Assembly (NCBI RefSeq): GCF_000737325.1
Contig: NZ_CP011125.1
Span: forward strand, 7,192,001-7,256,000
Direction of reading: 5' to 3'
From: Sandaracinus amylolyticus
GTDB lineage: Bacteria; Myxococcota_A; Polyangia; Polyangiales; Sandaracinaceae
DNA length: 64,000 nt
Below, one piece after another: positions 1-64,000 of the stretch. A model generated the notes under the pieces. That model was given only the letters and a program-made list of their open reading frames with translations. It did not search any database and was not told the DNA's origin. The position numbers and the translations under genes were made by a program. Numbering within the stretch: the stretch's first letter is position 1; the number at the start of each line of letters is the position of its first letter.

Positions 1-1907
1 TCGACCACGAACGTGTGCGCGGCCTCCGCCTCGATCCCCATCACCAGCACCGCGCCCGCGTTGAACTGACGATCGAGCATGTCCGACGTGCAGCCCGACG
101 CGAGCGTGCAGATGCTCGAGAGGTTCTGGTAGTCGCTGATGAAGTACGTGAGCTGTCCGTGCGTGAGCTCGTCGATGCGCCCGTATCGCGCGCCGACCTC
201 GTAGTTCCACGCCGTCTCGGGCAGCACGTCCGCTTCCTGCCCCGGACCGATCGGCGAGAACCCGAGGTGCGCGCCCGCGAACACCGCGAGCTCGGGGAGC
301 AGCGCGTACTGCACACCGACGCCCGGCAAGAACGCGTATTGCTCGCTCGAGATGCGGCGCCCGGTGTATCGATCCTCGTGCTCGAGCCAGATGAGCTCGG
401 TGCGGAACCCGGGCGAGATGGTCAGTCGCTCCCAGGTCACGCCCCAGCTCGCATACGCCGCGAGCGCCCACGCGCTGTCGTGGTTGCCCTCGAGCTCGAG
501 CCCCGCGTTCTGCAGCACCATCTGCTGCTGCAGGAGGTAATACGTGTCACCCGTGTGATTGCGGGTGATCTCGTCGAAGTGGAGACGAGCACCGTAGTCG
601 ATCCGATGCGCGAAGGGTCCGGTGTCGAACGACACGCGCCCGTTCGCCTGGATGCCCTGCACCGCGAAGATGCGGTGGTTGCGCGCGACGAGCAGCGGCG
701 CGTCGCTCGGCTCCGCGTCGAGCGTGCCAGTCAGTCGCTCGTACTGGCTCGCATAGATCATCGGATTCTGGAGGATCCGATCGAACCCGACGCGCGTGCC
801 GCACGTGTCGAGCTCTCCGGCCGGCGTGATCGCGAGCGTGTCGCAGAAATGATCGAGCCGATACCAGGTGCGCTCGAAGTCGTGCCGATAGGCGGTGACG
901 GTGAGCTCCACGTCCTCCGACTCGATCTGATATCGGAGCTGCACGCGCGTGCGCCACCACTCCATCCGATCGAGCTGCGTCGCCGCATAACGACGATAGG
1001 GATTGTCGCGGAAGTCCTGATCGCTCAGGCCGAGATACGTCTCGTTCGACTGCTCGAGCCCGAGCCCGAACGTGACCTCGAGCCGATGATAGAAGTCGCG
1101 ATCCAGACTGCCGTGCAATTCACCGCGAGCGATGATGTCGGTGCGGTGGAACCCGGTGTCGGTATCGCCGCCCGGCGGCGCATCGAGCTCGTGGAAACCG
1201 CTCGAGCGCAGGTGCAGCGCCTCGACGAGGAACCCGCCCCACTCGTTCGAGTCGCCGTAGTACAGGTGCGCGCGCCCGTACCACGTGTTGCCGAGCGAGA
1301 GATCGATGCGCCCCTCGCGGCGCCCGGGGATCTGACGGCCCTGGAGATCGATCGCGCCACCGACGGTGTGCGGGCCGTAGAGGACCGCGGCGGGCCCGGC
1401 GGTGACCTCGACGCCGGTCATGCGCGCCATCAGCGGGAAGTAATACGCAGCAGGCGCCGAGTACGGCGCGGGCGCGAGGAGGACTCCATCCTCCATCAGC
1501 GTGATCTTCCGGCTGCGCTCGGCGCTCGCCCCGCGGATGCCGATGTTCGGGCGCAGTCCGAAGCCCTCTTCGGTGCGCACGTACACACCGGGCACCTGCG
1601 TGAGCACGGCGAGCGGGTCGTTGTAGTCGAGCTGCTCGAGCTCCTCTTCGCCCATCACGTGCACCGAGCCGCCGGCCCGGAACACCTCCTCGGCGCGCGC
1701 TCGCACGAGCACTTCGCCGGTCGTCAGATCCTCGTCGCGCGCCTCGCGCGTCACGTCGACCTGCTCTTCGGTCGCTGCGCCGTCTTCGGCCTCGACCTCC
1801 GTCGTGTCGTCGCTCGGCGGTGGCTCCTCGCCAGCCTCGGTCTCCTGCGCCTTCGCCTCGACGCTCCACAGGAGCGCCGCGATCACCACGAGCCATTGCC
1901 AGCGCAT
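1..1907 (-). CDS. FecA-like TonB-dependent outer-membrane receptor (C-terminus beyond window)
   Basis: About 635 residues are visible before the gene leaves the window, so the end of the barrel is missing. A signal peptide with cleavage after AKA (residue 20) is followed by an acidic linker and a plug domain (about 60-190) with the FecA-type run GIRGASAERSRKITLMEDG, then alternating barrel strands. Such receptors import ferric chelates or other large ligands across the outer membrane using TonB energy. The start codon overlaps the stop of the upstream carboxylase gene by one base (TGATG), so the two are translationally coupled, and an imelysin gene starts the operon. The FecA resemblance is family-level only; the actual substrate cannot be read from the sequence. 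No TonB box is certain. The family is clear; the ligand is not. Confidence 0.9.
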   Translation of the reverse strand, partial: MRWQWLVVIAALLWSVEAKAQETEAGEEPPPSDDTTEVEAEDGAATEEQVDVTREARDEDLTTGEVLVRARAEEVFRAGGSVHVMGEEELEQLDYNDPLAVLTQVPGVYVRTEEGFGLRPNIGIRGASAERSRKITLMEDGVLLAPAPYSAPAAYYFPLMARMTGVEVTAGPAAVLYGPHTVGGAIDLQGRQIPGRREGRIDLSLGNTWYGRAHLYYGDSNEWGGFLVEALHLRSSGFHELDAPPGGDTDTGFHRTDIIARGELHGSLDRDFYHRLEVTFGLGLEQSNETYLGLSDQDFRDNPYRRYAATQLDRMEWWRTRVQLRYQIESEDVELTVTAYRHDFERTWYRLDHFCDTLAITPAGELDTCGTRVGFDRILQNPMIYASQYERLTGTLDAEPSDAPLLVARNHRIFAVQGIQANGRVSFDTGPFAHRIDYGARLHFDEITRNHTGDTYYLLQQQMVLQNAGLELEGNHDSAWALAAYASWGVTWERLTISPGFRTELIWLEHEDRYTGRRISSEQYAFLPGVGVQYALLPELAVFAGAHLGFSPIGPGQEADVLPETAWNYEVGARYGRIDELTHGQLTYFISDYQNLSSICTLASGCTSDMLDRQFNAGAVLVMGIEAEAAHTFVV

Positions 1908-3307
1908 CAGCGCTCCCCGATCCGAGCGAGCGCGGACGTCGCGACGTCGAGCGGCGGACCCGAGGGCTCCGGGAGGATCCAATCGGCGGGCAGGAGCGAG
2001 TCCTCCACGCGAGCGAGGTCCACGTCGGGATCGATCATCCGAGCCATCCGCCGTCCGTTCAGAGACACCCACGCGTCCACGCGTACCTCGACATCCATCT
2101 CGCCGCGCGCTCGATGCTCGCGGGCGATGTGATGCGCCAGCTGGAGGATCATGTCCGGCTGCGCCGAGAACTCGACCTCTTGATCGCGCGTGAGGTAGTC
2201 GCGCGGCGCGACCTCGCGCTCGAAACGCCGACCACGCGTGCGCACGCGATAGGTCACGCTGCCGTTCTTCTCGCGACAGAGGACGCGCCACGACCACCGC
2301 ATCCCCTGCTCGTGCCACAGCACGTTCCCGCCATACGCATACGCGCGCAGCGGCATCAGCACGTGGAACGCGCACCACGCACCGAGCGCGACCGTCGCGA
2401 CGGCGCGCGATCCCGCGAAACGCGGCACCGTCGACGCGATCGAGGGTGCATCGCTTTTCCGCCCGAGCACGCGAAGCACCGCGCGCGGCCACGACGGATC
2501 GAAGAACACGAGCGCCGTGACGCTCATGATCCAGGGGAACATCCCGATCTGGAACAGCGAGCCGGTCGCGACGTGGAAGACGAGCAGCGCGGCATACGCG
2601 AAGGGCCGCGTGCGACGCCACGAGAGCCAGATCGGGATCGTGAGATCGTAGAGGAACCCCGCCCAGCTCATCGCGTACGCGACCTCGATGCGGTCGAAGT
2701 ACGCACCGATCACCGGCGTGCTCATCCGCGCGCCGAGCCAGATCTGGAGCGGCTGCGCGTGCAGCAGCCAGTCGCTCGTCAGCTTCGCGAGCGCCGCGAA
2801 CACGTAGACGACGCCGACCTGGAAGCGCACCAGCCACGTCATCCATCGCGGCAGCGTCGCCGCGCGGAGGTGCGGGCGCAGCTTCGCGTCGAGCGACCAC
2901 GCGCGATGGAGCGGCAGCACGCTCATCACGAGCGCGAGCACGCTGACGAGATAGTAGTGGTTGAGATAGGTCGTGACGTCGATCAGCTCGACGTACGTGA
3001 AGAGCAAGAAGAAGAGGACGATCGCGACGCGGTAGAAGAGCCCGAGCGCGATCAGCGCGCCGCAGATCGCCATCGCCACGAACACCGCGTGGATCCACGG
3101 CGCGGGCAGCGGGCGCACCCACTCGAAGCCCCAGTACGTGAAGTGGAAGGTCGGGCGCGCGTAGAAGCGCTCGACCCAGCCCTCCGCGACGAATCGCGTC
3201 GGGATCACGACGGCGAGCACGCCGAACACGATCCGGAACACGGCGAGGGCCGCCGCGTCGGTCGGCTGGTGGGCGCGCGCCCAGAGGCTCGACAGCACGC
3301 TCCGCAT
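1907..3307 (-). CDS. Vitamin K-dependent gamma-carboxylase homologue (HTTM plus C-terminal domain)
   Basis: A 466-residue integral membrane protein. The N-terminal 260 residues hold several hydrophobic helices of the HTTM/VKGC type, with LNHYY at 115-119 and AKLTSDW at 174-180; Lys175 aligns with the proposed catalytic base of animal gamma-glutamyl carboxylase (KKLDADW). Unlike short HTTM proteins, it keeps the downstream lumenal-type region: WSWRVL, a PDM..LAHHIA stretch, and near the end VSLNGR followed by DPDVDLA, all recognisable from full-length carboxylases. Known family members turn Glu into gamma-carboxy-Glu, although bacterial members have been shown to act on other substrates or are uncharacterised. 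It sits 10 bases after the imelysin gene and overlaps the TonB receptor gene by one base. Modification of the neighbouring imelysin protein is speculation. Family assignment is strong; activity is unproven. Confidence 0.9.
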   Translation of the reverse strand: MRSVLSSLWARAHQPTDAAALAVFRIVFGVLAVVIPTRFVAEGWVERFYARPTFHFTYWGFEWVRPLPAPWIHAVFVAMAICGALIALGLFYRVAIVLFFLLFTYVELIDVTTYLNHYYLVSVLALVMSVLPLHRAWSLDAKLRPHLRAATLPRWMTWLVRFQVGVVYVFAALAKLTSDWLLHAQPLQIWLGARMSTPVIGAYFDRIEVAYAMSWAGFLYDLTIPIWLSWRRTRPFAYAALLVFHVATGSLFQIGMFPWIMSVTALVFFDPSWPRAVLRVLGRKSDAPSIASTVPRFAGSRAVATVALGAWCAFHVLMPLRAYAYGGNVLWHEQGMRWSWRVLCREKNGSVTYRVRTRGRRFEREVAPRDYLTRDQEVEFSAQPDMILQLAHHIAREHRARGEMDVEVRVDAWVSLNGRRMARMIDPDVDLARVEDSLLPADWILPEPSGPPLDVATSALARIGER

Positions 3308-3317
3308 CGCGACCCGA

Positions 3318-4607
3318 TCAGTCGTTGTCTTCGGCGGCGCCCATCGGGAGCTCGAGCGCGAGCACGGTGCGGAACTCGGCCTTGAAGAGATCGGTGATCG
3401 CCTTCACCGCCGCGTACATCGCGGCGTACTCGTCGACGTGCGCCGCGAACGTGGTCGCATCGACCGGCGGCAGCGCCGCCGCGAGCGCGACCGCGGCCGC
3501 GATCTTGGTGCGCATGTCCGCCTCGAGCTCGGTCGCGCCGACGGTGAGCAGCAGATCGTCGAAGCCGATCGCGTCGGTGCCCTCGGGCGCGCCGAGGAAG
3601 AGCGCCTGGAACGCCTGCAGGTTCGGCAGGATGTGCTCGCTCGAGCGATGCGCGTAGCGCGACTCGAGGAGCTCGGGACAGCTCTCGCTCTCGCAACGAT
3701 CGTTGATCGACGCCGGGGCGCCGAGCTTCGAGTCCTTGATCTGCCGATCCAGATAGAACATCGCGTGGAAGATCGCGTTCAGCCCGTCCTGCGACATCGG
3801 GTAGACGGTGCTGCCCTCGCCCGCCGTCGCGAGCTGCGTCACGAATGCGCCGCCCTCGGGGGCCCACGCCGCGAGCAGCGCGTCGGCTGCGCGATCGACG
3901 AGCTGCGCCAGCGCGTGTGCATGCGCCGCGCGCCGCGCACGGACGCCGCTCTCCCCGAGCGCAGCCCACGCCTCGGGATCGACGGTCACGGCCGCGCCGG
4001 GATCGCAGTCGTGATCGGCGCTCGGCTCGAAGAGCAGGTACTCGATCGCGCCGAGGCCGAGCATGTAAGGGCCCTGCCGCCGCAGCGTCTCGAGGTCCTC
4101 GTACACGCCCGACTGCGTCGCGACGTCGATGCGACACCGGTTGAACGAGGGCCACGCGTACATCGCCTCGCGAAGGCCGCGTCCGCCCGTGACCTCTCCG
4201 CCGGCCATGCCGCCCGGCCCGAGCTGGAGCAGCTCGGCGCGCTCGACCACGACCATCGTGCTGCGCCATGCGTCCTGCGCCGCTGCGCGGGTGTCGTCGC
4301 TCGGCGCGCTCGCGTGCGCCTGGGTCGCGGCGACCAGCGCCTCGGTCTCCGTCGCGAGCTCGCGGTACGTCGGCAGCACGACGCGCTCACCGATCGACAC
4401 GAGCAGCGCGCGCGTCGCCTCGGCGCGCGTGAGGCCGCCGGCATCGCGCGTGTCGGACACGTCGGGGCGCGGGCCCGAGTCCACCGGCTCGGTCGAGGCG
4501 TCCTCTCGCGGCGGCTCCTGCGTGGACGACGAGACGATCACGCAGCCGATCGCGAGCGCGGCGGTCGCCGCAGGGAGCATTCGGAGGATTCGCGGAGTCC
4601 TGTGCAT
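3318..4607 (-). CDS. Imelysin-family (peptidase M75-like) lipoprotein
   Basis: 429 residues starting at the ATG before a short lipoprotein signal (lipobox ending LAIGC). A longer ORF upstream has no signal logic and is not used. Imelysin motifs are present: GGGLR-like GGRGLREAMYAWP, then GLGAIEYLLFE where most metal-binding imelysins have GxHxxE. Here the His position is Gly, while Glu is kept, as in the IrpA-like subgroup with a GLPALEYLL-type motif. A second conserved stretch, PMSQDGLNAIFHAMFY, follows. Family members are periplasmic or surface metal-binding proteins, usually iron-regulated, and are not active peptidases. It is the first gene of an operon with a gamma-carboxylase homologue and a TonB receptor, supporting metal uptake. 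No Fur box is obvious in the short upstream gap. Confidence 0.88.
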   Translation of the reverse strand: MHRTPRILRMLPAATAALAIGCVIVSSSTQEPPREDASTEPVDSGPRPDVSDTRDAGGLTRAEATRALLVSIGERVVLPTYRELATETEALVAATQAHASAPSDDTRAAAQDAWRSTMVVVERAELLQLGPGGMAGGEVTGGRGLREAMYAWPSFNRCRIDVATQSGVYEDLETLRRQGPYMLGLGAIEYLLFEPSADHDCDPGAAVTVDPEAWAALGESGVRARRAAHAHALAQLVDRAADALLAAWAPEGGAFVTQLATAGEGSTVYPMSQDGLNAIFHAMFYLDRQIKDSKLGAPASINDRCESESCPELLESRYAHRSSEHILPNLQAFQALFLGAPEGTDAIGFDDLLLTVGATELEADMRTKIAAAVALAAALPPVDATTFAAHVDEYAAMYAAVKAITDLFKAEFRTVLALELPMGAAEDND

Positions 4608-4738
4608 CGTGGCGCTTCCGCTCCGGCCGAGGTACCCGTCCCGCGGAGCGCGCCCGGAGACTGCGCGATCTCGCGAGTTCGACGCAAACGCGGAGACGAC
4701 CGAGCGCACGCTCGATCGTCTCCGCGCGAGACTCCCGA
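4608..4738 (-). promoter_or_regulatory. Intergenic region with the imelysin-operon promoter
   Basis: 131 bases between the imelysin start and the delta-60 gene stop. The distal third is occupied by a terminator hairpin, leaving about 80 bases for a promoter of the imelysin, carboxylase and TonB genes. I see no recognisable -35/-10 pair or Fur box in it. Confidence 0.4.
4689..4726 (-). terminator. Hairpin terminator after the delta-60 lipoprotein gene
   Basis: Arms 4689-4699 and 4716-4726 are exact inverted repeats of 11 bases, and the interior continues as CGAGCG/CGCTCG with a two-base loop. On the minus strand the stem is followed by TTTGCGTC, a short T stretch. It lies 12 bases past the stop of the delta-60 lipoprotein gene and separates it from the imelysin operon. 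Confidence 0.75.
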
Positions 4739-6439
4739 TCAGTCCACGGGGAGCAGGTAGAGCACCGCGTCGTCGTCGGCGCCCGCGCCGTCCGCGCCCG
4801 CGATGCCGACGACCGCGACCGTCGACTCGTCGGCCGAGAGCGCCACGCTCCAGAAGAAGTCGGTGCCGCCGAGATCGAAGAGGCGCGAGCCGTTGGTGCC
4901 GAACGTCGTGTCGGGCGCGCCGTTCATCTCGAGCACGGCGACCATCGCGTCGACCTCGGGCATCTCGCCCGCCGGCGGCGCGGTCGCGGGATCGGGGCGT
5001 CCGCCGCCGACCGCGAGCACGCGATCGTCGCCGAGCACGATCACCGCGCGGCCGTTGTCGCTCCAGTTGCCGACGTCGATGTACGTCGACCCGCCGGTGC
5101 CGTACGTCGAGTCGAGCTCGCCGTCCTCGGTGAAGCGGAACGAGACCCAGTCGGTGGTGTTGGTGCGCGTCGTCTGGATCGTCGGGCCATACCCGATCGT
5201 GACCATGTTCGTGCCCTGCAGCGCCGCACCGTACGCCTCCGCGTTGCGCTGATCGCGGCCCGCGAAGTCGTGCCAGACGCCGGGAAGCGTCGTCTCGTCG
5301 TCCATCGCGAAGTCCGGGTCGAAGTCGCCGTCCGGCTCGACCTTGTAGAGCACCGGCTGCTGCGACACGCGGTACATCATCGGGTCGGGGGGAGGCGCTG
5401 CGTCGGCGGGCTCGGTCAGCGCCGTCGACCTGATGTAGCCGGTGCCGATGATGCTGCCGTCGGGCAGCACGGTCGCCGAGCGCGCGCTGAGGCCCGCGCC
5501 ACGGCGCGCGAACGTGAGATTTCCGGTGCCCGGAGCGCCGACGATGTCGACGTTCACGAGGCCGTCACCCCCACCGAAGGCGTTGTCGCGCTCGCCGTCT
5601 GCGGAGAGGCGAAGCAGCGCGAAGATCGAGTCGGTGCGGGGCAGCGTCGGCTCCGCGCCGAACGTGGCGGGCTGCGATCCCACGGCGCGCTGGGTGCCGT
5701 GCACCACGAGCCGCTCCTCCGCCCCCAGCGAGATGCTCCACACGGTGTCTCGACCGCTGAGCGTCGTGCCCGACACTTCGCCGGTCGAGAGATCGAAGCG
5801 CGCGACACCCTCGTCGCCGAAGTCGGTGTCGACGTCGCCCGTCGTCGTGTCGAAGCCGACGAGAACGATGTCGGTGTCGCCGTCGCGCGGCGACGCCGCC
5901 GTGATGTCGTGCTCGACCTCGCCCGCGATCACCACGCGACCTGCGGTCGGCTGGACCACGATCCCGTACGCGTTCTCGCGATCGCCCGCGTAGCTCGCGG
6001 GATCGCCCGGCGTGTCGGGGTTCTCCGCGAGGTTGAGCGTCACGAAGCCATCCTCGCCGAACTCCTCGACGAGCTCGCCGTCCGCGTCGAACTTCGCGAC
6101 CACGAGCGCGAAGTCGTTGGCCGCGACCGCGATTTGTCCCGCGGCGTACACGTTCCCGGCCGCGTCGAAGGTCACGGCGCGGAAGCGATCGTGCGCCGTC
6201 TCGGACAGCGCGATGACCGTCGGCTCGGGATCCGGCTCGGTGCCGCCGTCCGTGCCCGCGTCCTCGTCGGGCTCCTCACCTGCGTCGCTGCCGGCGTCGT
6301 CCTCGTCGGGCCCGGCGTCCGAGCCACCCATCGACGCGTCGCGACCCGCGTCGGGCGTGCCCGACGGGCCGTCGTCGTCGCCGCACGCGACGAGCACGCC
6401 CGAGAGCGCGACGACAGCGAGCAACCTGCACCATTTCAT
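4739..6439 (-). CDS. Delta-60 repeat lipoprotein
   Basis: 566 residues from the ATG that has GGAG six bases ahead; an ATG two codons earlier is too close to that site. The signal ends in a VLVAC lipobox, followed by a long Asp/Ala/Gly/Glu linker. The body contains repeated units of about 60 residues marked by D..FG..G....D, for example DTDFGDEGVARFDL, DSTYGTGGSTYIDV and DTTFGTNGSRLFDLG. This is the delta-60 repeat typical of large secreted proteins of Myxococcota and related bacteria, expected to form a beta-propeller-like fold. Function is unknown. Its upstream region carries Fur-like half sites shared with the haem-receptor promoter, so iron control is possible. Strong hairpin downstream. 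Confidence 0.85.
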   Translation of the reverse strand: MKWCRLLAVVALSGVLVACGDDDGPSGTPDAGRDASMGGSDAGPDEDDAGSDAGEEPDEDAGTDGGTEPDPEPTVIALSETAHDRFRAVTFDAAGNVYAAGQIAVAANDFALVVAKFDADGELVEEFGEDGFVTLNLAENPDTPGDPASYAGDRENAYGIVVQPTAGRVVIAGEVEHDITAASPRDGDTDIVLVGFDTTTGDVDTDFGDEGVARFDLSTGEVSGTTLSGRDTVWSISLGAEERLVVHGTQRAVGSQPATFGAEPTLPRTDSIFALLRLSADGERDNAFGGGDGLVNVDIVGAPGTGNLTFARRGAGLSARSATVLPDGSIIGTGYIRSTALTEPADAAPPPDPMMYRVSQQPVLYKVEPDGDFDPDFAMDDETTLPGVWHDFAGRDQRNAEAYGAALQGTNMVTIGYGPTIQTTRTNTTDWVSFRFTEDGELDSTYGTGGSTYIDVGNWSDNGRAVIVLGDDRVLAVGGGRPDPATAPPAGEMPEVDAMVAVLEMNGAPDTTFGTNGSRLFDLGGTDFFWSVALSADESTVAVVGIAGADGAGADDDAVLYLLPVD

Positions 6440-6481
6440 GGACATCTCCAACCGCCTCCCCACAGGACCGTGCGCCGTGCA

Positions 6482-6519
6482 AATGATTCTCGCTGGCGCT
6501 GAGGACGCGGATGATAGTC
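6482..6519 (-). promoter_or_regulatory. Possible Fur-type operator pair upstream of delta-60 lipoprotein
   Basis: AATGATTCTC (6482-6491) and GATGATAGTC (6510-6519) lie 28 bases apart. The same two elements in related form, CGATAGTC and GTCATTCTC, occur in the kelch/TonB-receptor intergenic region. They resemble halves of the Fur box. This is a reading by eye; no promoter boxes are certain. Confidence 0.35.
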
Positions 6520-6573
6520 GCTCTCACCTCGTACGCAACGAAGCGCGCGACGGGACCCGCCGCGCGCCGCGGA

Positions 6574-8178
6574 TCAACGGGAGCGATAGAGCGCGACGAC
6601 GCCATCGAGGTTTCCCGCGGGCTCGAGATCGTCGCCTCCGAACCACGCCGCGCCCGAGAAGGTCGCCGCCACGATCGGATCTCCGCTCGCGGTCGCGGAC
6701 GTGACGGCAGCATCTTCCCCGGCCCCACCGAACCGTGCCGCCCATTCGATGCCGAGCGTCGAGTCGAAGGCCGCCATCAGCACGTCGGCACCGCCCAGCG
6801 CCGTGAGTGTTCGCGATGCGACGCTCACGTCGGCGTCGGAGGTACCTCCGACGATGATCGAGCCCGAAGCGTCGATGCTCACGGACGTGAACCGATCCGC
6901 ACCGGCACCTCCGAACGAGGTCGCGCGCATCGGAGCTCCGGTGTCGTCGAGCACCGCGAGAAGCGCGTCCGTTCCCATCGCAGTGACGCTCGTGGAACCG
7001 AACGTCATCGTGCCCGCGACCGCGCCCGCGATCACGAGGTTCCGGGCCCCGTCGACCGCGACGGAGTCGGCACGGTCCGGGCCTGCAGAACCGAACCCGA
7101 CGAGCCATTGGAGCAGCAGGGCGGAGGTCGAAAGCGCGGTCGCGAAGACGTCGGTGCCAGTCGAGCGGATGGTCCTGTCGCCCGCGGACAGCGCCCCGGC
7201 GAAGGTGCCGACGAGGAAGAGCCTGTTCGATCCCGCGGCGAGCTGCGGGTTCGGCCATGCAGAAAACGCGGTCGAGAAGATCTCACGGCCCCCGAGGATC
7301 GCACCGTTCATCGGGGAGAGGAGATCGACGAACAGGCGATGCGACCCGGGCGCATCGTGCTCCTCGAGCGTCGAGACCACGGCGATGTAGCTCCCGAACA
7401 CGACCAGACTGTTCGCCGAGTAGGTGGGCCCTTCCGAGGAATCGAGCGAACGATCGGGGAACGTCTGGTTGCGCCAGCGCTGGGTGCCGGACGCGTCGAA
7501 GCTCGAGGCCCAGGGGCGGGAGCCTGGGCCGTCGTCGGCCGGGGCCGACCCCGCCGCGTGCAGATTGCCCTCGCTGTCGACGACCAGCGAGCGGGGGTAC
7601 ACGCCAGCCCCCACACCCGTCGCCCAGACGACCGCACCCTCGCTGGTGTGCTTCGCGATGAACCCGCCGGGAGGCACGACGAAGCTCGCGATACCGAATC
7701 CGCTCGAGAAACCGCTGACGTACACGTTGCCCGCAGGGTCCGTCGCGACGTCGAGGAGCCTCGAACCATCCGGCAGGTCGACGACGCGTTCCCAGCGCTG
7801 GATCGGCAGCGCTCGGCACTCCGACTCCTCGCAGATCTCGCTGCTCGCACACGCATTGCCGCAGGCTCCGCAGTGCGCGCTCGACGTCGTCACGTCGGTC
7901 TCGCAGCCGGCGGCGTTCGCGTCGCAATCGTCGGTGCCGGGCGCGCAGCGCGGTGCGTCGGGCGGCGACTGCGCGTCGATGGGCACGCCCGCGTCCGGCT
8001 CGCCGCCGTCCGGTGTGATGCAGATCGGGCCGTCGTCGCCTGGGTTCTCGATCGTGCCGGGTCCGCAGACGCAGCGACCCATGTCTTCGTCGTACGTGAG
8101 ATCGCCGCAGACGGGTCGACGGCAGCCTGCAACGACGATGACGATCGCGGTCACGCTCCAGAGCGAACGGGCACCCAT
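6574..8178 (-). CDS. SBBP (beta-propeller repeat) lipoprotein
   Basis: 534 residues. The start is fixed by GGAGGAGG six bases before an ATG opening MGARSLW, with a VVAGC lipobox; the ORF remains open upstream across a terminator. An N-terminal Cys-rich part (about 20-130), including CGACGNACASSEICEESEC, resembles myxobacterial surface-protein modules. The rest is a beta-propeller with repeats such as VATDPAGNVYVSG, VVDSEGNLHAAGS and VSIDASGSIIVGG, matching the seven-bladed SBBP repeat. The domain probably binds a protein or polysaccharide at the cell surface; no catalytic site is visible. It lies between the triple-HmuY gene and the delta-60 lipoprotein, all on one strand, but a terminator separates it from HmuY. 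Confidence 0.85.
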   Translation of the reverse strand: MGARSLWSVTAIVIVVAGCRRPVCGDLTYDEDMGRCVCGPGTIENPGDDGPICITPDGGEPDAGVPIDAQSPPDAPRCAPGTDDCDANAAGCETDVTTSSAHCGACGNACASSEICEESECRALPIQRWERVVDLPDGSRLLDVATDPAGNVYVSGFSSGFGIASFVVPPGGFIAKHTSEGAVVWATGVGAGVYPRSLVVDSEGNLHAAGSAPADDGPGSRPWASSFDASGTQRWRNQTFPDRSLDSSEGPTYSANSLVVFGSYIAVVSTLEEHDAPGSHRLFVDLLSPMNGAILGGREIFSTAFSAWPNPQLAAGSNRLFLVGTFAGALSAGDRTIRSTGTDVFATALSTSALLLQWLVGFGSAGPDRADSVAVDGARNLVIAGAVAGTMTFGSTSVTAMGTDALLAVLDDTGAPMRATSFGGAGADRFTSVSIDASGSIIVGGTSDADVSVASRTLTALGGADVLMAAFDSTLGIEWAARFGGAGEDAAVTSATASGDPIVAATFSGAAWFGGDDLEPAGNLDGVVALYRSR

Positions 8179-8272
8179 CGGACCTCCTCCGGGAGCGATT
8201 CTCGCTCCCGCCTGGCCGACGTTGTCGTAGCGCGGAGGCGGCGGTTGCGTCCGTCCGAGCGTCGAAAAGGAA

Positions 8273-8302
8273 GCGCCCCCGACGGAGACCCGTCGGGGGC
8301 GC
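8273..8302 (-). terminator. Strong terminator hairpin after the HmuY-type gene
   Basis: Exact 13-base arms (8273-8285 and 8290-8302) with a four-base AGAC loop. On the minus strand it is followed by TTCCTTTTC, while the plus-strand flank is A/G-rich, so it stops minus-strand transcription. It lies about 120 bases past the HmuY gene stop and 95 bases before the next start. Confidence 0.85.
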
Positions 8303-8395
8303 GAAAGGGAGGGCGGCAGCTCGCCATGTCCGAGGAACCCGAGCTGCCGGACCCGGCACATCATTGCGCCGCGTCGAAGAGAACTCTGGATCAGA

Positions 8396-8422
8396 TGAGA
8401 ATGAGTGTCAACTCCATTCTCA
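8396..8422. promoter_or_regulatory. Inverted repeat TGAGAATG-11-CATTCTCA, Fur-like operator candidate
   Basis: Perfect 8-base inverted repeat around an 11-base spacer, overlapping the TGA stop codon of the HmuY-type gene. The sequence resembles Fur boxes of the TGAGAATGA type. It lies upstream of the SBBP lipoprotein gene, but on the far side of the terminator, so it could instead be part of a 3' hairpin. Confidence 0.4.
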
Positions 8423-10096
8423 CCGCGATGCAGCGACCGTCGTCCGGCCCGGCCCCGCGTAGGTCCAGCCGAGCGTCGACCGGCCGCTCGCGTACGCGCG
8501 GATCACGAGGCGCCCGACGCTCCCGTCGGCGAGGCGGATCGCGTAGGTCGTCGCGCGCGGCGAGACCGCGTGCGTCGTGGGGTCGTACGCGTACCAGCCC
8601 TCGAGCGCGCCGTTGCCCGAGTACGTCGGCGAGCCCGGGGGGCCGGGCATCGTGCGCTCGTCGTCGGCGACGAAGCCCTCGCTCGGCAGCTCGAGCACCG
8701 TGGCGGGATCGGCGACGTTCGTGTCGATCGCGCCACCCTGCCCGGGGCCGCTGGTGCCCGAGCTCGTGCGGTACAGCGTGCGGCTCAGCGCGAGATCCCA
8801 CGTCGCGTCGGTCGCCGGCTCCGCGATCGTGACGACCGCGGCCGCGTGCAGATCGACGTATGCCCAGCTCCCGCTCGTCGACGCCTCGACCTCGATCGCG
8901 TGCTCCTGCGGCACGACGTCGATCGCCTCGAGCGACAAGCGGAACGTGCCGTCCTCCCACGACCAGATGCGAAGGCGCGCGTACTCGCCGCGCGCGGTGC
9001 GCACCACGAAGGTCTCGTCCTTCGGCGTGACCGCGTGCGTCGTCGGATCGTAGTCGTACCAGGACGCGAGGATCGGGCTGCGCGCTTCGGCCGGCGCGCC
9101 CGGGATGCCGCTCGCCGCGACGTCGTCGACGACGAACCCGATCGTGTCGGTCTCGATGACGCGCTCGAGCTCGACCGCGCCCGCGCTCCGCGCGCCGCCG
9201 AGGCCGGCGCCGCTCTCGCCCGAGTTGGTGCGGATGAGCGTGCGACGGATCGCGAGATCCCAGTCGAGCGAGGTCTCGGGATCCGTGATCGTGACGACGC
9301 CCGCGCCGACGCGGAGGTAGACGAACGCATCGCGTGCGGACGCGTCGATGGTGATCGCGTCGCCCGGGATCGGATCGACGCCCGCGTCACCGCCCGCGTC
9401 GGGACGATCGGGCGGGCCGGCGTCGGGGAGCTCGACGTCGCCGCCTCCGATGCGCGCCCAGCGGAACGCGATCACCGCGGGCGTGCCCGCGTCGTCGTAG
9501 TAGCCGTCGATGCGCAGCTTGAAGAAGTGGCCCTCGACGCTGCGCACCACGAACACGACGTCGCGCGGCGTGAGGCGATGCGACGAACGATCGTAGTCGT
9601 ACCAGTCGTTGACGCCCTCGACGCCGCCGTTGAACGCGCTCTCGGGGAACGCGTCGGTGTCCTCTTCGATGTCGACGCCGTCGGCGATCCAGCCGGTCTC
9701 GGGCGGAGCGTCGAGCGCGTCGAAGTCGGCGGCGGGCAGGCGTGCCGCTGCCGCGCCGCCGGTGCCGCTCGCGCCGCCGTTCGTCGTGATCGAGAAGCGC
9801 GTGAACGCGAGATCCCAGTCGCGCGAGTCGAGCGGATCGGCGGGCGTGACCGCGAGGCCGGACTCGAGATCGAGATAGGCGGTGCCCTCGGTCGCGTCGA
9901 CGATCGTGGTGATCGTTCCGTCGTCGTTCACCGTGTGGCGGAACGGGCCGCTCGAGGGCGGGATCGAGCCGTCCTGGACGGGCCCCGCGTCGTGCGCGCC
10001 GGCGTCCTCTCCGTCGTCGTCGGAGCGCAGATCGGGCGCGCACGCGAACGTGGTGAGCGCGATCGCGGCGAGCGCGATGCGTGTGGTGGTCGTCAT
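8420..10096 (-). CDS. Lipoprotein with three HmuY-type haem-binding domains
   Basis: 558 residues, ATG preceded by AGGAGAAG at good spacing, with a short signal and Cys19 as probable lipidation site. Three copies of the HmuY domain follow, at about 60-215, 248-393 and 399-548. Each has the hallmark WDLA(F/I/L)-R...(T/S)N or TS-G-SG-G-GGA run and a later (D/A)YDPTTH-TP segment. HmuY proteins are surface haemophores that hand haem to a TonB receptor. The next gene upstream is an HmuR-like receptor, matching the known hmuR/hmuY pairing. Known HmuY uses a His pair; each domain here shows one conserved His in the TTHAVTP-type motif, and the pair is not obvious. The ligand may therefore be haem or another tetrapyrrole. 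Domain triplication is unusual. Confidence 0.88.
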   Translation of the reverse strand: MTTTTRIALAAIALTTFACAPDLRSDDDGEDAGAHDAGPVQDGSIPPSSGPFRHTVNDDGTITTIVDATEGTAYLDLESGLAVTPADPLDSRDWDLAFTRFSITTNGGASGTGGAAAARLPAADFDALDAPPETGWIADGVDIEEDTDAFPESAFNGGVEGVNDWYDYDRSSHRLTPRDVVFVVRSVEGHFFKLRIDGYYDDAGTPAVIAFRWARIGGGDVELPDAGPPDRPDAGGDAGVDPIPGDAITIDASARDAFVYLRVGAGVVTITDPETSLDWDLAIRRTLIRTNSGESGAGLGGARSAGAVELERVIETDTIGFVVDDVAASGIPGAPAEARSPILASWYDYDPTTHAVTPKDETFVVRTARGEYARLRIWSWEDGTFRLSLEAIDVVPQEHAIEVEASTSGSWAYVDLHAAAVVTIAEPATDATWDLALSRTLYRTSSGTSGPGQGGAIDTNVADPATVLELPSEGFVADDERTMPGPPGSPTYSGNGALEGWYAYDPTTHAVSPRATTYAIRLADGSVGRLVIRAYASGRSTLGWTYAGPGRTTVAASR

Positions 10097-10217
10097 TCCA
10101 ACTTCTCCTGCTCTCGTCGCTGCGTCGCGCGCAGCGCTGAATCGAATCCGGGCTGTCGAGGAGCGAGCGGGGCTGAGGCCTCGCGCGCAGCGTTCAGGGA
10201 CGGGGCCCCTTCCGAAA
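10097..10217 (-). other. Spacer between receptor and HmuY-type gene
   Basis: 121 bases between the TonB receptor stop and the HmuY-type start. It contains a direct repeat TCGCGCGCAGCG at 10125-10136 and 10181-10192, and the AGGAGAAG ribosome site of the downstream gene. No hairpin with a T tract is seen, so cotranscription of the two genes is plausible. Confidence 0.5.
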
Positions 10218-12176
10218 TCAAAGCCGGCCGCGGATGCCGCCGTAGAACGTGCGGGGGCGCAGCGGCAGGTACGCGTCTCCGGCGTCGAGCACGTTGTCGA
10301 TGCCCGCCGAGATCTCGAGGTGGCGCTCGAAGCGCTTGTAGATGCGCAGATCGAGCTGCGCGGCCCACGGCGAGTAGATCAACTCTTCGTCGACGTAGAA
10401 CGGGCGCTCACCGGTGAGCGCGCAGCGCGCGGTCGCGCCGAGATCCCACTCGCGGTGATCGAACGTCGCGCTCAGCGTGATGCGATGCGCCGCGCGTCCC
10501 TCGAGCGCGCGATCGTTCTCGTGATCCCACGCGTGCGTGAACGTGTAGCTCGCGGCGAGAGAGAGCTCGCGGATCGGGCGCGCGGTGAGCGACGACTCGA
10601 TGCCCTGCGTCGTCGCGGACGCGACGTTGTCGTACGTGAAGAGCGTGCCGTCGGGGCTCTCTTCGGCGGTGATCGTCGTGATCAGCCCGTCGACGTCGTT
10701 GCGGAAGAGCGAGAGCGATCCGCGCAGCTCGGTGATCGGCGTCCACTCCGCGCCGAGCTGGTAGCTGCGCGACGTCTCGGGCCCGAGGTCCGGGTTGCCG
10801 AGCACGACGTACCCGACGGTCGGGTTCTCGAAGCGCAGCAGCAGCTCTTGGAACGACGGCGCGCGGAAGCCGGTGCCGAACGACGCGCGCAGCACGAGCT
10901 GACGCACCGGATCGAAGCGCACCGCGAGCTTCGGCGAGAGCTGCGTGCCGTACTGCGAGTCCGCGTCGACGCGCACGCCGGGCACGAGCACCAGGCGCAC
11001 GTCGTCGTCGATCACGGTCCACTCGTCCTGCACGAACGGCGACGCGCGGAAGCGCGTGCCGACTCCGTCGAGCCGATCGGACTCGAGGCGCTGGAAGAGC
11101 TCTTCGAAGCCGAACGTGAGCAGGTGCGTGTCGACGGGGATGTCGAGCTGCACGAGCAGCTGTCCGAGGTCCTCGCGGTGATCCTGGTGCTCGTCGAGCG
11201 CGGACGCGCCGCGCTGATCGCGCAGGTACTGCTCGCGGAAGATCGCGTACGACGCGCGCGTGACGAGGCGGATCGCGCCCGCGAGCGCCCACGACGCGCC
11301 GAGCCCGCTCTGCAGCTGCTCGGCGAGCTGCGCGCGATCGAACACCGCGCCCGCGTCGTTGCGATCGACGCCCGAGAGGCCGCGCTGCATGTACTCGGCG
11401 CGCGCGTCGAGCGAGAGCGTCGGATCGACGCGCCACCGCACGTCGCCGCCGACCGACCACTGCAGGCGCGCGCTGCCGTCGGTCGCGCGCTGGTCCTCGG
11501 GGATCGTCGGATCGCCGCCGCGGCGGAAGGGCTCGGCCCAGTGGAACCCGCCCGAGAGGCGCAGTGAGACGTCGCCGAGACGCGCGCCGGCACGGGCGGT
11601 CGCGTCGGCGATCCCACCGCCCTCGCCTCCTCCGCCGCTCGCGCTCGCGTCGAGCTCGAGCTCGTCGCGCGTGCGACGCGTGATCACGTGGATCACGCCC
11701 GCGATCGCGTCGGAGCCGTAGAGCGCGCTGGATCCGCCGCGCACGATCTCGACGCGCTCGACGTCCTCGAGCCCGTAACGACCGAGATCGATCGCGCCGC
11801 CGACGCGACCGGGCACGCGCTCGCCGTCGACGATCACGAGCACGTGCTCGGGGTCGAGGCCCTGCATCTGGATCGCGTCGCCGCGGAACGAACGCGTCAC
11901 CAGCATCCCCGGCTGCTCCTCGAGGAGCTCGCCGAGATCGCGCGCGCCCGAGCGCTCGATCGTCGCGCGATCGATCACCTCGACGCGCACCGGGCTGTCG
12001 TCCTGCGCGACCTCGGTGCGCGTCGCGCTGACCACGACGCTCGACGTGCAGAGCTCGTCGTCGGGTGGGCACTCGGGCGGCGCCTCGCGGGGCGCAGTGT
12101 CTCCCGACTGTGCGTGGGCATGCGCCGCGCAGAGCGCGATCGACAGCGAAACGGCGAGGGCTGGGAAGCGGCGCAT
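10218..12176 (-). CDS. HmuR-like TonB-dependent haem/iron receptor
   Basis: 652 residues from the ATG opening MRRFPAL, with a signal peptide cleaved near AHAHA|Q. A plug domain (about 45-170) has the usual SGARDLGELL, GLDPEHVLVIVDGERV and IVRGGSSALYGSDAIAGVI runs. The barrel carries the haem-receptor signatures FRAP (437-440) and NPDL (461-464). It ends in the aromatic-rich strand FYGGIRGRL; the usual C-terminal Phe is absent. Haem receptors strip haem from carriers and move it into the periplasm. The downstream HmuY-type lipoprotein is its probable partner, and a good Fur box lies about 110 bases upstream. The larger same-frame ORF upstream of the start lacks protein-like composition. No clear Shine-Dalgarno sequence precedes the start. 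Confidence 0.92.
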   Translation of the reverse strand: MRRFPALAVSLSIALCAAHAHAQSGDTAPREAPPECPPDDELCTSSVVVSATRTEVAQDDSPVRVEVIDRATIERSGARDLGELLEEQPGMLVTRSFRGDAIQMQGLDPEHVLVIVDGERVPGRVGGAIDLGRYGLEDVERVEIVRGGSSALYGSDAIAGVIHVITRRTRDELELDASASGGGGEGGGIADATARAGARLGDVSLRLSGGFHWAEPFRRGGDPTIPEDQRATDGSARLQWSVGGDVRWRVDPTLSLDARAEYMQRGLSGVDRNDAGAVFDRAQLAEQLQSGLGASWALAGAIRLVTRASYAIFREQYLRDQRGASALDEHQDHREDLGQLLVQLDIPVDTHLLTFGFEELFQRLESDRLDGVGTRFRASPFVQDEWTVIDDDVRLVLVPGVRVDADSQYGTQLSPKLAVRFDPVRQLVLRASFGTGFRAPSFQELLLRFENPTVGYVVLGNPDLGPETSRSYQLGAEWTPITELRGSLSLFRNDVDGLITTITAEESPDGTLFTYDNVASATTQGIESSLTARPIRELSLAASYTFTHAWDHENDRALEGRAAHRITLSATFDHREWDLGATARCALTGERPFYVDEELIYSPWAAQLDLRIYKRFERHLEISAGIDNVLDAGDAYLPLRPRTFYGGIRGRL

Positions 12177-12283
12177 CGGCGACTCGGGTGGAGCGCTCGC
12201 TCGCGCAGGGCCCTGGTGGGAGCGTGCGGGGCACGCGGACGGGAGGGCCCGGAGCAGGCGAGGCGAGTGGCGACTGGAAAGTT

Positions 12284-12302
12284 GATAACGATAGTCATAT
12301 AC
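12284..12302. promoter_or_regulatory. Fur box in the divergent receptor/kelch promoter region
   Basis: GATAACGATAGTCATATAC matches the E. coli 19-base Fur consensus at 14 of 19 positions by hand count, and stands out as AT-rich in this genome. A second partial site, GAGAGTCATTCTC (12312-12324), follows. Position between two divergent starts (12176 minus, 12390 plus) suggests iron repression of both genes. Confidence 0.65.
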
Positions 12303-12389
12303 AGTGCCTCTGAGAGTCATTCTCGACAAGAGAAAAACGTGTCCATCGTTCGCAGGCAGACCGCCGCGAACGCCTTCGGAGGGCGTGCC

Positions 12390-14462
12390 GTGAAGCGCAG
12401 TAAACTGAGTCGAATCCACGTGTTGCACGTGATGGCCGCGCTCGCGGCCAGCGTCGTGGGCACCCTGTCGTCGGGCTGCGGCGGCGCCTCGCCGCGCGCG
12501 GACGAAGCGCGGGCGACCGCCACGCCGGCCGCGGGATCGGGCGGGCAGAGCGCGGCGGATGCGCGCGTGTCGAGCGCGGCCACGGCGCGCGTCGAGGGCG
12601 ACTTCCACGCGGTGCTGCCGACCGCGGTGACGAGCTTCGGCGCGGCGTCGGCGAACGGCGCGCTCTACGTGCTCGGCGGCTATCACGGCACGCCGCACGC
12701 GTACGTGCCCGAGGATCAGTCGGGCGCGTTCTCGCGGCTCGATCTGTCGCGCACCGGCGCGTCGTGGGAGACGCTCCCCGAGATCGCGCCCGCGCAGAGC
12801 ATCGCGCTCGTCGCGCACGGCGCGCGCGTGTGCCGCACCGGCGGGATGCGCGCGGTGCGCGAGAACGAGCGCGTTCGTCTGCGATCGATCGACGAGGCAG
12901 GGTGCTTCGATCCCGCGCGCGGATCGTGGGAAGCGCTTCCGTCGCTGCCGTCGCCGCGCTCGTCGCACGAGGCTGCGGTGGTCGGCGACACGCTCGTCGT
13001 CGCGGGCGGCTGGGCGCTCGAGGGCGAGGCGCCGGGGACGTTCGCGCGCAGCTGGCTCGCGCTCGATCTCGCGCATCCGGAGCGCGGCTGGCGCGAGGCC
13101 GAGGCGCCGTTCGCGCGTCGTGGGCTCGGCGTCGCGTCGCTGGGCGAGAGCGTGATCGTCGTCGGTGGGCTCGACGAGGCGGGCGAGATCTCGTCGCGCG
13201 TCGACGTGCTCGACGTGGCGCGCGGCACGTGGTCGCGCGGGCCGGACTTTCCGGGTGATGCGTTCGGCGTCGCGATCGAGCGCGCGGGCGATCGTGTGAT
13301 CGCGAGCGGGCGCGACGGCGTGGTGTGGTCGTGGCGCGGCGGCGACGACGCGTGGCAGCGCGTGGGCACGATGATGTTCCCGCGCTTCTTCCATCAGCTC
13401 GTCGCGCGGGGAGACGACGAGGTGATCGCGATCGGCGGGATCCGCGGGATGGTCGACGCGCCGCGCACCGCGCACGTGGAGGCGATCGCGCTCTCGCCGC
13501 GCACGTCGCCCCGCGTGACGGTGCTGACGATCGACTCGCCGATGCGCGCGAAGAACCGCCAGGGGCTCTTCGTGCACGACGACGCGCTCCACTTCTTCGG
13601 CGGCAACGTGTCGCTCGAGCAGCACGACTTCGAGCCGCAGCACTTCGTCGCGGAGCACCACGCGCTCGATCTGCCGTCGCTCTCGTGGACGCGGCGCGCC
13701 GACTATCCGTTCTCGCGACAGACGATCCAGACCGTCGCCGTCGAGGATCGCGGGATCGCGATCGGCGGGTTCGGGCACGAGGGCACGACGCCGTCGACCG
13801 GCCAGGCGCGCACGCAGGCGGAGGCGTTCACGTACTCGTTCGACGAGGATCGCTGGACGCCGTGGAGCGCGCTGCCGGTGACGCGTTCGCAGTTCGGTCT
13901 GGTCGCGGACGGCGAAGGCGCGCTGTGGGCGCTCGGCGGGCTCGACTACGACCCGGCGCGCGAGGGCGAGGACGCGTTCCGGCACCTCACCGAGATCGTG
14001 CGCGCCGACGCGAGCACCGGTGAGTGGCAGGACGCCGGCGTCGCGATGCAGGGCGCGCGTCGTGCGTTCGGCGGCGCGCGCATCGGCGACGTGATGTACG
14101 TCGTCGGCGGGATGCGCGGCGAGTTCCAGCTCGTCGAGGACTGTCAGGCGCTCGATCTGCGTGCGCGCGCGTGGCGCACGATCACGTGCCCGCGCACGCC
14201 GCGCCTCAACCCGCAGCTCGTCGCGATCGGCGATCGCCTCTACCTCGTCGGCGGCACGTCGCGCGGTGAAGGCGGGCTCGCGGCGGATCGCACGATCGAG
14301 GTGTACGACCCGCAGCGCGACGCGTGGTCGGTGCTGATCGAGGATCTGCCGATCGAGCCGAAGCACCTGCGCGCGTTCGAGCTGCGCGGGCGGCTGGTGC
14401 TGGTGTCGACGCACGACGCGGAGCCGGTCGCGCGCGTCGCCGTCGTGACGCTGCCGGAGTGA
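12390..14462 (+). CDS. Kelch-repeat lipoprotein
   Basis: 690 residues from a GTG start with GGAGG seven bases ahead. The signal ends with an LSSGC lipobox. From about residue 85 onward there are about nine to ten kelch motifs, each with a Gly-Gly pair and a downstream Trp or Tyr. Examples are LGGYHG, VVAGGWAL, IVVGGLDEAG, AIGGIRG, IGGFGHEG, ALGGLDY, VVGGMRG and LVGGTSRGEG. They would build one or two beta-propellers on the cell surface. No enzymatic motif is evident; binding of protein, carbohydrate or a metal chelate is possible. It diverges from the haem receptor gene with a Fur box in between, so coregulation by iron is a reasonable inference. A hairpin terminator follows. Confidence 0.88.
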   Translation: MKRSKLSRIHVLHVMAALAASVVGTLSSGCGGASPRADEARATATPAAGSGGQSAADARVSSAATARVEGDFHAVLPTAVTSFGAASANGALYVLGGYHGTPHAYVPEDQSGAFSRLDLSRTGASWETLPEIAPAQSIALVAHGARVCRTGGMRAVRENERVRLRSIDEAGCFDPARGSWEALPSLPSPRSSHEAAVVGDTLVVAGGWALEGEAPGTFARSWLALDLAHPERGWREAEAPFARRGLGVASLGESVIVVGGLDEAGEISSRVDVLDVARGTWSRGPDFPGDAFGVAIERAGDRVIASGRDGVVWSWRGGDDAWQRVGTMMFPRFFHQLVARGDDEVIAIGGIRGMVDAPRTAHVEAIALSPRTSPRVTVLTIDSPMRAKNRQGLFVHDDALHFFGGNVSLEQHDFEPQHFVAEHHALDLPSLSWTRRADYPFSRQTIQTVAVEDRGIAIGGFGHEGTTPSTGQARTQAEAFTYSFDEDRWTPWSALPVTRSQFGLVADGEGALWALGGLDYDPAREGEDAFRHLTEIVRADASTGEWQDAGVAMQGARRAFGGARIGDVMYVVGGMRGEFQLVEDCQALDLRARAWRTITCPRTPRLNPQLVAIGDRLYLVGGTSRGEGGLAADRTIEVYDPQRDAWSVLIEDLPIEPKHLRAFELRGRLVLVSTHDAEPVARVAVVTLPE

Positions 14463-14468
14463 GCGGAG

Positions 14469-14505
14469 CGCGCGGAGGGCGGCTTGGTGAGACGCCCTCC
14501 GCGCG
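14469..14505. terminator. Bidirectional terminator hairpin between convergent genes
   Basis: Thirteen-base exact arms at 14469-14481 and 14493-14505 with an 11-base loop. It fills the gap between the kelch gene stop (14462) and the HflX-Mph stop (14510). There is no T tract on either side. Confidence 0.7.
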
Positions 14506-14509
14506 ACGC

Positions 14510-16663
14510 TCAGGTCGATGCGGTGATCGTCGCGAGGTGATGGCGCGCGTGCGCGAGCACCGCGTCGTCGCCGGTGCGCAGCGCCCACTCCGCGATCACG
14601 ACGGCGTACGCGGCCCAGCGCTCGATCGTGTGCGACACGATCGCGGGCCAGGTGACGCCGCCTGCGCGCGCGAAGCGATCGACGACCGACTCGAGCGCGT
14701 CGCGCCCGTAGCAGCCGAAGAACATCGCGAGATCGAGCGACGGATCGGTGGCGCGGGCCTCGGTCCAGTCGAGCACGCCGGTGATGCGTGACGCGTCGTC
14801 GAGGAGCAGATGGCCGGGGTGGAGGTCGCCGTGCGCGAGCGCGACGTGGGCAGGCCACGACGCGTCGTCGTCGATCCATCGCTGCCATCGCGACCACACG
14901 GCGTCGGACGGCGCGAGCACGTCGCGTGTCGCGTGCATCGCGCGGGCGAGCTCGGCGCGCGCGTCGCCGGCCGCTTCGACGCGCACGCCCGCGTCGTGGA
15001 TGCGATCGACGGGGATGGACTGCAGCGACGCGATCAGGCGCGCGTAGGTGTCGAGGAACGCGTCGGGAGGCGCGCTCGGATCGAACGCCCACTGGAGCGC
15101 GCCCGCGTCGTCGAAGCGCCAGCCCGGCGTGCCCTCGATCCGCCGGTACGCGATCACGTCGCGCGCGTGCACGCGCCACTCGGGCACGGCGGCCGGAAGC
15201 GACGGCGCGACGAGCCGGAGCACGCGCGCCTCGCGCTGTGCGGACGCGATCACGTCCGGTCGGCGCGGCGTGCGGACGACCCACGGCGAGCCCGCGTCAT
15301 CGCGCGCGTGGAGCACGAGGAAGTCGAGCCCGCTCGCGTCGAGCGCGTCACGCTCGGGCGCGACGCGGAGCCCGTAGCGCGCGGCCGCGCCCACGAGATC
15401 CGCCGCGGTCGTGATCGCGGGGAGCGGAGGCAGCGCGGTGCGCCATCGCTCGAGCACGTCGGGCCGAGCGCGGACCGCGAGCGCGGTGCCGGGCTCGTCG
15501 TGGTGCTCGGAGACGACGTGTGCCTCGGCGCGGATCTCCGCCATCAGGCGTCCTTCGGTGAACGGAACGACGAGCACGTCGTGCTCCTCGTCCCGCGCGA
15601 AGAACGCGACGATCGCGTCGCGAAGTCGGCGCACGTCGGCGGGATCGTGCGCGCTGATCGCGAGGGCACCGGGCAGCTCGCGCAGCAGCGACGCGCGGCG
15701 CTCGGGATCGACACGATCGATCTTGCTCAGCACGATCCGCGTGGGGGACGTCGCGCCGATCGTCTCGAGCACCTCGCGCGTGACGCGCAGCTGCTCGCGA
15801 TGCTCGGGGTCCGATGCGTCGACGACGAGGAGCAGCAGGTCCGCGTCGCGCGCTTCGTCGAGCGTCGTGTGGAACGACGCGACGAGCGCGTGCGGGAGGT
15901 TCCGCATGAAGCCGACCGTGTCGGAGACGAGCACGCGCGGCGTCGTCGCGGGCGAGAGCGCGCGCACCGTGGTGTCGAGCGTCGCGAAGAGCGCGTCTTC
16001 CACGAGCACGTCGCTGCCCGTCAGCGCGCGCAGCAGCGACGACTTGCCGGCGTTCGTGTAGCCGACGAGCGCGACGCGCGGCACGTCACGACGCGCCGCG
16101 GCCTGGGTCGCGCGCGAGGCGCGCAGTCGCTCGACCTCGCGCTCGAGCCGCGCGCTGCGCTCGCGCAGCTGCTGCTTGCGCAGCTCGACCTCGGTGTGGC
16201 CGCGCGCGCCGCGACCTCCACCGCCGCCCTCGCGATCACGTCGCGCACCGTCGTCGCGCACGCGAGGGATCTCGTAGGCGAGCCGCGCGAGCTCGACCTC
16301 GAGCTGCGCGAGGCGGGTGCGCGCGCGCTGCTCGAACACCCGCAGCACGACCGCGGTGCGGTCGAGCACCTCCACGTCGAGCTCGATCTCGAGCTCGCGC
16401 TGTGCTCCGGGATCGAGCGCGCGATCGACGACGACGAGCACGCGCTGATCGGGCGCGCGCGCCAGCGCGTCGATGCTCGCGCGCACCTCGGCGCGCTTGC
16501 CGGCGCCGGGATCGCGCGTGAGCGGGACGGTGTGTGCGACGCGGATGCCGAGCCCGGCGAGCAGGCGCTCGAGCTCGGAGGACGAGGCCTCGCCGCTCGG
16601 CGCGAGCAGGATGGCGAGGTCGGACGATCGATCGGTGGACGAAGAGCTTCGGGGACGGGTCAT
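14510..16663 (-). CDS. HflX GTPase fused to macrolide phosphotransferase-like kinase
   Basis: One uninterrupted frame of 717 residues; GAAGGAG precedes the ATG by six bases. Residues 1-410 are HflX: N-terminal domain, GTPase with G1 GYTNAGKSSL (201-210), G2 TLDTT (228-232), G3 DTVGF (248-252), G4 SKID (313-316, Ser instead of Asn/Thr), then the C-terminal ferredoxin-like part. HflX splits stalled ribosomes and, in several bacteria, protects against macrolides and lincosamides. Residues 420-717 match macrolide 2'-phosphotransferases: WVVRTPRRPDV, VPEWRV, RWQRWIDDDASWP, the catalytic loop HGDLHPGH (611-618, Asp613) and LDWTEA (Asp632 for Mg). The linker is only about ten residues. Both halves keep their catalytic motifs, so this is probably a working bifunctional antibiotic-response protein; drug specificity is inferred. 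A sequence join across two genes is unlikely because the frame and codon use are continuous. Confidence 0.9.
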   Translation of the reverse strand: MTRPRSSSSTDRSSDLAILLAPSGEASSSELERLLAGLGIRVAHTVPLTRDPGAGKRAEVRASIDALARAPDQRVLVVVDRALDPGAQRELEIELDVEVLDRTAVVLRVFEQRARTRLAQLEVELARLAYEIPRVRDDGARRDREGGGGGRGARGHTEVELRKQQLRERSARLEREVERLRASRATQAAARRDVPRVALVGYTNAGKSSLLRALTGSDVLVEDALFATLDTTVRALSPATTPRVLVSDTVGFMRNLPHALVASFHTTLDEARDADLLLLVVDASDPEHREQLRVTREVLETIGATSPTRIVLSKIDRVDPERRASLLRELPGALAISAHDPADVRRLRDAIVAFFARDEEHDVLVVPFTEGRLMAEIRAEAHVVSEHHDEPGTALAVRARPDVLERWRTALPPLPAITTAADLVGAAARYGLRVAPERDALDASGLDFLVLHARDDAGSPWVVRTPRRPDVIASAQREARVLRLVAPSLPAAVPEWRVHARDVIAYRRIEGTPGWRFDDAGALQWAFDPSAPPDAFLDTYARLIASLQSIPVDRIHDAGVRVEAAGDARAELARAMHATRDVLAPSDAVWSRWQRWIDDDASWPAHVALAHGDLHPGHLLLDDASRITGVLDWTEARATDPSLDLAMFFGCYGRDALESVVDRFARAGGVTWPAIVSHTIERWAAYAVVIAEWALRTGDDAVLAHARHHLATITAST

Positions 16664-17065
16664 CTCGGACTCCTTCGCCGCGCGATGGCGCGGACGTGGG
16701 GACGACCCGGACGCGGGTGGGCACGACGCTCGGGGACACGACGCAGCGTCCACGAGATGCTGCGGGCAGCTCGGAGGTCTGCGACGTGATGGCTCCTCGA
16801 TTGCGCGATGCACCGCGCCCGGGCCTTCCGGTGGGAAGGGACGGTTCGGGCGGGTTGCTCGCGACGCGCGTGCGGCGGGTTGCGCGCGACGGCGTCGCGG
16901 TGCTCAGCGCAAACGGAGCGACTTCAACACCAGGCGCAGGATGGCCGCGAGCACGCGCTAGCGCCAGCGGGATCTCGTTCGCGGCGAGATGAGAGCGAGA
17001 TTAAATCGACGCGATTCATCGGTCCTAAGCTGCATCACAGCGGAGGAGACGTTCTCCTGTCACGC
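16664..17065. promoter_or_regulatory. 402-base divergent intergenic region
   Basis: Lies between the HflX-Mph start and the first PD40 lipoprotein. It holds the HflX ribosome site (GAAGGAG) at its left end. Near the right end, TGAGAGCGAGATTAAATC (16990-17007) shares TGAGAGCGA with the reverse strand of the delta-60 upstream region and is a possible iron-type operator. AGGAGA-CGT-TCTCCT at 17045-17059 is a small hairpin containing the only good Shine-Dalgarno sequence before the lipoprotein. No gene-like ORF or leader peptide stands out. Confidence 0.45.
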
Positions 17066-18577
17066 ATGCGAGACGTCGCCCTTGCGTCCGGCATCGCTGC
17101 GATCGCGCTGTGCGCGTGCACCGTCGAGGCGCCGGGTGACGACGCGGACGCGTCGATCGCGCCCTTCGACGCCGGCGCCGATGCGGGCCGCGGCTACCTC
17201 GTGTTCTTCGACGAAGGGCTCGACGAGGCGATCGAGCGGCGCTTCGAGTCGGCGATGCCCGCATCGAGCGAGCCGCCGCGCATCGTCTATCCCGAGAACG
17301 GCACGCTCGTGCCGCCGAACCTCGTCGGCGTCGACGTGCACTTCACCGGGCGCACCTACGACACGTTCGAGCTGACGTTCTCGCAGCGCGGCGCGCGCGC
17401 GATCGTGGTGTACGCGTGGTGCCGTCCGGTCGGCTCGGGGTGCGTGCTGCAGCCGTGGGACGAGGTGTGGAGCGCGCTCGCGTCGCGGCGGAACATGGGC
17501 CCGTTCGAGATGCGCATGCGCGGGCTCGCGGGAGAGCGCGTCAGCGCGCCGTCGGAACGGGTGGAGCTCGAGCTCGCGCAGGAAGCGATCCAGGGCGCGC
17601 TCTACTTCTGGTCGACCGATCCGCCGTCGATCCGTCGTTACGACTTCGCGCTCGGGCGGCGCAGCTCGGAGCTCTACCTGAGCCAGACCGAGGAAGGCAC
17701 GTGCGTCGGATGCCACGCGATCTCGCGCGACGGATCGCGCATCGCGGTCGGCGTGTACGACGCGACGAACGGGTTCCGCGCGCGCATCTACGACGTCGCG
17801 ACGCGCTCGCAGGTGCTCGCGAGCGAGATCGACGCGCCGCTCCCTGCGTATGGCGCTGCCGACGATCTGCTGGTGAGCGGGAGCCCGCCGCCCGCCGACG
17901 GGATGGATCGCCCGCTGCGCATCGTGTCGGGCGCCGATGGTCGCGTGCTGCACGAGTTCGGCGTGTCGGGCGTGTCGGCGGACTGGTCGCCCGATGGATC
18001 GCGCGTGGTGTTCGAGGGCGCGATCGACGCGGAGACGCGCGCGCTGCAGCTCATCGCGCGGAGCGGCGAGGCGTGGGGCGCGCCGACGGTGATCGAGACG
18101 GCGGGCACCGAGGAAGAGCACGGGCCCGCGTTCGCGCCCGACTCGGAGTGGATCGGATACACCGGGCGCGTCGACGCGCGATCGGTGCTGGTCGCGACGC
18201 GCGGATCGGACGTGCCGCCGGTGGTGCTGCAGCGTGCGCTCGGTGCGAGCACCGACGCGACGTGGATCCGGTGGAACCCGAGCCCGTATCTGCAGCAGGG
18301 CCGGCGCATCTACTGGCTCACGTTCTCGAGCGGGCGCGCGCACGGCGTGGTCGATGGCGGCGAGCGCCAGATCTGGATCGCGGCGTTCGATCCCGAGGCC
18401 GACGCGGACGATCCGTCGCGCCCCGCGCTGCGCTTCCCGGGTCAGCGCGGCGACGTCGACAACTTCATCGCGGAGTGGACGACCGAGGCGCGGAGACAGC
18501 CCTGCGAGGACGACGACGACTGCCCCGCGGGCGAGGTGTGCGTCGACGGGTTCTGCTTCCCGGAGGGGCCGGAATGA
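17066..18577 (+). CDS. PD40/TolB-like lipoprotein with CxxCH haem motif
   Basis: 503 residues from the ATG opening MRDVALASG, with probable lipidation at Cys18 and an Asp/Ala/Gly linker. Residues 45-190 form a beta-rich domain with paired Cys. CVGCHAISRDGSRIAVG (213 onward) combines a c-type haem motif CVGCH with the start of a TolB-like WD40 propeller, continuing with SADWSPDGSRVVFEG, FAPDSEWIGYTG and WNPSPYLQQGRRIYWLTF. The C-terminus has a small Cys knot, CEDDDDCPAGEVCVDGFC. One haem could be attached if the haem ligation pathway acts on it. It overlaps the Cys-rich gene by ATGA. The pair is repeated immediately downstream. Function unknown; the Shine-Dalgarno sequence is 17 bases away, so the start is less certain. 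Confidence 0.8.
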   Translation: MRDVALASGIAAIALCACTVEAPGDDADASIAPFDAGADAGRGYLVFFDEGLDEAIERRFESAMPASSEPPRIVYPENGTLVPPNLVGVDVHFTGRTYDTFELTFSQRGARAIVVYAWCRPVGSGCVLQPWDEVWSALASRRNMGPFEMRMRGLAGERVSAPSERVELELAQEAIQGALYFWSTDPPSIRRYDFALGRRSSELYLSQTEEGTCVGCHAISRDGSRIAVGVYDATNGFRARIYDVATRSQVLASEIDAPLPAYGAADDLLVSGSPPPADGMDRPLRIVSGADGRVLHEFGVSGVSADWSPDGSRVVFEGAIDAETRALQLIARSGEAWGAPTVIETAGTEEEHGPAFAPDSEWIGYTGRVDARSVLVATRGSDVPPVVLQRALGASTDATWIRWNPSPYLQQGRRIYWLTFSSGRAHGVVDGGERQIWIAAFDPEADADDPSRPALRFPGQRGDVDNFIAEWTTEARRQPCEDDDDCPAGEVCVDGFCFPEGPE

Positions 18578-19404
18578 GGGGGCGCGCGCTGTGTCTCGCG
18601 CTGGTCGCGCTCTGCGGCTGCACGCGCTTCTACGACGTGCCCGACGCGGGCGAGGACGCAGGTGCGATCGCGGACGCCGCGATCGACGGCGGTGCGATCG
18701 CGGACGCCGGCGTCGACGCCGCGGATCCCCAGGCGCGCTGCGACGAGGAGGGCGAGCTGTGCTGCCTCGGCGCGACGTGCGGCGGAGGGCTGCTCTGCGT
18801 GGAGGGCACGTGCACGAGCGCGGGCTGCGGCGCGATCGGCGGTCCGTGCTGCGAGCTCGATCAGTGCGATCCCGGCGGCGTGTGCGAGGACGGTACGTGC
18901 GTCGACGCGCCGTGCGGCGCCGATGGCGCGGCGTGCTGCGAGGGCGAGACCCCGTGCGACGAAGGGCTCGCGTGCCTCGGCGATCGCTGCGGCCCGTGCG
19001 GCGCGGCCGATCAGGACTGTTGTCCGGGGATGGTCTGCGACGCGGGCATCGAGTGCCTGCAGAACCTCTTCGGAGCGTGGGTGTGCGTCGCGCCGCCGCA
19101 GTGCGGGGAGCTCGGCTCGGAGTGCTGCGCGGAGGGCGCCGCGTGCGGCGCCGGCCTGGGCTGCGTCGCGTCGGACTTCGGCGCGCCGATCTGTCTGCCC
19201 GGACCGGCGTGTGGCTCCGACGGACGCGCGTGTTGCGAGGGCTCGCCGGCGTGCGGGCTCGGGATGGACTGCACGAGCTCGGAGGACGGAGTGGACCGCT
19301 GTCGGCGGTGCGGCGAGCACGGGCTCGCGTGCTGCGTGGGCGGTGATCCTCCGTGTGGTCCGGGACTCACGTGCAGCGATGGTCTCTGCGGGCTCGCGCC
19401 GTGA
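18574..19404 (+). CDS. Cys-rich lipoprotein, copy A
   Basis: 276 residues, start overlapping the upstream stop (ATGA). Signal MRGRALCLALVALCGC gives a lipid-anchored Cys followed by a D/A/G/I linker. The rest is about 14 percent Cys in repeated units of the form CG-x(2)-G-x-x-CC-x-G-x(3-4)-C-x-x-G-L-x-C, such as CGAIGGPCCELDQCDPGGVCEDGTC. These look like small disulphide knots of the EGF/Dickkopf kind found in myxobacterial surface proteins. No catalytic residues. The coupling to the PD40 lipoprotein, repeated in the next cassette, suggests that the two products act together at the outer membrane. Confidence 0.82.
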   Translation: MRGRALCLALVALCGCTRFYDVPDAGEDAGAIADAAIDGGAIADAGVDAADPQARCDEEGELCCLGATCGGGLLCVEGTCTSAGCGAIGGPCCELDQCDPGGVCEDGTCVDAPCGADGAACCEGETPCDEGLACLGDRCGPCGAADQDCCPGMVCDAGIECLQNLFGAWVCVAPPQCGELGSECCAEGAACGAGLGCVASDFGAPICLPGPACGSDGRACCEGSPACGLGMDCTSSEDGVDRCRRCGEHGLACCVGGDPPCGPGLTCSDGLCGLAP

Positions 19405-19439
19405 GGAGAGCGAGCCCGGACAGGTATTGGAGCGGTGAC

Positions 19440-21011
19440 ATGACGATGCGATGTCTGTGCGCGTGTCTCGCGATCTGCGTCGTAGCTTGTTCCTCGAGCG
19501 ACGACGGCTCCGATGCGGGAGCGAGCGACTCGGGGGCGGCGGACTCCGGCGTCGACGCGGGGCTCTCGTATCGAGTCTTCTTCGACGAGGGATTCGGCGA
19601 GGAGACGAGAGAGCAATTCCGCACTGCGTCTCCCGCGTCGATCGCCGCGCCGGAGATCGTCTATCCGGAGACTGGCACGCTCGTCCCGCCGAACATGCTC
19701 GGGATCGACATCCACTTCCGCGTCGCCGTGGTGCAGGCGTTCGAGGTGACGTTCGCGCAGGGCGGGATGCCGTCGGTCGTCGTGTACACGCGGTGCGCGC
19801 CGGTGGGCGACGGGTGCGTGTTCCAGCCGTGGAGCGAGGTGTGGGAAGAGGTCGCGGCGCGGCGCGCGGCGGGGCCCTACTCCATCACGATCCGCGGGCT
19901 CGCCGGAGATCGCGTGACCGAGCCCTCGGCGGCGATCGAGCTCGAGCTCGCCGACGAGCCGATCGAAGGCGGCCTCTATTATTCGTCGGCGACGGACTCC
20001 CCTCCTTCGATCCGCCGGCACGAGCTGGGCCTCGCGCGTCGTAGCGCGGAGCGATTCCTCGACACCGACGGGCTCTTCACGACGCACTCGGTGTCGCGCG
20101 ATGGAACGCGGATCGCGATCAGCTCGGTCGGCAGCGACACCGACGTGATCACGCGTGTGTTCGACGTCGTCACGCGCGCGGAGATCGACGCGCCGTTCGT
20201 GTCGGAGGTCGGATACGTCGCGCGGTACGGGCCCGAGCACGATCTGCTGCTGAGCTCGCAGCTCGCGGATCTGCCCGACACCCGCACGATCCAGATCGTC
20301 CACGACGGCAGCGTCGTGGAGGAATTCGACGTCGGCCCGGGTCACTCCGCGGACTGGTCGCCCGACGGAGATCGCATCGTCTACGACCTGACGGTCGACA
20401 TGCGCGGGTTCCTGTTCGTGTTCGATCTCATGTTGATCGAGCGCGTCGACGGAGCTTGGCAGGCGCCGAGGAAGATCCCGACGCCCGACATCATCGGTGC
20501 TTATTCGCCCTCGTTCGCGCCGGACTCGGACTGGGTCGGATTCACCGCGCTCGACTCCACCGATCAGGACGCGACTGGCACCTTCGCGCCGCTGCTCGTC
20601 GCGACGCGCATCTCCGATGGACGCTACGTGCACCTGCGCCGCGCGCTCGGGGACGTGGATCGATTCCACGAGCGGCCCGAGATCCTGCGGTGGAACCCGA
20701 GCCCGTACACGCACGACGGTCGTCGGATCTACTGGCTCACCTTCTCGACGGCGCGCGACTGCGGGCTGCTGCCCGCGATCGATCACGAGTTCACCGCAGG
20801 GCGGCAGGTCTGGATGGCGGCGTTCGATCCCGAGGCCGATCCTGACGATCCCTCGCGCCCCGCGTTCCGCGTCCCGGCGCAGCGCTGGCGCATCGACAAC
20901 CGGATGGGCGAGTGGGCGCTCACGGTGCGGCGGCCGCAATGCGAGACCGACGCAGACTGCCCCGACGGTGAGCAGTGCATCGACGGCTTCTGCTACGAGG
21001 CGCCGGAATGA
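19440..21011 (+). CDS. PD40/TolB-like lipoprotein paralogue without haem motif
   Basis: 523 residues; GGAG lies seven bases before the ATG. The signal ends in VVAC (Cys17). Close paralogue of the lipoprotein two genes upstream through its whole length: RVFFDEGFGEE, EIVYPETGTLVPPN, SADWSPDG, WNPSPYTHDGRRIYWLTF and the terminal CETDADCPDGEQCIDGFC. At the place of CVGCHAISRDG it has FTTHSVSRDG (212 onward): the His remains but both Cys are gone, so haem cannot attach covalently. This suggests gain in one copy or loss in the other. It overlaps its own Cys-rich partner gene by ATGA. Confidence 0.83.
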   Translation: MTMRCLCACLAICVVACSSSDDGSDAGASDSGAADSGVDAGLSYRVFFDEGFGEETREQFRTASPASIAAPEIVYPETGTLVPPNMLGIDIHFRVAVVQAFEVTFAQGGMPSVVVYTRCAPVGDGCVFQPWSEVWEEVAARRAAGPYSITIRGLAGDRVTEPSAAIELELADEPIEGGLYYSSATDSPPSIRRHELGLARRSAERFLDTDGLFTTHSVSRDGTRIAISSVGSDTDVITRVFDVVTRAEIDAPFVSEVGYVARYGPEHDLLLSSQLADLPDTRTIQIVHDGSVVEEFDVGPGHSADWSPDGDRIVYDLTVDMRGFLFVFDLMLIERVDGAWQAPRKIPTPDIIGAYSPSFAPDSDWVGFTALDSTDQDATGTFAPLLVATRISDGRYVHLRRALGDVDRFHERPEILRWNPSPYTHDGRRIYWLTFSTARDCGLLPAIDHEFTAGRQVWMAAFDPEADPDDPSRPAFRVPAQRWRIDNRMGEWALTVRRPQCETDADCPDGEQCIDGFCYEAPE

Positions 21012-21832
21012 CGACGCGCATGCTTCTCGCGCTGGTGCTCGCGTCGGCGCTCGGATGCTCGTCCGAGCCGGCGAGCGAGACCGACGCTGGCACCGTCGAC
21101 GGCGGCGGACTCGACGCGTCGATCGCGGTCGATGCGGGCGGCGATCCGCGCGCGCGATGCGACGAAGAGGGCGAGGTCTGCTGCGCCGACGGCGAGTGCG
21201 GCGGCGGACTGCCCTGCATGGGCGGTCTGTGCGGATATCAGGGCTGCGGCGAGATCGGACTGCCGTGCTGCGCAGAGGGGTACTGCCACCTCGGCATCGA
21301 CGCCGTCTGCGAGGACGGGATGTGCGTCGAGCCGGGCTGCGGCTCGGAAGGGCACGAGTGCTGTTTCGAGGGCACGCCGTGCCGTGAGGACTTCCTCTGT
21401 CACGAGGGCACGTGTCTCCGCTGTGGCGCGCTCGGCGAGCAGTGCTGTCCGGGCGCGGAGTGCGACGGTGACCTCTATTGTCTCGCGGAGGCGGGCACGC
21501 TCGGACAGTGCCTGTCGGAGCCGCCGCCGTGCGGCGGCGAGTACGAGCGTTGTTGCGACGAGGGGCCGCAGTGCGGCGCGGGCCTCGGGTGCACCGTCGC
21601 GACGCCCGGGGACGCGTTCTCTCAGTGCGTGGTCGGACCGACGTGCGGAGCCGATGGGCGCGCGTGCTGCGAGGGCGCGACGCGCTGCGGGACTGGCATG
21701 CTCTGCGCGAGCGAGAGTGACGGAGTCGATCGCTGTCGCCGATGCGGCGACTTCGAGATGCCCTGTTGTGAGGGCGAGCGTGCCTGTGGTCCGGGACTGA
21801 CCTGCGCTGGGGACATCTGCCAATTGCCGTGA
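21008..21832 (+). CDS. Cys-rich lipoprotein, copy B
   Basis: 274 residues, start overlapping the preceding stop (ATGA). Signal MTTRMLLALVLASALGC with an SALGC lipobox. Paralogue of the Cys-rich protein at 18574 with the same order of CC-containing units and the same end, CRRCG-x(5)-CC-x(5)-CGPGLTC. Together with its upstream neighbour it completes the second copy of the cassette. No known enzyme signature; probably a disulphide-stabilised surface protein. Confidence 0.82.
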   Translation: MTTRMLLALVLASALGCSSEPASETDAGTVDGGGLDASIAVDAGGDPRARCDEEGEVCCADGECGGGLPCMGGLCGYQGCGEIGLPCCAEGYCHLGIDAVCEDGMCVEPGCGSEGHECCFEGTPCREDFLCHEGTCLRCGALGEQCCPGAECDGDLYCLAEAGTLGQCLSEPPPCGGEYERCCDEGPQCGAGLGCTVATPGDAFSQCVVGPTCGADGRACCEGATRCGTGMLCASESDGVDRCRRCGDFEMPCCEGERACGPGLTCAGDICQLP

Positions 21833-21871
21833 GCGAGCCGAAGCTTCGTGCACGTCTGCATGCCGAGGAAG

Positions 21872-21890
21872 TGAGTCGGGCTCAGTTTCA
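21872..21890. promoter_or_regulatory. TGAGTCGGGCTCAGTTTCA palindrome-like element
   Basis: In the 55-base gap between convergent genes, ending in the TCA that encodes the minus-strand stop. A near-identical element in the same position relative to a minus-strand stop lies at 49299-49317 (16 of 19 bases shared). It may be a weak hairpin or a protein-binding site; function unknown. Confidence 0.3.
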
Positions 21891-23855
21891 TCGCGGCGGG
21901 CGGCCGAGCACCTGCGCCAGGCGCGTTTCGGCCCGCTTTCGCGCGGCGTCCGCGGCGGCCCGCGCGCTCGCGGCGTCCTGCTCGAGCGCGTTGACGCGAT
22001 CCTGCGCCTGCCCGAGCTCGCGCACGTAGCGCAGCCGGAGCTCGCCCTCGGCGCCGCCCTCGCGCAGCACCTGCAGCTGCTCGGAGATCTTCGACTGGCC
22101 CTGCTGCACCTGCGCGCGCTGCTGCTCGAGCTGGTGCGCGCGCGCGTCGTGCGCGGTCGCCTCGGCCCATGCGGAGACGATCTCGGAGAGGGCGTCGGCG
22201 AGCGGTCCCTCGAGCACGCCGACGCGCAGCCACTCGCTCAGCTGTGCGGGCGAGAGGCTCGCGTACTCGATGCGGCGCGAGCCGTGGCCGAGCTCGACGA
22301 CCTCGAGCTCGACGTGACCGCGCGGCGGCACCTTCGCGCGGAAGCGGCGCCACGACGCGGTCTCCTCGAACGGCTTCGCGGTGCGGTCGGCGAGACGCCG
22401 CTCGTTGCGCTTCGGCAGCTCGAAGACGACCTCGACCTCTTCGTCGTGATCGCTGTCGGCGCGGAGGACGTGGCGATCCTCGATTCGCTGCTCCTCCGCG
22501 AGGAAGCGATCCGCGAGGCGCACGCCGGTCGCGACCCAGCGCGTGCTGCTCTCGTGCTTGCAGCGCACGGCGAGATCCTTCGCGTACGCGAGCTTCACCG
22601 AGGCGCCGCGCACCGTGTACGGGACCATCGCTTCGCCCGCGTACACGCCCTCGTCGTAGATCACCGCGGGGCCTTCTTCGAGCACCGCGCCGGTGTGGTT
22701 GTCGAACGAGAGCACGAGGTCGGGCGTCGGAGGCGTGCCCGCGCGCCAGATGCGCTCCTTGCGCGCCTCCGCCGGAGCCGCGAGCAGCGGCGCGAGCGCG
22801 GAGCCGCCGCGCGGAAGCGTGATCGGCTGCGCGATGCGGTACTCGAAGAGCTCGCCGCGATCCTCGAGCAGCGCGGCGCCGTCGGCGGCCTGGAACATCG
22901 CCTGCGCGGGCATGCCCGGCTGCGGCGGAGGAGGAGGCGCGGCCACCGCGGCCATCATCGGCGCGGCCGGCGGGCCACCGAACCCGGCGGGCGCCGCGGC
23001 CGGGGCGAGCGCCTTGGCGACGCGCGGCGCGCGCTCGTACTGCGTGGGCGCGGACGCCGCGCGCGAGCTCTCCTCGACGACCACGCGCTGCACGGTCTTC
23101 GGTCGGTAGAGATCGATGTCGAACGAGATCGGCTGTCCCGTCGTGAGCGTGAGCGCGACGTCCTCGACGTCCTCGTCGAGCGGGTTGTGCACGATCGCCC
23201 ACGCGGAGACGACGGTCTCCGTCGCGGCGGCGACGATGCGATAGGACACGCGCCACACCGGCGCGGGCACGACGTACGAGACGCGCAGATCGTCGGCGCG
23301 TCCGTCGACGCCGATGCGCACCGAGCGACGCTCGTGGCTCGACGCGGCGCGACGTCGGTCGAGCAGCAGTTCGAGATCCGCGGCCGCGACGGGATCGTCG
23401 AGGAGCACCTCGCGCACGCGCTCGAGATCGACGACGCGGATCGCGCCGCGCTCGACCCGCAGCGCGACGAGCGGTCGCACGCCCTGATCGACGCGGCGCA
23501 TCTCGAGGCCGATCACCTCGCCGGTGATCGTGGTCTGGTCCTCCTTCACGCTGACCCGACGACCGCGGAACGCGGTGAGCAGCGCGGAGAAGCTCTCCTC
23601 GGGCGGCAGGACGAGCCCGCGCGCCGCGAGCGCGCGCTCGGGATCGTCGGGCTTGTCGAACGCGATCGCGGTGGGACGCGCGTCACCCGCGGCGACCCAC
23701 ACCGCGAGCGACTTGAGCACGTCCTTCATCTCCTCGCGCTCGAAGGAGAGCTCGAAGGATCCCTCGCACGGCCCGCCGCGCTCGACGTGCGCGACGCCGT
23801 GCTTGAAGAGCACCATGCGCTGCACGGTCGGTCGCTTCGCGTTCGTCGTCGTCAT
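21888..23855 (-). CDS. DUF4139 domain protein
   Basis: 655 residues, ATG preceded by GAGGAGG. No signal peptide. The N-terminal part (VQRMVLFKHGVAHVERGG at 11-28) and the middle SYVVPAPVWRVSYRIV with VHNPLDEDVEDVALTLTTGQPISFDIDLYRP match DUF4139 proteins, whose function is unknown. A Pro/Ala/Gly-rich insert lies at about 285-345, and the end (about 565-650) is a Gln/Glu/Ala-rich coiled coil. The gene follows ruvB by 29 bases on the same strand and is probably cotranscribed, but a link to recombination is not supported by any motif. Confidence 0.85.
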   Translation of the reverse strand: MTTTNAKRPTVQRMVLFKHGVAHVERGGPCEGSFELSFEREEMKDVLKSLAVWVAAGDARPTAIAFDKPDDPERALAARGLVLPPEESFSALLTAFRGRRVSVKEDQTTITGEVIGLEMRRVDQGVRPLVALRVERGAIRVVDLERVREVLLDDPVAAADLELLLDRRRAASSHERRSVRIGVDGRADDLRVSYVVPAPVWRVSYRIVAAATETVVSAWAIVHNPLDEDVEDVALTLTTGQPISFDIDLYRPKTVQRVVVEESSRAASAPTQYERAPRVAKALAPAAAPAGFGGPPAAPMMAAVAAPPPPPQPGMPAQAMFQAADGAALLEDRGELFEYRIAQPITLPRGGSALAPLLAAPAEARKERIWRAGTPPTPDLVLSFDNHTGAVLEEGPAVIYDEGVYAGEAMVPYTVRGASVKLAYAKDLAVRCKHESSTRWVATGVRLADRFLAEEQRIEDRHVLRADSDHDEEVEVVFELPKRNERRLADRTAKPFEETASWRRFRAKVPPRGHVELEVVELGHGSRRIEYASLSPAQLSEWLRVGVLEGPLADALSEIVSAWAEATAHDARAHQLEQQRAQVQQGQSKISEQLQVLREGGAEGELRLRYVRELGQAQDRVNALEQDAASARAAADAARKRAETRLAQVLGRPPR

Positions 23856-23884
23856 CGATCCTCCTCGTGCGACGCGCTGCGAGA

Positions 23885-24970
23885 TCAGAACAACGTGCCC
23901 TGCTTCTTCTTGGCCTTGAGGCCGAGGTGCTCGAACGCGCGCTCGGTGGCCATGCGCCCGCGCGCGGTGCGCGCGAGGAACCCGTTCTGGAGCAGGTACG
24001 GCTCGATCACGTCCTCGAGCGTGTCGCGCGGCTCGCTCAGCGTCGCCGCGAGCGCTTCGATCCCCACCGGTCCACCGCCGTAGAACTCGATGATCGCGCG
24101 CAGGAATCGGCGGTTCATCTCGTCCAGCCCGAGCTCGTCGACCTCGAGGCGCTCGAGCGCGGCGCGCGCGGTCTTCGCGTCGAGCTTGCCGTCGCCGAGC
24201 ACCTCCGCGAAGTCGCGCGCACGACGGAGCAGGCGGTTCGCGATGCGCGGCGTGCCGCGCGCGCGTCGCGCGATCTCGAGGCACGCCTCCTCGACGATGC
24301 GCACGTCGAGGATCCCCGCGCTGCGCCGCACGATGCGCGCGAGATCGGACGGGTCGTAGTAGTCGAGGCGCGCCTCGATGCCGAAGCGCGAGAGCAACGG
24401 CCCCGTGAGCAGCCCGGTGCGCGTCGTCGCGCCGACGAGCGTGAACGGCGCGATCGGGATCTGCAGCGTGTTCGCCATCGGTCCGTCGCCGTGCACGACG
24501 TCGATGCGGAAGTCCTCCATCGCCGTGTAGAGGTTCTCTTCGACGACCGACGAGAGACGATGGATCTCGTCGATGAAGAGCACGTCGCGCTCGCCGAGCT
24601 TCGTGAGCAGCGCCGCGAGCTGGCCCTTGTGCTCGATCGCCGGGCCGTGCGCGAGGTGCAGCGTCACGCCGAGCTCGGCCGCGAGGATGTTCGCGAGCGT
24701 CGTCTTGCCGAGGCCGGGCGGGCCGAAGAACAGCGTGTGGTCGAGCGGGCCGCCGCGGGCGCGCGCGGCGTGCACGTAGACGCGCAGGTTCTCGACGAGC
24801 TTCGGCTGGCCGACGAACTCCTCGAAGCGCGTCGGGCGCAGGCTCGCGTCGAGGCGGCTCTCCTCGTCCCCGGCGGGCGCGGCCTCGAGCAGGTTCTGCG
24901 GGCGCTCGACCTCGCTCGCGCTCGACTCGCTGCTTCGAGCGGACTTGGGCGTCTTCTTCTTGGTCGCCAT
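23885..24970 (-). CDS. ruvB: Holliday junction branch-migration ATPase RuvB
   Basis: 361 residues. AAA+ motor with Walker A GPPGLGKT, Walker B DEIH, sensor GATTRTGLL and the winged-helix C-terminal domain ending [17 protein letters not shown]. RuvB hexamers, loaded by RuvA, drive branch migration of Holliday junctions during recombinational repair. A charged, Ser/Glu-rich N-terminal extension of about 35 residues precedes the conserved [11 protein letters not shown]. It starts five bases after the ruvA stop, so the two are cotranscribed. No ruvC lies nearby. Confidence 0.97.
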
Positions 24971-24975
24971 CGACG

Positions 24976-25593
24976 TCAACCCAGCGACGAGAGCGCTTCG
25001 CGCAGCAGCACGTCCACCGACTTGCCGTCGGCGCCCGGCGTGATCGCGGCGACCGCGCGCTCCGCCTCGCCGGGCTTGAAGCCCATCGAGACCAGCGCCG
25101 ACGCGACCTGGCCCAGCGGGCCGCTCGGGATCGGGATCGGCATCGCGATCGGCGCGCCGACGCTGCCCGACGACGAGCCCGCGGTGACGAACCCGAGCTT
25201 GTCGCGCAGCTCGAGCACCAGGCGGTCCGCGATCTTCTTGCCGACCCCGGGGATCCCCTTGAAACGACTGGGATCTTGGCGCGCGACGGCGTCGGCGAGG
25301 CCACGCGCGTCGAGGTGCGAGAGCACCGCGAGCGCGAGCTTCGGGCCGATCGACGAGACCGTCATCAGCGTGCGGAACGCCGCGCGATCCTCGGGTGTGG
25401 CGAACCCGAACAGCGCGATCGCGTCCTCGCGCACGTGGGTGTGGACGTGCAGCGTCACGGCTTCGGGCGGAGTGGGGAGGCGCCCCAGCGCGCCGAGCGG
25501 CACCGACACCTCGTACCCGACGCCCGCGACGTCGAGGACCACCGTTCCGTCGACCCCCCGATCCACGATCTGCCCGCGAAGACGCCCGATCAC
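24976..25593 (-). CDS. ruvA: Holliday junction DNA-binding protein RuvA
   Basis: 205 residues from a GTG start (MIGRLRG), the family's usual opening. OB-fold domain I (1-65), helix-hairpin-helix domain II with GIGPK-type [10 protein letters not shown] and [17 protein letters not shown], and the small UBA-like domain III (about 160-203) that touches RuvB. RuvA tetramers bind four-way junctions and recruit RuvB. A Ser/Gly/Pro-rich linker (140-160) separates domains II and III. It diverges from the sigma-factor gene with 65 bases between the starts. Confidence 0.97.
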
Positions 25594-25658
25594 GCGCGGA
25601 CAGTACCACGCAGACGATCATGTGAGCCGTCCGAGGGGAGCCGGGACACAACTACGGT

Positions 25659-26276
25659 GTGAGCCGGGAGACACCGCGGCGTCTGCGCCTGATCAGCCCT
25701 AGCGATCCCGTCGTGGAGTCGCACGAGGGCGCGAAGGCCTCGGGAGAGATCCCGGCGGACGTCTCGGGCCGGCTGCCCGTGGTGGCGCCGGTGGATCTCG
25801 CGTCGGCGTTCCGGGCGTACGGCCGCTACGTCGCGTGGATCGGGATGCGCATCCTCGGGCGGCCCGAGGACGTCGACGACCTCGTGCAGGACGTCTTCCT
25901 GGACGCGGTGCGCGGGATGGAGCGGCTGCGCGATCCCGGCGCGGCGAAGGCCTGGTTGGGCACGCTGACGGTGCGTAAGGCACGTCGAGTGCTGCGCAAG
26001 CGACGGATGATGCGCTTCCTCGGCGTGGACGAGGGCGCGGACTACGGAGAGATCGTGGACGAGACCGCCTCGTCCGCGGAGCGCGTGATGATCGCGGATC
26101 TGTATCGGATGCTCGACACCTTGCCGACCGAAGAGCGGCTCGCTTGGACATTGCGACACCTCGAAGGGGAACAGCTCGAGCGAGTGGCCGAGCTCTGCGG
26201 GTGCTCGCTCGCGACGGTCAAGCGGCGGATCGCGGCGGCGCACGCGGTCATGGGGGGAGAGCTGGGCGATGTCTGA
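25659..26276 (+). CDS. ECF RNA polymerase sigma factor
   Basis: 205 residues from a GTG codon; a GAGGGGAG lies rather far upstream, so a later start is possible. Region 2 is FRAYGRYVAWIGMRILGRPEDVDDLVQDVFLDAVRG (about 48-83) and region 4 is LPTEERLAWTLRHLEGEQLERVAELCGCSLATVKRRIAAA near the end. There is no region 3, as expected of ECF factors. It overlaps the FecR-type gene by eight bases, which suggests that FecR is its controlling partner. Target promoters are unknown; the giant lipoprotein array immediately downstream is a candidate. Confidence 0.93.
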   Translation: MSRETPRRLRLISPSDPVVESHEGAKASGEIPADVSGRLPVVAPVDLASAFRAYGRYVAWIGMRILGRPEDVDDLVQDVFLDAVRGMERLRDPGAAKAWLGTLTVRKARRVLRKRRMMRFLGVDEGADYGEIVDETASSAERVMIADLYRMLDTLPTEERLAWTLRHLEGEQLERVAELCGCSLATVKRRIAAAHAVMGGELGDV

Positions 26277-27510
26277 GCGCGCGACGCTTCGGCAGATGAC
26301 GCGTGCGGCGAAGCAGCACGTGAGCATCGAGTGGGACGCGGCGAGGGCCGCGCATCTCGCGGAACGTGCGAGCGCGCGGCAGCGTCGTCGCACGCTCGCG
26401 CGCGGCGCGCTGGGTGCGGGCGTGGTCGCGTTCGCCGCGGGGTTCCTGCTGATCCTCGGCGTGCGACACACGCCAGCCGCGACGCACGAGCCCGGCGCGA
26501 TCGCGCACGCCACGCCGGGCGAGGGGCACGGTGTGCTCCGCTTTGCCGAGGGCTCGGTGGCGACGCCGCTCGACGCGAGCTCGGAGCTCGTGGTCGCGTC
26601 GGTGCGAGACGACGAGATCGTCGTGGACGTGGTGCGCGGCGGTGGTCGCTTCGAGGTCACGCCCGGGCTGCCGCGTCGCTTCCGCGTGCGCGCGGGCGAG
26701 GTCGTCGTGACGGTGCTCGGGACCGTGTTCACGGTGCGGCGCGAGGGCGCGGGCGCGAGCGTCGAGGTCGAGCGCGGGCGCGTGCAGGTCTCGTGGGAGC
26801 CCGACGGGAGCGCAGTGCTGGGCGCGGGCGAGAGCGACGCGTTCCCGCGCGCGATGGCGACGGTCACGGTCGCGAGCGAGCCGACGAGCGCGCCCGCGCC
26901 GGTCGTCGAGGCGGAAGAGATCGCGAGGGCGATCGTCGTCGACGAGCCCGCGCACGAGCCGGCGCCGCGTCCGCGCGATCGTCGCGCGCGCGCCGTCGAG
27001 CGCGTCGAGCCGACGGACGAAGAGCCCGAGCTCGCGCCGGAGGTCGAGCTCGCGGAGTGGCGCGCGCTCGCCGAGCAGGGCCGCTTCGACGAAGGCTACG
27101 GGCTCCTGCTCGCCGACTCGTCGGTGCTGCCGTCGCGGGATCTCGAGGCGCTCATGCAGGCCGCCGACGTGGCGCGCCTCTCGGGACATCCGAGCGAGTC
27201 GCTCGCGTACCTGCGCCGCGCGCTCGCCGTGGGCCGCGGTGATCCGCGCGCGCCGATGGTCGCGTTCACGCTGGGCCGCGTGCTCCTGCAGCAGCTCGGG
27301 CGTCCGAGCGACGCCGCCGCGGCGTTCGCGCAGTGTCGCGCGATGGCGCCCGACGGCTCGCTCGCGCAGGACGCGCTCGCGCGCGAGGTCGAGGCGTGGC
27401 ACCGCGCCGGTGACGCAGAACAGGCGCGCGAACGCGCGCTGGAGTACCTTCGCCTGCATCCACACGGGCTCCGCGCGAGCGCCGTGCGGCGCTATGGAGG
27501 CATCGAGTAG
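26269..27510 (+). CDS. FecR-type transmembrane sigma regulator with TPR-like C-terminus
   Basis: 413 residues. A short cytoplasmic N-terminus (about 1-48) precedes one membrane helix (GALGAGVVAFAAGFLLILGV, 46-65). A FecR beta-domain follows (about 85-190), with the VRAGEVVVTVLGTVFTVRREG motif. An Ala/Pro/Glu-rich linker then leads to TPR-like helices (about 260-400: SLAYLRRALAVG, AAAAFAQCRAM). Such proteins transmit an envelope signal to the ECF factor. Overlaps the sigma gene upstream and the outer-membrane-like gene downstream by 17 bases, giving a compact three-gene unit. Confidence 0.88.
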   Translation: MSERATLRQMTRAAKQHVSIEWDAARAAHLAERASARQRRRTLARGALGAGVVAFAAGFLLILGVRHTPAATHEPGAIAHATPGEGHGVLRFAEGSVATPLDASSELVVASVRDDEIVVDVVRGGGRFEVTPGLPRRFRVRAGEVVVTVLGTVFTVRREGAGASVEVERGRVQVSWEPDGSAVLGAGESDAFPRAMATVTVASEPTSAPAPVVEAEEIARAIVVDEPAHEPAPRPRDRRARAVERVEPTDEEPELAPEVELAEWRALAEQGRFDEGYGLLLADSSVLPSRDLEALMQAADVARLSGHPSESLAYLRRALAVGRGDPRAPMVAFTLGRVLLQQLGRPSDAAAAFAQCRAMAPDGSLAQDALAREVEAWHRAGDAEQARERALEYLRLHPHGLRASAVRRYGGIE

Positions 27511-28573
27511 CGCGACGCTCGCTCGCAGCACGATCATCGCGATCGTGTGCGCGCTCTCGATCCCTCTCGCCGCACGAGCGCAGGACACCAGCACGATCAC
27601 CGGCCCACGCGTCGCGCTGGAGGTCGAGGCGTGCGCCGGGATCGATCCCGAGGTCGTGCATCGCATCCTCGGCGTCGAGCTCGGCGCGGACGCGGATCTC
27701 GACGCGCTTCCGACCGATCCCGAAGCGAGCCGGGTGCGCGCGACGTGCACCGACGCCGACGGCACGCGCGTGTCGCTCGCCGTCGACGAGCCGCTCACCG
27801 CCAAGCACCTCGAGCGCTCGATCGATCTCGCGGCGTCGCCCGAGTCGGGGCGCTCCCGCCTGGTCGCGCTCGCGCTCGCCGAGCTGCTCGCGGCGAGCTG
27901 GATCGAGCTCGGGATGCGGCGCGATCCCGAGGTGGTCGAGGTCGGCGCGCACGGCGGTGACGAGGCGCGCGCGGTGGCGCTCGCGATCGCGCGCGGACGG
28001 TTGCCCGGCGCGGAGGTGGTGCGCGTCGAGGAGACGCCGCCGGAGCGGCCGCGCGCGCGTCCGTTCGGCGTGCGCGCGATCGGCGTGGGGCGCGTGTCCG
28101 GCGATCCGCTGCACTTCTCGGGCGGGGGTGGGCTCGGCGTCGATCTCGAGCTCTACGCGCCGCTCGCGATGAGCATCGACGTGCGCGGCGAGCAGGGCTC
28201 GGTGACAGTCGGCGAGACTGGGCTCGTGCGGATGACGGTGGCGTGGGCGAACGCGCTGCTCGCGCTCCGCGTGCCGTTCGGTCTGCACCACGCGGACTTC
28301 GGCCTCGGCGGACGCGCAGGCTACGGCTGGATGGTCGGCGAGGGCGAGCGCGGCATCGGTGGTGCGGAGCAGAACGGGCCGCTCCTCGGGGTCGTCACCG
28401 CGACGCACATCTCGCTGCACATCGTCGCATCGGCGTACCTGCACGTGGGGATCGAGCTCGCGTGGATCACGCTCCCGCTCTACGGAACGCTGGGATCCAC
28501 GGGCGAAACCGTGGCCCGCGTCGGCGACGGGCAGCTCTCGATCACGCTCGGGTTCGAAGTACGTCCCGAATGA
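27494..28573 (+). CDS. Predicted outer-membrane or periplasmic protein of the sigma/FecR operon
   Basis: 359 residues from the ATG opening MEASSSATLARS. A hydrophobic stretch and AARAQ at about residue 31 form a signal peptide. Residues 40-170 are mixed alpha/beta. The C-terminal half alternates polar and hydrophobic residues (FGVRAIGVGRVSG, VDLELYAPLAMSIDVRG, GQLSITLGFEVRPE) as in an eight-strand outer-membrane barrel. It may sense or pass the signal to FecR. I do not recognise a named family. Confidence 0.7.
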   Translation: MEASSSATLARSTIIAIVCALSIPLAARAQDTSTITGPRVALEVEACAGIDPEVVHRILGVELGADADLDALPTDPEASRVRATCTDADGTRVSLAVDEPLTAKHLERSIDLAASPESGRSRLVALALAELLAASWIELGMRRDPEVVEVGAHGGDEARAVALAIARGRLPGAEVVRVEETPPERPRARPFGVRAIGVGRVSGDPLHFSGGGGLGVDLELYAPLAMSIDVRGEQGSVTVGETGLVRMTVAWANALLALRVPFGLHHADFGLGGRAGYGWMVGEGERGIGGAEQNGPLLGVVTATHISLHIVASAYLHVGIELAWITLPLYGTLGSTGETVARVGDGQLSITLGFEVRPE

Positions 28574-28672
28574 TCTCGCGCGCGTTGGGGACAAAAAGAG
28601 GGTTCCGTGTGAACGCGTGAGCCGATCGTGACGGTTGCGTGCACGAGTGAGGACGGAGGCGAATTCCGACTC
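28574..28672 (+). promoter_or_regulatory. Upstream region of the giant lipoprotein array
   Basis: 99 bases between the barrel-like gene and the first array gene. GGGGACAAAAAGAGGGTTCC (28590-28609) is the only distinctly A-rich run. Just before the start, ATTCCGACTCA (28663-28673) matches a TGAGTCGGA element seen elsewhere in the window. No terminator hairpin is clear, so readthrough from the sigma operon is possible. Confidence 0.35.
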
Positions 28673-31600
28673 ATGCGAAGCCGCATCTCGCTCGCGCTCG
28701 CTCTCACGACGTGTCTCGGCGCGATCAGCGCGGGGTGCGACGGCAACGGAGGTCCGGTCCTCGTGCCCGACTCCGGTCCCACCCCGATCGACTCGGGTCC
28801 GCCACCGGTCGACGGCTTCGTGCCGGACACCGTGCGGCCGAGCGTGACCGAGACCTCGCCCGAGCAGGGCGCGAGCGGCGTCGCTCCGAGCACGACGATC
28901 GTCGTGACGTTCTCGGAGGAGATGAACGAGACCGCGGGCACGGTGTCGGTGCGCGCCGGCGCGGAGACGCGCGAGGTCGATCTCGCGTGGAGCGACGACT
29001 CGACGACGCTGACGATCACGCCGCGCGCGGCGCTTCCGAGCGAAGCGCGCGTCACCGTGACGCTCGAGGACGACTTCGCCGACGTCGCGGGCAACACGCT
29101 CGCCCTGCCCTACGTGCTGGTGTTCGAGCTGGGCGACACCGATCCGCCGGTCGTCGCGTCGAGCGATCCCGCGCAGGGCGCGACCGATCTGAGCGCGCGC
29201 GTCGATGCGCTCACGATCACGTTCGACGAGCAGATGGACAACAGCGTCGGGACGCTCGCGCTCAGTGGCGGCGCGGGCACCATCGGCACGCTCGAGTGGC
29301 TCGACGGGCGCACGCTGCGCGCGCCGCTCTCGGGCCTCGCGTACGGCACGACGTATCGCATCGCGCTCACGGGCTTCACGGACGGCGCGGGCAACGCGCT
29401 CGACGCGTCGGTCTACCTGGACGAGGGCGCGATCGAGATCACGACGGGCGCCGACGAGGACGCGCCGCAGGTGGCGGACTCGGTGCCCAGCGAGGGCCAG
29501 GTCAACGTCGCGCTCCGCGGCACTCCGTCGATCGTGATCGTGTTCGACGAGCCGATGAGCACGACCGTCGGAACCGCGACGCTGCGCGCGGGTGGGCTCG
29601 AGACCGTGCTCAGCGGGACGTGGTCGGACGGCGGCCGCCGCTTGACGATGCCGGTCGCGGGCCGGCTCTATCCGGACGCGCCGCACTCGGTGGTGCTCGC
29701 GGGCTTCGTCGACGTCGCGGGCAACGCGCTCGACACGACGACGTACCTCGGCGACGGCGCGCTCGACTTCGACACCGGCGCGGACGCGACGGTGCCGATC
29801 GTCGTGTTCTCGTATCCGAACGAAGGTTCGGCGATCGCGGATCATCAGCTCGCGCGCGTCGAGATCGCGTTCGACCGCGCGATGGATCAGGAGGCGGTCG
29901 AGACGGTGCGCGTCGACGACGGCGAGGCTCCGTTCGACGCGAACGTGACGTGGAACCTCGCGGGCACGCGCGCGTACGTCGACGTGTCCGAGCAGATGTA
30001 CTCCGGGCGCTCGTACTCGCTCGATCTGCGCGCGTTCGTCGATCTGAACGGCGACCCCGTCAATCCCGACGCGCCCTACCTCGGCAACGGCGTGCTCGAG
30101 TTCCAGACGCGCCGCCCGCGCGGTGAGCAGTGCCGCGACGAGCTCCGCGCCGGGGAAGCGACGAGCACGCTGCCGAGCGGCGGCTACGAGTGGGTGATCG
30201 CGCCTGCGTCCGTGACGCTCGTCGACAACGGGAGCGCCTGCCACTACGCCGGCGCGCCCAGCGCGCAGATCTCGCCCGACGCGCTCGTCCGCTATCGCAA
30301 GACCACGGCGGCGGGATCGGCTGGCGGGCGGTATCTGCACGTGCGCGCCGCCACGCCGAGCTCCGGAGATCGCGTCACGCTCGCGGTGTACCGCGACGCG
30401 TGCGGCGAGGCCGCCGAGGCCGGCGACGACGCGCGCGTCACATGCCAGTGGGACCGCTACGTCTGGGATCAGTACCTCGACGTCGGCGCGGGCGACTACT
30501 ACGTGTGGACCGCGCTCACCGGTGGCCGTCTCCTCGACGAGCCGATCACGGTGACGATCGAAGAGGTCGACACGGTCCCGGTCGGCGAGAGCTGCGCGAA
30601 CCCGTACACGGCCGACCCCGCGCTGCCCGTGTACACCGCACCGAGTGCGCCGGGCGGAGAGCACGTCTGGACGATCCCGGCGAACACGCACGGCAGCGTC
30701 GACATGGACGACTCGTGGCCGGGCGACAGCGGCATCTCGTGCGACCCCGACCAGGTGCAGGGCGTCGACTACGTGATCCGCATCGACAAGACGAGCAACG
30801 ACTCGCTCGTGTCGGTCGTCCCCGAAGCCACCGCCTCGGGCAACGAGTTCCACGTCGAGGTGCTGGACGCGTGCGACCCGCGCCTCGCGACCACGCGGTC
30901 GCTGCTCTGCGAAGCGCGCTTCCAGGCGAGCGGAAATCAGCTCACGGCACCGCGTCGCCTGACGTTCGGCGGACCCGCGGGTCCGTACTACCTCTGGGTC
31001 GCCCAGGACATGCAGCGGACGGACCTCCAGCCGAGCCGCATCCGCGTGCAGGAGTTCGCGGACACCACGGGCAGCTCGTGCGCGAACGCGATTCGCATCG
31101 AGCCCAACGTGACGACGCCGGTGACCCCCACCTCGCCCGCGCGCCTCGACGTGCCGAGCTGCATGCAGGGTGGCAACTGGACGTCGGATTCGCGTCTGAC
31201 CGACGGAATCACCTGGTACCGCCTGACGACCACCGACGTGGCGACGGTGGTGCACACCCTGCAGGCGGGCACGCCTGCGACCGCCGGAGCGATCGCCGTC
31301 GTCGACGCGGCGAGCGGTCGCGAGCTGACGTGCGGCACGGACGCGAGAGAGGTGCCGGGTCTCGCGCTGATGCCCGCCGGCCGCGACGTGTGCATCGCGG
31401 TGCGCAACGACAGCAACGTGGGTGGGCTGCAGATCGCCAGCTTCCCCTACGCGGGTGTGATGGGGAATGCGACCGACCTCGGGGTGCTGCCGCCGATCAA
31501 CGAGACGAACGGCAATCTCATCTCGATGGCCGGCGACACGTGGCTCGCGGCGACGCCGACGACGCTCTATCTCGGCCTCAGCAGCACGGTCATCACGGCT

Positions 31601-32380
31601 CCGCGCAGCGGGGGCACGCGCGCGGCCGTGCTCACCTCGCAGAGCAGCGCGCTCGGGCGCGCAGGTCTCTCCATCGGCGAGGCTCTGTTCTCGCTCGACG
31701 ACGCGCTCTCGGGATCGAGTGGGCGCCTGTACCGGCTCGTGAATCCCGCAGGCACGTGGCAGACGACGCCGGAGCCCTGGGACGCCACCGTCACGTGGCC
31801 GGCGCGCATGTTCAGCGCGATGACGTTCGACGGAACGTCGCTGCTGGTCTCGAACGACTACTCCGCGACCGTGCCCGTCGTCATCCGTCGATTCAGCCCG
31901 ACCGCGCCGGCCGATTCCACTTCGCTCGGGAACGTCGGTGGCAGCGCGCAGCGAGACATCGTCGGGCTCGCCGCCGACGAGACGTGGATCTACTTCGCCG
32001 GAGGTCGTCAGGCCGCGACCGACTGGGAGCTCGGCGTCTTCCGCGTGCGCCGGAGTGAGCTCACGACGATGACGCCGCAGCGCATCGCCCCGATCCCGCT
32101 CGACGTCTCGAGGAACTCGTCGGGCGCGATCACCGACGTCGCGCAGGCTCCGATGGCAGTCGATTCGACCGTCGCCGCGACGTACCTCTACGTGCGCGGC
32201 GGAGATGGGCACGTCCACGTGATCCGCGATCCCGGTGGGACGACGCCGATCTACCTGGGCCCGATCAGCCCGTACGGGCGCGATGGCGACCGCGGCATGG
32301 CCTACGACCCGGCAGGCCCGTCGATCTTCCTGTTCGAGACCGAGACGCGCACCCAGGGCAATTTCGTTCGCTTGGACTGA
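28673..32380 (+). CDS. Giant SbsA-Ig-like lipoprotein 1
   Basis: 1,235 residues from the ATG opening MRSRISL, with an ISAGC lipobox and a Pro/Asp/Gly linker. Four SbsA-type Ig-like domains of about 105 residues fill residues 50-480. Each starts with a P-x(2)-G-A/V-like turn and a V-x-F-(S/D)-E-x-M core (VTFSEEMNETAG, ITFDEQMDNSVG, IVFDEPMSTTVG, IAFDRAMDQEAV) and ends near GNALD. After these come Cys-containing beta domains (GEQCRDEL, GESCANPY, GSSCANAI) and a C-terminal propeller-like part ending MAYDPAGPSIFLFE. The fold suggests adhesion or ligand binding outside the cell. It is one of four paralogues in this region. Shine-Dalgarno spacing is long (13). Confidence 0.85.
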   Translation: MRSRISLALALTTCLGAISAGCDGNGGPVLVPDSGPTPIDSGPPPVDGFVPDTVRPSVTETSPEQGASGVAPSTTIVVTFSEEMNETAGTVSVRAGAETREVDLAWSDDSTTLTITPRAALPSEARVTVTLEDDFADVAGNTLALPYVLVFELGDTDPPVVASSDPAQGATDLSARVDALTITFDEQMDNSVGTLALSGGAGTIGTLEWLDGRTLRAPLSGLAYGTTYRIALTGFTDGAGNALDASVYLDEGAIEITTGADEDAPQVADSVPSEGQVNVALRGTPSIVIVFDEPMSTTVGTATLRAGGLETVLSGTWSDGGRRLTMPVAGRLYPDAPHSVVLAGFVDVAGNALDTTTYLGDGALDFDTGADATVPIVVFSYPNEGSAIADHQLARVEIAFDRAMDQEAVETVRVDDGEAPFDANVTWNLAGTRAYVDVSEQMYSGRSYSLDLRAFVDLNGDPVNPDAPYLGNGVLEFQTRRPRGEQCRDELRAGEATSTLPSGGYEWVIAPASVTLVDNGSACHYAGAPSAQISPDALVRYRKTTAAGSAGGRYLHVRAATPSSGDRVTLAVYRDACGEAAEAGDDARVTCQWDRYVWDQYLDVGAGDYYVWTALTGGRLLDEPITVTIEEVDTVPVGESCANPYTADPALPVYTAPSAPGGEHVWTIPANTHGSVDMDDSWPGDSGISCDPDQVQGVDYVIRIDKTSNDSLVSVVPEATASGNEFHVEVLDACDPRLATTRSLLCEARFQASGNQLTAPRRLTFGGPAGPYYLWVAQDMQRTDLQPSRIRVQEFADTTGSSCANAIRIEPNVTTPVTPTSPARLDVPSCMQGGNWTSDSRLTDGITWYRLTTTDVATVVHTLQAGTPATAGAIAVVDAASGRELTCGTDAREVPGLALMPAGRDVCIAVRNDSNVGGLQIASFPYAGVMGNATDLGVLPPINETNGNLISMAGDTWLAATPTTLYLGLSSTVITAPRSGGTRAAVLTSQSSALGRAGLSIGEALFSLDDALSGSSGRLYRLVNPAGTWQTTPEPWDATVTWPARMFSAMTFDGTSLLVSNDYSATVPVVIRRFSPTAPADSTSLGNVGGSAQRDIVGLAADETWIYFAGGRQAATDWELGVFRVRRSELTTMTPQRIAPIPLDVSRNSSGAITDVAQAPMAVDSTVAATYLYVRGGDGHVHVIRDPGGTTPIYLGPISPYGRDGDRGMAYDPAGPSIFLFETETRTQGNFVRLD

Positions 32381-32393
32381 GGGAGTCGCAACG

Positions 32394-35300
32394 ATGAAGA
32401 AGACCGTCCTCCAGCGCATTTCCCTCGCTCTCGTCATCGCAGCGCTCGCGTTCGCTGGCTGTGGTGACGACGACGCGCCGATCACGCCCGACGCCGGTCC
32501 GATCGAGGACGCGTCGAACGGCGACACGGATGCGGGCGACGTCACGCCGCCCGCGGTGATCGCGACGACGCCGAGCCACGGCGCGTCGGGCGTGCGGACC
32601 GACACGACGATCGCGATCGCGTTCTCGGAGCCGATGGACGTCAGCGGCGGCGCGATCGGCGCCGCGTCGGACGACGGCGCGATCGACCTCGGAGACGGCG
32701 CGTGGAACGACGAGCGCACCGTCGTCACGTTCATGCCCGTCGACGCGCTGCCGACTGGCACGACCATCACGGTCACGGTCGGGAGCACGTTCCGTGACGA
32801 GGCGGGGAACTCGCTCGCACCCGCGCACTCGTTCGAGTTCGAGACCGACGACGCGGTCGCGCCGACCATCGTGCGCACCGCGCCCGCGGAGGGCGCGACG
32901 GGCGTCGACGCGGCGCTCGCGACGATCGAGGTGGAGACGAGCGAGCCGATGCGGGTCGCCGCCGGCCGTGCGCGTCTCGAAGGCCCCGGAGAACCGACGC
33001 TCAGCGCGGTGAGCTGGACCGATCGCGTCGCGCGGTGGACCGTGTCGGGGCTCGAGCCGAGCTCGAGCTACGAGCTGGTGCTCGATGGCTTCGAGGACGT
33101 CGCGGGCAATCCGCTCGACACCTCGGCGCTCGGCGACGACGGTCGGCTGGACTTCGCGACGGGCGCCGACACGCGCGCGCCGGTGGTGATCGAGAGCACG
33201 CCTCGGGAGGCGCAGCTCGACGTCGACGTCGGGCTCGTCTCGCGCGTGGCGATCACGTTCAGTGAGCCGATGGACGAGGGCGCCGGCGCGTTCGCGCTCG
33301 AGGTCGGCGCAACGGCGACGGAGCTCGAGGTCGTCTGGGATCGCGGTGGCCGTCGCGCCGTGCTCGACGTCGCCGGCCGCCTCACCTCGGCGGCGCCGCA
33401 CCGAGTCACGATGAGCGGCCTCCGGGACCGCGCCGGGAACGCGCTCGACGGCGCGACCTACCTGGTCGACGGTGCGCTCGACTTCACGACGGGTAGCGAC
33501 CTCTTCGTGCCGTTCGTGGCGTTCACGTCTCCCGAGGAGGCCTCGACGGCCCCGGGCGGTCTGCTGTCCATCGTCGTCGTGTTCAGCGAGGCGATGGACA
33601 CGTCGACGACGACCGCTCCGCTCACCGGAGACGGCACGACGACGACGCTCTCGGGCACGTGGTCGTCGGGTGACACGGTGCTCACGCTGACCTCGCCGGG
33701 CCTGCAGGCCGGTCGCGCGTACGGCCTCGACCTGCGCGCCTTCCGCGACGCAGGAGGCACGCTCGTCGACGCCGCCCACGCATATCTCGGCGACGGCATC
33801 GCGAATTTCACGCTGGCTCCGCCGACGGGCGAGGGCTGCGGCAACGCGCTGACCAACGAAGAGGCGACCTCGAGCGGCGCGGGCTTCGTCGAATGGGTGA
33901 TCCCGGCCGGCGCGACCTCCGCCGACGGAAGCGCGCCCTGCGACCTCGACGGCCACGGCCCCGACGTGCTGGTCCGCTATCGCAAGTCGACGGCTGCGTC
34001 GGACGCCGGCGGGTCGGCGCTACACATCGTCGTGACGCCGGCGACGAGCACGCACTGGCTCGACGTCGACGTGCTCGCGAACGACTGTCGCACCGAGCCG
34101 GCCTACGCCGACGCGTCGCGCGCGCGCTGCTTCACGGGGCGCCGCTCGTGGGAGACCTGGCTCGACGTCGGCCCCGGCGACTACTTCGTCTGGGTCGCCC
34201 GCGACGGCGCCAACACCTTCGACGGCGCGACCGTTCGCGTCGAGGAAGTGCCGACGGTTCGCGCGGGTGAGAGCTGCGAGGCTCCTCTCGACGCAACGAA
34301 CGCGGGAGCGATGTACACCGCGCCCACTCGCGACGGCGCTCCGCACCGCTGGACGCTCCCCGCGGGATACGCGATCTCGCCGGACCGCGGCGCGCTTCCC
34401 GAGGGCCCGCTGGGCGCGCTCGCGTGCTCGCCCGACGGCGCACGCGGCCAGGACGCCGTCATCACGTACGAGAAGCAGACGGCGACCAGCCTGCTGAACG
34501 TGCGGGTGACCACCGGCGACCCGACCGCACGCTTGGGCTTCGAGCTCGTGCGTGGCTGCAATCCCGGCGTGGCTGAAGTGCTCGCGTGCGAGCTCGTCGA
34601 TCAGACGCCGCTCGAGCGCGAATGGACGTTCGACGGTCCTGCGGGGCCGCTCGCGGCATGGCTCGTGTCGCAACGGCGCTTCGCCCTCCCGACTGGCACG
34701 ACGAGCAGCGACCCGAACGCGAACTGGCCGCTGATGCCGCAGGCGACGGTCGAGATCACCGAATTCGAGCCGCAGCCGGGTGACTCCTGTGCCACCGCGA
34801 TCCCGCTCACCGCGGGCACGAACGTCGTGAGTGCGAACCGCCCGTGGCGCGCCTACGTCCCGGCGTGCCTCGAAACGGGCGGCGTGACGTGGTTCCGCTA
34901 CACGCCGGCGCAGGGGCTCGCGGTGGTGCGCACGAACGGCCCGACCACCGGCGCGGTGGTCGATCGCGCGAGCGGTGAGGTGCTGCGCTGCTCGGCGCAA
35001 GACGAGACGACCGTCGGAACGCCGGGTCTGCCGGTCTTCGGTGAGGTCGGCCGCGAGGTGTGCATCGCGCTCTCGTCGAGTAGTGGCGTCACCCAGATCA
35101 CGGTGGACGAGATTCCGTACGACGGACCCCGCGGCATCGAGACGACGTATCCCGTCGAGCTCGCGTCGGGCGTCTCGGTCCTGACTGGTGGCTGGATGGC
35201 CGTCATGGACGACGACGTGTTCCGCGCGGGGCTGTCCGGACGGATCCAGCGCCTGTCGACCTCGGGCGGCGTGGTGACGCAGACGATGATCACCGGGGCG

Positions 35301-36077
35301 ACGACGACGACGGTCGGCGGCGGCGCGGTCGCGCGCCCCGAAGGGCTCTACGTGATCACGACGAACAACACGGCGACGAACGCGCCACGTGTGTTCCGCG
35401 TGACCGACGCCACGGGCGCGTTCCTCGCCACGCCCGTGGCGCTCGATGCACCTCCGGAGGACTTCCGGTACCCGGCGGCTCCGCTCGGTGCGATCACCTG
35501 GGACGGCACCCAGTTCATCGTCGCGACCACCCACCGCACCTCGTCGCAGGCGCCGATGACGCGCGACGGATGCTGCGACCCGACCACCTATTACACGATC
35601 CCGGCGACTGGCGGCGCGCCCGTGGCGATCGGCTCGAACGCCACCATCGTCGACGTCAACGGCATCGCCGCGGACGCGACGTACCTCTACCTCAACGGCC
35701 GCATCGCCGGCGGCTACGACGAGACCCAGAGCCCCGGCTCGATCTGGCACCCGTCGATCTTCCGGCTCCGTCGCGACCAGCTCGCGCAGCCCACGCAGAC
35801 CCCGGTCGTGCTCTACGCGGGCTCGCTCTCGGCGGACAGCGGCGACGTCTGGGTCGACGACACGACCGAGGCCGACGTCCTCTACTTCCGTACGACCAGC
35901 CCGAGCAACGCGATGATCGTCGTCGATCCCGGCGCCGAGACGCCGCGCTGGATCGGCGCGCTCTGGCGCGCGCCCGCCAGCGCACAGAACGGCGGGCTCG
36001 GCTACGACCCGCGCGGACCCTCGTTGTGGCTGCTGGACACCACCCCGAACCCGGATCGCTGGGTCCGCCTCGACTGA
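32394..36077 (+). CDS. Giant SbsA-Ig-like lipoprotein 2
   Basis: 1,227 residues; GGGAG lies eight bases ahead of the ATG. Signal MKKTVLQRISLALVIAALAFAGC with an AFAGC lipobox. Same plan as its upstream neighbour: four SbsA-type Ig domains (IAFSEPMDVSGG, VETSEPMRVAAG, ITFSEPMDEGAG, VVFSEAMDTSTT), then GEGCGNAL, GESCEAPL and GDSCATAI beta domains. It ends in LGYDPRGPSLWLLDTT. Thirteen bases separate it from gene 1, so they are cotranscribed. Function is not known; the paralogues have diverged strongly outside the motifs. Confidence 0.85.
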   Translation: MKKTVLQRISLALVIAALAFAGCGDDDAPITPDAGPIEDASNGDTDAGDVTPPAVIATTPSHGASGVRTDTTIAIAFSEPMDVSGGAIGAASDDGAIDLGDGAWNDERTVVTFMPVDALPTGTTITVTVGSTFRDEAGNSLAPAHSFEFETDDAVAPTIVRTAPAEGATGVDAALATIEVETSEPMRVAAGRARLEGPGEPTLSAVSWTDRVARWTVSGLEPSSSYELVLDGFEDVAGNPLDTSALGDDGRLDFATGADTRAPVVIESTPREAQLDVDVGLVSRVAITFSEPMDEGAGAFALEVGATATELEVVWDRGGRRAVLDVAGRLTSAAPHRVTMSGLRDRAGNALDGATYLVDGALDFTTGSDLFVPFVAFTSPEEASTAPGGLLSIVVVFSEAMDTSTTTAPLTGDGTTTTLSGTWSSGDTVLTLTSPGLQAGRAYGLDLRAFRDAGGTLVDAAHAYLGDGIANFTLAPPTGEGCGNALTNEEATSSGAGFVEWVIPAGATSADGSAPCDLDGHGPDVLVRYRKSTAASDAGGSALHIVVTPATSTHWLDVDVLANDCRTEPAYADASRARCFTGRRSWETWLDVGPGDYFVWVARDGANTFDGATVRVEEVPTVRAGESCEAPLDATNAGAMYTAPTRDGAPHRWTLPAGYAISPDRGALPEGPLGALACSPDGARGQDAVITYEKQTATSLLNVRVTTGDPTARLGFELVRGCNPGVAEVLACELVDQTPLEREWTFDGPAGPLAAWLVSQRRFALPTGTTSSDPNANWPLMPQATVEITEFEPQPGDSCATAIPLTAGTNVVSANRPWRAYVPACLETGGVTWFRYTPAQGLAVVRTNGPTTGAVVDRASGEVLRCSAQDETTVGTPGLPVFGEVGREVCIALSSSSGVTQITVDEIPYDGPRGIETTYPVELASGVSVLTGGWMAVMDDDVFRAGLSGRIQRLSTSGGVVTQTMITGATTTTVGGGAVARPEGLYVITTNNTATNAPRVFRVTDATGAFLATPVALDAPPEDFRYPAAPLGAITWDGTQFIVATTHRTSSQAPMTRDGCCDPTTYYTIPATGGAPVAIGSNATIVDVNGIAADATYLYLNGRIAGGYDETQSPGSIWHPSIFRLRRDQLAQPTQTPVVLYAGSLSADSGDVWVDDTTEADVLYFRTTSPSNAMIVVDPGAETPRWIGALWRAPASAQNGGLGYDPRGPSLWLLDTTPNPDRWVRLD

Positions 36078-36112
36078 TCGCTCCCTCGCACGAATCGCTG
36101 GAGATCTCGAGA

Positions 36113-38290
36113 ATGCACGCACGCACCCTCCGAGCGCTCGTCGCGCTGACGGCGCTCGCCTCCGCGCTCGGCGCGGGCTGCACCGTCGGCGAACGCGACC
36201 CGATGCGCCCCGACGCCGCGATGCTCGACGGCGGTGGCCGCGACGCGCAGGCCACGCCCGACGCCGGTCCGCTCGAGTGCGATCCCGACTCGACGGTCGG
36301 CGCGTCGTGCACGTCGACGCGCGAGTGCGACGACGGCTGCTTCTGCAACGGCGTCGAGGTCTGCACGGAGGGCACGTGCGTGCAGCACGAGGCGCCGTGC
36401 GACGACGACATCGAGTGCACCGCGGACTCCTGCAACGAAGAAGAGAATCGCTGCGAGTTCGTCGGGCGCGACGAGATGTGCGCCGACGAGGACGTCTGCA
36501 ACGGCACCGAGTCGTGCGTGCCCGGCCTCGGCTGCCGTCCCGGCCTGCGCCTGACGTGCAACGACGGCGACCCGTGCACCGTCGGCACTTGCGACGCGAC
36601 GACGGGCTGCGCGTTCATCGCGCGCGATCTCGACGGCGACGGCTTCGCCGACGAGCGCTGCGGCGGCGAGGACTGCAACGACGACCCGGTCGTCGGCGCG
36701 GCGATCTCGCCCGGCGGCACCGAGGTCTGCGGCAACGCGTACGACGACGACTGCGACGGCCTCTCGGACTATCGCGATCCGACCTGCGGCGCGGCGAACG
36801 ACACGTGCGACACGGCCGAGATGCTCCCGGGGCCGGGCACGTACGTGCGCACCACGCGCGGCGCGGCGAACAACTACGCGCTCGGGTGCCGCCCGACCGG
36901 CGTGGACACGGTCTTCCGCATCCACCTCGACGACCCCGCCGACGTGCAGGTCACGCTGAGCGTCGAGAGCGGCACGGGCTCGGTCGCGATCCGTCCCTGG
37001 GCGTCGTGCGCGAGCGGCCCCGACGCGTACTGCCGCGACAACGAGGTGCTCGCGCGCGATCTCGCCGCGGGTGACTACGCGGTCATCGTCCGCACCAGCA
37101 CCGGCTCGACGTTCTCGCTGACGGTCGCGCAGATGACGGCGACGCCGATCCAGCGCGTCGACGTGTGCAACGACGCCACCGTCGACATCTCGGCGGGCGG
37201 CACGTTCACCGGCTTCTTCAGCGACGTGAACCACGACTACACGCTGTCGTGCCGCGCGACCGGCACCGCGAAGGACGTCGCGTACCGACTCGTCATCACC
37301 CAGCCGAGCGACGTGCGCCTCACGGCGAGCACGACCGCGAGCTCGAGCACGACGACCTATCTGTCGCTGGTCCGCGACTGCACCAGCCCGGCGACCGCGA
37401 TCGCGTGCGTGCAGCGCGCGAGCGCCGAGATCTTCCGCCGGTCGGTCGCGCCCGGCGTCTACTACGTGCTGCTCGAGAGCTCGTCGACGGCCGCGACGAC
37501 GTGGCGGCTCGTCGCCGACATCCAGCCCGCTGCGATGCGCAACCCCGGTGATGCGTGCAGCTCCGAGCTCGACATCACGAACTCGATGGTCTCGGTGCCG
37601 CTCAGCTCGGTCGAGATCGACTACGGCACGACCTGCGGCGGCAACACCACGTCGTCGCGCGACGCGAGCTTCTCGTTCACGACGACCGAGCTGCGCGACG
37701 TCGTGCTCACGACCGAGGTCGGCGGCATCCACTACGTCTCGGTGGCCGGCGACTGCGGTGATCTCACCACCGAGACGAGCTGCACGAGCGGCACGCCGCG
37801 CATCGAGCAGCGCATGCTCCGCGTGCCCGCGGGCACCTACCACGTGACGGTCTCGACCGCGCTCGCGAGCGGGTCGATCGTCGCGAGCGCGCGCCTCGAG
37901 CCGCCGACGTTCCCGCCGGCGAACGACACCTGCGGTGGCGCGACCGACCTCGTCCACGCGGTGCCGGCGACCGCCGATCTCCTCGCGGCGGGCGACGACG
38001 TGCTCGGGTGCGCGGCCGAGGGCAGCCCGGACGCGATCCACCGCCTCGTGATCACCGAGCGCCGCAACGTGACGCTCGTCGCGCGCCGCACGGACGGCAG
38101 CCCCGAGGTGCTCGCGATCGGCCTGCGCAGCGACTGCGCGACGCCGTCGAGCGACCTCGCGTGCGCGAGCGGCGGCGGGTCCGCGCTGCTCAACCGCACG
38201 CTGGACGCCGGCACCTACTACGTCGTCGTCGAGTCCTCGCGCGGCGCCGTCGGGCCCTACTCGATCGTCGCGTACCTCGCCGAGCCCTGA
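36113..38290 (+). CDS. Cys-rich/MopE-motif lipoprotein of the array
   Basis: 725 residues, GGAG nine bases before the ATG, LGAGC lipobox. Residues 50-145 are Cys-rich EGF-like units (CDDGCFCNGVEVCTEGTC, CNGTESCVPGLGC). DLDGDGFADERCGGEDCNDD followed by GGTEVCGNAYDDDCDGLSDYRDPTC (about 155-210) is the MopE-type metal-binding signature, named after a copper-binding surface protein of methanotrophs and frequent in myxobacteria. Four repeated beta domains follow (CDTAEMLPGPGTY, CNDATVDIS, CSSELDITN, CGGATDLVH), resembling bacterial pre-peptidase-type sandwiches. Metal binding is inferred from the motif. It sits between Ig-like paralogues 2 and 3. Confidence 0.83.
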   Translation: MHARTLRALVALTALASALGAGCTVGERDPMRPDAAMLDGGGRDAQATPDAGPLECDPDSTVGASCTSTRECDDGCFCNGVEVCTEGTCVQHEAPCDDDIECTADSCNEEENRCEFVGRDEMCADEDVCNGTESCVPGLGCRPGLRLTCNDGDPCTVGTCDATTGCAFIARDLDGDGFADERCGGEDCNDDPVVGAAISPGGTEVCGNAYDDDCDGLSDYRDPTCGAANDTCDTAEMLPGPGTYVRTTRGAANNYALGCRPTGVDTVFRIHLDDPADVQVTLSVESGTGSVAIRPWASCASGPDAYCRDNEVLARDLAAGDYAVIVRTSTGSTFSLTVAQMTATPIQRVDVCNDATVDISAGGTFTGFFSDVNHDYTLSCRATGTAKDVAYRLVITQPSDVRLTASTTASSSTTTYLSLVRDCTSPATAIACVQRASAEIFRRSVAPGVYYVLLESSSTAATTWRLVADIQPAAMRNPGDACSSELDITNSMVSVPLSSVEIDYGTTCGGNTTSSRDASFSFTTTELRDVVLTTEVGGIHYVSVAGDCGDLTTETSCTSGTPRIEQRMLRVPAGTYHVTVSTALASGSIVASARLEPPTFPPANDTCGGATDLVHAVPATADLLAAGDDVLGCAAEGSPDAIHRLVITERRNVTLVARRTDGSPEVLAIGLRSDCATPSSDLACASGGGSALLNRTLDAGTYYVVVESSRGAVGPYSIVAYLAEP

Positions 38291-38326
38291 TCGCTGGCTT
38301 CTTCCCGAGCTGCTCGAGGTCTTCCG

Positions 38327-40327
38327 ATGCGAACGCTCTCGCTCCTGCTCCGCCTCGCGCTGGTGTGCGCGCTGGCGCTCCCCATCGTCGCGTGTGACGA
38401 CGGCGCTCCTCCTGCGAGCGACGACGGCGGCACCGACTTCAGCCGTGACACCGACCAGGACGGCATCGCAGACGCCGACGAGCAAGCGCTGCTGCGCGTC
38501 GACACCGACGGTGACGGCACGCCGGACTTCGAGGACACCGACAGCGACAACGACGGCCTTCCCGACTCGCTCGAGGCGGGAGACGGCGTGCTCACGACGG
38601 GCCCCCGCGACTCCGACGGCGACGGGATCGCGGACTTCCGCGACGGCGACAGCGACGACAACGGCATCCCCGACTCGCGCGAGGGCACCGGGGACTTCGA
38701 CGAGGACGGCACCCACGACGCGGCCGACATCGACGACGACGACGACGGAGTGACCGACGAGCGCGAGCTCGGCGATCGCACCGACTTCCCCGCGGACCAC
38801 GACGACGACAGCGCGCCCGACTTCCGCGACATCGACGCCGACGGCGACGGCATCCTCGACGGCCACGAGTACGGCTTCGACTCGGACGGAGACGGCACGC
38901 CCGACTGGTGGGATCTCGACTCCGACGACGACGCGGTGAGCGACAGCGACGAGGCGGGTGACGACGACGTGCGCTCGGTCCCGATCGACACCGACGACGA
39001 CGGCATCGCCGACTTCCGCGATCGCGACGCGGACAACGACGGTCTCCCCGACGGCATCGAGATCGAAGAGGGCACCGATCGCCTCGAGCCCGACAGCGAC
39101 GGCGACGGCGTGTCGGATCTGATCGAGGTCGGCGCAGGCACGGATCCCAACGACATCTCGGAGAGCCCGCGCACGCGCGGCGACTTCGTCTTCGTGATGC
39201 CCTTCCAGGAGGCGGCGGAGCCGGCGCGCGACACGCTGCTCTTCCGCACGAACATCCAGTACGCCGACGTCTACTTCCAGTTCGACACGACGGGCTCGAT
39301 GAGCACCGAGATCTCGTCGATGCGCGGCGCCGTCGAGACCATCATCGACGAGCTCACGTGCGCGGAGTCCGGCGCGTCGTGCGCCGGCGACATCGGCTGC
39401 GCCGCGCCGTACGTGTGCAGCGCCGCGGGTCGGTGCATCGAGGATCCCGAGATCACCGGCTGCATCGCCGACATCTGGACCGGCGTCGGCGTGTACTCCG
39501 GCGATCCCTCGAGCTACCGCAACCTGCTCCAGCTCCAGCCCGACCCCGCGATGACCCGCATGCGCATCCCGGCGTCGGCGAACGGCGGCGGCGCCAACGA
39601 GACGCTCTTCGAGAGCGTCGCGTGCGTGGCCGATCCGACCGCGTGCAGCGGCGCTGAGTGCACGCCCGGCGGCATCGGCTGCCCCGCGTTCCGCCGCGAC
39701 GCCGTCCGCATGCTCGTCACGATCACCGACGAGACCAACCAGTGCAGCGCCTGTCCGGTCAACACCGCGGTCGCTGCGGGCACGCGCCTGCGCGCCGAGG
39801 AGATCCTGTTCGTCGGCGTCGACGCGGACGCGTCGGCCTCGCCGCGGATGCACCTCGAGGCGATCGCGCGTGCGTCGAACTCGCTCGATGCGTCGGGCGC
39901 CCCGCTCTACGTGCAGGGCAGCGAGGCGGCCGTGACCGCGGCGGTGAGCGACGCGATCCGGAACATCGCGCGCAACCGCCCGATCTTCGTCACGATCGAT
40001 CGCGACGACGCCGACGGTGACGACGGCGACGCGCTCCAGTTCGTCGACCGCATCGAGGTGAACGCGGCCGGCGGCGGCGGCTGCACGATCGTCGACTCCA
40101 CCGCCGACACCGACGGCGACGGGTTCCGCGACTCGTACCCGTCGCTGATGCCCGGCACGCCGGTGTGCTGGGACGTGGTCGCGCGCGACAACGATCGCGT
40201 CGAGGCGCACGACCGCCCGCTCGTGTTCCGCGCGCGCATCACGGTGCGCGGCGACGGATCGATCCTCGACTCGCGCACGATCTACTTCCTCGTGCCGCCC
40301 ACGATCGAGCCGCCGATCTTCGGTTGA
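38327..40327 (+). CDS. Lipoprotein with thrombospondin type 3 repeats and VWA domain
   Basis: 666 residues, GAGG-type ribosome site, PIVAC lipobox. Residues 40-290 are acidic calcium-binding repeats of the TSP3 kind (DTDQDGIADADE, DTDGDGTPDFED, DSDNDGLPDS, DADGDGILDGHEYG). A VWA domain follows (about 310-565) with the MIDAS opening FDTTGSMSTE and later LVTITDETNQC; it also carries several Cys. The acidic motif returns once near 590-610. Such proteins bind Ca and Mg and mediate protein contact on the cell surface. Member of the same-direction lipoprotein array. Confidence 0.87.
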   Translation: MRTLSLLLRLALVCALALPIVACDDGAPPASDDGGTDFSRDTDQDGIADADEQALLRVDTDGDGTPDFEDTDSDNDGLPDSLEAGDGVLTTGPRDSDGDGIADFRDGDSDDNGIPDSREGTGDFDEDGTHDAADIDDDDDGVTDERELGDRTDFPADHDDDSAPDFRDIDADGDGILDGHEYGFDSDGDGTPDWWDLDSDDDAVSDSDEAGDDDVRSVPIDTDDDGIADFRDRDADNDGLPDGIEIEEGTDRLEPDSDGDGVSDLIEVGAGTDPNDISESPRTRGDFVFVMPFQEAAEPARDTLLFRTNIQYADVYFQFDTTGSMSTEISSMRGAVETIIDELTCAESGASCAGDIGCAAPYVCSAAGRCIEDPEITGCIADIWTGVGVYSGDPSSYRNLLQLQPDPAMTRMRIPASANGGGANETLFESVACVADPTACSGAECTPGGIGCPAFRRDAVRMLVTITDETNQCSACPVNTAVAAGTRLRAEEILFVGVDADASASPRMHLEAIARASNSLDASGAPLYVQGSEAAVTAAVSDAIRNIARNRPIFVTIDRDDADGDDGDALQFVDRIEVNAAGGGGCTIVDSTADTDGDGFRDSYPSLMPGTPVCWDVVARDNDRVEAHDRPLVFRARITVRGDGSILDSRTIYFLVPPTIEPPIFG

Positions 40328-40427
40328 TTCGCACTTTCTCACGCGCGCGTGAGCCGATCACGCGCGCGTCGAGCACGTCTGCAGACGTCGGGGAGTGGGC
40401 GTCCGCCCCTCTCGGAGGGAGTGGTGC
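40328..40427 (+). other. Intergenic region with two palindromes
   Basis: 100 bases after the VWA gene. It contains CTCACGCGCGCGTGAG (about 40338-40353), a short hairpin, and the perfect palindrome ACGTCTGCAGACGT (40376-40389). It ends in the GGAGGGAG ribosome site of the next gene. The first hairpin could end the upstream transcript, but there is no T tract after it. No clear promoter boxes. Confidence 0.45.
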
Positions 40428-43400
40428 ATGCGGATAGGCTCGTGGAGCGTGCGTCTCGCGCTGCTGGTCGCTCTGGTCGGGTGCGGAGACGACGACGGTG
40501 TGAGCCCCGGCGTCGATGCGTCGATGCCACGGGTCGATGCGCACGTCCCGCCGGTCGACGCCGGCGCGGACGGCGGCCGTGACCTCGAGCCGCCGGTCGT
40601 GACCTCCACGCGCCCGCGCGCTGGTGAGACCGAAGTCGCTGGCGGGCGTGCGGTCGAGATCCGCTGGAGCGAGGCGATCGCGGAGGGTGGCGGGACGGTT
40701 CGCGCCACGAGCGAGGGCACGACGATCGCGCTGGAGGCTCCGACGTGGTCGCCCGAGCGCGACGTCCTCCTGGTCGCGCCCACCGAAGGGTGGCCGAGCA
40801 GCTCGCGCGTCGTCGTCACGGTCGAGGGCTTCACCGACGTCGCGGGCAACGCCCAGACGGACGCGTTCGAGCTGACGTTCGAGACGAGCGATGCGGGTCC
40901 GCCCTCGGTCGTCTCGACGACGCCTACGGAAGGAGCGATCGACGTCGCGCGCGACCTCGACGCGATCGTCGTTCGCTTCAGCGAGCCGATGAACCCGTAC
41001 CTCGGCACGCTCGCGCTGAGCGGCGGGCCCGGAGCTCTCGGCGCGCGCTCGTGGGCCGGCGAGGACGAGCTCCACGTCGCGGTCTCGGGGCTCGCGTGGG
41101 GCACGACGTATCACATCGCGCTCGACGGCTTCGCGGACGTGGAAGGCAATGCGCTCGCGGCCTCCGCGGTGCTCGTCGACGGCGCGCTCGACTTCGCCAC
41201 CGTCGCGGACACCACTGCTCCGCGCGTGGTCGACTCCAATCCGACGAACGAGCAGCTCGATCTCGACGTCGTCGCGCTCGAGTCGATCCGCATCACCTTC
41301 GACGAGTCGATGGACGTCTCGCGTCGGACGGCTTCGCTGGCGGTCGGCGAGGGCGCGCCGACCACGCTGACCGGCAACTGGAGCGCGGATGGGACCGTGC
41401 TCACCTTCGCCGCCACCGGCCGCGTGTCCGCGCAGGCCGTGCATCGCGTCGATCTCTCGGCGATGCGCGACGCAGCGGGCAATGCGCTCGTGCTCGACGT
41501 CAACCTCAGCGAGGGCGAGCTCGTCTTCACGACGAGCCCGACCGACGAGGCGATCCCGTTCGTGGTGTTCGCCTCGCCCGCGGAGGGCGCGACGGACGTG
41601 CCCACGCGCGCGATGGGCATCGAGGTCCTCTTCTCGGAGGCCATGGACACGACCACGACGCAGCTCGATCTCGTCGGCGGAGGGACCACGCGCGCGCTCG
41701 CTGGGACGTGGAACGCCGCGGGCACGCGGCTCCTCCTCGCCATCCCTGACGGCATCGGGTCGAACGCGCCGCACGCCCTCGATCTCCGCGCGCTGCGCGA
41801 CGCGAGCGGCAACGCGCTCGATCCCGCGCACCCGTACCTCGGTGACGGAGTGCTCGACTTCACGACGGGCACGCCGACCGGTGAGGACTGCTCCGATCCG
41901 CTCACGACCGCGGTCGCAACGCGCGACGGCGACGCGTGGGTCTGGACGATCGCGCCCGCCGCGTTCGGCGCGCAGGACGGTGCGCCGACCTGCGGGACGA
42001 CCGCGACGAGCCGGCATCGCGACGGCGTGATCGAGATCGTGAAGACCACGCCCGACATCGCGAGCGGCGGGCGCGCGCTCCGCATCGAGGTCGTGAGCGC
42101 GACGTCGCTCAACGGCGTCCAGTTCGAGGTGCTGCGCGGCGCGTGTGATCCCGCGCTCGCGACCGGCGCGACGGGCACCCGCGAGATCTGCGCGCCGGCG
42201 CGCCTCCGCTCGGTGCAGTACCTCGACGTGCCCGCGGGCAACTACTACCTGTGGCTCGCGGAGCGTCGCGGGCAGGTCACGGAGGGCACGTCGCCGCCGA
42301 TGACGTTCCAGGTGGCGTTCCCCGGCGCGACCGTGCGCGTCGAAGAGGTCGCGGCGTTGCCCGAAGGCGAGTCCTGTGGCTCGCCGTACACGTCGACGTC
42401 GTCGAACCATTCGGCGCCCGGCGTGGACTCGCACCAGTGGACCGTCGCGTTCGACGCGCTGCGCTCGATGGAGTACGGCGCGAGCGGTGTCGGCGAGGAC
42501 GCGCTGAGCTGCGTGTCCGCGCAGGGCGCCGACGGCGTCGTCCGCGTCGACAAGGCGCGCGAGAGCAGCTTCCTCGACGTGACGGTCGAGCCCTTCCCGC
42601 GCGAAGACGGCGGCATCTACGTCGAGGCGCGCGCTGCGTGCGACGCGTCGAGCGGCGACGCGCTCCAGTGCACGCGCCGCATCCAGTCGCGCGACTCGTT
42701 CCAGGTGCAGGCCTCTGCCGGCCCGGTGTGGCTCTGGCTCGCTTCGTACGTGCCGACGAGCGCCAACACCGAGCCGTTCCCGCGGGTGACGATCCGAACC
42801 CGCGAGGTCGATGCCGCGCCCGGCGAGACGTGCGCGACGGCGATCCCGATCACCCCCGACGCGACCGTGCCGATCACGCCGTCGACCACGACGCGCTACT
42901 TCGCGCCGAGCTGCATCACGAGCGGCCCCGTCACCTACTACCGCTACACCACGACGCGCGAGCTCGACCTCGTCGGCACCGTGGGTACCGCGCCGATGGC
43001 GCTGATCGATCGCACGAGCGGCGCCGAGCTCGGCTGTTGGGACGACGCGAGCGTCGTCCCGATGCCACGCCGCGCGCCTGCGGGCTCCGAGGTGTGCATC
43101 GCGGTGCCTTCGGGCGCCTCGATCACTGCGCTCACGGTGCGCGAGCTCGACTGGACCGGCATCGACGGCGACGCGACGGTCATTCCGGTCACGCGGCCCG
43201 AGGGCGTCACGCTCACGAGCGAGGCGTGGCTCGCGCTCTCGCCGACGCAGCTCCACCTCGGGATCACCCCGGACAGCACGACGACGGCGGGCTTCGTGAC
43301 GTTCCCCCGCGCAGGCGGTGCCGGCACGTTCGTCCCGGTCACGCGTTACTCGATCGGCAACGCGGCGGTGACGGTGGGCGACGCGCTCTACTCGGTCGAC

Positions 43401-44051
43401 GAGACGAACTTGGCCGCGCGTCCGTCTCGCCTGTTCCGCCTGATCACGTCGATGGGCGGGCTCGACACGCCCAACGGCACCGCGTGGGACCCGGGCTCGA
43501 GCTACGGCACCGGCGACATCGACGCGATGGGCATGATCGCGGGCACCGACACCGTGATCATGGCCAACGAGGGCACGACCACGCTGCCGACGAGCTTCTT
43601 CACCGCGTCGCTGACGACCGCGGGCGGTGCGATCCGCATCGGCATGAACAGCGGCATTCGCGACGCGACCGCGATCGCCGCGAACGCCGACTGGGTGTTC
43701 GTCATCGGCACGACCGGGCTCGGGCGCGGCGTGTACCGCCTGCCGCGCGCGACGCTCGCGACGGCGACGCCGCAGCCGCTCACGCCGCCCGGCGAGGTCA
43801 GCTTCAACACGACGAACGGATCGATGGTCTACGACGCAGCGCGCGACGTGCTGTACGTGCGCACCAACGGATCGATCGCGACGGTGGATGCGATCTTCGG
43901 CGCGTCGACCGCGACCCCGGCCTACGCAGGCCCGGTCGTCGTGCGTGGGCGCTCGACCGATCACGGCCTCGCCCTCGATCCGACCGTCCCTGCGCTCTTC
44001 CTGTTCGAGACCGTGACCGACGCCGCGGGCAGCCTCGTCGAGATCCGCTGA
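40428..44051 (+). CDS. Giant SbsA-Ig-like lipoprotein 3
   Basis: 1,207 residues, strong GGAGGGAG site, VALVGC lipobox. The Ig-like region has four repeats: a first with IRWSEAIAEGGG, then VRFSEPMNPYLG, ITFDESMDVSRR and VLFSEAMDTTTT. These are followed by GEDCSDPL, GESCGSPY and GETCATAI beta domains and a C-terminal part ending LALDPTVPALFLFET. Gene order of domains is the same as in the other three paralogues. Likely a surface binding protein; no enzyme motif. Confidence 0.85.
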   Translation: MRIGSWSVRLALLVALVGCGDDDGVSPGVDASMPRVDAHVPPVDAGADGGRDLEPPVVTSTRPRAGETEVAGGRAVEIRWSEAIAEGGGTVRATSEGTTIALEAPTWSPERDVLLVAPTEGWPSSSRVVVTVEGFTDVAGNAQTDAFELTFETSDAGPPSVVSTTPTEGAIDVARDLDAIVVRFSEPMNPYLGTLALSGGPGALGARSWAGEDELHVAVSGLAWGTTYHIALDGFADVEGNALAASAVLVDGALDFATVADTTAPRVVDSNPTNEQLDLDVVALESIRITFDESMDVSRRTASLAVGEGAPTTLTGNWSADGTVLTFAATGRVSAQAVHRVDLSAMRDAAGNALVLDVNLSEGELVFTTSPTDEAIPFVVFASPAEGATDVPTRAMGIEVLFSEAMDTTTTQLDLVGGGTTRALAGTWNAAGTRLLLAIPDGIGSNAPHALDLRALRDASGNALDPAHPYLGDGVLDFTTGTPTGEDCSDPLTTAVATRDGDAWVWTIAPAAFGAQDGAPTCGTTATSRHRDGVIEIVKTTPDIASGGRALRIEVVSATSLNGVQFEVLRGACDPALATGATGTREICAPARLRSVQYLDVPAGNYYLWLAERRGQVTEGTSPPMTFQVAFPGATVRVEEVAALPEGESCGSPYTSTSSNHSAPGVDSHQWTVAFDALRSMEYGASGVGEDALSCVSAQGADGVVRVDKARESSFLDVTVEPFPREDGGIYVEARAACDASSGDALQCTRRIQSRDSFQVQASAGPVWLWLASYVPTSANTEPFPRVTIRTREVDAAPGETCATAIPITPDATVPITPSTTTRYFAPSCITSGPVTYYRYTTTRELDLVGTVGTAPMALIDRTSGAELGCWDDASVVPMPRRAPAGSEVCIAVPSGASITALTVRELDWTGIDGDATVIPVTRPEGVTLTSEAWLALSPTQLHLGITPDSTTTAGFVTFPRAGGAGTFVPVTRYSIGNAAVTVGDALYSVDETNLAARPSRLFRLITSMGGLDTPNGTAWDPGSSYGTGDIDAMGMIAGTDTVIMANEGTTTLPTSFFTASLTTAGGAIRIGMNSGIRDATAIAANADWVFVIGTTGLGRGVYRLPRATLATATPQPLTPPGEVSFNTTNGSMVYDAARDVLYVRTNGSIATVDAIFGASTATPAYAGPVVVRGRSTDHGLALDPTVPALFLFETVTDAAGSLVEIR

Positions 44052-44072
44052 GCACGAGTGAGGACACCAACC

Positions 44073-47000
44073 ATGACGAACTCGACGATCCGTCGCGCTC
44101 TCCTCGCCCTCGTGCTCGCGCTCGCCGGCTGCGAGCGCGACGACACCGTGATCCCGCCTGCCGATGCGCACGTGCCCACGGTCGACGGCGGCACCGACGC
44201 CGCAGCGCCGGATCGCACCGCCCCGACCATCGTCGACACCGATCCCGACGAAGGCAGCGTCGACGTGGCGCGTGATCGCGCGGTCACGATCACGTTCTCG
44301 GAGCCCATGCGCATGGGCACGTGGAGCGCGCGCGCGGAAGGCGAGCTCGTCGTGGGCGCCGACGCCTCGGTCGACGGCGAGACGCTCACGATCGACGCGC
44401 CGGACGGCTGGCCCGCAGCGTCGGAGATCGAGATCCGCCTCGACGACGACTGGCGCGACGGCGCGGGCAACCTGGTCGCGCGCCCGTTCGTGCTGCGCTT
44501 CACGACCGCCGACGACGACGGTCCCGCCGTGGTCGAGAGCTCGCCCGCGGAGGGCGCGAGCGATGTCTCGGTGCGCGCCGGCGCGCTGCAGATCCGCTTC
44601 AGCGAGCCGATGGATCAGGGCGCCGGAACGGTCCGGCTCGAGGGCGGCCCCGGATCGCTCGACGCGACCGCGCCGTCGTGGAGCGCGACCGCAGTCACCT
44701 ACCCGCTCGTCGATCTCGCGCACGACACGAGCTACCGCGTCGTGCTCGAGGGCTTCCGCGATCTCGCGGGGAACGCGCTCGATGCGACGACGCTCGGCGG
44801 CGACGCCGTGCTGGACTTCACGACTGGGCCCGACGACGAGGCGCCGCGTGCGATCGCGTCGAGGCCCGTCGAGGGCCACGTCGACGTGGGCGTGCTCGAG
44901 CTCGGCGGGACGCTCGAGGTCTCGTTCGACGAGGACATGGACACCGCCATCACCAGCGTGCCGATCCACGTCGGTACCGACGCGCCCGTCGACGTCGACG
45001 TGAGCTGGCCCGACGCGCGCCGCGCGGAGATCGCGGTCGCGGGGCGGCTTCGCCTCGATCGCGCGATCCGCGTCGATCTGCGAGGGTTGCGCGACGTCGC
45101 GGGCAATGCGCTCGCGCCCGAGCCCTACCTCGTCGACGGCGAGCTCGACTTCCTGACCGGCACGGATGCGTTCGTGCCCTTCGTCGTCGCGAGCACGCCG
45201 CTCGAGGCGGCGACCGGCGTGACGAACCCGGTCGGGGAGGTGCGGCTCGCGTTCTCGGAGACGATGGACGAGTCGACCGCGGAGGTCACCGTCCGCGACA
45301 ACGTCGGCGGCACCTTCACGGTCACCGGCACGTGGACCGGCGCAGGCACGACGCTGATCGTGCCCTTCGAGTTCCGCGCCGGCCGCACCTACGAGGTGGA
45401 CGCGCGCGCACTGCGCGATCGCACCGGCACGCCGCTCTCCGATGCGCACGCGTACCTCGGCGACGGCGTGCTCGACTTCACGACCGCGACGCCCACCGGC
45501 GCGTCGTGCGCAGACCCGCTGCAGCTCGAGCACGGCACGACGGATCCCGCGACGGGCCGCACGACGTTCCTGCTCCGCGGCAACCTCCGCACGCGGAACA
45601 ACGGCAGCCAGTCGTGCGACGTCGAGGGCCACGGCGGTCAGGACGCCGTCGTGCAGTACACGAAGACGACGCCCGACTTGAGCGATGCCTCGGGGAACGG
45701 GCGCGCGCTGCGCATCACCGCGACGACGGCCACGAACAACGTCGACCTCGAGGTCTTCCGCGGCGTGTGCGACCCGCGCGACCCCGCCGCGGCATCGGCG
45801 ATGGTGCGCTGCGCGATGGATCAGCGGACGTGGGACGTCGTGCTCGACGTGCCCGCGGGCGACTACTTCCTCTGGGTCGCGAACACCGCGAGCCGCGGCG
45901 ACATCACCATCACCGTCGAAGAGGTCGCGACGCTCCGCGACGGCGAGACCTGCGAGACGGCGTGGGACACGACGAGCGCGATCTACACCGCGCCCACCGC
46001 TCCCGGCGCGCCGCACGTGTGGGACGTGCCCGCGTCGCTCGGCTCGTCGGTCGACGTCGACGACGCGAACGGTCCCGACGACGGGCTCGCGTGCGTCGAG
46101 ACGGAGCGTGACGACGTCGTCCTCTCGTTCACGAAGAGCGAGGCGGACACGGTCCTCGACGTCTCGGTCACCGCGTCGACGTTCACGATCGCCAGCGAGC
46201 TCGTGTTCGGCGGGTGCCGCCCCGACGCGCCCGGCGCGACCCGCGGCGCGTGCGTGAGCGGCGCCGGCACGGGCGGTCGTCGCTTCACCGCGCGCGGTCC
46301 TGCGGGCCCGGTGCACGTCTGGCTGTCGTCGGGGCTCTCGGGCCGCACGTTCTCGGGCGCGCGCGTCGAGATCCGCGAGATCCCCGCGTCGGTTGCGCCC
46401 GGCTCGAGCTGCGCGACGGCGATCCCGATCGCGCCGGGGACGAGCGTGCCGGTGATGCCCGATCACGCGGCGCGCTACGACGCGCCGAGCTGCTTCACGC
46501 CGGCGGCGAACGTGACGTGGTACGCGTTCGACTCGACGGAGCAGCTCACGCACGTGCGCGCGGATCTCGGCGGCGCGATCGCGCTCGTCGATGCCGCGAG
46601 CGGACGCACGATCGGCTGCGCCGACGACGCGAGCGTGCGGCCGCTGTTCCACTTCGCGCCGATCGGCTCGCGCGTCTGCGTCGCGATCGAATCGGGCGCG
46701 CTGATCCGCTCGCTCGCGGTGGAGCCGATCGACTACGACGGCGCGGGCGCGCAGCCGGCGGCGCGCGTGCCGATCGATCCGCCCTCGCTCGCAGGCACGG
46801 TGTTCGACGACTACGATCGCGAGACGTGGTTGGCCGCCACGCCGACGCGGCTCTACCAGAACATGGGTCTGCTCGCGGTGATCGACGCGCCCGCCGCCGG
46901 CGGCCCGTCGCACCTCGAGGGCGGACTCGACGTGCACGCGGCCGGCCGCGCCGCGGTCACGGTCGGCGAGGCGCTGTTCGCGGTGACGCAGGCGTCGCTC

Positions 47001-47660
47001 TCGAGCAGCCAGCGCGTGTTCCGCTACACGGACCCGAGCGGTGCGTGGGCTCCCGAGGTCTGGGATCTCGGCGCGCCGAGCGGGACCTACACGGGCTTCA
47101 TCAACGCGCTGACCAGCGATGGAACGTCGCTGATCGCCGTCGAGGAACGGCTCACGAGCGGCACGACCGTACGGAACGCGCGCGTGTTCCAGCTGTCGAC
47201 GACGACCGCGGGACCGCCGGCGGCGCTCGGCCAGATCCAAGACGGCTACAACGTGACCGGCGTCGCGGCCGACGCGCAGTTCCTGTACTTCTTCGGTCGC
47301 GCGCCCGGCGCGAGTCGACCGGATCTCTACCGCCTCGCGCGGGCCGATCTCGCGGGAGGGACGCCCGTGCTGCCCACGCGCATCTACACGTTCCCCGCCA
47401 GCACCGGACCGTCGTCGTCGGCCGCCGCCGAGATGGCGCTCGACGACCTCACGTCACCTCGGTACCTCTATCTGTCGGGTGACGCGGGCTCGATCCACGT
47501 GATCGAGAATCCCGCTGGCGAGAGCCCGCGCTACCTCGGCGCGATCTGGCGCGGCGAGTCCGGCGACGGCGCCTGGGATCTACAGCGCTCGACCGGCGAC
47601 ATCTTCGTCTTCTCCACGTCGCTCGAGCGCCAGGGCGCTTGGTACCGACTGGAGCGCTGA
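44073..47660 (+). CDS. Giant SbsA-Ig-like lipoprotein 4
   Basis: 1,195 residues from the ATG opening MTNSTIRR, with TGAGGA nine bases ahead and an ALAGC lipobox. An alternative ATG five codons upstream lacks a site. Ig-like repeats: ITFSEPMRMGTW, IRFSEPMDQGAG, VSFDEDMDTAIT, LAFSETMDESTA. Then GASCADPL, GETCETAW and GSSCATAI domains and an end similar to the paralogues (IHVIENPAGESPRYLGAIW). It starts 21 bases after paralogue 3, so the pair is cotranscribed. Confidence 0.85.
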   Translation: MTNSTIRRALLALVLALAGCERDDTVIPPADAHVPTVDGGTDAAAPDRTAPTIVDTDPDEGSVDVARDRAVTITFSEPMRMGTWSARAEGELVVGADASVDGETLTIDAPDGWPAASEIEIRLDDDWRDGAGNLVARPFVLRFTTADDDGPAVVESSPAEGASDVSVRAGALQIRFSEPMDQGAGTVRLEGGPGSLDATAPSWSATAVTYPLVDLAHDTSYRVVLEGFRDLAGNALDATTLGGDAVLDFTTGPDDEAPRAIASRPVEGHVDVGVLELGGTLEVSFDEDMDTAITSVPIHVGTDAPVDVDVSWPDARRAEIAVAGRLRLDRAIRVDLRGLRDVAGNALAPEPYLVDGELDFLTGTDAFVPFVVASTPLEAATGVTNPVGEVRLAFSETMDESTAEVTVRDNVGGTFTVTGTWTGAGTTLIVPFEFRAGRTYEVDARALRDRTGTPLSDAHAYLGDGVLDFTTATPTGASCADPLQLEHGTTDPATGRTTFLLRGNLRTRNNGSQSCDVEGHGGQDAVVQYTKTTPDLSDASGNGRALRITATTATNNVDLEVFRGVCDPRDPAAASAMVRCAMDQRTWDVVLDVPAGDYFLWVANTASRGDITITVEEVATLRDGETCETAWDTTSAIYTAPTAPGAPHVWDVPASLGSSVDVDDANGPDDGLACVETERDDVVLSFTKSEADTVLDVSVTASTFTIASELVFGGCRPDAPGATRGACVSGAGTGGRRFTARGPAGPVHVWLSSGLSGRTFSGARVEIREIPASVAPGSSCATAIPIAPGTSVPVMPDHAARYDAPSCFTPAANVTWYAFDSTEQLTHVRADLGGAIALVDAASGRTIGCADDASVRPLFHFAPIGSRVCVAIESGALIRSLAVEPIDYDGAGAQPAARVPIDPPSLAGTVFDDYDRETWLAATPTRLYQNMGLLAVIDAPAAGGPSHLEGGLDVHAAGRAAVTVGEALFAVTQASLSSSQRVFRYTDPSGAWAPEVWDLGAPSGTYTGFINALTSDGTSLIAVEERLTSGTTVRNARVFQLSTTTAGPPAALGQIQDGYNVTGVAADAQFLYFFGRAPGASRPDLYRLARADLAGGTPVLPTRIYTFPASTGPSSSAAAEMALDDLTSPRYLYLSGDAGSIHVIENPAGESPRYLGAIWRGESGDGAWDLQRSTGDIFVFSTSLERQGAWYRLER

Positions 47661-47682
47661 CGATCCGGCATCGCCCCTGCTT

Positions 47683-47707
47683 GGTCCTCCTCTCGCCGAG
47701 GAGGACC
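47683..47707 (+). promoter_or_regulatory. Hairpin that encloses the BON-gene ribosome-binding site
   Basis: Exact 10-base arms GGTCCTCCTC (47683-47692) and GAGGAGGACC (47698-47707) with a TCGCC loop. The 3' arm contains GAGGAGG, the only Shine-Dalgarno sequence for the ATG at 47713. Folding would hide it. There is no T tract, so it fits translational control or shielding better than termination. Confidence 0.6.
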
Positions 47708-47712
47708 GAGCC

Positions 47713-49293
47713 ATGCCGAGACCCCGAGCCTCACGAGATGCGCGCTGCGGTGCGCGCGCGCTGATCGTCTGCCTCGGAGGCGCTTCGCTGCTCGCGTGTG
47801 GCGGTGAGCCGCAGCGAACGACGGTGCAGCGACCTCGCGCGACCACCACGCGACCGGCCGCGACCGCGTCGCGCGGCGTCGCGACGCGCACCGAGGAGAC
47901 CGCGCACGATCGCACCTCGATCGACGACGAGGACATCGGCGCCGCGCTGAGGCGGCGCCTTGCGCGCGACGACGCGCTCCCCCCGAACGCCGTCGCGGTC
48001 GCGATCGATCGGGGCGTCGCCACGCTGAGCGGCACCGTCCCGCACCTGCCCGCTGCGCGACGCGCGCGCGCGATCGCCGCCTCGACGCGCGGCGTGGTCG
48101 ACGTGGTCTCGCGCATCGAGGTCCGCGGCGCGGCGCGCGGCGACGAGACGCTCGAGGACGAGGTCCGCCGCGCGATCCAGCTCGATCCCGCGATGGCGGA
48201 TCGCGCGATCGAGATCGAGGTCCACGACTCCGTCGTCACGCTCCGCAGCGTCGTCGGGACGCTCACCGAGGCGCGCCTCGCGGAAGAGATCGCGGGCTCC
48301 GTGCGCGGCGTACGCGCCGTCCAGAACGACCTCCAGCTCGAGCCGATGGGCGACCCGACCGACGAGCAGATCCGCGCCGCGGTGCTCGCGCGCATCGAGC
48401 GCGACGTGCGCATCGATCCCGCCGGCATCGACGTGATGGTCGACGACGGCACGGTCGCGCTCTCGGGCGTCGTCGGCAGCGTCGCCGAGCGCGACGTCGC
48501 GCACGAGCTCGCCGAGGTCTCGGGCGCGCGCGTGATCGATCCCCACGCGCTCGAGGTGCAGTGGTGGACGCGCGACACGCTGCGCCGCGACGCGACACCG
48601 CTCGACGACGGCCGCATCACCAGCGCGGTGCGTGACACGATCACGAACGATCCGCGCGTCCGCGCGCCGAACCTCGCGATCGGCGTCACGTCCGGGCTCG
48701 CGACGCTGCGCGGGATCGTGCCGAGCGCGTACGCGCGCGCGTCGGCGACGGAGGACGCGCTGAACGTCGTCGGGGTCCGGCGCGTCGGCGATCAGCTCCA
48801 GGTGCAGACCGACGCGGTCGAGAACGGCGAGCTCCAGCAGCGCGTCGCCGAGCGCCTCGCGGCGAGCGCGTGGACGAGCGAGAGCGAGATCGACGTCGAG
48901 GCGCGCGAAGGACGCGTGACGTTGCGCGGCACGGTCCCTTCGCGGTTCCTCGAGCGGGCTGCGCGCGACGTCGCGACGCGGATCGTCGGCGTGCGCGAGG
49001 TCGCGGACGAGATCGCGCTCGAGGAAGACGTCGAGCCGCTCGAGGACTGGGAGCTCGCCGCCGAAGTGCAGAGCGGGCTCGAGTGGAACCCGTTCCTCGA
49101 CCGCATGAACGTGCAGGTCACCGCGAGCGAAGGCGTCGCGACGCTGCGCGGCGAGGTCGACGACGTGCGCGCCTTTCGGGAGGCCGAGCGCGAGGCGGAA
49201 GCCGCAGGCGCGCTCGAGGTCGTCAACGAGCTCTCGATCCGCGCCGTCGAGAGCGTCGCACCGCGCACGCCTGCGCCGGTGCGCATCGAGTAG
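47713..49293 (+). CDS. Lipoprotein with six BON domains
   Basis: 526 residues. Signal with an LLAC lipobox and a Thr/Arg-rich linker to residue 70. Six BON domains of about 68 residues follow. Each has a hydrophobic helix, a V-x(3)-G-x-(V/A)-x-L-x-G strand pair (GVATLSGTV, GTVALSGVV, GLATLRGIV, GRVTLRGTV, GVATLRGEV; the second copy reads SVVTLRSVV), and a VxxV-x-(N/D) end. BON domains bind phospholipid or envelope components; two-domain OsmY-type proteins are stress-related, and six copies is long for the family. A hairpin covers its ribosome site. Convergent with the kinase gene. Confidence 0.88.
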   Translation: MPRPRASRDARCGARALIVCLGGASLLACGGEPQRTTVQRPRATTTRPAATASRGVATRTEETAHDRTSIDDEDIGAALRRRLARDDALPPNAVAVAIDRGVATLSGTVPHLPAARRARAIAASTRGVVDVVSRIEVRGAARGDETLEDEVRRAIQLDPAMADRAIEIEVHDSVVTLRSVVGTLTEARLAEEIAGSVRGVRAVQNDLQLEPMGDPTDEQIRAAVLARIERDVRIDPAGIDVMVDDGTVALSGVVGSVAERDVAHELAEVSGARVIDPHALEVQWWTRDTLRRDATPLDDGRITSAVRDTITNDPRVRAPNLAIGVTSGLATLRGIVPSAYARASATEDALNVVGVRRVGDQLQVQTDAVENGELQQRVAERLAASAWTSESEIDVEAREGRVTLRGTVPSRFLERAARDVATRIVGVREVADEIALEEDVEPLEDWELAAEVQSGLEWNPFLDRMNVQVTASEGVATLRGEVDDVRAFREAEREAEAAGALEVVNELSIRAVESVAPRTPAPVRIE

Positions 49294-49316
49294 AAAACTG
49301 AGTCCGACTCATTTTC
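49293..49316. promoter_or_regulatory. Palindrome GAAAACTGAGTC-C-GACTCATTTTC
   Basis: Near-perfect inverted repeat in the 21-base gap between the convergent BON and kinase genes; TGAGTCCGACTCA is its core. It reaches into the kinase stop codon and shares 16 of 19 bases with the element at 21872-21890. It could act as a small bidirectional terminator or as an operator; I cannot tell which. Confidence 0.4.
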
Positions 49317-50331
49317 ACTCGACGTCCTCGATCTCCTCGAGCTCGATCTCGGTCGTCCCCGCCCCAGGCGCGTGGCTCTTCGGCGCCTCCGGCCGCGCCC
49401 ACTCGACGAGCGATGCGATCGTCCGCGCGTCGACGGGCTCGGGCGCCGCGCGCAGCACGTCGACCAGCGCCCGCGCCATCTCGTGCGCGCTCTCGAAGCG
49501 ACCCGCCGCGTCCTTCGCCAGGGCGCGATGCACCGTCGCCGCGAGCGCCTCGGGGATGTCGGGACGGATCGTGCGCAGGTCGGGCACACGCGCGTCGTGC
49601 ACCATGAACATCACCTGCATGTCGCTCGGCGCCTCGAACAGACGGCGCCCCGCGAGCGCCTCCCAGAGCACGATGCCGACCGCGAAGAGATCGGTGCGCA
49701 CGCTCGCCGGCGCGCCCTTCAGCATCTCGGGCGCGACGTAGCTGAGCTTGCCCTTGATCGCGTCGGGCCTCGTCATCGTCGAGCGATCCGCGGCGCGCGC
49801 GATGCCGAAGTCCGTGAGCTTCACGTACCCGAGCGCGCCCACGCGGACGTTGTGCGGCGTCACGTCGCGATGGAACACCGGAGAGACGACGCCGCCCGCG
49901 TCGCGCCGCTCGTGCGCCGCGCCGAGCGCGCCGAGCACCTGCACGACGATCTCGGCCATCACGGTCCACGGCGTCGGCTGCGCCGCGCCCACGAACGCGT
50001 CGACGAGCTCCTGCAGATCGACGCCCTCGATCCACTCGAGCACGAGGAAGTGATGCCCCGCGTCGTCCGCGCCGAAGTCGTGGATCTGCGCGATGCCCGG
50101 GTGCTGCAGCTCCGAGACGACGCGCGACTCCTCCACGAACATCGCGACGAACTCCTGCGACGTCGCGAGGTGCGGGATGATCCGCTTCACCGCGACCGGC
50201 CGCGAGAACCCGGCCGCGCCGAGCGTCCGCGCCTTCCACACGACGGCCATGCCGCCCGTGCCCGCCTTCCGGAGGAGCTCGTACTTGCCCGCGAGGATCG
50301 TCCCCGGCTCGTCGCGCACCAGCGTGATCAT
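49315..50331 (-). CDS. Soluble Ser/Thr protein kinase
   Basis: 338 residues. Gly loop GTGGMAVVWKA (about 24-34), VAVKRI Lys (about 49), catalytic HRDVTPHNV with Asp as base, DFGIA, and the APE-type APEML; all needed residues are present. The C-terminal 60 residues are acidic and without a membrane helix, so it is cytoplasmic, unlike many PASTA- or TPR-linked myxobacterial kinases. Last gene of a run with a response regulator and a deaminase, 19 bases after the latter. Substrates unknown; control of the neighbouring response regulator is possible. Confidence 0.93.
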   Translation of the reverse strand: MITLVRDEPGTILAGKYELLRKAGTGGMAVVWKARTLGAAGFSRPVAVKRIIPHLATSQEFVAMFVEESRVVSELQHPGIAQIHDFGADDAGHHFLVLEWIEGVDLQELVDAFVGAAQPTPWTVMAEIVVQVLGALGAAHERRDAGGVVSPVFHRDVTPHNVRVGALGYVKLTDFGIARAADRSTMTRPDAIKGKLSYVAPEMLKGAPASVRTDLFAVGIVLWEALAGRRLFEAPSDMQVMFMVHDARVPDLRTIRPDIPEALAATVHRALAKDAAGRFESAHEMARALVDVLRAAPEPVDARTIASLVEWARPEAPKSHAPGAGTTEIELEEIEDVE

Positions 50332-50350
50332 CGGTGCGCGATTCTACGCC

Positions 50351-50818
50351 TCATCGCTTCGCGTGCGGGTGGTACGCGTCGATCCACGGCGCGAGCGAGC
50401 GCGCGACCTCGGGCTCGAGCACGCCCTCGATCACCTCGACGCCCGCGCCGCGCAGGATCGTGAGCCCTTCGCCGTTCACGCGCGGATGCGGATCGCGCAT
50501 GCCGATCACCACGCGCGCGATGCGGTGCTCGACGATCGCCAGCGCGCACGCCGGGGTGCGGCCGTGGAAGGAGCAGGGCTCGAGCGTCGAGTAGATCGTC
50601 GCGCCCTCGAGCGACGCCCCGCGCGAGAGCGCGGACTTGATCGCCGCGATCTCCGCGTGGTCGCTGCCGGGAGGATGGGTGTGCCCGTCGCCGATGACCT
50701 CGCCGTCCTTCGCGATCACCGCGCCGACCCACGGGTTGTCTCCGGTGTGTCCGCGGGCGCGCTCCGCCTGGGCGAGCGCGAGTCGCATGAACCGCTCGTC
50801 ATCGATCGAGACCGCCAC
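50351..50818 (-). CDS. Stand-alone RibD-type deaminase domain protein
   Basis: About 155 residues from a GTG (VAVSIDDERFMRLALAQ); the ORF is open to another GTG at 50872, which would add 18 non-conserved residues. Zinc cytidine-deaminase-type motifs are HAE and PCSFHGRTPAC, with NPWVGAVI at the start, as in the deaminase half of RibD. RibD performs the second step of riboflavin synthesis and usually carries a reductase domain, which is absent here. No riboflavin genes are near. It may supply the deaminase step or act on another pyrimidine or nucleoside. Sits between a response regulator and a kinase. Confidence 0.82.
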   Translation of the reverse strand: MAVSIDDERFMRLALAQAERARGHTGDNPWVGAVIAKDGEVIGDGHTHPPGSDHAEIAAIKSALSRGASLEGATIYSTLEPCSFHGRTPACALAIVEHRIARVVIGMRDPHPRVNGEGLTILRGAGVEVIEGVLEPEVARSLAPWIDAYHPHAKR

Positions 50819-50875
50819 CGAGCGGCTCTTCTGGTCCTGCGGGCTGCCCTCGGCAAGCCGCAGGGCGCGCACCCG

Positions 50876-51280
50876 TCAGATCGCGCCGCGCGCTTCCGCG
50901 ATCGCGCGCACGAGGTCGGGCAGCTTCGCCAGCTCGATCGGCTTGCAGAGGTACGCGTCGAGGTGCCGCACGACGTCGGGTGTGGGCGACACTTCGCCCG
51001 TCACCGCGATGATCGCGGCGCGCCGCGTCTCCGCGCGGGCTCGCAAGGCCGCGGCGAGATCACGCCCGTGCTCGTCGCCGAGCGCGAGGTCGGTGATCAC
51101 GACGTGCGGTGTGGAGCGCGCAGCGCGCGCGAGCGCCTCGGTCACCGACGCACAGGCCCACACGTCGAGCCCCGCGTGCACGAGCATCTCGACCATCATC
51201 TCGCGTGTGTGCAAGTCGTCCTCGACGACCAGCACGGAGAGCGTGATCTCGTTCGAGCTCGACGGCGCGTGGCGCCCCAT
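50876..51280 (-). CDS. Single-domain response regulator (CheY-like)
   Basis: 134 residues; GGAGG lies seven bases before the ATG opening MGRHAPSS, which decides this start over two upstream ones. Receiver domain with the acidic pair VEDD, phospho-acceptor Asp in ITDLAL, Thr in AVTGE and Lys in LCKPIE. No output domain, so it works by protein contact. No histidine kinase is adjacent; the downstream Ser/Thr kinase is in the same run. A strong hairpin lies upstream. Confidence 0.9.
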   Translation of the reverse strand: MGRHAPSSSNEITLSVLVVEDDLHTREMMVEMLVHAGLDVWACASVTEALARAARSTPHVVITDLALGDEHGRDLAAALRARAETRRAAIIAVTGEVSPTPDVVRHLDAYLCKPIELAKLPDLVRAIAEARGAI

Positions 51281-51324
51281 CCAGTCACCTCCGCGGGTCC
51301 GATGATTCATCTCCGCAGAGGCCC

Positions 51325-51357
51325 GAGCCCATGTCGGGGAGAACCCCGACAGGGCTC
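51325..51357 (-). terminator. Strong hairpin upstream of the response regulator
   Basis: Arms GAGCCC-A-TGTCGGGG (51325-51339) and CCCCGACA-GGGCTC (51344-51357), 14 pairs with one bulged A and an AGAA loop. It lies between the AgmX-type operon and the response regulator gene on the minus strand. No T tract is present, so it could be a terminator or a structured 5' leader. Confidence 0.5.
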
Positions 51358-51414
51358 GCACGGTGCGACGCTACTCACGCGCGAGCGATCGCCCGAGCAC
51401 GCGCGACCAACGGC

Positions 51415-51509
51415 CGACCACGACCACGCTCACGACCACGACCACGCTCACGATCGAGCCCGCCGCGGCCGCCGTCGATCGCCCACGTGGTCGTGGTCGT
51501 GGTCGTGGT
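51415..51509. repeat. Inverted arrays of a CGACCA/TGGTCG microrepeat
   Basis: The 18-base unit CGACCACGACCACGCTCA occurs twice exactly (51415-51432, 51433-51450), then (CGTGGT) four times (51486-51509) in the opposite sense. The arms can pair into a long stem around about 36 bases. It sits just past the AgmX-type gene stop and may end that transcript. Slippage-prone. Confidence 0.8.
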
Positions 51510-51557
51510 CGTCGTCGAGCTCGACGCCGACGGCGCCGTCCCCAGCGCGAAGAACGC

Positions 51558-53120
51558 TCAGCCGCCCTGCGCGCCGAAGATGAACGGGAACTCGACGGTG
51601 ACCTCGCCGCCGTCGGGCTGCGGGAAACGCCACCCTCGCACCTGACGCACCAGGCAGCCCTCGACGCGCGGATTGCCCATCGTGCTGCGCGCGATGCGCG
51701 AGCTCGTCACCGCGCCCTGCAGGTTGATGCGCCAGCTCACCTCGACGCGCCCACGCAGGTTCGGCTGACGCTGCAGCTCGGTCTCGTAGCAGTAGCGCAC
51801 CGCGGCCTGGTTCTGTCGCACCACGCGCATGATCTGCTCGGGCGACAGGTAACCGTTCACGCGCGGCGTGCCGGTCGACACCGCGATGCGCGCTTCGGTG
51901 CGCTGCCGACCCGGCGCGCCCGGTCCACCACGACCGCGACCACCACCGCTGCCGCTGCCGACACCGACGCCGGTGCCGACACCACCACCGCCGAAGAGCG
52001 TGCCCGGCCCGGTGCCGCCACCACCGCCGCCCTCACCGCGCAGCCCGGTGCCTCCGCTGCCGCGCCCATACACCGTGCGCGACGATCCGAGGCCACCGAG
52101 GATGTCGCTCACGCTCGGTCCGTCCTGCAGCGCCGAGAGCGGCGAGTCGTCCGCGCCGGGATCCGCGAGCACTCCGAGGAGGCCCATCTTGCGCACGCGC
52201 GCCGCGGCACCGCCGGTGACCTCGCCCTCCATCTCGGTCCGCTCTTGCGTCGCGTCGCGACGGCCCACACGCCCTTCTTCGCCCTCGTGCTGTCGACCGC
52301 CCGCCTCTTCGCGATCCTGGATGCCGGGATCGTTCGTGTCGGTGCCGCTCGGGCGCTCGGGCTCGAGGATGTCCTCCGGGGGCGGCGTGATCAGGAAGCG
52401 CTGGACGAGGTCGTGCGGGAGCTCGAGGGGATCGAGCGGATCCATCTCGGCGCGCGCGACGAAGAAGAAGAGCATCAGCGCCGCGTGCACCGCCACCGAG
52501 AGCAGGAAGCTCGCGACGTTGGTCCAGCTCGGCGCGAGCGCCATGCCCGGGCGGCGCGCCGCGCGCACGTGCTGGAAGAACAGCGCGCCGGTGCCGATCG
52601 TGAGCACGCCGTAGTCGTCGGGCCCGAGGTCGATCGTCCCGCGCGACGCGAACGACGCCGCGTCGTGTCGCTCGCCGCCGATCCAGATCGCGCCGCCGAG
52701 CTCGCCGAGCTCGCTGGTGCGCAGTCGATAGCCGTGCCCCGAGGGCTCGAGCACCGTCACGCGATCGCGATCGCTCTCGCCGAGCGCGCCCGGCATCGCG
52801 AGCACGACTTCCTTCACGTCGCGCGGGCTCACCATCACGACGATGCCGCGCAGGAACGACACGAGCCCCGCGACGACGAGCGCCCAGTGCGCGTACGACG
52901 GCGACGTCACGAACCACGCGACGACGAGCAGCGTGATCGCGAGCCCGACGTACGGGATCGCCGACACGACGCGTGGGACGACGCCGACCGTCGAGCCCTC
53001 GGTGCGCGTGCCGTCGAGCAGCACGGGCTTCGGCGCGTCGAGCGTCTCCTCCTGCTGTACCGTGCCGTTCCAGACGAGCGCGACGCGCAGCTTCCGTTCC
53101 GCCGAGGTGATCGCAGCCAC
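51558..53120 (-). CDS. AgmX/PglI-type protein with TonB-like C-terminus
   Basis: 520 residues from a GTG with GGAG ten bases ahead. Two membrane helices (about 55-71, 77-97) and a third (about 202-222) frame a folded segment; then a Gly-rich linker (about 350-425) with long GGGG runs and a C-terminal domain of about 85 residues. The latter reads YCYETELQRQPNLRGRVEVSWRINLQGAV..SRI..STMGNPRVEGCLVRQVRGWRFPQ, the AgmX/PglI C-terminal (TonB-like) signature. In Myxococcus, such proteins belong to the envelope-spanning gliding machinery, but the family is also found in species without known gliding. It follows a small secreted protein gene by 20 bases. Confidence 0.85.
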   Translation of the reverse strand: MAAITSAERKLRVALVWNGTVQQEETLDAPKPVLLDGTRTEGSTVGVVPRVVSAIPYVGLAITLLVVAWFVTSPSYAHWALVVAGLVSFLRGIVVMVSPRDVKEVVLAMPGALGESDRDRVTVLEPSGHGYRLRTSELGELGGAIWIGGERHDAASFASRGTIDLGPDDYGVLTIGTGALFFQHVRAARRPGMALAPSWTNVASFLLSVAVHAALMLFFFVARAEMDPLDPLELPHDLVQRFLITPPPEDILEPERPSGTDTNDPGIQDREEAGGRQHEGEEGRVGRRDATQERTEMEGEVTGGAAARVRKMGLLGVLADPGADDSPLSALQDGPSVSDILGGLGSSRTVYGRGSGGTGLRGEGGGGGGTGPGTLFGGGGVGTGVGVGSGSGGGRGRGGPGAPGRQRTEARIAVSTGTPRVNGYLSPEQIMRVVRQNQAAVRYCYETELQRQPNLRGRVEVSWRINLQGAVTSSRIARSTMGNPRVEGCLVRQVRGWRFPQPDGGEVTVEFPFIFGAQGG

Positions 53121-53140
53121 GTCGAGAAGACTCCGTACGC

Positions 53141-53515
53141 CTAGAAGGACTTGGAGCGCGCGGAGCGCTCCATCTCGGGCATGAACGATCGGTGCGGGAG
53201 GCGCGGTCGATCGAACTCCGCGCGCAGCCGGTTGAGGAAGTAGAGGAGCTGCGGCGACTTCAGCCGGCCCGACACGTCGAGCCCGCTGAAGCGGATCGCC
53301 TTCACCTTCTCGCCGCCCTCGCTGACCTCGCGGCTCTCCGCGTCGACGTCGTCGCCGGCGGTCTCGGGCGCGTCGGGCTCGCTCCCCGCGGGCGCACCGC
53401 GCTCGTCGCGCGCGCCTCCGCGGTCTTGCCCCACTGCCACGGAGACGATCGACAACGTGGTCGCGCAGAGCGCGAGCGCGAGAGATCGCCGGGCGGTCGC
53501 TCCGAGCCGGGTCAC
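53141..53515 (-). CDS. Small secreted protein upstream of the AgmX-type gene
   Basis: About 124 residues from a GTG before an Ala/Leu-rich signal (ARRSLALALCATTLSIVSVAVGQ). An acidic linker leads to a conserved-looking end: KAIRFSGLDVSGRLKSPQLLYFLNRLRAEFDRPRLPHRSFMPEMERS. I do not recognise a named family; the close coupling to the AgmX-type gene suggests a partner in the same envelope complex. No Shine-Dalgarno sequence is evident, so the start is uncertain. Confidence 0.65.
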   Translation of the reverse strand: MTRLGATARRSLALALCATTLSIVSVAVGQDRGGARDERGAPAGSEPDAPETAGDDVDAESREVSEGGEKVKAIRFSGLDVSGRLKSPQLLYFLNRLRAEFDRPRLPHRSFMPEMERSARSKSF

Positions 53516-53643
53516 GAGCGCGAGAGTGCCACGAACGGCGCTGGGCGCGGAAGCGTGAACCGATGCACGCCGCTCGTGCGCGCATCTCCGACGCCTGCCC
53601 ACCTCCGCGTGGCGCACCACGAGATCGTGTACGCTCGCGCGCG

Positions 53644-54801
53644 ATGGTGCGGCCCACGATCGCGCGCGTCCTCCGCGCGCTCTGTGTGATCGCGATGCTC
53701 GGCGGGTGCGGCGGCGCGCCCTCGGGCGCCGGCGAGACGACGACCACCGCGCGCACCGAGCTTCCACCCGTCGATCCCGCTGCGCTCCGCGAGTTCCAGG
53801 CCGGCGTGCGCGCGATGCAAGAAGGCGGTCGACCCGCGATGCGCCGCGCGCGCGAGCGCTTCGAGGCCGCGATCGCGATCGATCCGAACCTCTGGGAGGC
53901 GCACTACGACCTCGGCGTGGTCCAGCGCGACGCGGGCGAGCTGCGCGAGGCTGCGGCGTCGTTCGAGGCCGCGCGGGCGATCCAGCCGGCGAGCGGCGAG
54001 GTGCTCGCGGCGCTCGCGGAGACCCGCTACGCGCTCGGTGAGCGCGACGCGGCGGCGGATCTGCTGCGCGCGTACGTGACGCAGCATCCGGAGTCGATCC
54101 CGGTGCGCGTCGCGCTCGCGACCGTGCTGCGCGAGCGCGGCGATCACGACGGCGCGCTCGCGCAGGCGCGCGAGGTGCTGGTGCGCGATCCGCGGAACGT
54201 GCGGGCGCTCGCGGAGATCGGACGCATCTATCGCGCGCGCGAGCAGTACGACGTCGCGGAGCTCGTGGTGCGCAAGGCCGTCGAGATCCAGGACGCGGCC
54301 GATCTGCACAACGATCTCGGCCTCATCCAGCTCGCGCGCGGCGACACGCAGGCGGCGTTCGAAGAGTTCCAGCGCGCGATCGCGCTCGACGCGCGCTTCG
54401 CGCCCGCGCACCTGAACCAGGGGGCGGTGCTGCTGCGCGCCGGTGACTACGCGGGCGCCGCGACCGAGTACCGCGCGGTGCTCGCCGCGGATCCGGACCA
54501 CCTCGACGCACGCGTCGCGCTCGGTGCCGCGCTGCGCGCGCAGGGCGAGCACGCACAGGCGCGCCGCGAGTACGAGCGCGTGCTCGAGGCCGCGCCCAAC
54601 CACGCGGCCGCGACGTTCAACCTCGCGATGGTGCTCGCCGACTTCCTCGACGAGCGCCCGCGCGCGAGAGAGCTCTTCGTGCGCTTCCTCGAGCTCGCGC
54701 CGTCGGGCAGCGAGTACCGCGCGACCGCGCAGCGCTACATCGACGAGATCCCCGCGCCCGCGCCTGCCTCACCGCCCCGCGCGGCAGGAGCGGCCCGATG
54801 A
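53644..54801 (+). CDS. TPR-repeat lipoprotein (AglT/GltE-like context)
   Basis: 385 residues from the ATG opening MVRPTIARV, with a MLGGC lipobox. About eight TPR units follow from residue 50 (FEAAIAIDPNLWEAHYDLGVVQRDAGE, LADLHNDLGLIQLARGD, YERVLEAAPNHAAATFNLAMVL). TPR lipoproteins stand beside AgmX/PglI-type genes in myxobacterial envelope clusters, where AglT/GltE is one such protein; the assignment here rests on that context only. Its last codon overlaps the next gene (ATGA). Confidence 0.85.
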   Translation: MVRPTIARVLRALCVIAMLGGCGGAPSGAGETTTTARTELPPVDPAALREFQAGVRAMQEGGRPAMRRARERFEAAIAIDPNLWEAHYDLGVVQRDAGELREAAASFEAARAIQPASGEVLAALAETRYALGERDAAADLLRAYVTQHPESIPVRVALATVLRERGDHDGALAQAREVLVRDPRNVRALAEIGRIYRAREQYDVAELVVRKAVEIQDAADLHNDLGLIQLARGDTQAAFEEFQRAIALDARFAPAHLNQGAVLLRAGDYAGAATEYRAVLAADPDHLDARVALGAALRAQGEHAQARREYERVLEAAPNHAAATFNLAMVLADFLDERPRARELFVRFLELAPSGSEYRATAQRYIDEIPAPAPASPPRAAGAAR

Positions 54802-55058
54802 AGCGTGCGCTGCTCGTGCTCTCGTTCGTGCTCGCGACGACGTCGTCGTCGATCGTGTCGTCGTCGATCGCATCGGCCGACATCCCGCCGCCCGACCAGA
54901 CCTACGAGCCGGCGGCGCCGCCGATGAGCGACTTCGAGCGCGGTCGCATGGTCGGCCGCGCGATCGCTCCCCTGTGCGGGCTCGCGTGCTGCTTCGGCGT
55001 GCCCGCGGTCGGCGTGCTCGCGGCGCTCGTGGTCGCGCAGCGCAAGAAGAAGCGTTGA
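54798..55058 (+). CDS. Small membrane protein with signal peptide
   Basis: 86 residues, start overlapping the TPR gene stop. A signal with a Ser-rich stretch ends near SSIASA|D. The C-terminal half has a helix (APLCGLACCFGVPAVGVLAALVVA) followed by QRKKKR, so the protein would sit with a short cytoplasmic tail. No family recognised; coupling suggests a role with the TPR lipoprotein. Confidence 0.7.
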   Translation: MKRALLVLSFVLATTSSSIVSSSIASADIPPPDQTYEPAAPPMSDFERGRMVGRAIAPLCGLACCFGVPAVGVLAALVVAQRKKKR

Positions 55059-55098
55059 TGGATTGATCACGTTGATCGGCTCGATCAATGTATCCATC
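55057..55098 (+). terminator. Stem-loop after the small membrane protein gene
   Basis: Outer arms GATGGAT (55057-55063) and ATCCATC (55092-55098), inner arms TTGATCG (55072-55078) and CGATCAA (55082-55088). It begins in the stop codon of the gene. No T tract follows, so termination is only probable. Confidence 0.45.
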
Positions 55099-55129
55099 CA
55101 TCGATCCACGAGCGGTATCATGGCGGTCG

Positions 55130-55891
55130 ATGCGCCCGTCCTCGTGGGCCGATCTTCCGGACGCGCTGCGCGATGCGCTCGACGCGTGCTGGCGCGCGCT
55201 CGACGAGCGACCGTGGGAGCACCCCGACGAGCTCCTCCAGCGCGCCGTGCTCGACGCGCTCGGGATCGTGCCGCGCGTGCTCCGCGGCGGAGCGCTCGAC
55301 GCCGCGCGCGCGCTGCGCCCCGATCTCGCGGACCAGCTCGATCGCGACGGCGGCGTGCTCGCGCTCGACGAGCCCTTCGCGCACCACGCGGTGCGCGCGC
55401 GGCTGGCGCACGTGCTCGAAGGCGAGCCGGTCCCTCCGCTCGCGATCGATCCCGCGCGCGTGCTGCACCTCCGCGTCGAGCTCCCCGCGGCGCGGCGGCA
55501 TCGCGTGCTCGCGTGGCGCTGCGCGCAGTCGGTCGTGCCGATGTGGATGCACGTGCACCCCGACGACGAGCGCCCGCTCGCGCTGCTCGACGCGATCGCC
55601 GAGGGCGCGCTCGACGCGCACACGCTGCGCGACGCGCTCGAGCGCGAGGTCGCGCCCTCCGATCCCGCGCTCTCGGCGCTGCGCGCCATCGTGCTCGCGC
55701 ACGACCTCGTCGCGCAGAGCGAGGCGCGCGTCGAGACGACGGAGCTTCCCGATCTCTGCGCCTACGCGTGGCTCGACGCGCCCGCGGAGCTCGTGCCCGA
55801 TGCCCGCTCGCACGAGCCGCCCGCGCGCGCGGAGGCGTGGTTCCGCTGGTGGCTCACCGACGCGGTGCCCTCGGCCTGGCGCTCCGTCTGA
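55130..55891 (+). CDS. Hypothetical protein
   Basis: 253 residues from the ATG opening MRPSSWADLP; an ATG 42 bases earlier lies inside a hairpin and is less likely. Cytoplasmic, rich in Ala, Asp, Arg, with helices and a WMHVHPDDERPLALLDAIAEG segment. The end is Trp-rich (AEAWFRWWLTDAVPSAWRSV). I recognise no family or catalytic motif. Codon use is like that of its neighbours, which supports a real gene. Confidence 0.65.
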   Translation: MRPSSWADLPDALRDALDACWRALDERPWEHPDELLQRAVLDALGIVPRVLRGGALDAARALRPDLADQLDRDGGVLALDEPFAHHAVRARLAHVLEGEPVPPLAIDPARVLHLRVELPAARRHRVLAWRCAQSVVPMWMHVHPDDERPLALLDAIAEGALDAHTLRDALEREVAPSDPALSALRAIVLAHDLVAQSEARVETTELPDLCAYAWLDAPAELVPDARSHEPPARAEAWFRWWLTDAVPSAWRSV

Positions 55892-55899
55892 CAGCGCAT

Positions 55900-56604
55900 A
55901 TGTGGCGGCGCATGCGGTCACGCGTGCTCGTCGCGATCACGCTCCTCGTCGCGGGATGTCAGCGCGACGCGGCCGACGATCCGCCGCGGATCTCGGGGCC
56001 CCAGCGCGCAGCGGCGGACGTCCGACGCGCGCGCATGCACGAGCGCTTCGAGTCGATCGACGTCGCCCGCAGCGCGCTGCAGCGCGGGGATCTCGAAGCC
56101 ACGCGTACCATCGCGTCGACGATCGCGTTCCGCGTGCCGCTCGATCTCCCGCCGCCGGTGCGCGTGCACGGCGATGCCGTGCCGCGTCGCGCGCTCGCGC
56201 TGTCGGCCGCGGAGGATCTCGACACCGCGGGCATCGCATTCGCGCAGCTGGTCGGCACCTGCGGTGCGTGCCACGCGGCGGCCGACGCGACGTGGACGTG
56301 GCCCGAGACGCCGATCCCCGAGGGCGACGACCTCGAGATGCAGATGCAGCGCCACGCGTGGGCCCACGAGCGCATGTGGGAGGCGCTGCTGACGCGGGAT
56401 CCCGCGCGCTTCGACCGCGCCGCGTCGGTGCTCGTCGGCGCGCCGCTCGGCGACGACGCGCGTGTGCGCGAGATCGGCGAGCGGATGCGCGACGCCGCGC
56501 GAGACACCGAGCGCGCGACGACGATCGACGATCGCATCGCGATCTACGGCCGCGTCGTCGCGCGCTGCGGCGCATGCCACGCGCGGCTGCGCACGCTGCC
56601 GTGA
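55900..56604 (+). CDS. Dihaem-type cytochrome c lipoprotein
   Basis: 234 residues with an LLVAGC lipobox (Cys20); an internal ATG at residue 5 is an alternative start. Two c-type haem motifs, CGACH at 121-125 and 223-227, lie about 100 residues apart in helical surroundings. There are several Met and His residues between them (MQMQRHAWAHERMW) that could be distal ligands. The arrangement resembles a fused pair of cytochrome-c'-like or class I domains. Likely periplasmic electron carrier or sensor; no redox enzyme gene is adjacent. Confidence 0.78.
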   Translation: MWRRMRSRVLVAITLLVAGCQRDAADDPPRISGPQRAAADVRRARMHERFESIDVARSALQRGDLEATRTIASTIAFRVPLDLPPPVRVHGDAVPRRALALSAAEDLDTAGIAFAQLVGTCGACHAAADATWTWPETPIPEGDDLEMQMQRHAWAHERMWEALLTRDPARFDRAASVLVGAPLGDDARVREIGERMRDAARDTERATTIDDRIAIYGRVVARCGACHARLRTLP

Positions 56605-56619
56605 ACCATACTGCGCGCG

Positions 56620-57378
56620 ATGACCCGCCAGACCTGGGATCCGGGCGCCTACGACGCCCACGCGCGCTTCGTCTCGGACCTCGGAATGCCCGTCGTGGAG
56701 CTGCTCGCGCCACGGCGCGGCGAGCGCATCCTCGACGTCGGCTGCGGCGACGGCGCGCTCACACGCGCGCTCGTCGATCTCGGCTGCGACGTGATCGGGA
56801 TCGACGCGAGCGAGGCGTTCGTCGTCGCGGCGCGCGCGCGCGGCATCGATGCGCGGGTGATGGACGGACAGGCGATCTCGCTCGACGACGAGGCGCCCTT
56901 CGACGCGGCGTTCAGCAACGCCGCGCTGCACTGGATGAAGGACGCGGACGCCGTGCTCGCGGGCGTGCGGCGCGTGCTGCGCCCCGGCGGCCGGTTCGTC
57001 GGCGAATTCGGCGGCCACGGCAACGTCGGCGCGCTGCATCGCGCGCTCGTCGAGGCGCTCGATGCGCGCGGTCACGACGGCCGCGCCGCGAGCCCGTGGT
57101 TCTTCCCGAGCGCGGAGGACCATCGCGCCCGGCTCGAGCGCGCGGGCTTCGAGGTGCGCGACGTCGCGCTGTTCCCGCGCCCCACGCCGCTGCCCGGGGA
57201 CGTGATCGGCTGGCTCGAGACGTTCGCGCAGCGCTTCACGGGCGTGCTCCCCGAGCCCGAGCGACGCGCGTACCTCGAGGAGGTGCGCGCCCGCGTGGAG
57301 CCGGCGCTGCGTGATGCGAGCGGCGCGTGGACCGCGGACTACGTGCGCCTGCGCTTCGCCGCGTTCGTGCCCGCGTGA
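56620..57378 (+). CDS. SAM-dependent class I methyltransferase
   Basis: 252 residues. Motif I is ILDVGCGDGALTRAL (about 36-50), followed by GIDASEAFV, the AAFSNAALHWMKDADAVLAGVRRVLRPGGRFVGEFGG stretch typical of the UbiE/trans-aconitate methyltransferase type (Tam/BioC-like). A C-terminal helical cap follows. Substrate unknown. Its stop meets the DinB stop with no gap (TGATCA). Confidence 0.9.
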   Translation: MTRQTWDPGAYDAHARFVSDLGMPVVELLAPRRGERILDVGCGDGALTRALVDLGCDVIGIDASEAFVVAARARGIDARVMDGQAISLDDEAPFDAAFSNAALHWMKDADAVLAGVRRVLRPGGRFVGEFGGHGNVGALHRALVEALDARGHDGRAASPWFFPSAEDHRARLERAGFEVRDVALFPRPTPLPGDVIGWLETFAQRFTGVLPEPERRAYLEEVRARVEPALRDASGAWTADYVRLRFAAFVPA

Positions 57379-58572
57379 TCACTCGTCGTCGTCGTCGCCG
57401 CGCTCTCCGAGCAGCGCCGCGCGCGTGACGCCTGCGCCGCGACCGCGCAGCGACGCGAGCGCCGCCTCGAGCTTGCGCCCACGCTCGACCCCGGGATCCG
57501 GGAAGAGCGTGCGCGCCTCGTCGATCGGCACGAGCGCGGACACGCTCACGCCGCTGAGCCGCACGCCCTTGCGCGCAAGCAGCGAGGGCTCGAAGCGCTC
57601 GAGGAGCGTTCGCGCCGCGCGATGGATCGACGTCGTGTCGGAGACCGCCTCGGGCAGCTGCATCGAGCGCGTCTTGAGCGTGAAGTCGCTGTACTTGAGC
57701 TTCACCGTGACGCCGCGCCCAGCGAGCCCCGCGAGGAACATGCGCTCCGCGACGCGCGAGCTCTGCGAGAGCAGCTTCGTCGCGACCGCGTCCTCGTCGC
57801 GCAGATCGTCGTCGAACGTCTCCTCGGCGCCGATCGACTTCGCGTCGCGCTCGGGCTCGACGTCGCGCTCGTCCTCGCCGCGCGCGAGCCGCGCCATCTC
57901 GGGGCCCCACTCACCGAACGCACGCGCGAGCCGCTCGTCGTCGGCGCGCGCGAGATCGCCGAGCGTGTGGTAGCCCGCCGCGTGCGCGCGCGGCGCGCTC
58001 TTCGGGCCCATGCCCCACATCCGCTCGATGGGCAGCGGCGCGAGGAATTCGCGCACCTCGCCCGCGTGCACCACCACGAGCCCGTCGGGCTTGCGCAGAT
58101 CGCTCGCGATCTTCGCGACGAACTTCGACGGCGCGACCCCGGCCGACGCGGTGAGCCCGACCTCGTCGCGGATCGCGCGCTTGATCTGCGCGGCGATCGC
58201 CTCGCCGTCGCCGTAGAGCGCGCGGCTCGCGCCGACGTCGAGGAACGCCTCGTCGAGCGAGAGCCCTTCGACCAGCGGCGTGAACCGATGGAAGATCGCG
58301 AACACCTGGCGGCTCACCGACGCGTAGTGATCGTGCCGCGGCCACACGACGATCGCGTGCGGGCACCGGCGCATCGCCTCGCCCATCGACATCGCGGAGC
58401 GCACCCCGAACGTGCGCGCCTCGTACGACGCCGCCGACACCACGCCACGTCGCGCCGCGCCCCCGACGATCACCGGCTTGCCGCGGATCGACGGATCGTC
58501 GCGCTGCTCGACCGACGCGTAGAACGCGTCCATGTCGACGTGCAGGATGGTGCGCTCGACGTCGCGCGACAC
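57379..58572 (-). CDS. dinB: DNA polymerase IV (Y family)
   Basis: 397 residues from a GTG opening VSRDVERTILHVDMDAFYASVEQRD. Catalytic motifs: DMDAFYASVE and SLDEAFLDV. The helix-hairpin-helix region GMGPKSA and a little-finger domain with VTVKLKYSDFTLKTRS are present. The last residues are an acidic tail, not a classic beta-clamp box. Performs error-prone translesion synthesis. Only 24 bases separate it from the divergent cupin gene. Confidence 0.95.
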   Translation of the reverse strand: MSRDVERTILHVDMDAFYASVEQRDDPSIRGKPVIVGGAARRGVVSAASYEARTFGVRSAMSMGEAMRRCPHAIVVWPRHDHYASVSRQVFAIFHRFTPLVEGLSLDEAFLDVGASRALYGDGEAIAAQIKRAIRDEVGLTASAGVAPSKFVAKIASDLRKPDGLVVVHAGEVREFLAPLPIERMWGMGPKSAPRAHAAGYHTLGDLARADDERLARAFGEWGPEMARLARGEDERDVEPERDAKSIGAEETFDDDLRDEDAVATKLLSQSSRVAERMFLAGLAGRGVTVKLKYSDFTLKTRSMQLPEAVSDTTSIHRAARTLLERFEPSLLARKGVRLSGVSVSALVPIDEARTLFPDPGVERGRKLEAALASLRGRGAGVTRAALLGERGDDDDE

Positions 58573-58596
58573 GGCGTCCGACTCTACGCTGCGCGC

Positions 58597-59091
58597 ATGA
58601 CACTGCCCACCGAGAGGCCGCCCACCGCCGACGAGCTCGCGACCCAGCTCGGCCTCGCGCCGCACCCCGAGGGCGGCTTCTACCGCGAGACGTACCGCGC
58701 GAGCACGATGGTCGACACCCCGCGAGGCCCACGCGCCGCGTCCACCGCGATCTACTTCCTCGTGCCGCGCGGCGCGTTCTCGGCGCTGCACCGCATCGCG
58801 AGCGACGAGGTCTGGCACCACTACGCGGGCGCGGCGCTGCGGGTCGTGCGCATCGCGGAGGACGGCGCGCGCGGCGATCTCGTGATCGGGCCCGGCGGCG
58901 CGCCCCAGGGCGTCGTCGAGGCGGGCGCGTGGTTCGGCGCGACGATCGAGGGCGACGGAGACTGGGCGCTGGTCGGGTGCACCGTCGCGCCGGGGTTCGA
59001 CTTCGCCGACTTCGAGCTCGCGCAGCGCGCGGATCTGATCGCGCGCTTCCCGCAGCACGCGCAGGTGATCACGGCGCTGACGCGATCATGA
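58597..59091 (+). CDS. DUF985 cupin
   Basis: 164 residues. HPEGGFYRETYR, TAIYFLVPRGAFSALHRIASDEVWHHYAGAAL and GCTVAPGFDFADFELA match the DUF985 cupin family, a small beta-barrel with a putative sugar- or metal-binding pocket. Function unproven. Ends inside a long terminator hairpin. Confidence 0.9.
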   Translation: MTLPTERPPTADELATQLGLAPHPEGGFYRETYRASTMVDTPRGPRAASTAIYFLVPRGAFSALHRIASDEVWHHYAGAALRVVRIAEDGARGDLVIGPGGAPQGVVEAGAWFGATIEGDGDWALVGCTVAPGFDFADFELAQRADLIARFPQHAQVITALTRS

Positions 59092-59135
59092 GCGCAAGTG
59101 ATGGATCGCCGACCGATCCATCACCCACGCTCATG
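59087..59135. terminator. Long bidirectional terminator hairpin
   Basis: Outer arms CATGAGCG (59087-59094) and CGCTCATG (59128-59135), inner arms GTGATGGATCG (59098-59108) and CGATCCATCAC (59114-59124), with a three-by-three internal loop and a five-base loop. It joins the stops of two convergent genes. No T tract. Confidence 0.8.
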
Positions 59136-59137
59136 GG

Positions 59138-60034
59138 TCACATCTGCGTGACGGTCAGCTGGTAGGGCGCCTGCGACGGCGGGCACACCGGCGCGCCGCC
59201 GCAGTCGTCGCCGGGCACCACGAACACCGAGTACGCGCCTGCCGCGAGCCGGTACACGGGGTTGCCCTGCTCGTCGAACTGCGGCTCGACCATCGCCGTC
59301 TCGCACGCGGGGAAGCGCACCGCGCCGCTGCAGATCATCGCGAACGGCGCCTGCTCTCCGGTGAGCCCGGGCGACACGACGTTCGCCATCAGGTTCGCCG
59401 GCGCGGCGAGCGAGAGCAGGTAACGCGGCAGCGGTGCGGGCGTGGGCTGGAGCTGACCGCTCTCGGTCGCGCCGACCGCGATCGCGCGCGCCGGCGCGGG
59501 GGGCGTCGCGGGCGCGTCGAGGATCGCCTCGAGCGGGTCGGTCGTGATGATCGCGCCGACCTGGTACTGCGGCGCCTGGCCGGGCTGGCGCGTCACGACT
59601 GCGCCGTAGAACAGCGTGCCGCGGATGCCGAGGCCGACGTTCGAGTCGCCGGTCTCGTAGATCGCGTCGAGGTCGCTGAGCAGGCCGTCGAGGTGCTGGC
59701 GGCGCGTCGCATCGTCGAGATCGGCGAGGCCCTCGGTCTGCGCGTCGCCGTACTTCACGAGCGCGACCACGCGGCGCGGCGTGCCGTCGATCACGCGCAC
59801 CGCGACCGAGTCGCCGGGCTCGAGATCGGACAGCAGCGTCTGCGCCATCTGCTGCGCCTCGGGCCCCTCGCCCCACGCCTGGCCGTACTGGAAGTGCCCC
59901 TCCATCTCGGTCACGGCGTCGTTGCTGCCGCTGCTCGCCGCGCCTTCCTCGCCGCCGCCCGCCGTCGCGGTGCCGAGCACCGCGAAGACCGCGACGATCA
60001 TCACGCTGAGCGCGCGCCGTCGGTTCTTCGTCAT
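59138..60034 (-). CDS. Secreted protein of unknown function
   Basis: 298 residues; GGGAG precedes the ATG opening MTKNRRRALS by eight bases. The signal peptide ends near AVLGTATAG. No Cys near the cleavage site, so it is not a lipoprotein. The body holds repeated beta-like segments and ends VVPGDDCGGAPVCPPSQAPYQLTVTQM. I know no family. Its ATG overlaps the stop of the upstream membrane protein (TGATG), so the two are coupled. Confidence 0.75.
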   Translation of the reverse strand: MTKNRRRALSVMIVAVFAVLGTATAGGGEEGAASSGSNDAVTEMEGHFQYGQAWGEGPEAQQMAQTLLSDLEPGDSVAVRVIDGTPRRVVALVKYGDAQTEGLADLDDATRRQHLDGLLSDLDAIYETGDSNVGLGIRGTLFYGAVVTRQPGQAPQYQVGAIITTDPLEAILDAPATPPAPARAIAVGATESGQLQPTPAPLPRYLLSLAAPANLMANVVSPGLTGEQAPFAMICSGAVRFPACETAMVEPQFDEQGNPVYRLAAGAYSVFVVPGDDCGGAPVCPPSQAPYQLTVTQM

Positions 60035-60531
60035 CAGCCGTTCTCCCAAGCTCGCGTCTCGGTCGTGAGGGCAGCCGCGCGACGCGAGCCAGCGCGCGTT
60101 CCACCGGAAGTCCAGATCGCCGCGACCAGCGCGACGGTGGTCAGGGCGAGGTCGAGCACGTCGAAGGTGCCCGGCACCACGCGCGCGAGCTGCGCGAGCT
60201 CCGCGCCCGGCCCGAGCGCGAGCGGGACGAAGAGCGCGAGCGCGCGCTCCTTCACGTCCGACTCGGCGTGCACGCGCGAGAGCGCCCACGTCAGCGCGTA
60301 GACCCAGAGCGCGTCGGGCAGCGAGAAGAGCGCCCACTCGGGCAGCACGATGTCCGTCGCGCGCAGCGAGCCGCGCAGCGCGCTCGCGACCTCGCGCACA
60401 CCCAGCGCGTCCGCCCAGCGCCACCCGAGCAGCGAGCCATCGCGCCACCCGAGGTAGATCGCGCCCCCGACGATCAGCGGCAGGATCACGTGCAGCGACA
60501 CGTCACGGCGATCGGTCCGGGCAAGGCGCAT
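60034..60531 (-). CDS. Integral membrane protein
   Basis: 165 residues from the ATG opening MRLARTDRRD. Four hydrophobic segments (VILPLIVGGAIYLGW, ALFSLPDALWVYALTWALS, ALALFVPLALGPGAELA, LDLALTTVALVAAIW) predict a small multi-pass inner-membrane protein. No family recognised and no strong ribosome site. The start is chosen because it precedes the first helix directly. Confidence 0.7.
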   Translation of the reverse strand: MRLARTDRRDVSLHVILPLIVGGAIYLGWRDGSLLGWRWADALGVREVASALRGSLRATDIVLPEWALFSLPDALWVYALTWALSRVHAESDVKERALALFVPLALGPGAELAQLARVVPGTFDVLDLALTTVALVAAIWTSGGTRAGSRRAAALTTETRAWENG

Positions 60532-60757
60532 GGGCGGTCCGTTCTTACCGTCGTCGCGAAGGCGCAATTCCTCGCCTGCCCCCCGCGCGCGACGCGCGAT
60601 GGTCGCGTCTGCGGCGCGCCGTTTCCAGGGGCGCGCGGACGATCTCGCGCGCCGCTCGATCGTGCCGTGCAAAAGAACGCGCGCGATCGCTCGGCCAGCT
60701 GGGGCGCTCGCTCGCACGGGCAGGGCCTGAGCGGGCGAGCCGACCGGGGACGCTCGT
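60532..60757. other. 226-base intergenic region, no gene seen
   Basis: Lies between two minus-strand genes. It contains GC-rich partial inverted repeats (GCGCGCC...GGGCGCGC around 60617-60640) but no clear T-tailed hairpin, ORF or operator. It should include the promoter of the membrane protein gene and the 3' end of the TPR transcript. Confidence 0.4.
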
Positions 60758-63700
60758 TCAGCGCGATCGACGACGGCGTCGGCTGCCGCGCTCCTCGCGC
60801 GGTCGCTCGCCCTGGGTCGCTTCGCCGCTCGTCGGCGTGCTCGGAGTCGGCGTCGTGGTCGCGGCCGGTGCGTTCTCCGGCGCGGCGGGCTCGCCGCGGC
60901 GCAGTCCGTCGAGCGGCTGCGGCGGCGGGAGCGGGACGCCCTCGACGATGTCTGCGCCCATCTCGCGGAACGGCGGATACTGCACGTCGTTGAGCCGCGT
61001 GAGCCCCTCGCGAAGCTGCGCGGTCCACGAGTTGAAGATGCGCAGCTCGATCGCCTGCTGGTAGCCGCCCTCGTACGCCTGCAGCGCCTGCTCTTCGATC
61101 GGGATGATGAACATCGCGAGCTGGTCGCGGTACGCCTGGTCTTCTTCTTCCGTGAGGTTCGGCGGGACCTCGAACTCGCGCAGCGACTGCGCGAAGAGCT
61201 CGTAGCTGCGACCGATCTGGAAGAGCGCCGCGGTCACGAGCTCGGCCACGCGCAGCTCGACGACCTCCGCGAACGCCGTCGATGCGTCGCGCAGCAGCTG
61301 GCTCTTGCGCTCGAGGCGCTGGCGCAATCCGTCGACCGGCCCGGCGATCTGCACGGTCTCGAACTCGCGAAGGACGAGCTCGCCCTGGAGATATCGCGCC
61401 TGCGCGAGCCAGTAGCGGCCGCGCTCGCCGAGGCGACGCAGCGCGCCGCGGCCCGTGCGCACCGCCTGCTGCAGCGCGCGATCCGCGCCCGCGCGATCCT
61501 CGGCGCGGAGCAGCACCTGCGCGAGGCGCGTCTGCGCCTCGACGTCGCGATCGGGGTTGCGGCTGCGCCGCGCGTACTCGGTGTAGACGCGCGCGGCCTC
61601 GGCCCAGCGCTCCGCGCCTTCGTGGGCGCGCGCGAGCATGAAGCTCACCTCGTCGCCCTGCGCGTCGCGCGCATGTCGCTCGAGGAACGCGTTCGCCGCG
61701 CGCACCGCGTCGTCCCAGTCCTCCGCCGCGAGCCGCAGCAGCACCGCGTTGTAGAGCGAGTCCGCCGCGTGCTCGCCCTGCGGGAAGCGCGTCCCGTACG
61801 CCTCGTAGAAGCGCGCCGCATCGGAGAACTGCGCGATCGACTCCATCATCTGCGCGCCCGACCACGCCGCCAGCGCGCCCTCGCTGCTGCCCGGGTGGAG
61901 CTCGATCAGACGGTCGTACGCGCTCGATGCGCCCGCGAGATCGCCCGCGCGCTGTCGCTCGAGGCCCGCGTTGTACCAGGCCTGTCGTGCCCGCGGATCG
62001 CGCGGGAACTCCTCGGCCGCGCGCTGGTACGCGGCCGCGGCCTCGCCGTGCTCGCCGCGGCCCGCGAGCTGCTCGCCGAGCGCGAACACGGCCTGGAGGA
62101 TGAGCGTGTCGAGGCGCTGCTGCGCCTGCGCGTTCTGGAACGACGGCGCGGTCTTCAGACGTCGCGCCCAGGTCTCGATGTTCGCGTAGTCCTGCGCGCG
62201 ATTGAACGAGTCGAGGATCAGCTCGCCCGCGGTCGCCGCATACTCGCTCTGCGGGAATCGCTCGAGCAGCTGACCGAACAGGCGCACTGCAGGGTCGTAG
62301 ATCCCGCGGTCGTAATAGAGCCGTCCCTGGCGGAACAAGATCTCCGGCAGATCCGGGTCGTTGGGGAAGAGCTCGACGTAGAGCTCGATCGCCTCCGAGA
62401 ACTTCACGTCGTTCTCGGTCTCTCCGCACGGGTCCTCCGCAGCACCCTCCGCGGGCGGCTGTGCCGGCGGCTGCACCGGAGGCCGCGCCGGCGTGGTGCC
62501 GCGCGTGCGGGTGCACGTCTCGAGCTGCCCTTCCCTCACCCGCTCGAACGCGCCGATCGCGTTGTAGAGCGCGTCGCGCGTGTGCTCACCCTGAGGGTTC
62601 CTGCGCGCGGCCGCGAGGTACTCGTCGCCTGCCTCCGGATACCGCTCGAGGCGATGGAACAGGATCTCCGCGCGATAGAAGTGCAGGTCGTACGCGCTCT
62701 CGCTCTCGGGGAAGTGCTCGAGATAGAGGTCGTATCCGCGCTCCGCCCACTCGAATCGAGTGCGCTGATCGTCGCGCTGTCCGAGCTCGTGCCAGCGCAT
62801 CGCGCGCACGCGAATGGCACGCTCGATTCGCGTCCTCGCCGCTTCGACGACCTCGGGGTCGCTCTGCTGCTGCGCCCAGGATCCGCCGGGCAGATATCCG
62901 TCAGCCAGCGCGGTGAGCGCCTCGAGCGTGTGCTGCGAGTCGTCGAGCGCCGCGTATCCCGCCGCGATCTGCTGTGCCCAGAGCGGCGCGTCCTCGCTCG
63001 CCGGCTCCATCTCGAGCAACAAGCGATACGCGGCGATGCCCTGGTCGTAGCGCGCGTCGTCCATGTAGCGGAGCGACAGGCGCGACAGCACGCGCCCCGC
63101 ATATCGCTCGCCGCCGATCTCCTCGAGGAAACGGAACACGTCCTGCGCGGTGTTGCGCTCGTCCTCGGTGAAGACCTGGATCAGATAGTCGAGCGCCTCA
63201 CTCTGGAGATCGCGGAGACGTCGTCGCTGCGCGCTCGTGAGCTGGCCGCGATCGCGCCCGAGATCGAGCACCTGACGAAAGCGCGTCGCCGCTTCCGTCG
63301 TGCGGTTCATGCGCCACAGACACCACGCGCTCTTGAAGAGCGCCATGTCGTAGAGCTCGCTGTCGCGATAGCGCAGCACCTGCTCGAACTCGGGCAGCGC
63401 CGCCTCGAACTCGAGGTTCGCGAACGCCGCCTCCGCGAGCGCCATGTGCGCGTCGGGGACGAACCGGCTCTGCGGGAAGTCGCGCAGGATGCGTCGATAG
63501 AGCGCCAGCGCGCCCTCGAGATCCTGCAGCTCCGTGAGCGCGTACGCCTTCATGTAGAGCACGAAGTCGTAGCGGTCGTAGCCGCGATGCTGCTCGAGGA
63601 TGCGATCGTAGAGCGTGATCGCAGGGCGGTAGTCGGGCGCGGGCTCGGCGCCGCGATTCTCCTCGGGCACTTGCTGCCACGCCGCGAAGCGCTCGAGGTA

Positions 63701-64000
63701 CTGAGAGCGCGCGAGCTCCCAGCGCAGCTCGGCGAGGCGCAGCAGCGCGTCGGGCATCTCCGCCGCGGTCTCGGGCTCCTCGCGCACGAATTCCTCGAGC
63801 AGCGCGATCGCCTGATCGCGCCGCTCGCCTGCCAGGCGCTCGCGATCGCGCAGCAGTGTCTCGAGCTGCGCGTCGTGCCACTCGCGCGCGGCGGCACCGA
63901 GCGCGTCGGGCCGCTCGCGCAGATAGAGCCGCTCCTCGAGATCCTCGGGCGCGCCGCCCTCGTCGTCGCCGCGCAGCTGCGCGCGCTCGTCCTCGGTCGG
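60758..64000 (-). CDS. Large TPR protein (N-terminus beyond window)
   Basis: 1,080 residues are visible and the frame remains open to the window edge, so the start is missing. About 20 TPR units run through it (FVPDAHMALAEAAFANLEFEAALPEFEQVL, EIAGYAALDD-type helices, AWYNAGLERQRAGDLAGASSAYDRLIELHPG). A short proline-rich break occurs at about 480-500. The C-terminus is Pro/Thr-rich and ends in a run of Arg. Long TPR proteins of this sort sit in myxobacterial envelope clusters and act as scaffolds. No enzymatic motif seen; TPR count is by eye. Confidence 0.88.
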   Translation of the reverse strand, partial: PTEDERAQLRGDDEGGAPEDLEERLYLRERPDALGAAAREWHDAQLETLLRDRERLAGERRDQAIALLEEFVREEPETAAEMPDALLRLAELRWELARSQYLERFAAWQQVPEENRGAEPAPDYRPAITLYDRILEQHRGYDRYDFVLYMKAYALTELQDLEGALALYRRILRDFPQSRFVPDAHMALAEAAFANLEFEAALPEFEQVLRYRDSELYDMALFKSAWCLWRMNRTTEAATRFRQVLDLGRDRGQLTSAQRRRLRDLQSEALDYLIQVFTEDERNTAQDVFRFLEEIGGERYAGRVLSRLSLRYMDDARYDQGIAAYRLLLEMEPASEDAPLWAQQIAAGYAALDDSQHTLEALTALADGYLPGGSWAQQQSDPEVVEAARTRIERAIRVRAMRWHELGQRDDQRTRFEWAERGYDLYLEHFPESESAYDLHFYRAEILFHRLERYPEAGDEYLAAARRNPQGEHTRDALYNAIGAFERVREGQLETCTRTRGTTPARPPVQPPAQPPAEGAAEDPCGETENDVKFSEAIELYVELFPNDPDLPEILFRQGRLYYDRGIYDPAVRLFGQLLERFPQSEYAATAGELILDSFNRAQDYANIETWARRLKTAPSFQNAQAQQRLDTLILQAVFALGEQLAGRGEHGEAAAAYQRAAEEFPRDPRARQAWYNAGLERQRAGDLAGASSAYDRLIELHPGSSEGALAAWSGAQMMESIAQFSDAARFYEAYGTRFPQGEHAADSLYNAVLLRLAAEDWDDAVRAANAFLERHARDAQGDEVSFMLARAHEGAERWAEAARVYTEYARRSRNPDRDVEAQTRLAQVLLRAEDRAGADRALQQAVRTGRGALRRLGERGRYWLAQARYLQGELVLREFETVQIAGPVDGLRQRLERKSQLLRDASTAFAEVVELRVAELVTAALFQIGRSYELFAQSLREFEVPPNLTEEEDQAYRDQLAMFIIPIEEQALQAYEGGYQQAIELRIFNSWTAQLREGLTRLNDVQYPPFREMGADIVEGVPLPPPQPLDGLRRGEPAAPENAPAATTTPTPSTPTSGEATQGERPREERGSRRRRRSR

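Follow-up and report, generated by a model that had tools for sequence, protein, structure and literature searches.

The 64,000-nucleotide stretch of Sandaracinus amylolyticus DNA analyzed here (contig NZ_CP011125.1, positions 7,192,001 to 7,256,000), hereafter referred to as the window, encodes on its minus strand a 717-residue polypeptide chain in which an HflX GTPase is joined to a macrolide 2'-phosphotransferase (Mph). That this protein is a genuine HflX-Mph fusion, as the original prediction had held, is confirmed by one open reading frame, by the profiles of both families, and by its presence in 15 genomes. Given the Arg-Leu-Arg minigene that precedes the gene, the fusion is probably a macrolide-inducible, two-domain resistance protein that would combine ribosome rescue with drug inactivation.

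The gene occupies complement(14510..16663), with its ATG at 16663, its stop codon at 14512-14510, and no internal stops; all coordinates provided below for the gene, its parts, and its leader likewise refer to the minus strand. A GAAGGAG ribosome-binding site, which is a good match, precedes the ATG, and the reading frame is open upstream as far as 16813. The HflX half is delineated by residues ~15-410 (15434..16621) and contains ND1 (PF13167, residues 26-110), the helical domain (PF16360, residues 113-191), the GTPase domain (PF01926, residues 196-313), and a C-terminal domain that extends to residue ~410. It is followed by a junction of nine residues, 411-419 (15407..15433), and by the macrolide 2'-phosphotransferase half, residues ~418-717 (14513..15412). 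No resistance or biosynthetic cluster was seen among the neighboring genes that were checked. These include a protein with three HmuY stretches (8423-10096, minus strand), a TonB-dependent receptor (10221-12000, minus strand), and a Kelch protein of 924 residues (11688-14462, plus strand) whose gene is convergent to that of the fusion. The plus strand at 16808-21011 encodes two lipoprotein-like proteins that resemble each other, one of them bearing a PD40 repeat; the first of these two frames overlaps the leader of the fusion gene on the opposite strand, and its true start thus probably lies further in.

In profile searches, the N-terminal half scored 292.8 bits against TIGR03156, the NCBI equivalog model for HflX (cut-off 216.75), over residues 27-352, and PF13167, PF16360, and PF01926 each exceeded their cut-offs. 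HflX chains of solved structure match this half at 1e-60 to 1e-54. The G1 motif, GYTNAGKSS (residues 201-209; 16037..16063), and the G3 motif, DTVGF (residues 248-252), are intact, and the G4 motif is SKID in the window fusion and NKID in those from Nannocystis. Three groups are separated in an HflX tree of 80 rows: the canonical HflX proteins (HX1), another myxococcal paralogue (HX2), and a third clade, the support for which is 99. This third clade contains every fusion together with five rows that lack an intact fused kinase, namely one decayed fusion, L270, which is described below, and four HflX proteins to which no kinase half is attached. All three kinds of HflX are encoded in the Sandaracinus genome from which the window was taken.

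A distinguishing feature of the third clade is the loop of the helical domain, which in HflX is known to reach into the peptidyl-transferase center (PMC12493154). A comparison across all HflX loci revealed that the usual GGIGxxGPGE[T/S] is replaced in the fusions by GGGG(G)R[G/A]x[R/K]GH[T/S]. In the window protein, the conserved GPGE[T/S] is missing, and GGGGGRGARGH, of a type common to the third clade, is found instead at residues 146-156 (16196..16228). The unfused members of the clade display the same or a related loop, such as RASRGH in Sorangium and RAARGN in genome G754. The length of the fusion loop is that of myxococcal HX2. The HflX half was also considered as an orthologue of HflXr and was ruled out as such, for it belongs to a separate clade and does not have the longer loop of HflXr. 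In light of that difference and of the unusual RGH loop, resistance by ribosome splitting cannot simply be transferred from HflXr to the fusion. By its sequence, the N-terminal half is an HflX by descent, the function of its loop may differ, and with this changed loop it would presumably split ribosomes. In some HX2-type proteins, a shortened loop was observed (RQAGRGAGE or similar, with the GGIGG stretch absent; loci L037-L041, L046, L253, L254, L267, L272, L273, and L281).

The C-terminal half is equally well defined. The Mph(C/M/B/L/A) models scored 212-175 bits over residues ~418-706, whereas the best non-Mph kinase model reached about 27 bits; the APH family profile (PF01636) scored 98.5 bits over residues 443-674. 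As expected, the allele-specific cut-offs of the named Mph enzymes were missed. MphB and MphA match this half at about 1e-55. The catalytic loop, HGDLHPGH (residues 611-618; 14810..14833), and the metal-binding motif, LDWTEAR (residues 631-637; 14753..14773), align with HGDVHAGH and IDWTEAK in MphB and with HGDLYVGH and IDWSEAR in MphA. Of the motifs upon which the original prediction was based, G1, G3, HGDLHPGH, and LDWTEAR are present, and its assignment of the two halves to the HflX and APH/Mph families holds. In a kinase tree of 82 rows, built without an outgroup and hence unrooted, the fused kinases fall within a Myxococcota Mph clade (support 99), the unfused members of which are from Sorangium, Polyangium, Labilithrix, Kofleriaceae, and a Nannocystis paralogue. 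Within this unrooted Mph tree, no placement of the kinase half outside the macrolide kinases was seen, and the grouping with macrolide kinases that had been anticipated was thus borne out. By motifs, profiles, and fold the C-terminal half belongs to the macrolide 2'-phosphotransferase family, and it would be expected to phosphorylate macrolides. With respect to its unfused relatives, the second, stand-alone mph of Nannocystis poenicansa (G130; L055, L058) is present as two overlapping pieces in different frames and is probably broken, while the fusion in that genome stays intact. Remnants of HflX, hinted at by an alignment beginning at residue 374, were searched for upstream of the stand-alone Sorangium and Polyangium kinases and were not found; the extension of these kinases is of low complexity.

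A model of the full-length fusion was predicted with AlphaFold2 using an alignment of 37 proteins from the window and related loci. The mean pLDDT was 89.4 and the pTM 0.74, with values below 50 for loop residues 146-150. When the halves were searched with Foldseek, the top matches of the first were HflXr and HflX on the ribosome, with TM-scores by target of about 0.80 and 0.75, respectively. The second matched MphA, MphB, MphE, and MphH with TM-scores of 0.85-0.91, as compared to about 0.75 for APH(2''), and the structural alignments correspond to 27-35% identity with the solved Mph enzymes. The predicted folds thus agree with the two families proposed at the outset. The HflX half ends in a helix formed by residues 401-410, and the kinase opens with another formed by residues 420-429. 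The pLDDT across the junction is 88-93, which argues against a long flexible linker between the halves. Both halves are complete, and HflX and Mph are joined with almost no linker.

A survey for the same architecture placed the in-frame fusion in 15 genomes from three groups of Myxococcota, namely Sandaracinus, Nannocystis, and Lujinxingia-like organisms. The orthologue in a second genome of the genus Sandaracinus is 89% identical to the window fusion, and those in six of seven Nannocystis genomes are 58-61% identical to it. Seven genomes of one further family carry the fusion, with one copy cut by a contig end; these loci include Lujinxingia vulgaris, a Lujinxingiaceae MAG, and a Myxococcales MAG. 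Among the 377 genomes of a Myxococcota sample, Mph was detected at E<1e-30 in 20, and nine of these have the fused form. A sixteenth fusion, L270, has lost its kinase motifs, with HGAWASEQ in place of HGDLHPGH and LDGWGD at the DW motif, and represents either a pseudokinase or a decaying gene. This decayed-kinase fusion (L270/L335, genome G567) still lies behind a leader, MFILCLVRLR. In the Sandaracinus pair, dN/dS is 0.28 for HflX and 0.30 for the kinase, and in a Nannocystis pair the values are 0.16 and 0.35, respectively; purifying selection (dN/dS 0.16-0.35) is thus acting on both halves. AU tests that forced the fused rows into one clade gave p values of 0.193 for the kinase tree and 0.678 for the HflX tree, such that either a single fusion with later losses or two fusions are possible.

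As noted above, the fusion gene is preceded by a minigene. It lies 241 nucleotides ahead of the ATG in the window (16904..16930) and reads GTG TTG AAG TCG CTC CGT TTG CGC TGA, that is, MLKSLRLR followed by a stop. Such minigenes were first spotted by reading the upstream sequence, and the upstream-ORF scan was run without demanding a Shine-Dalgarno sequence. The Nannocystis fusions have MFAFIRLR, MVAFIRLR, and similar leaders, Lujinxingia and its relatives have MIDCFHIRLR or MIDLFHIRLR, and MWTLLYARLR, MWISHYIRLR, and MRKFCFYIRLR occur at other loci. Altogether, an Arg-Leu-Arg-stop minigene is found ahead of 15 of the 16 fused loci, the decayed L270 included; only the Lujinxingiaceae MAG (L097) lacks one. 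An RLR or RFR minigene also precedes four of the remaining five rows of the third clade (L270 again counted) and most of the unfused kinases of the same clade. None was found ahead of the MphA-like myxococcal kinases or of the 82 other HflX entries (0 of 65 HX2 and 0 of 17 HX1, counts in which some loci are repeated and some upstream stretches are cut). The background rate is 0.010-0.024 such ORFs per 640 nucleotides. The core CGNYTGCGCTGAGC occurs 25 times across six whole genomes. As judged by eye, six of these occurrences form a short [L/I]RLR-stop minigene, and these lie ahead of the fusion gene in four genomes and ahead of mph and the third-clade hflX in Sorangium, with none elsewhere; three more belong to ORFs of 14-17 codons that end in RLR and are not of minigene form. 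The RLR minigene is thus conserved with, and specific to, these HflX and Mph genes.

In Sorangium cellulosum So ce26, the mph gene (L081/L315) and the third-clade hflX gene (L246/L320) are almost 1 Mb apart, and each has its own IRLR-stop minigene. Accordingly, the pair looks like, and is likely to be, a macrolide regulon of two genes, and it corresponds to the fusion in unfused form. No Shine-Dalgarno sequence accompanies the minigenes; as assessed by eye, most of them begin 7-9 nucleotides past a sigma70-like -10 element, suggesting that their translation may be leaderless. In the window, a possible promoter was picked out by eye at 16938..16967 (CTGGCG - 18 nt - CATCCT, 7 nucleotides before the GTG); this placing appears conserved at the other loci, with the weakest match in Sandaracinus. 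The RLR motif is the site of ErmDL arrest with telithromycin and is also an erythromycin arrest site (PMC8298421), and the hflXr study describes it as a hallmark of leaders that sense macrolides (PMC6310831). We infer that a ribosome would arrest on the minigene in a drug-dependent manner and that the fusion gene would thereby be induced. The conserved leader, which was not part of the original prediction, is the strongest functional evidence, at the level of sequence, for the role in macrolide resistance that had been proposed from the domain content.

The region between the minigene and the gene displays what appears to be the anatomy of an attenuator. Segment B, with the consensus GGAAG[G/A]CC[C/G]GGGCGCG and the sequence GGAAGGCCCGGGCGCGG in the window (16829-16813), may pair either with segment A just upstream, the two forming a hairpin (16813..16854), or with segment C (CCCGCGTCCGGGTCGTCCCCA, 16697..16717) near the ribosome-binding site; both assignments are made with moderate confidence. 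The A:B hairpin was predicted from the alignment, with changes on both sides at three of 14 pairs. The B:C pairing of the window has a predicted energy of -33.3 kcal/mol (z -3.7). Across loci, the mean is -29.2 kcal/mol for B with its own C versus -26.1 kcal/mol with C from other loci, and the mean z is -2.9 relative to shuffled C; the pairing is strongest at L082, L258, and L288 and weak in Nannocystis (z about -2). No match to Rfam was found in the leader. The mutually exclusive A:B and B:C pairings suggest, with moderate confidence, an attenuator.

An independent pairing of the same two activities was encountered in Bacillota, with hflX ending within about 110 nucleotides of, or overlapping, the start of a same-strand mph in Rossellomorea, Bacillus pakistanensis, and Oceanobacillus. 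Such adjacency was observed for four of the 57 mph genes in 299 genomes of that order, as compared to ~0.03 expected by chance on our estimate of two hflX genes among some 4000; the species involved are related. The HflX proteins of these operons group with Listeria HflXr in the HflX tree, and the leaders of the hflXr-mph operons are MATIRLRFRALNH, MATIRLRIQGLNN, MASIRLRLQTLKNVN, MASIRLRFQTLYQ, and MATIRLRFQTLNQ. IRLR leaders and terminator-like hairpins were noted for the Bacillota operons (L104:2281, L107:2225, L111:2429, L150:2305; L190, L191, and L203), and these leaders resemble those of inducible macrolide resistance genes. HflX and Mph have thus been combined at least twice, with different HflX clades and in each case behind an RLR leader.

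On the basis of these results, the following scheme can be envisioned. A macrolide-bound ribosome translating the upstream minigene would stall at its Arg-Leu-Arg codons, and the stall would shift the leader RNA between the exclusive A:B and B:C pairings such that the fusion gene is turned on. The HflX half, with GTP, would then bind drug-stalled 70S ribosomes and split them, and the Mph half, presumably GTP-dependent as is its family, would phosphorylate the macrolide 2'-hydroxyl so that the released drug could not rebind. Several observations do not fit neatly with this scheme, namely the SKID sequence at G4 in the window protein, the absence of an RLR minigene at L097, the loss of the kinase motifs in L270, and the weak B:C pairing in Nannocystis. 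The simplest benefit of the fusion is 1:1 co-expression of the two activities, and a direct hand-over of the drug, though conceivable, is speculative. A stronger form of the scheme is the mechanism of the original prediction, in which the kinase would be held at the 50S subunit by HflX and the drug evicted from the tunnel would be phosphorylated before it diffuses or rebinds; it draws upon the short junction of about nine residues, which is confidently modeled, and upon the retention of the fused state across a large divergence (45-60% identity). Nevertheless, the two proteins are the products of unlinked genes in Sorangium and of distinct genes within the Bacillota operons, so single-chain coupling is not needed, and we consider this form rather unlikely. 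Similarly doubtful is the broader proposal that one protein both recognizes and splits a ribosome stalled by a macrolide and phosphorylates the drug on or next to the subunit before it can rebind, as one element of a more widespread HflX-Mph module with independent origins as a fusion in Myxococcota and as an operon in Bacillota, both switched by RLR leaders.

Other readings depart further from that of an inducible resistance protein. The main role of the kinase half might be to sense the drug for HflX or to anchor it, with catalysis being secondary, and L270, which keeps both the fusion and the leader despite its altered catalytic motifs, speaks for such an arrangement. The H[G/A]D...H and DW motifs, however, are kept in all 14 other readable fusions, and L270 has the appearance of decay in one copy, which renders a mainly sensory role quite improbable. 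To our knowledge, myxobacteria are not known as makers of desosamine macrolides. Together with a sequence that does not reveal the substrate and an Mph tree that is unrooted, this leaves some room for a kinase that acts on a myxobacterial product or cell component, in which case the fusion would not be a resistance protein. That prospect is equally slim, for RLR leaders mark macrolide-responsive genes (PMC6310831, PMC8298421), the Mph models outscore other kinase models about eightfold, and a relative from Myxococcus improved the growth of Escherichia coli under erythromycin and azithromycin (PMC8914350), albeit from a gene that sits in another clade of the tree in that study. Finally, an assembly join or a frameshift near residue 415, the artefact that had been of concern in the original prediction, has nothing in its favor and is ruled out with near certainty by the same stop-free, in-frame join in 15 independently assembled genomes, several of which consist of few large contigs. 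The inducible resistance protein with two working domains thus remains the reading that we favor.

HflX-type rescue and Mph inactivation have so far been known as separate defenses. No description of an HflX-Mph fusion was found in the open-licence literature searched, in keeping with the earlier statement that none had been described. Taken together, the fusion, its leader-bearing unfused relatives, and the Bacillota hflXr-mph operons suggest selection for joint action, and with them it can be tested directly whether coupling to drug destruction benefits rescue. Whether the resistance role of HflX depends upon splitting is an open question (PMC12493154). The leader, in turn, is a sequence handle on the macrolide regulons of predatory soil bacteria, for which a mediating role in the dissemination of resistance genes has been proposed (PMC8914350).

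Among the closest known systems is HflXr of Listeria (lmo0762, with the rli80 leader), an HflX paralogue that likewise provides macrolide and lincosamide resistance under an RLR leader-peptide switch (PMC6310831); unlike the fusion, it is a single-domain protein of another HflX clade with a longer helical-domain loop and no kinase. MphA, MphB, MphE, and MphH share with the fusion the whole kinase fold and the catalytic motifs, but they are stand-alone enzymes of about 300 residues, whereas here the kinase is attached to an HflX as its C-terminal half. The aminoglycoside resistance enzyme AAC(6')-APH(2'') is likewise a bifunctional fusion with an APH-type C-terminal half; both of its activities, however, are drug-modifying, in contrast to the combination of a ribosome-rescue GTPase with a drug-modifying enzyme observed here. 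As in ErmDL-type leaders, a short Arg-Leu-Arg ORF is located ahead of a macrolide resistance gene (PMC8298421), but the leader of the fusion stops immediately after RLR, has no Shine-Dalgarno sequence, occurs in myxobacteria, and precedes an HflX-Mph gene. The msr(E)-mph(E) and mef(C)-mph(G) pairs also combine Mph with a second macrolide defense, either ribosome protection or efflux (PMC5776109), although as separate genes on mobile elements and with an ABC-F protein or a pump, rather than HflX, as the partner. Both the parts and the kind of switch are thus familiar, and what is new with respect to the literature searched is the union of HflX, Mph, and switch in one protein that is probably inducible.
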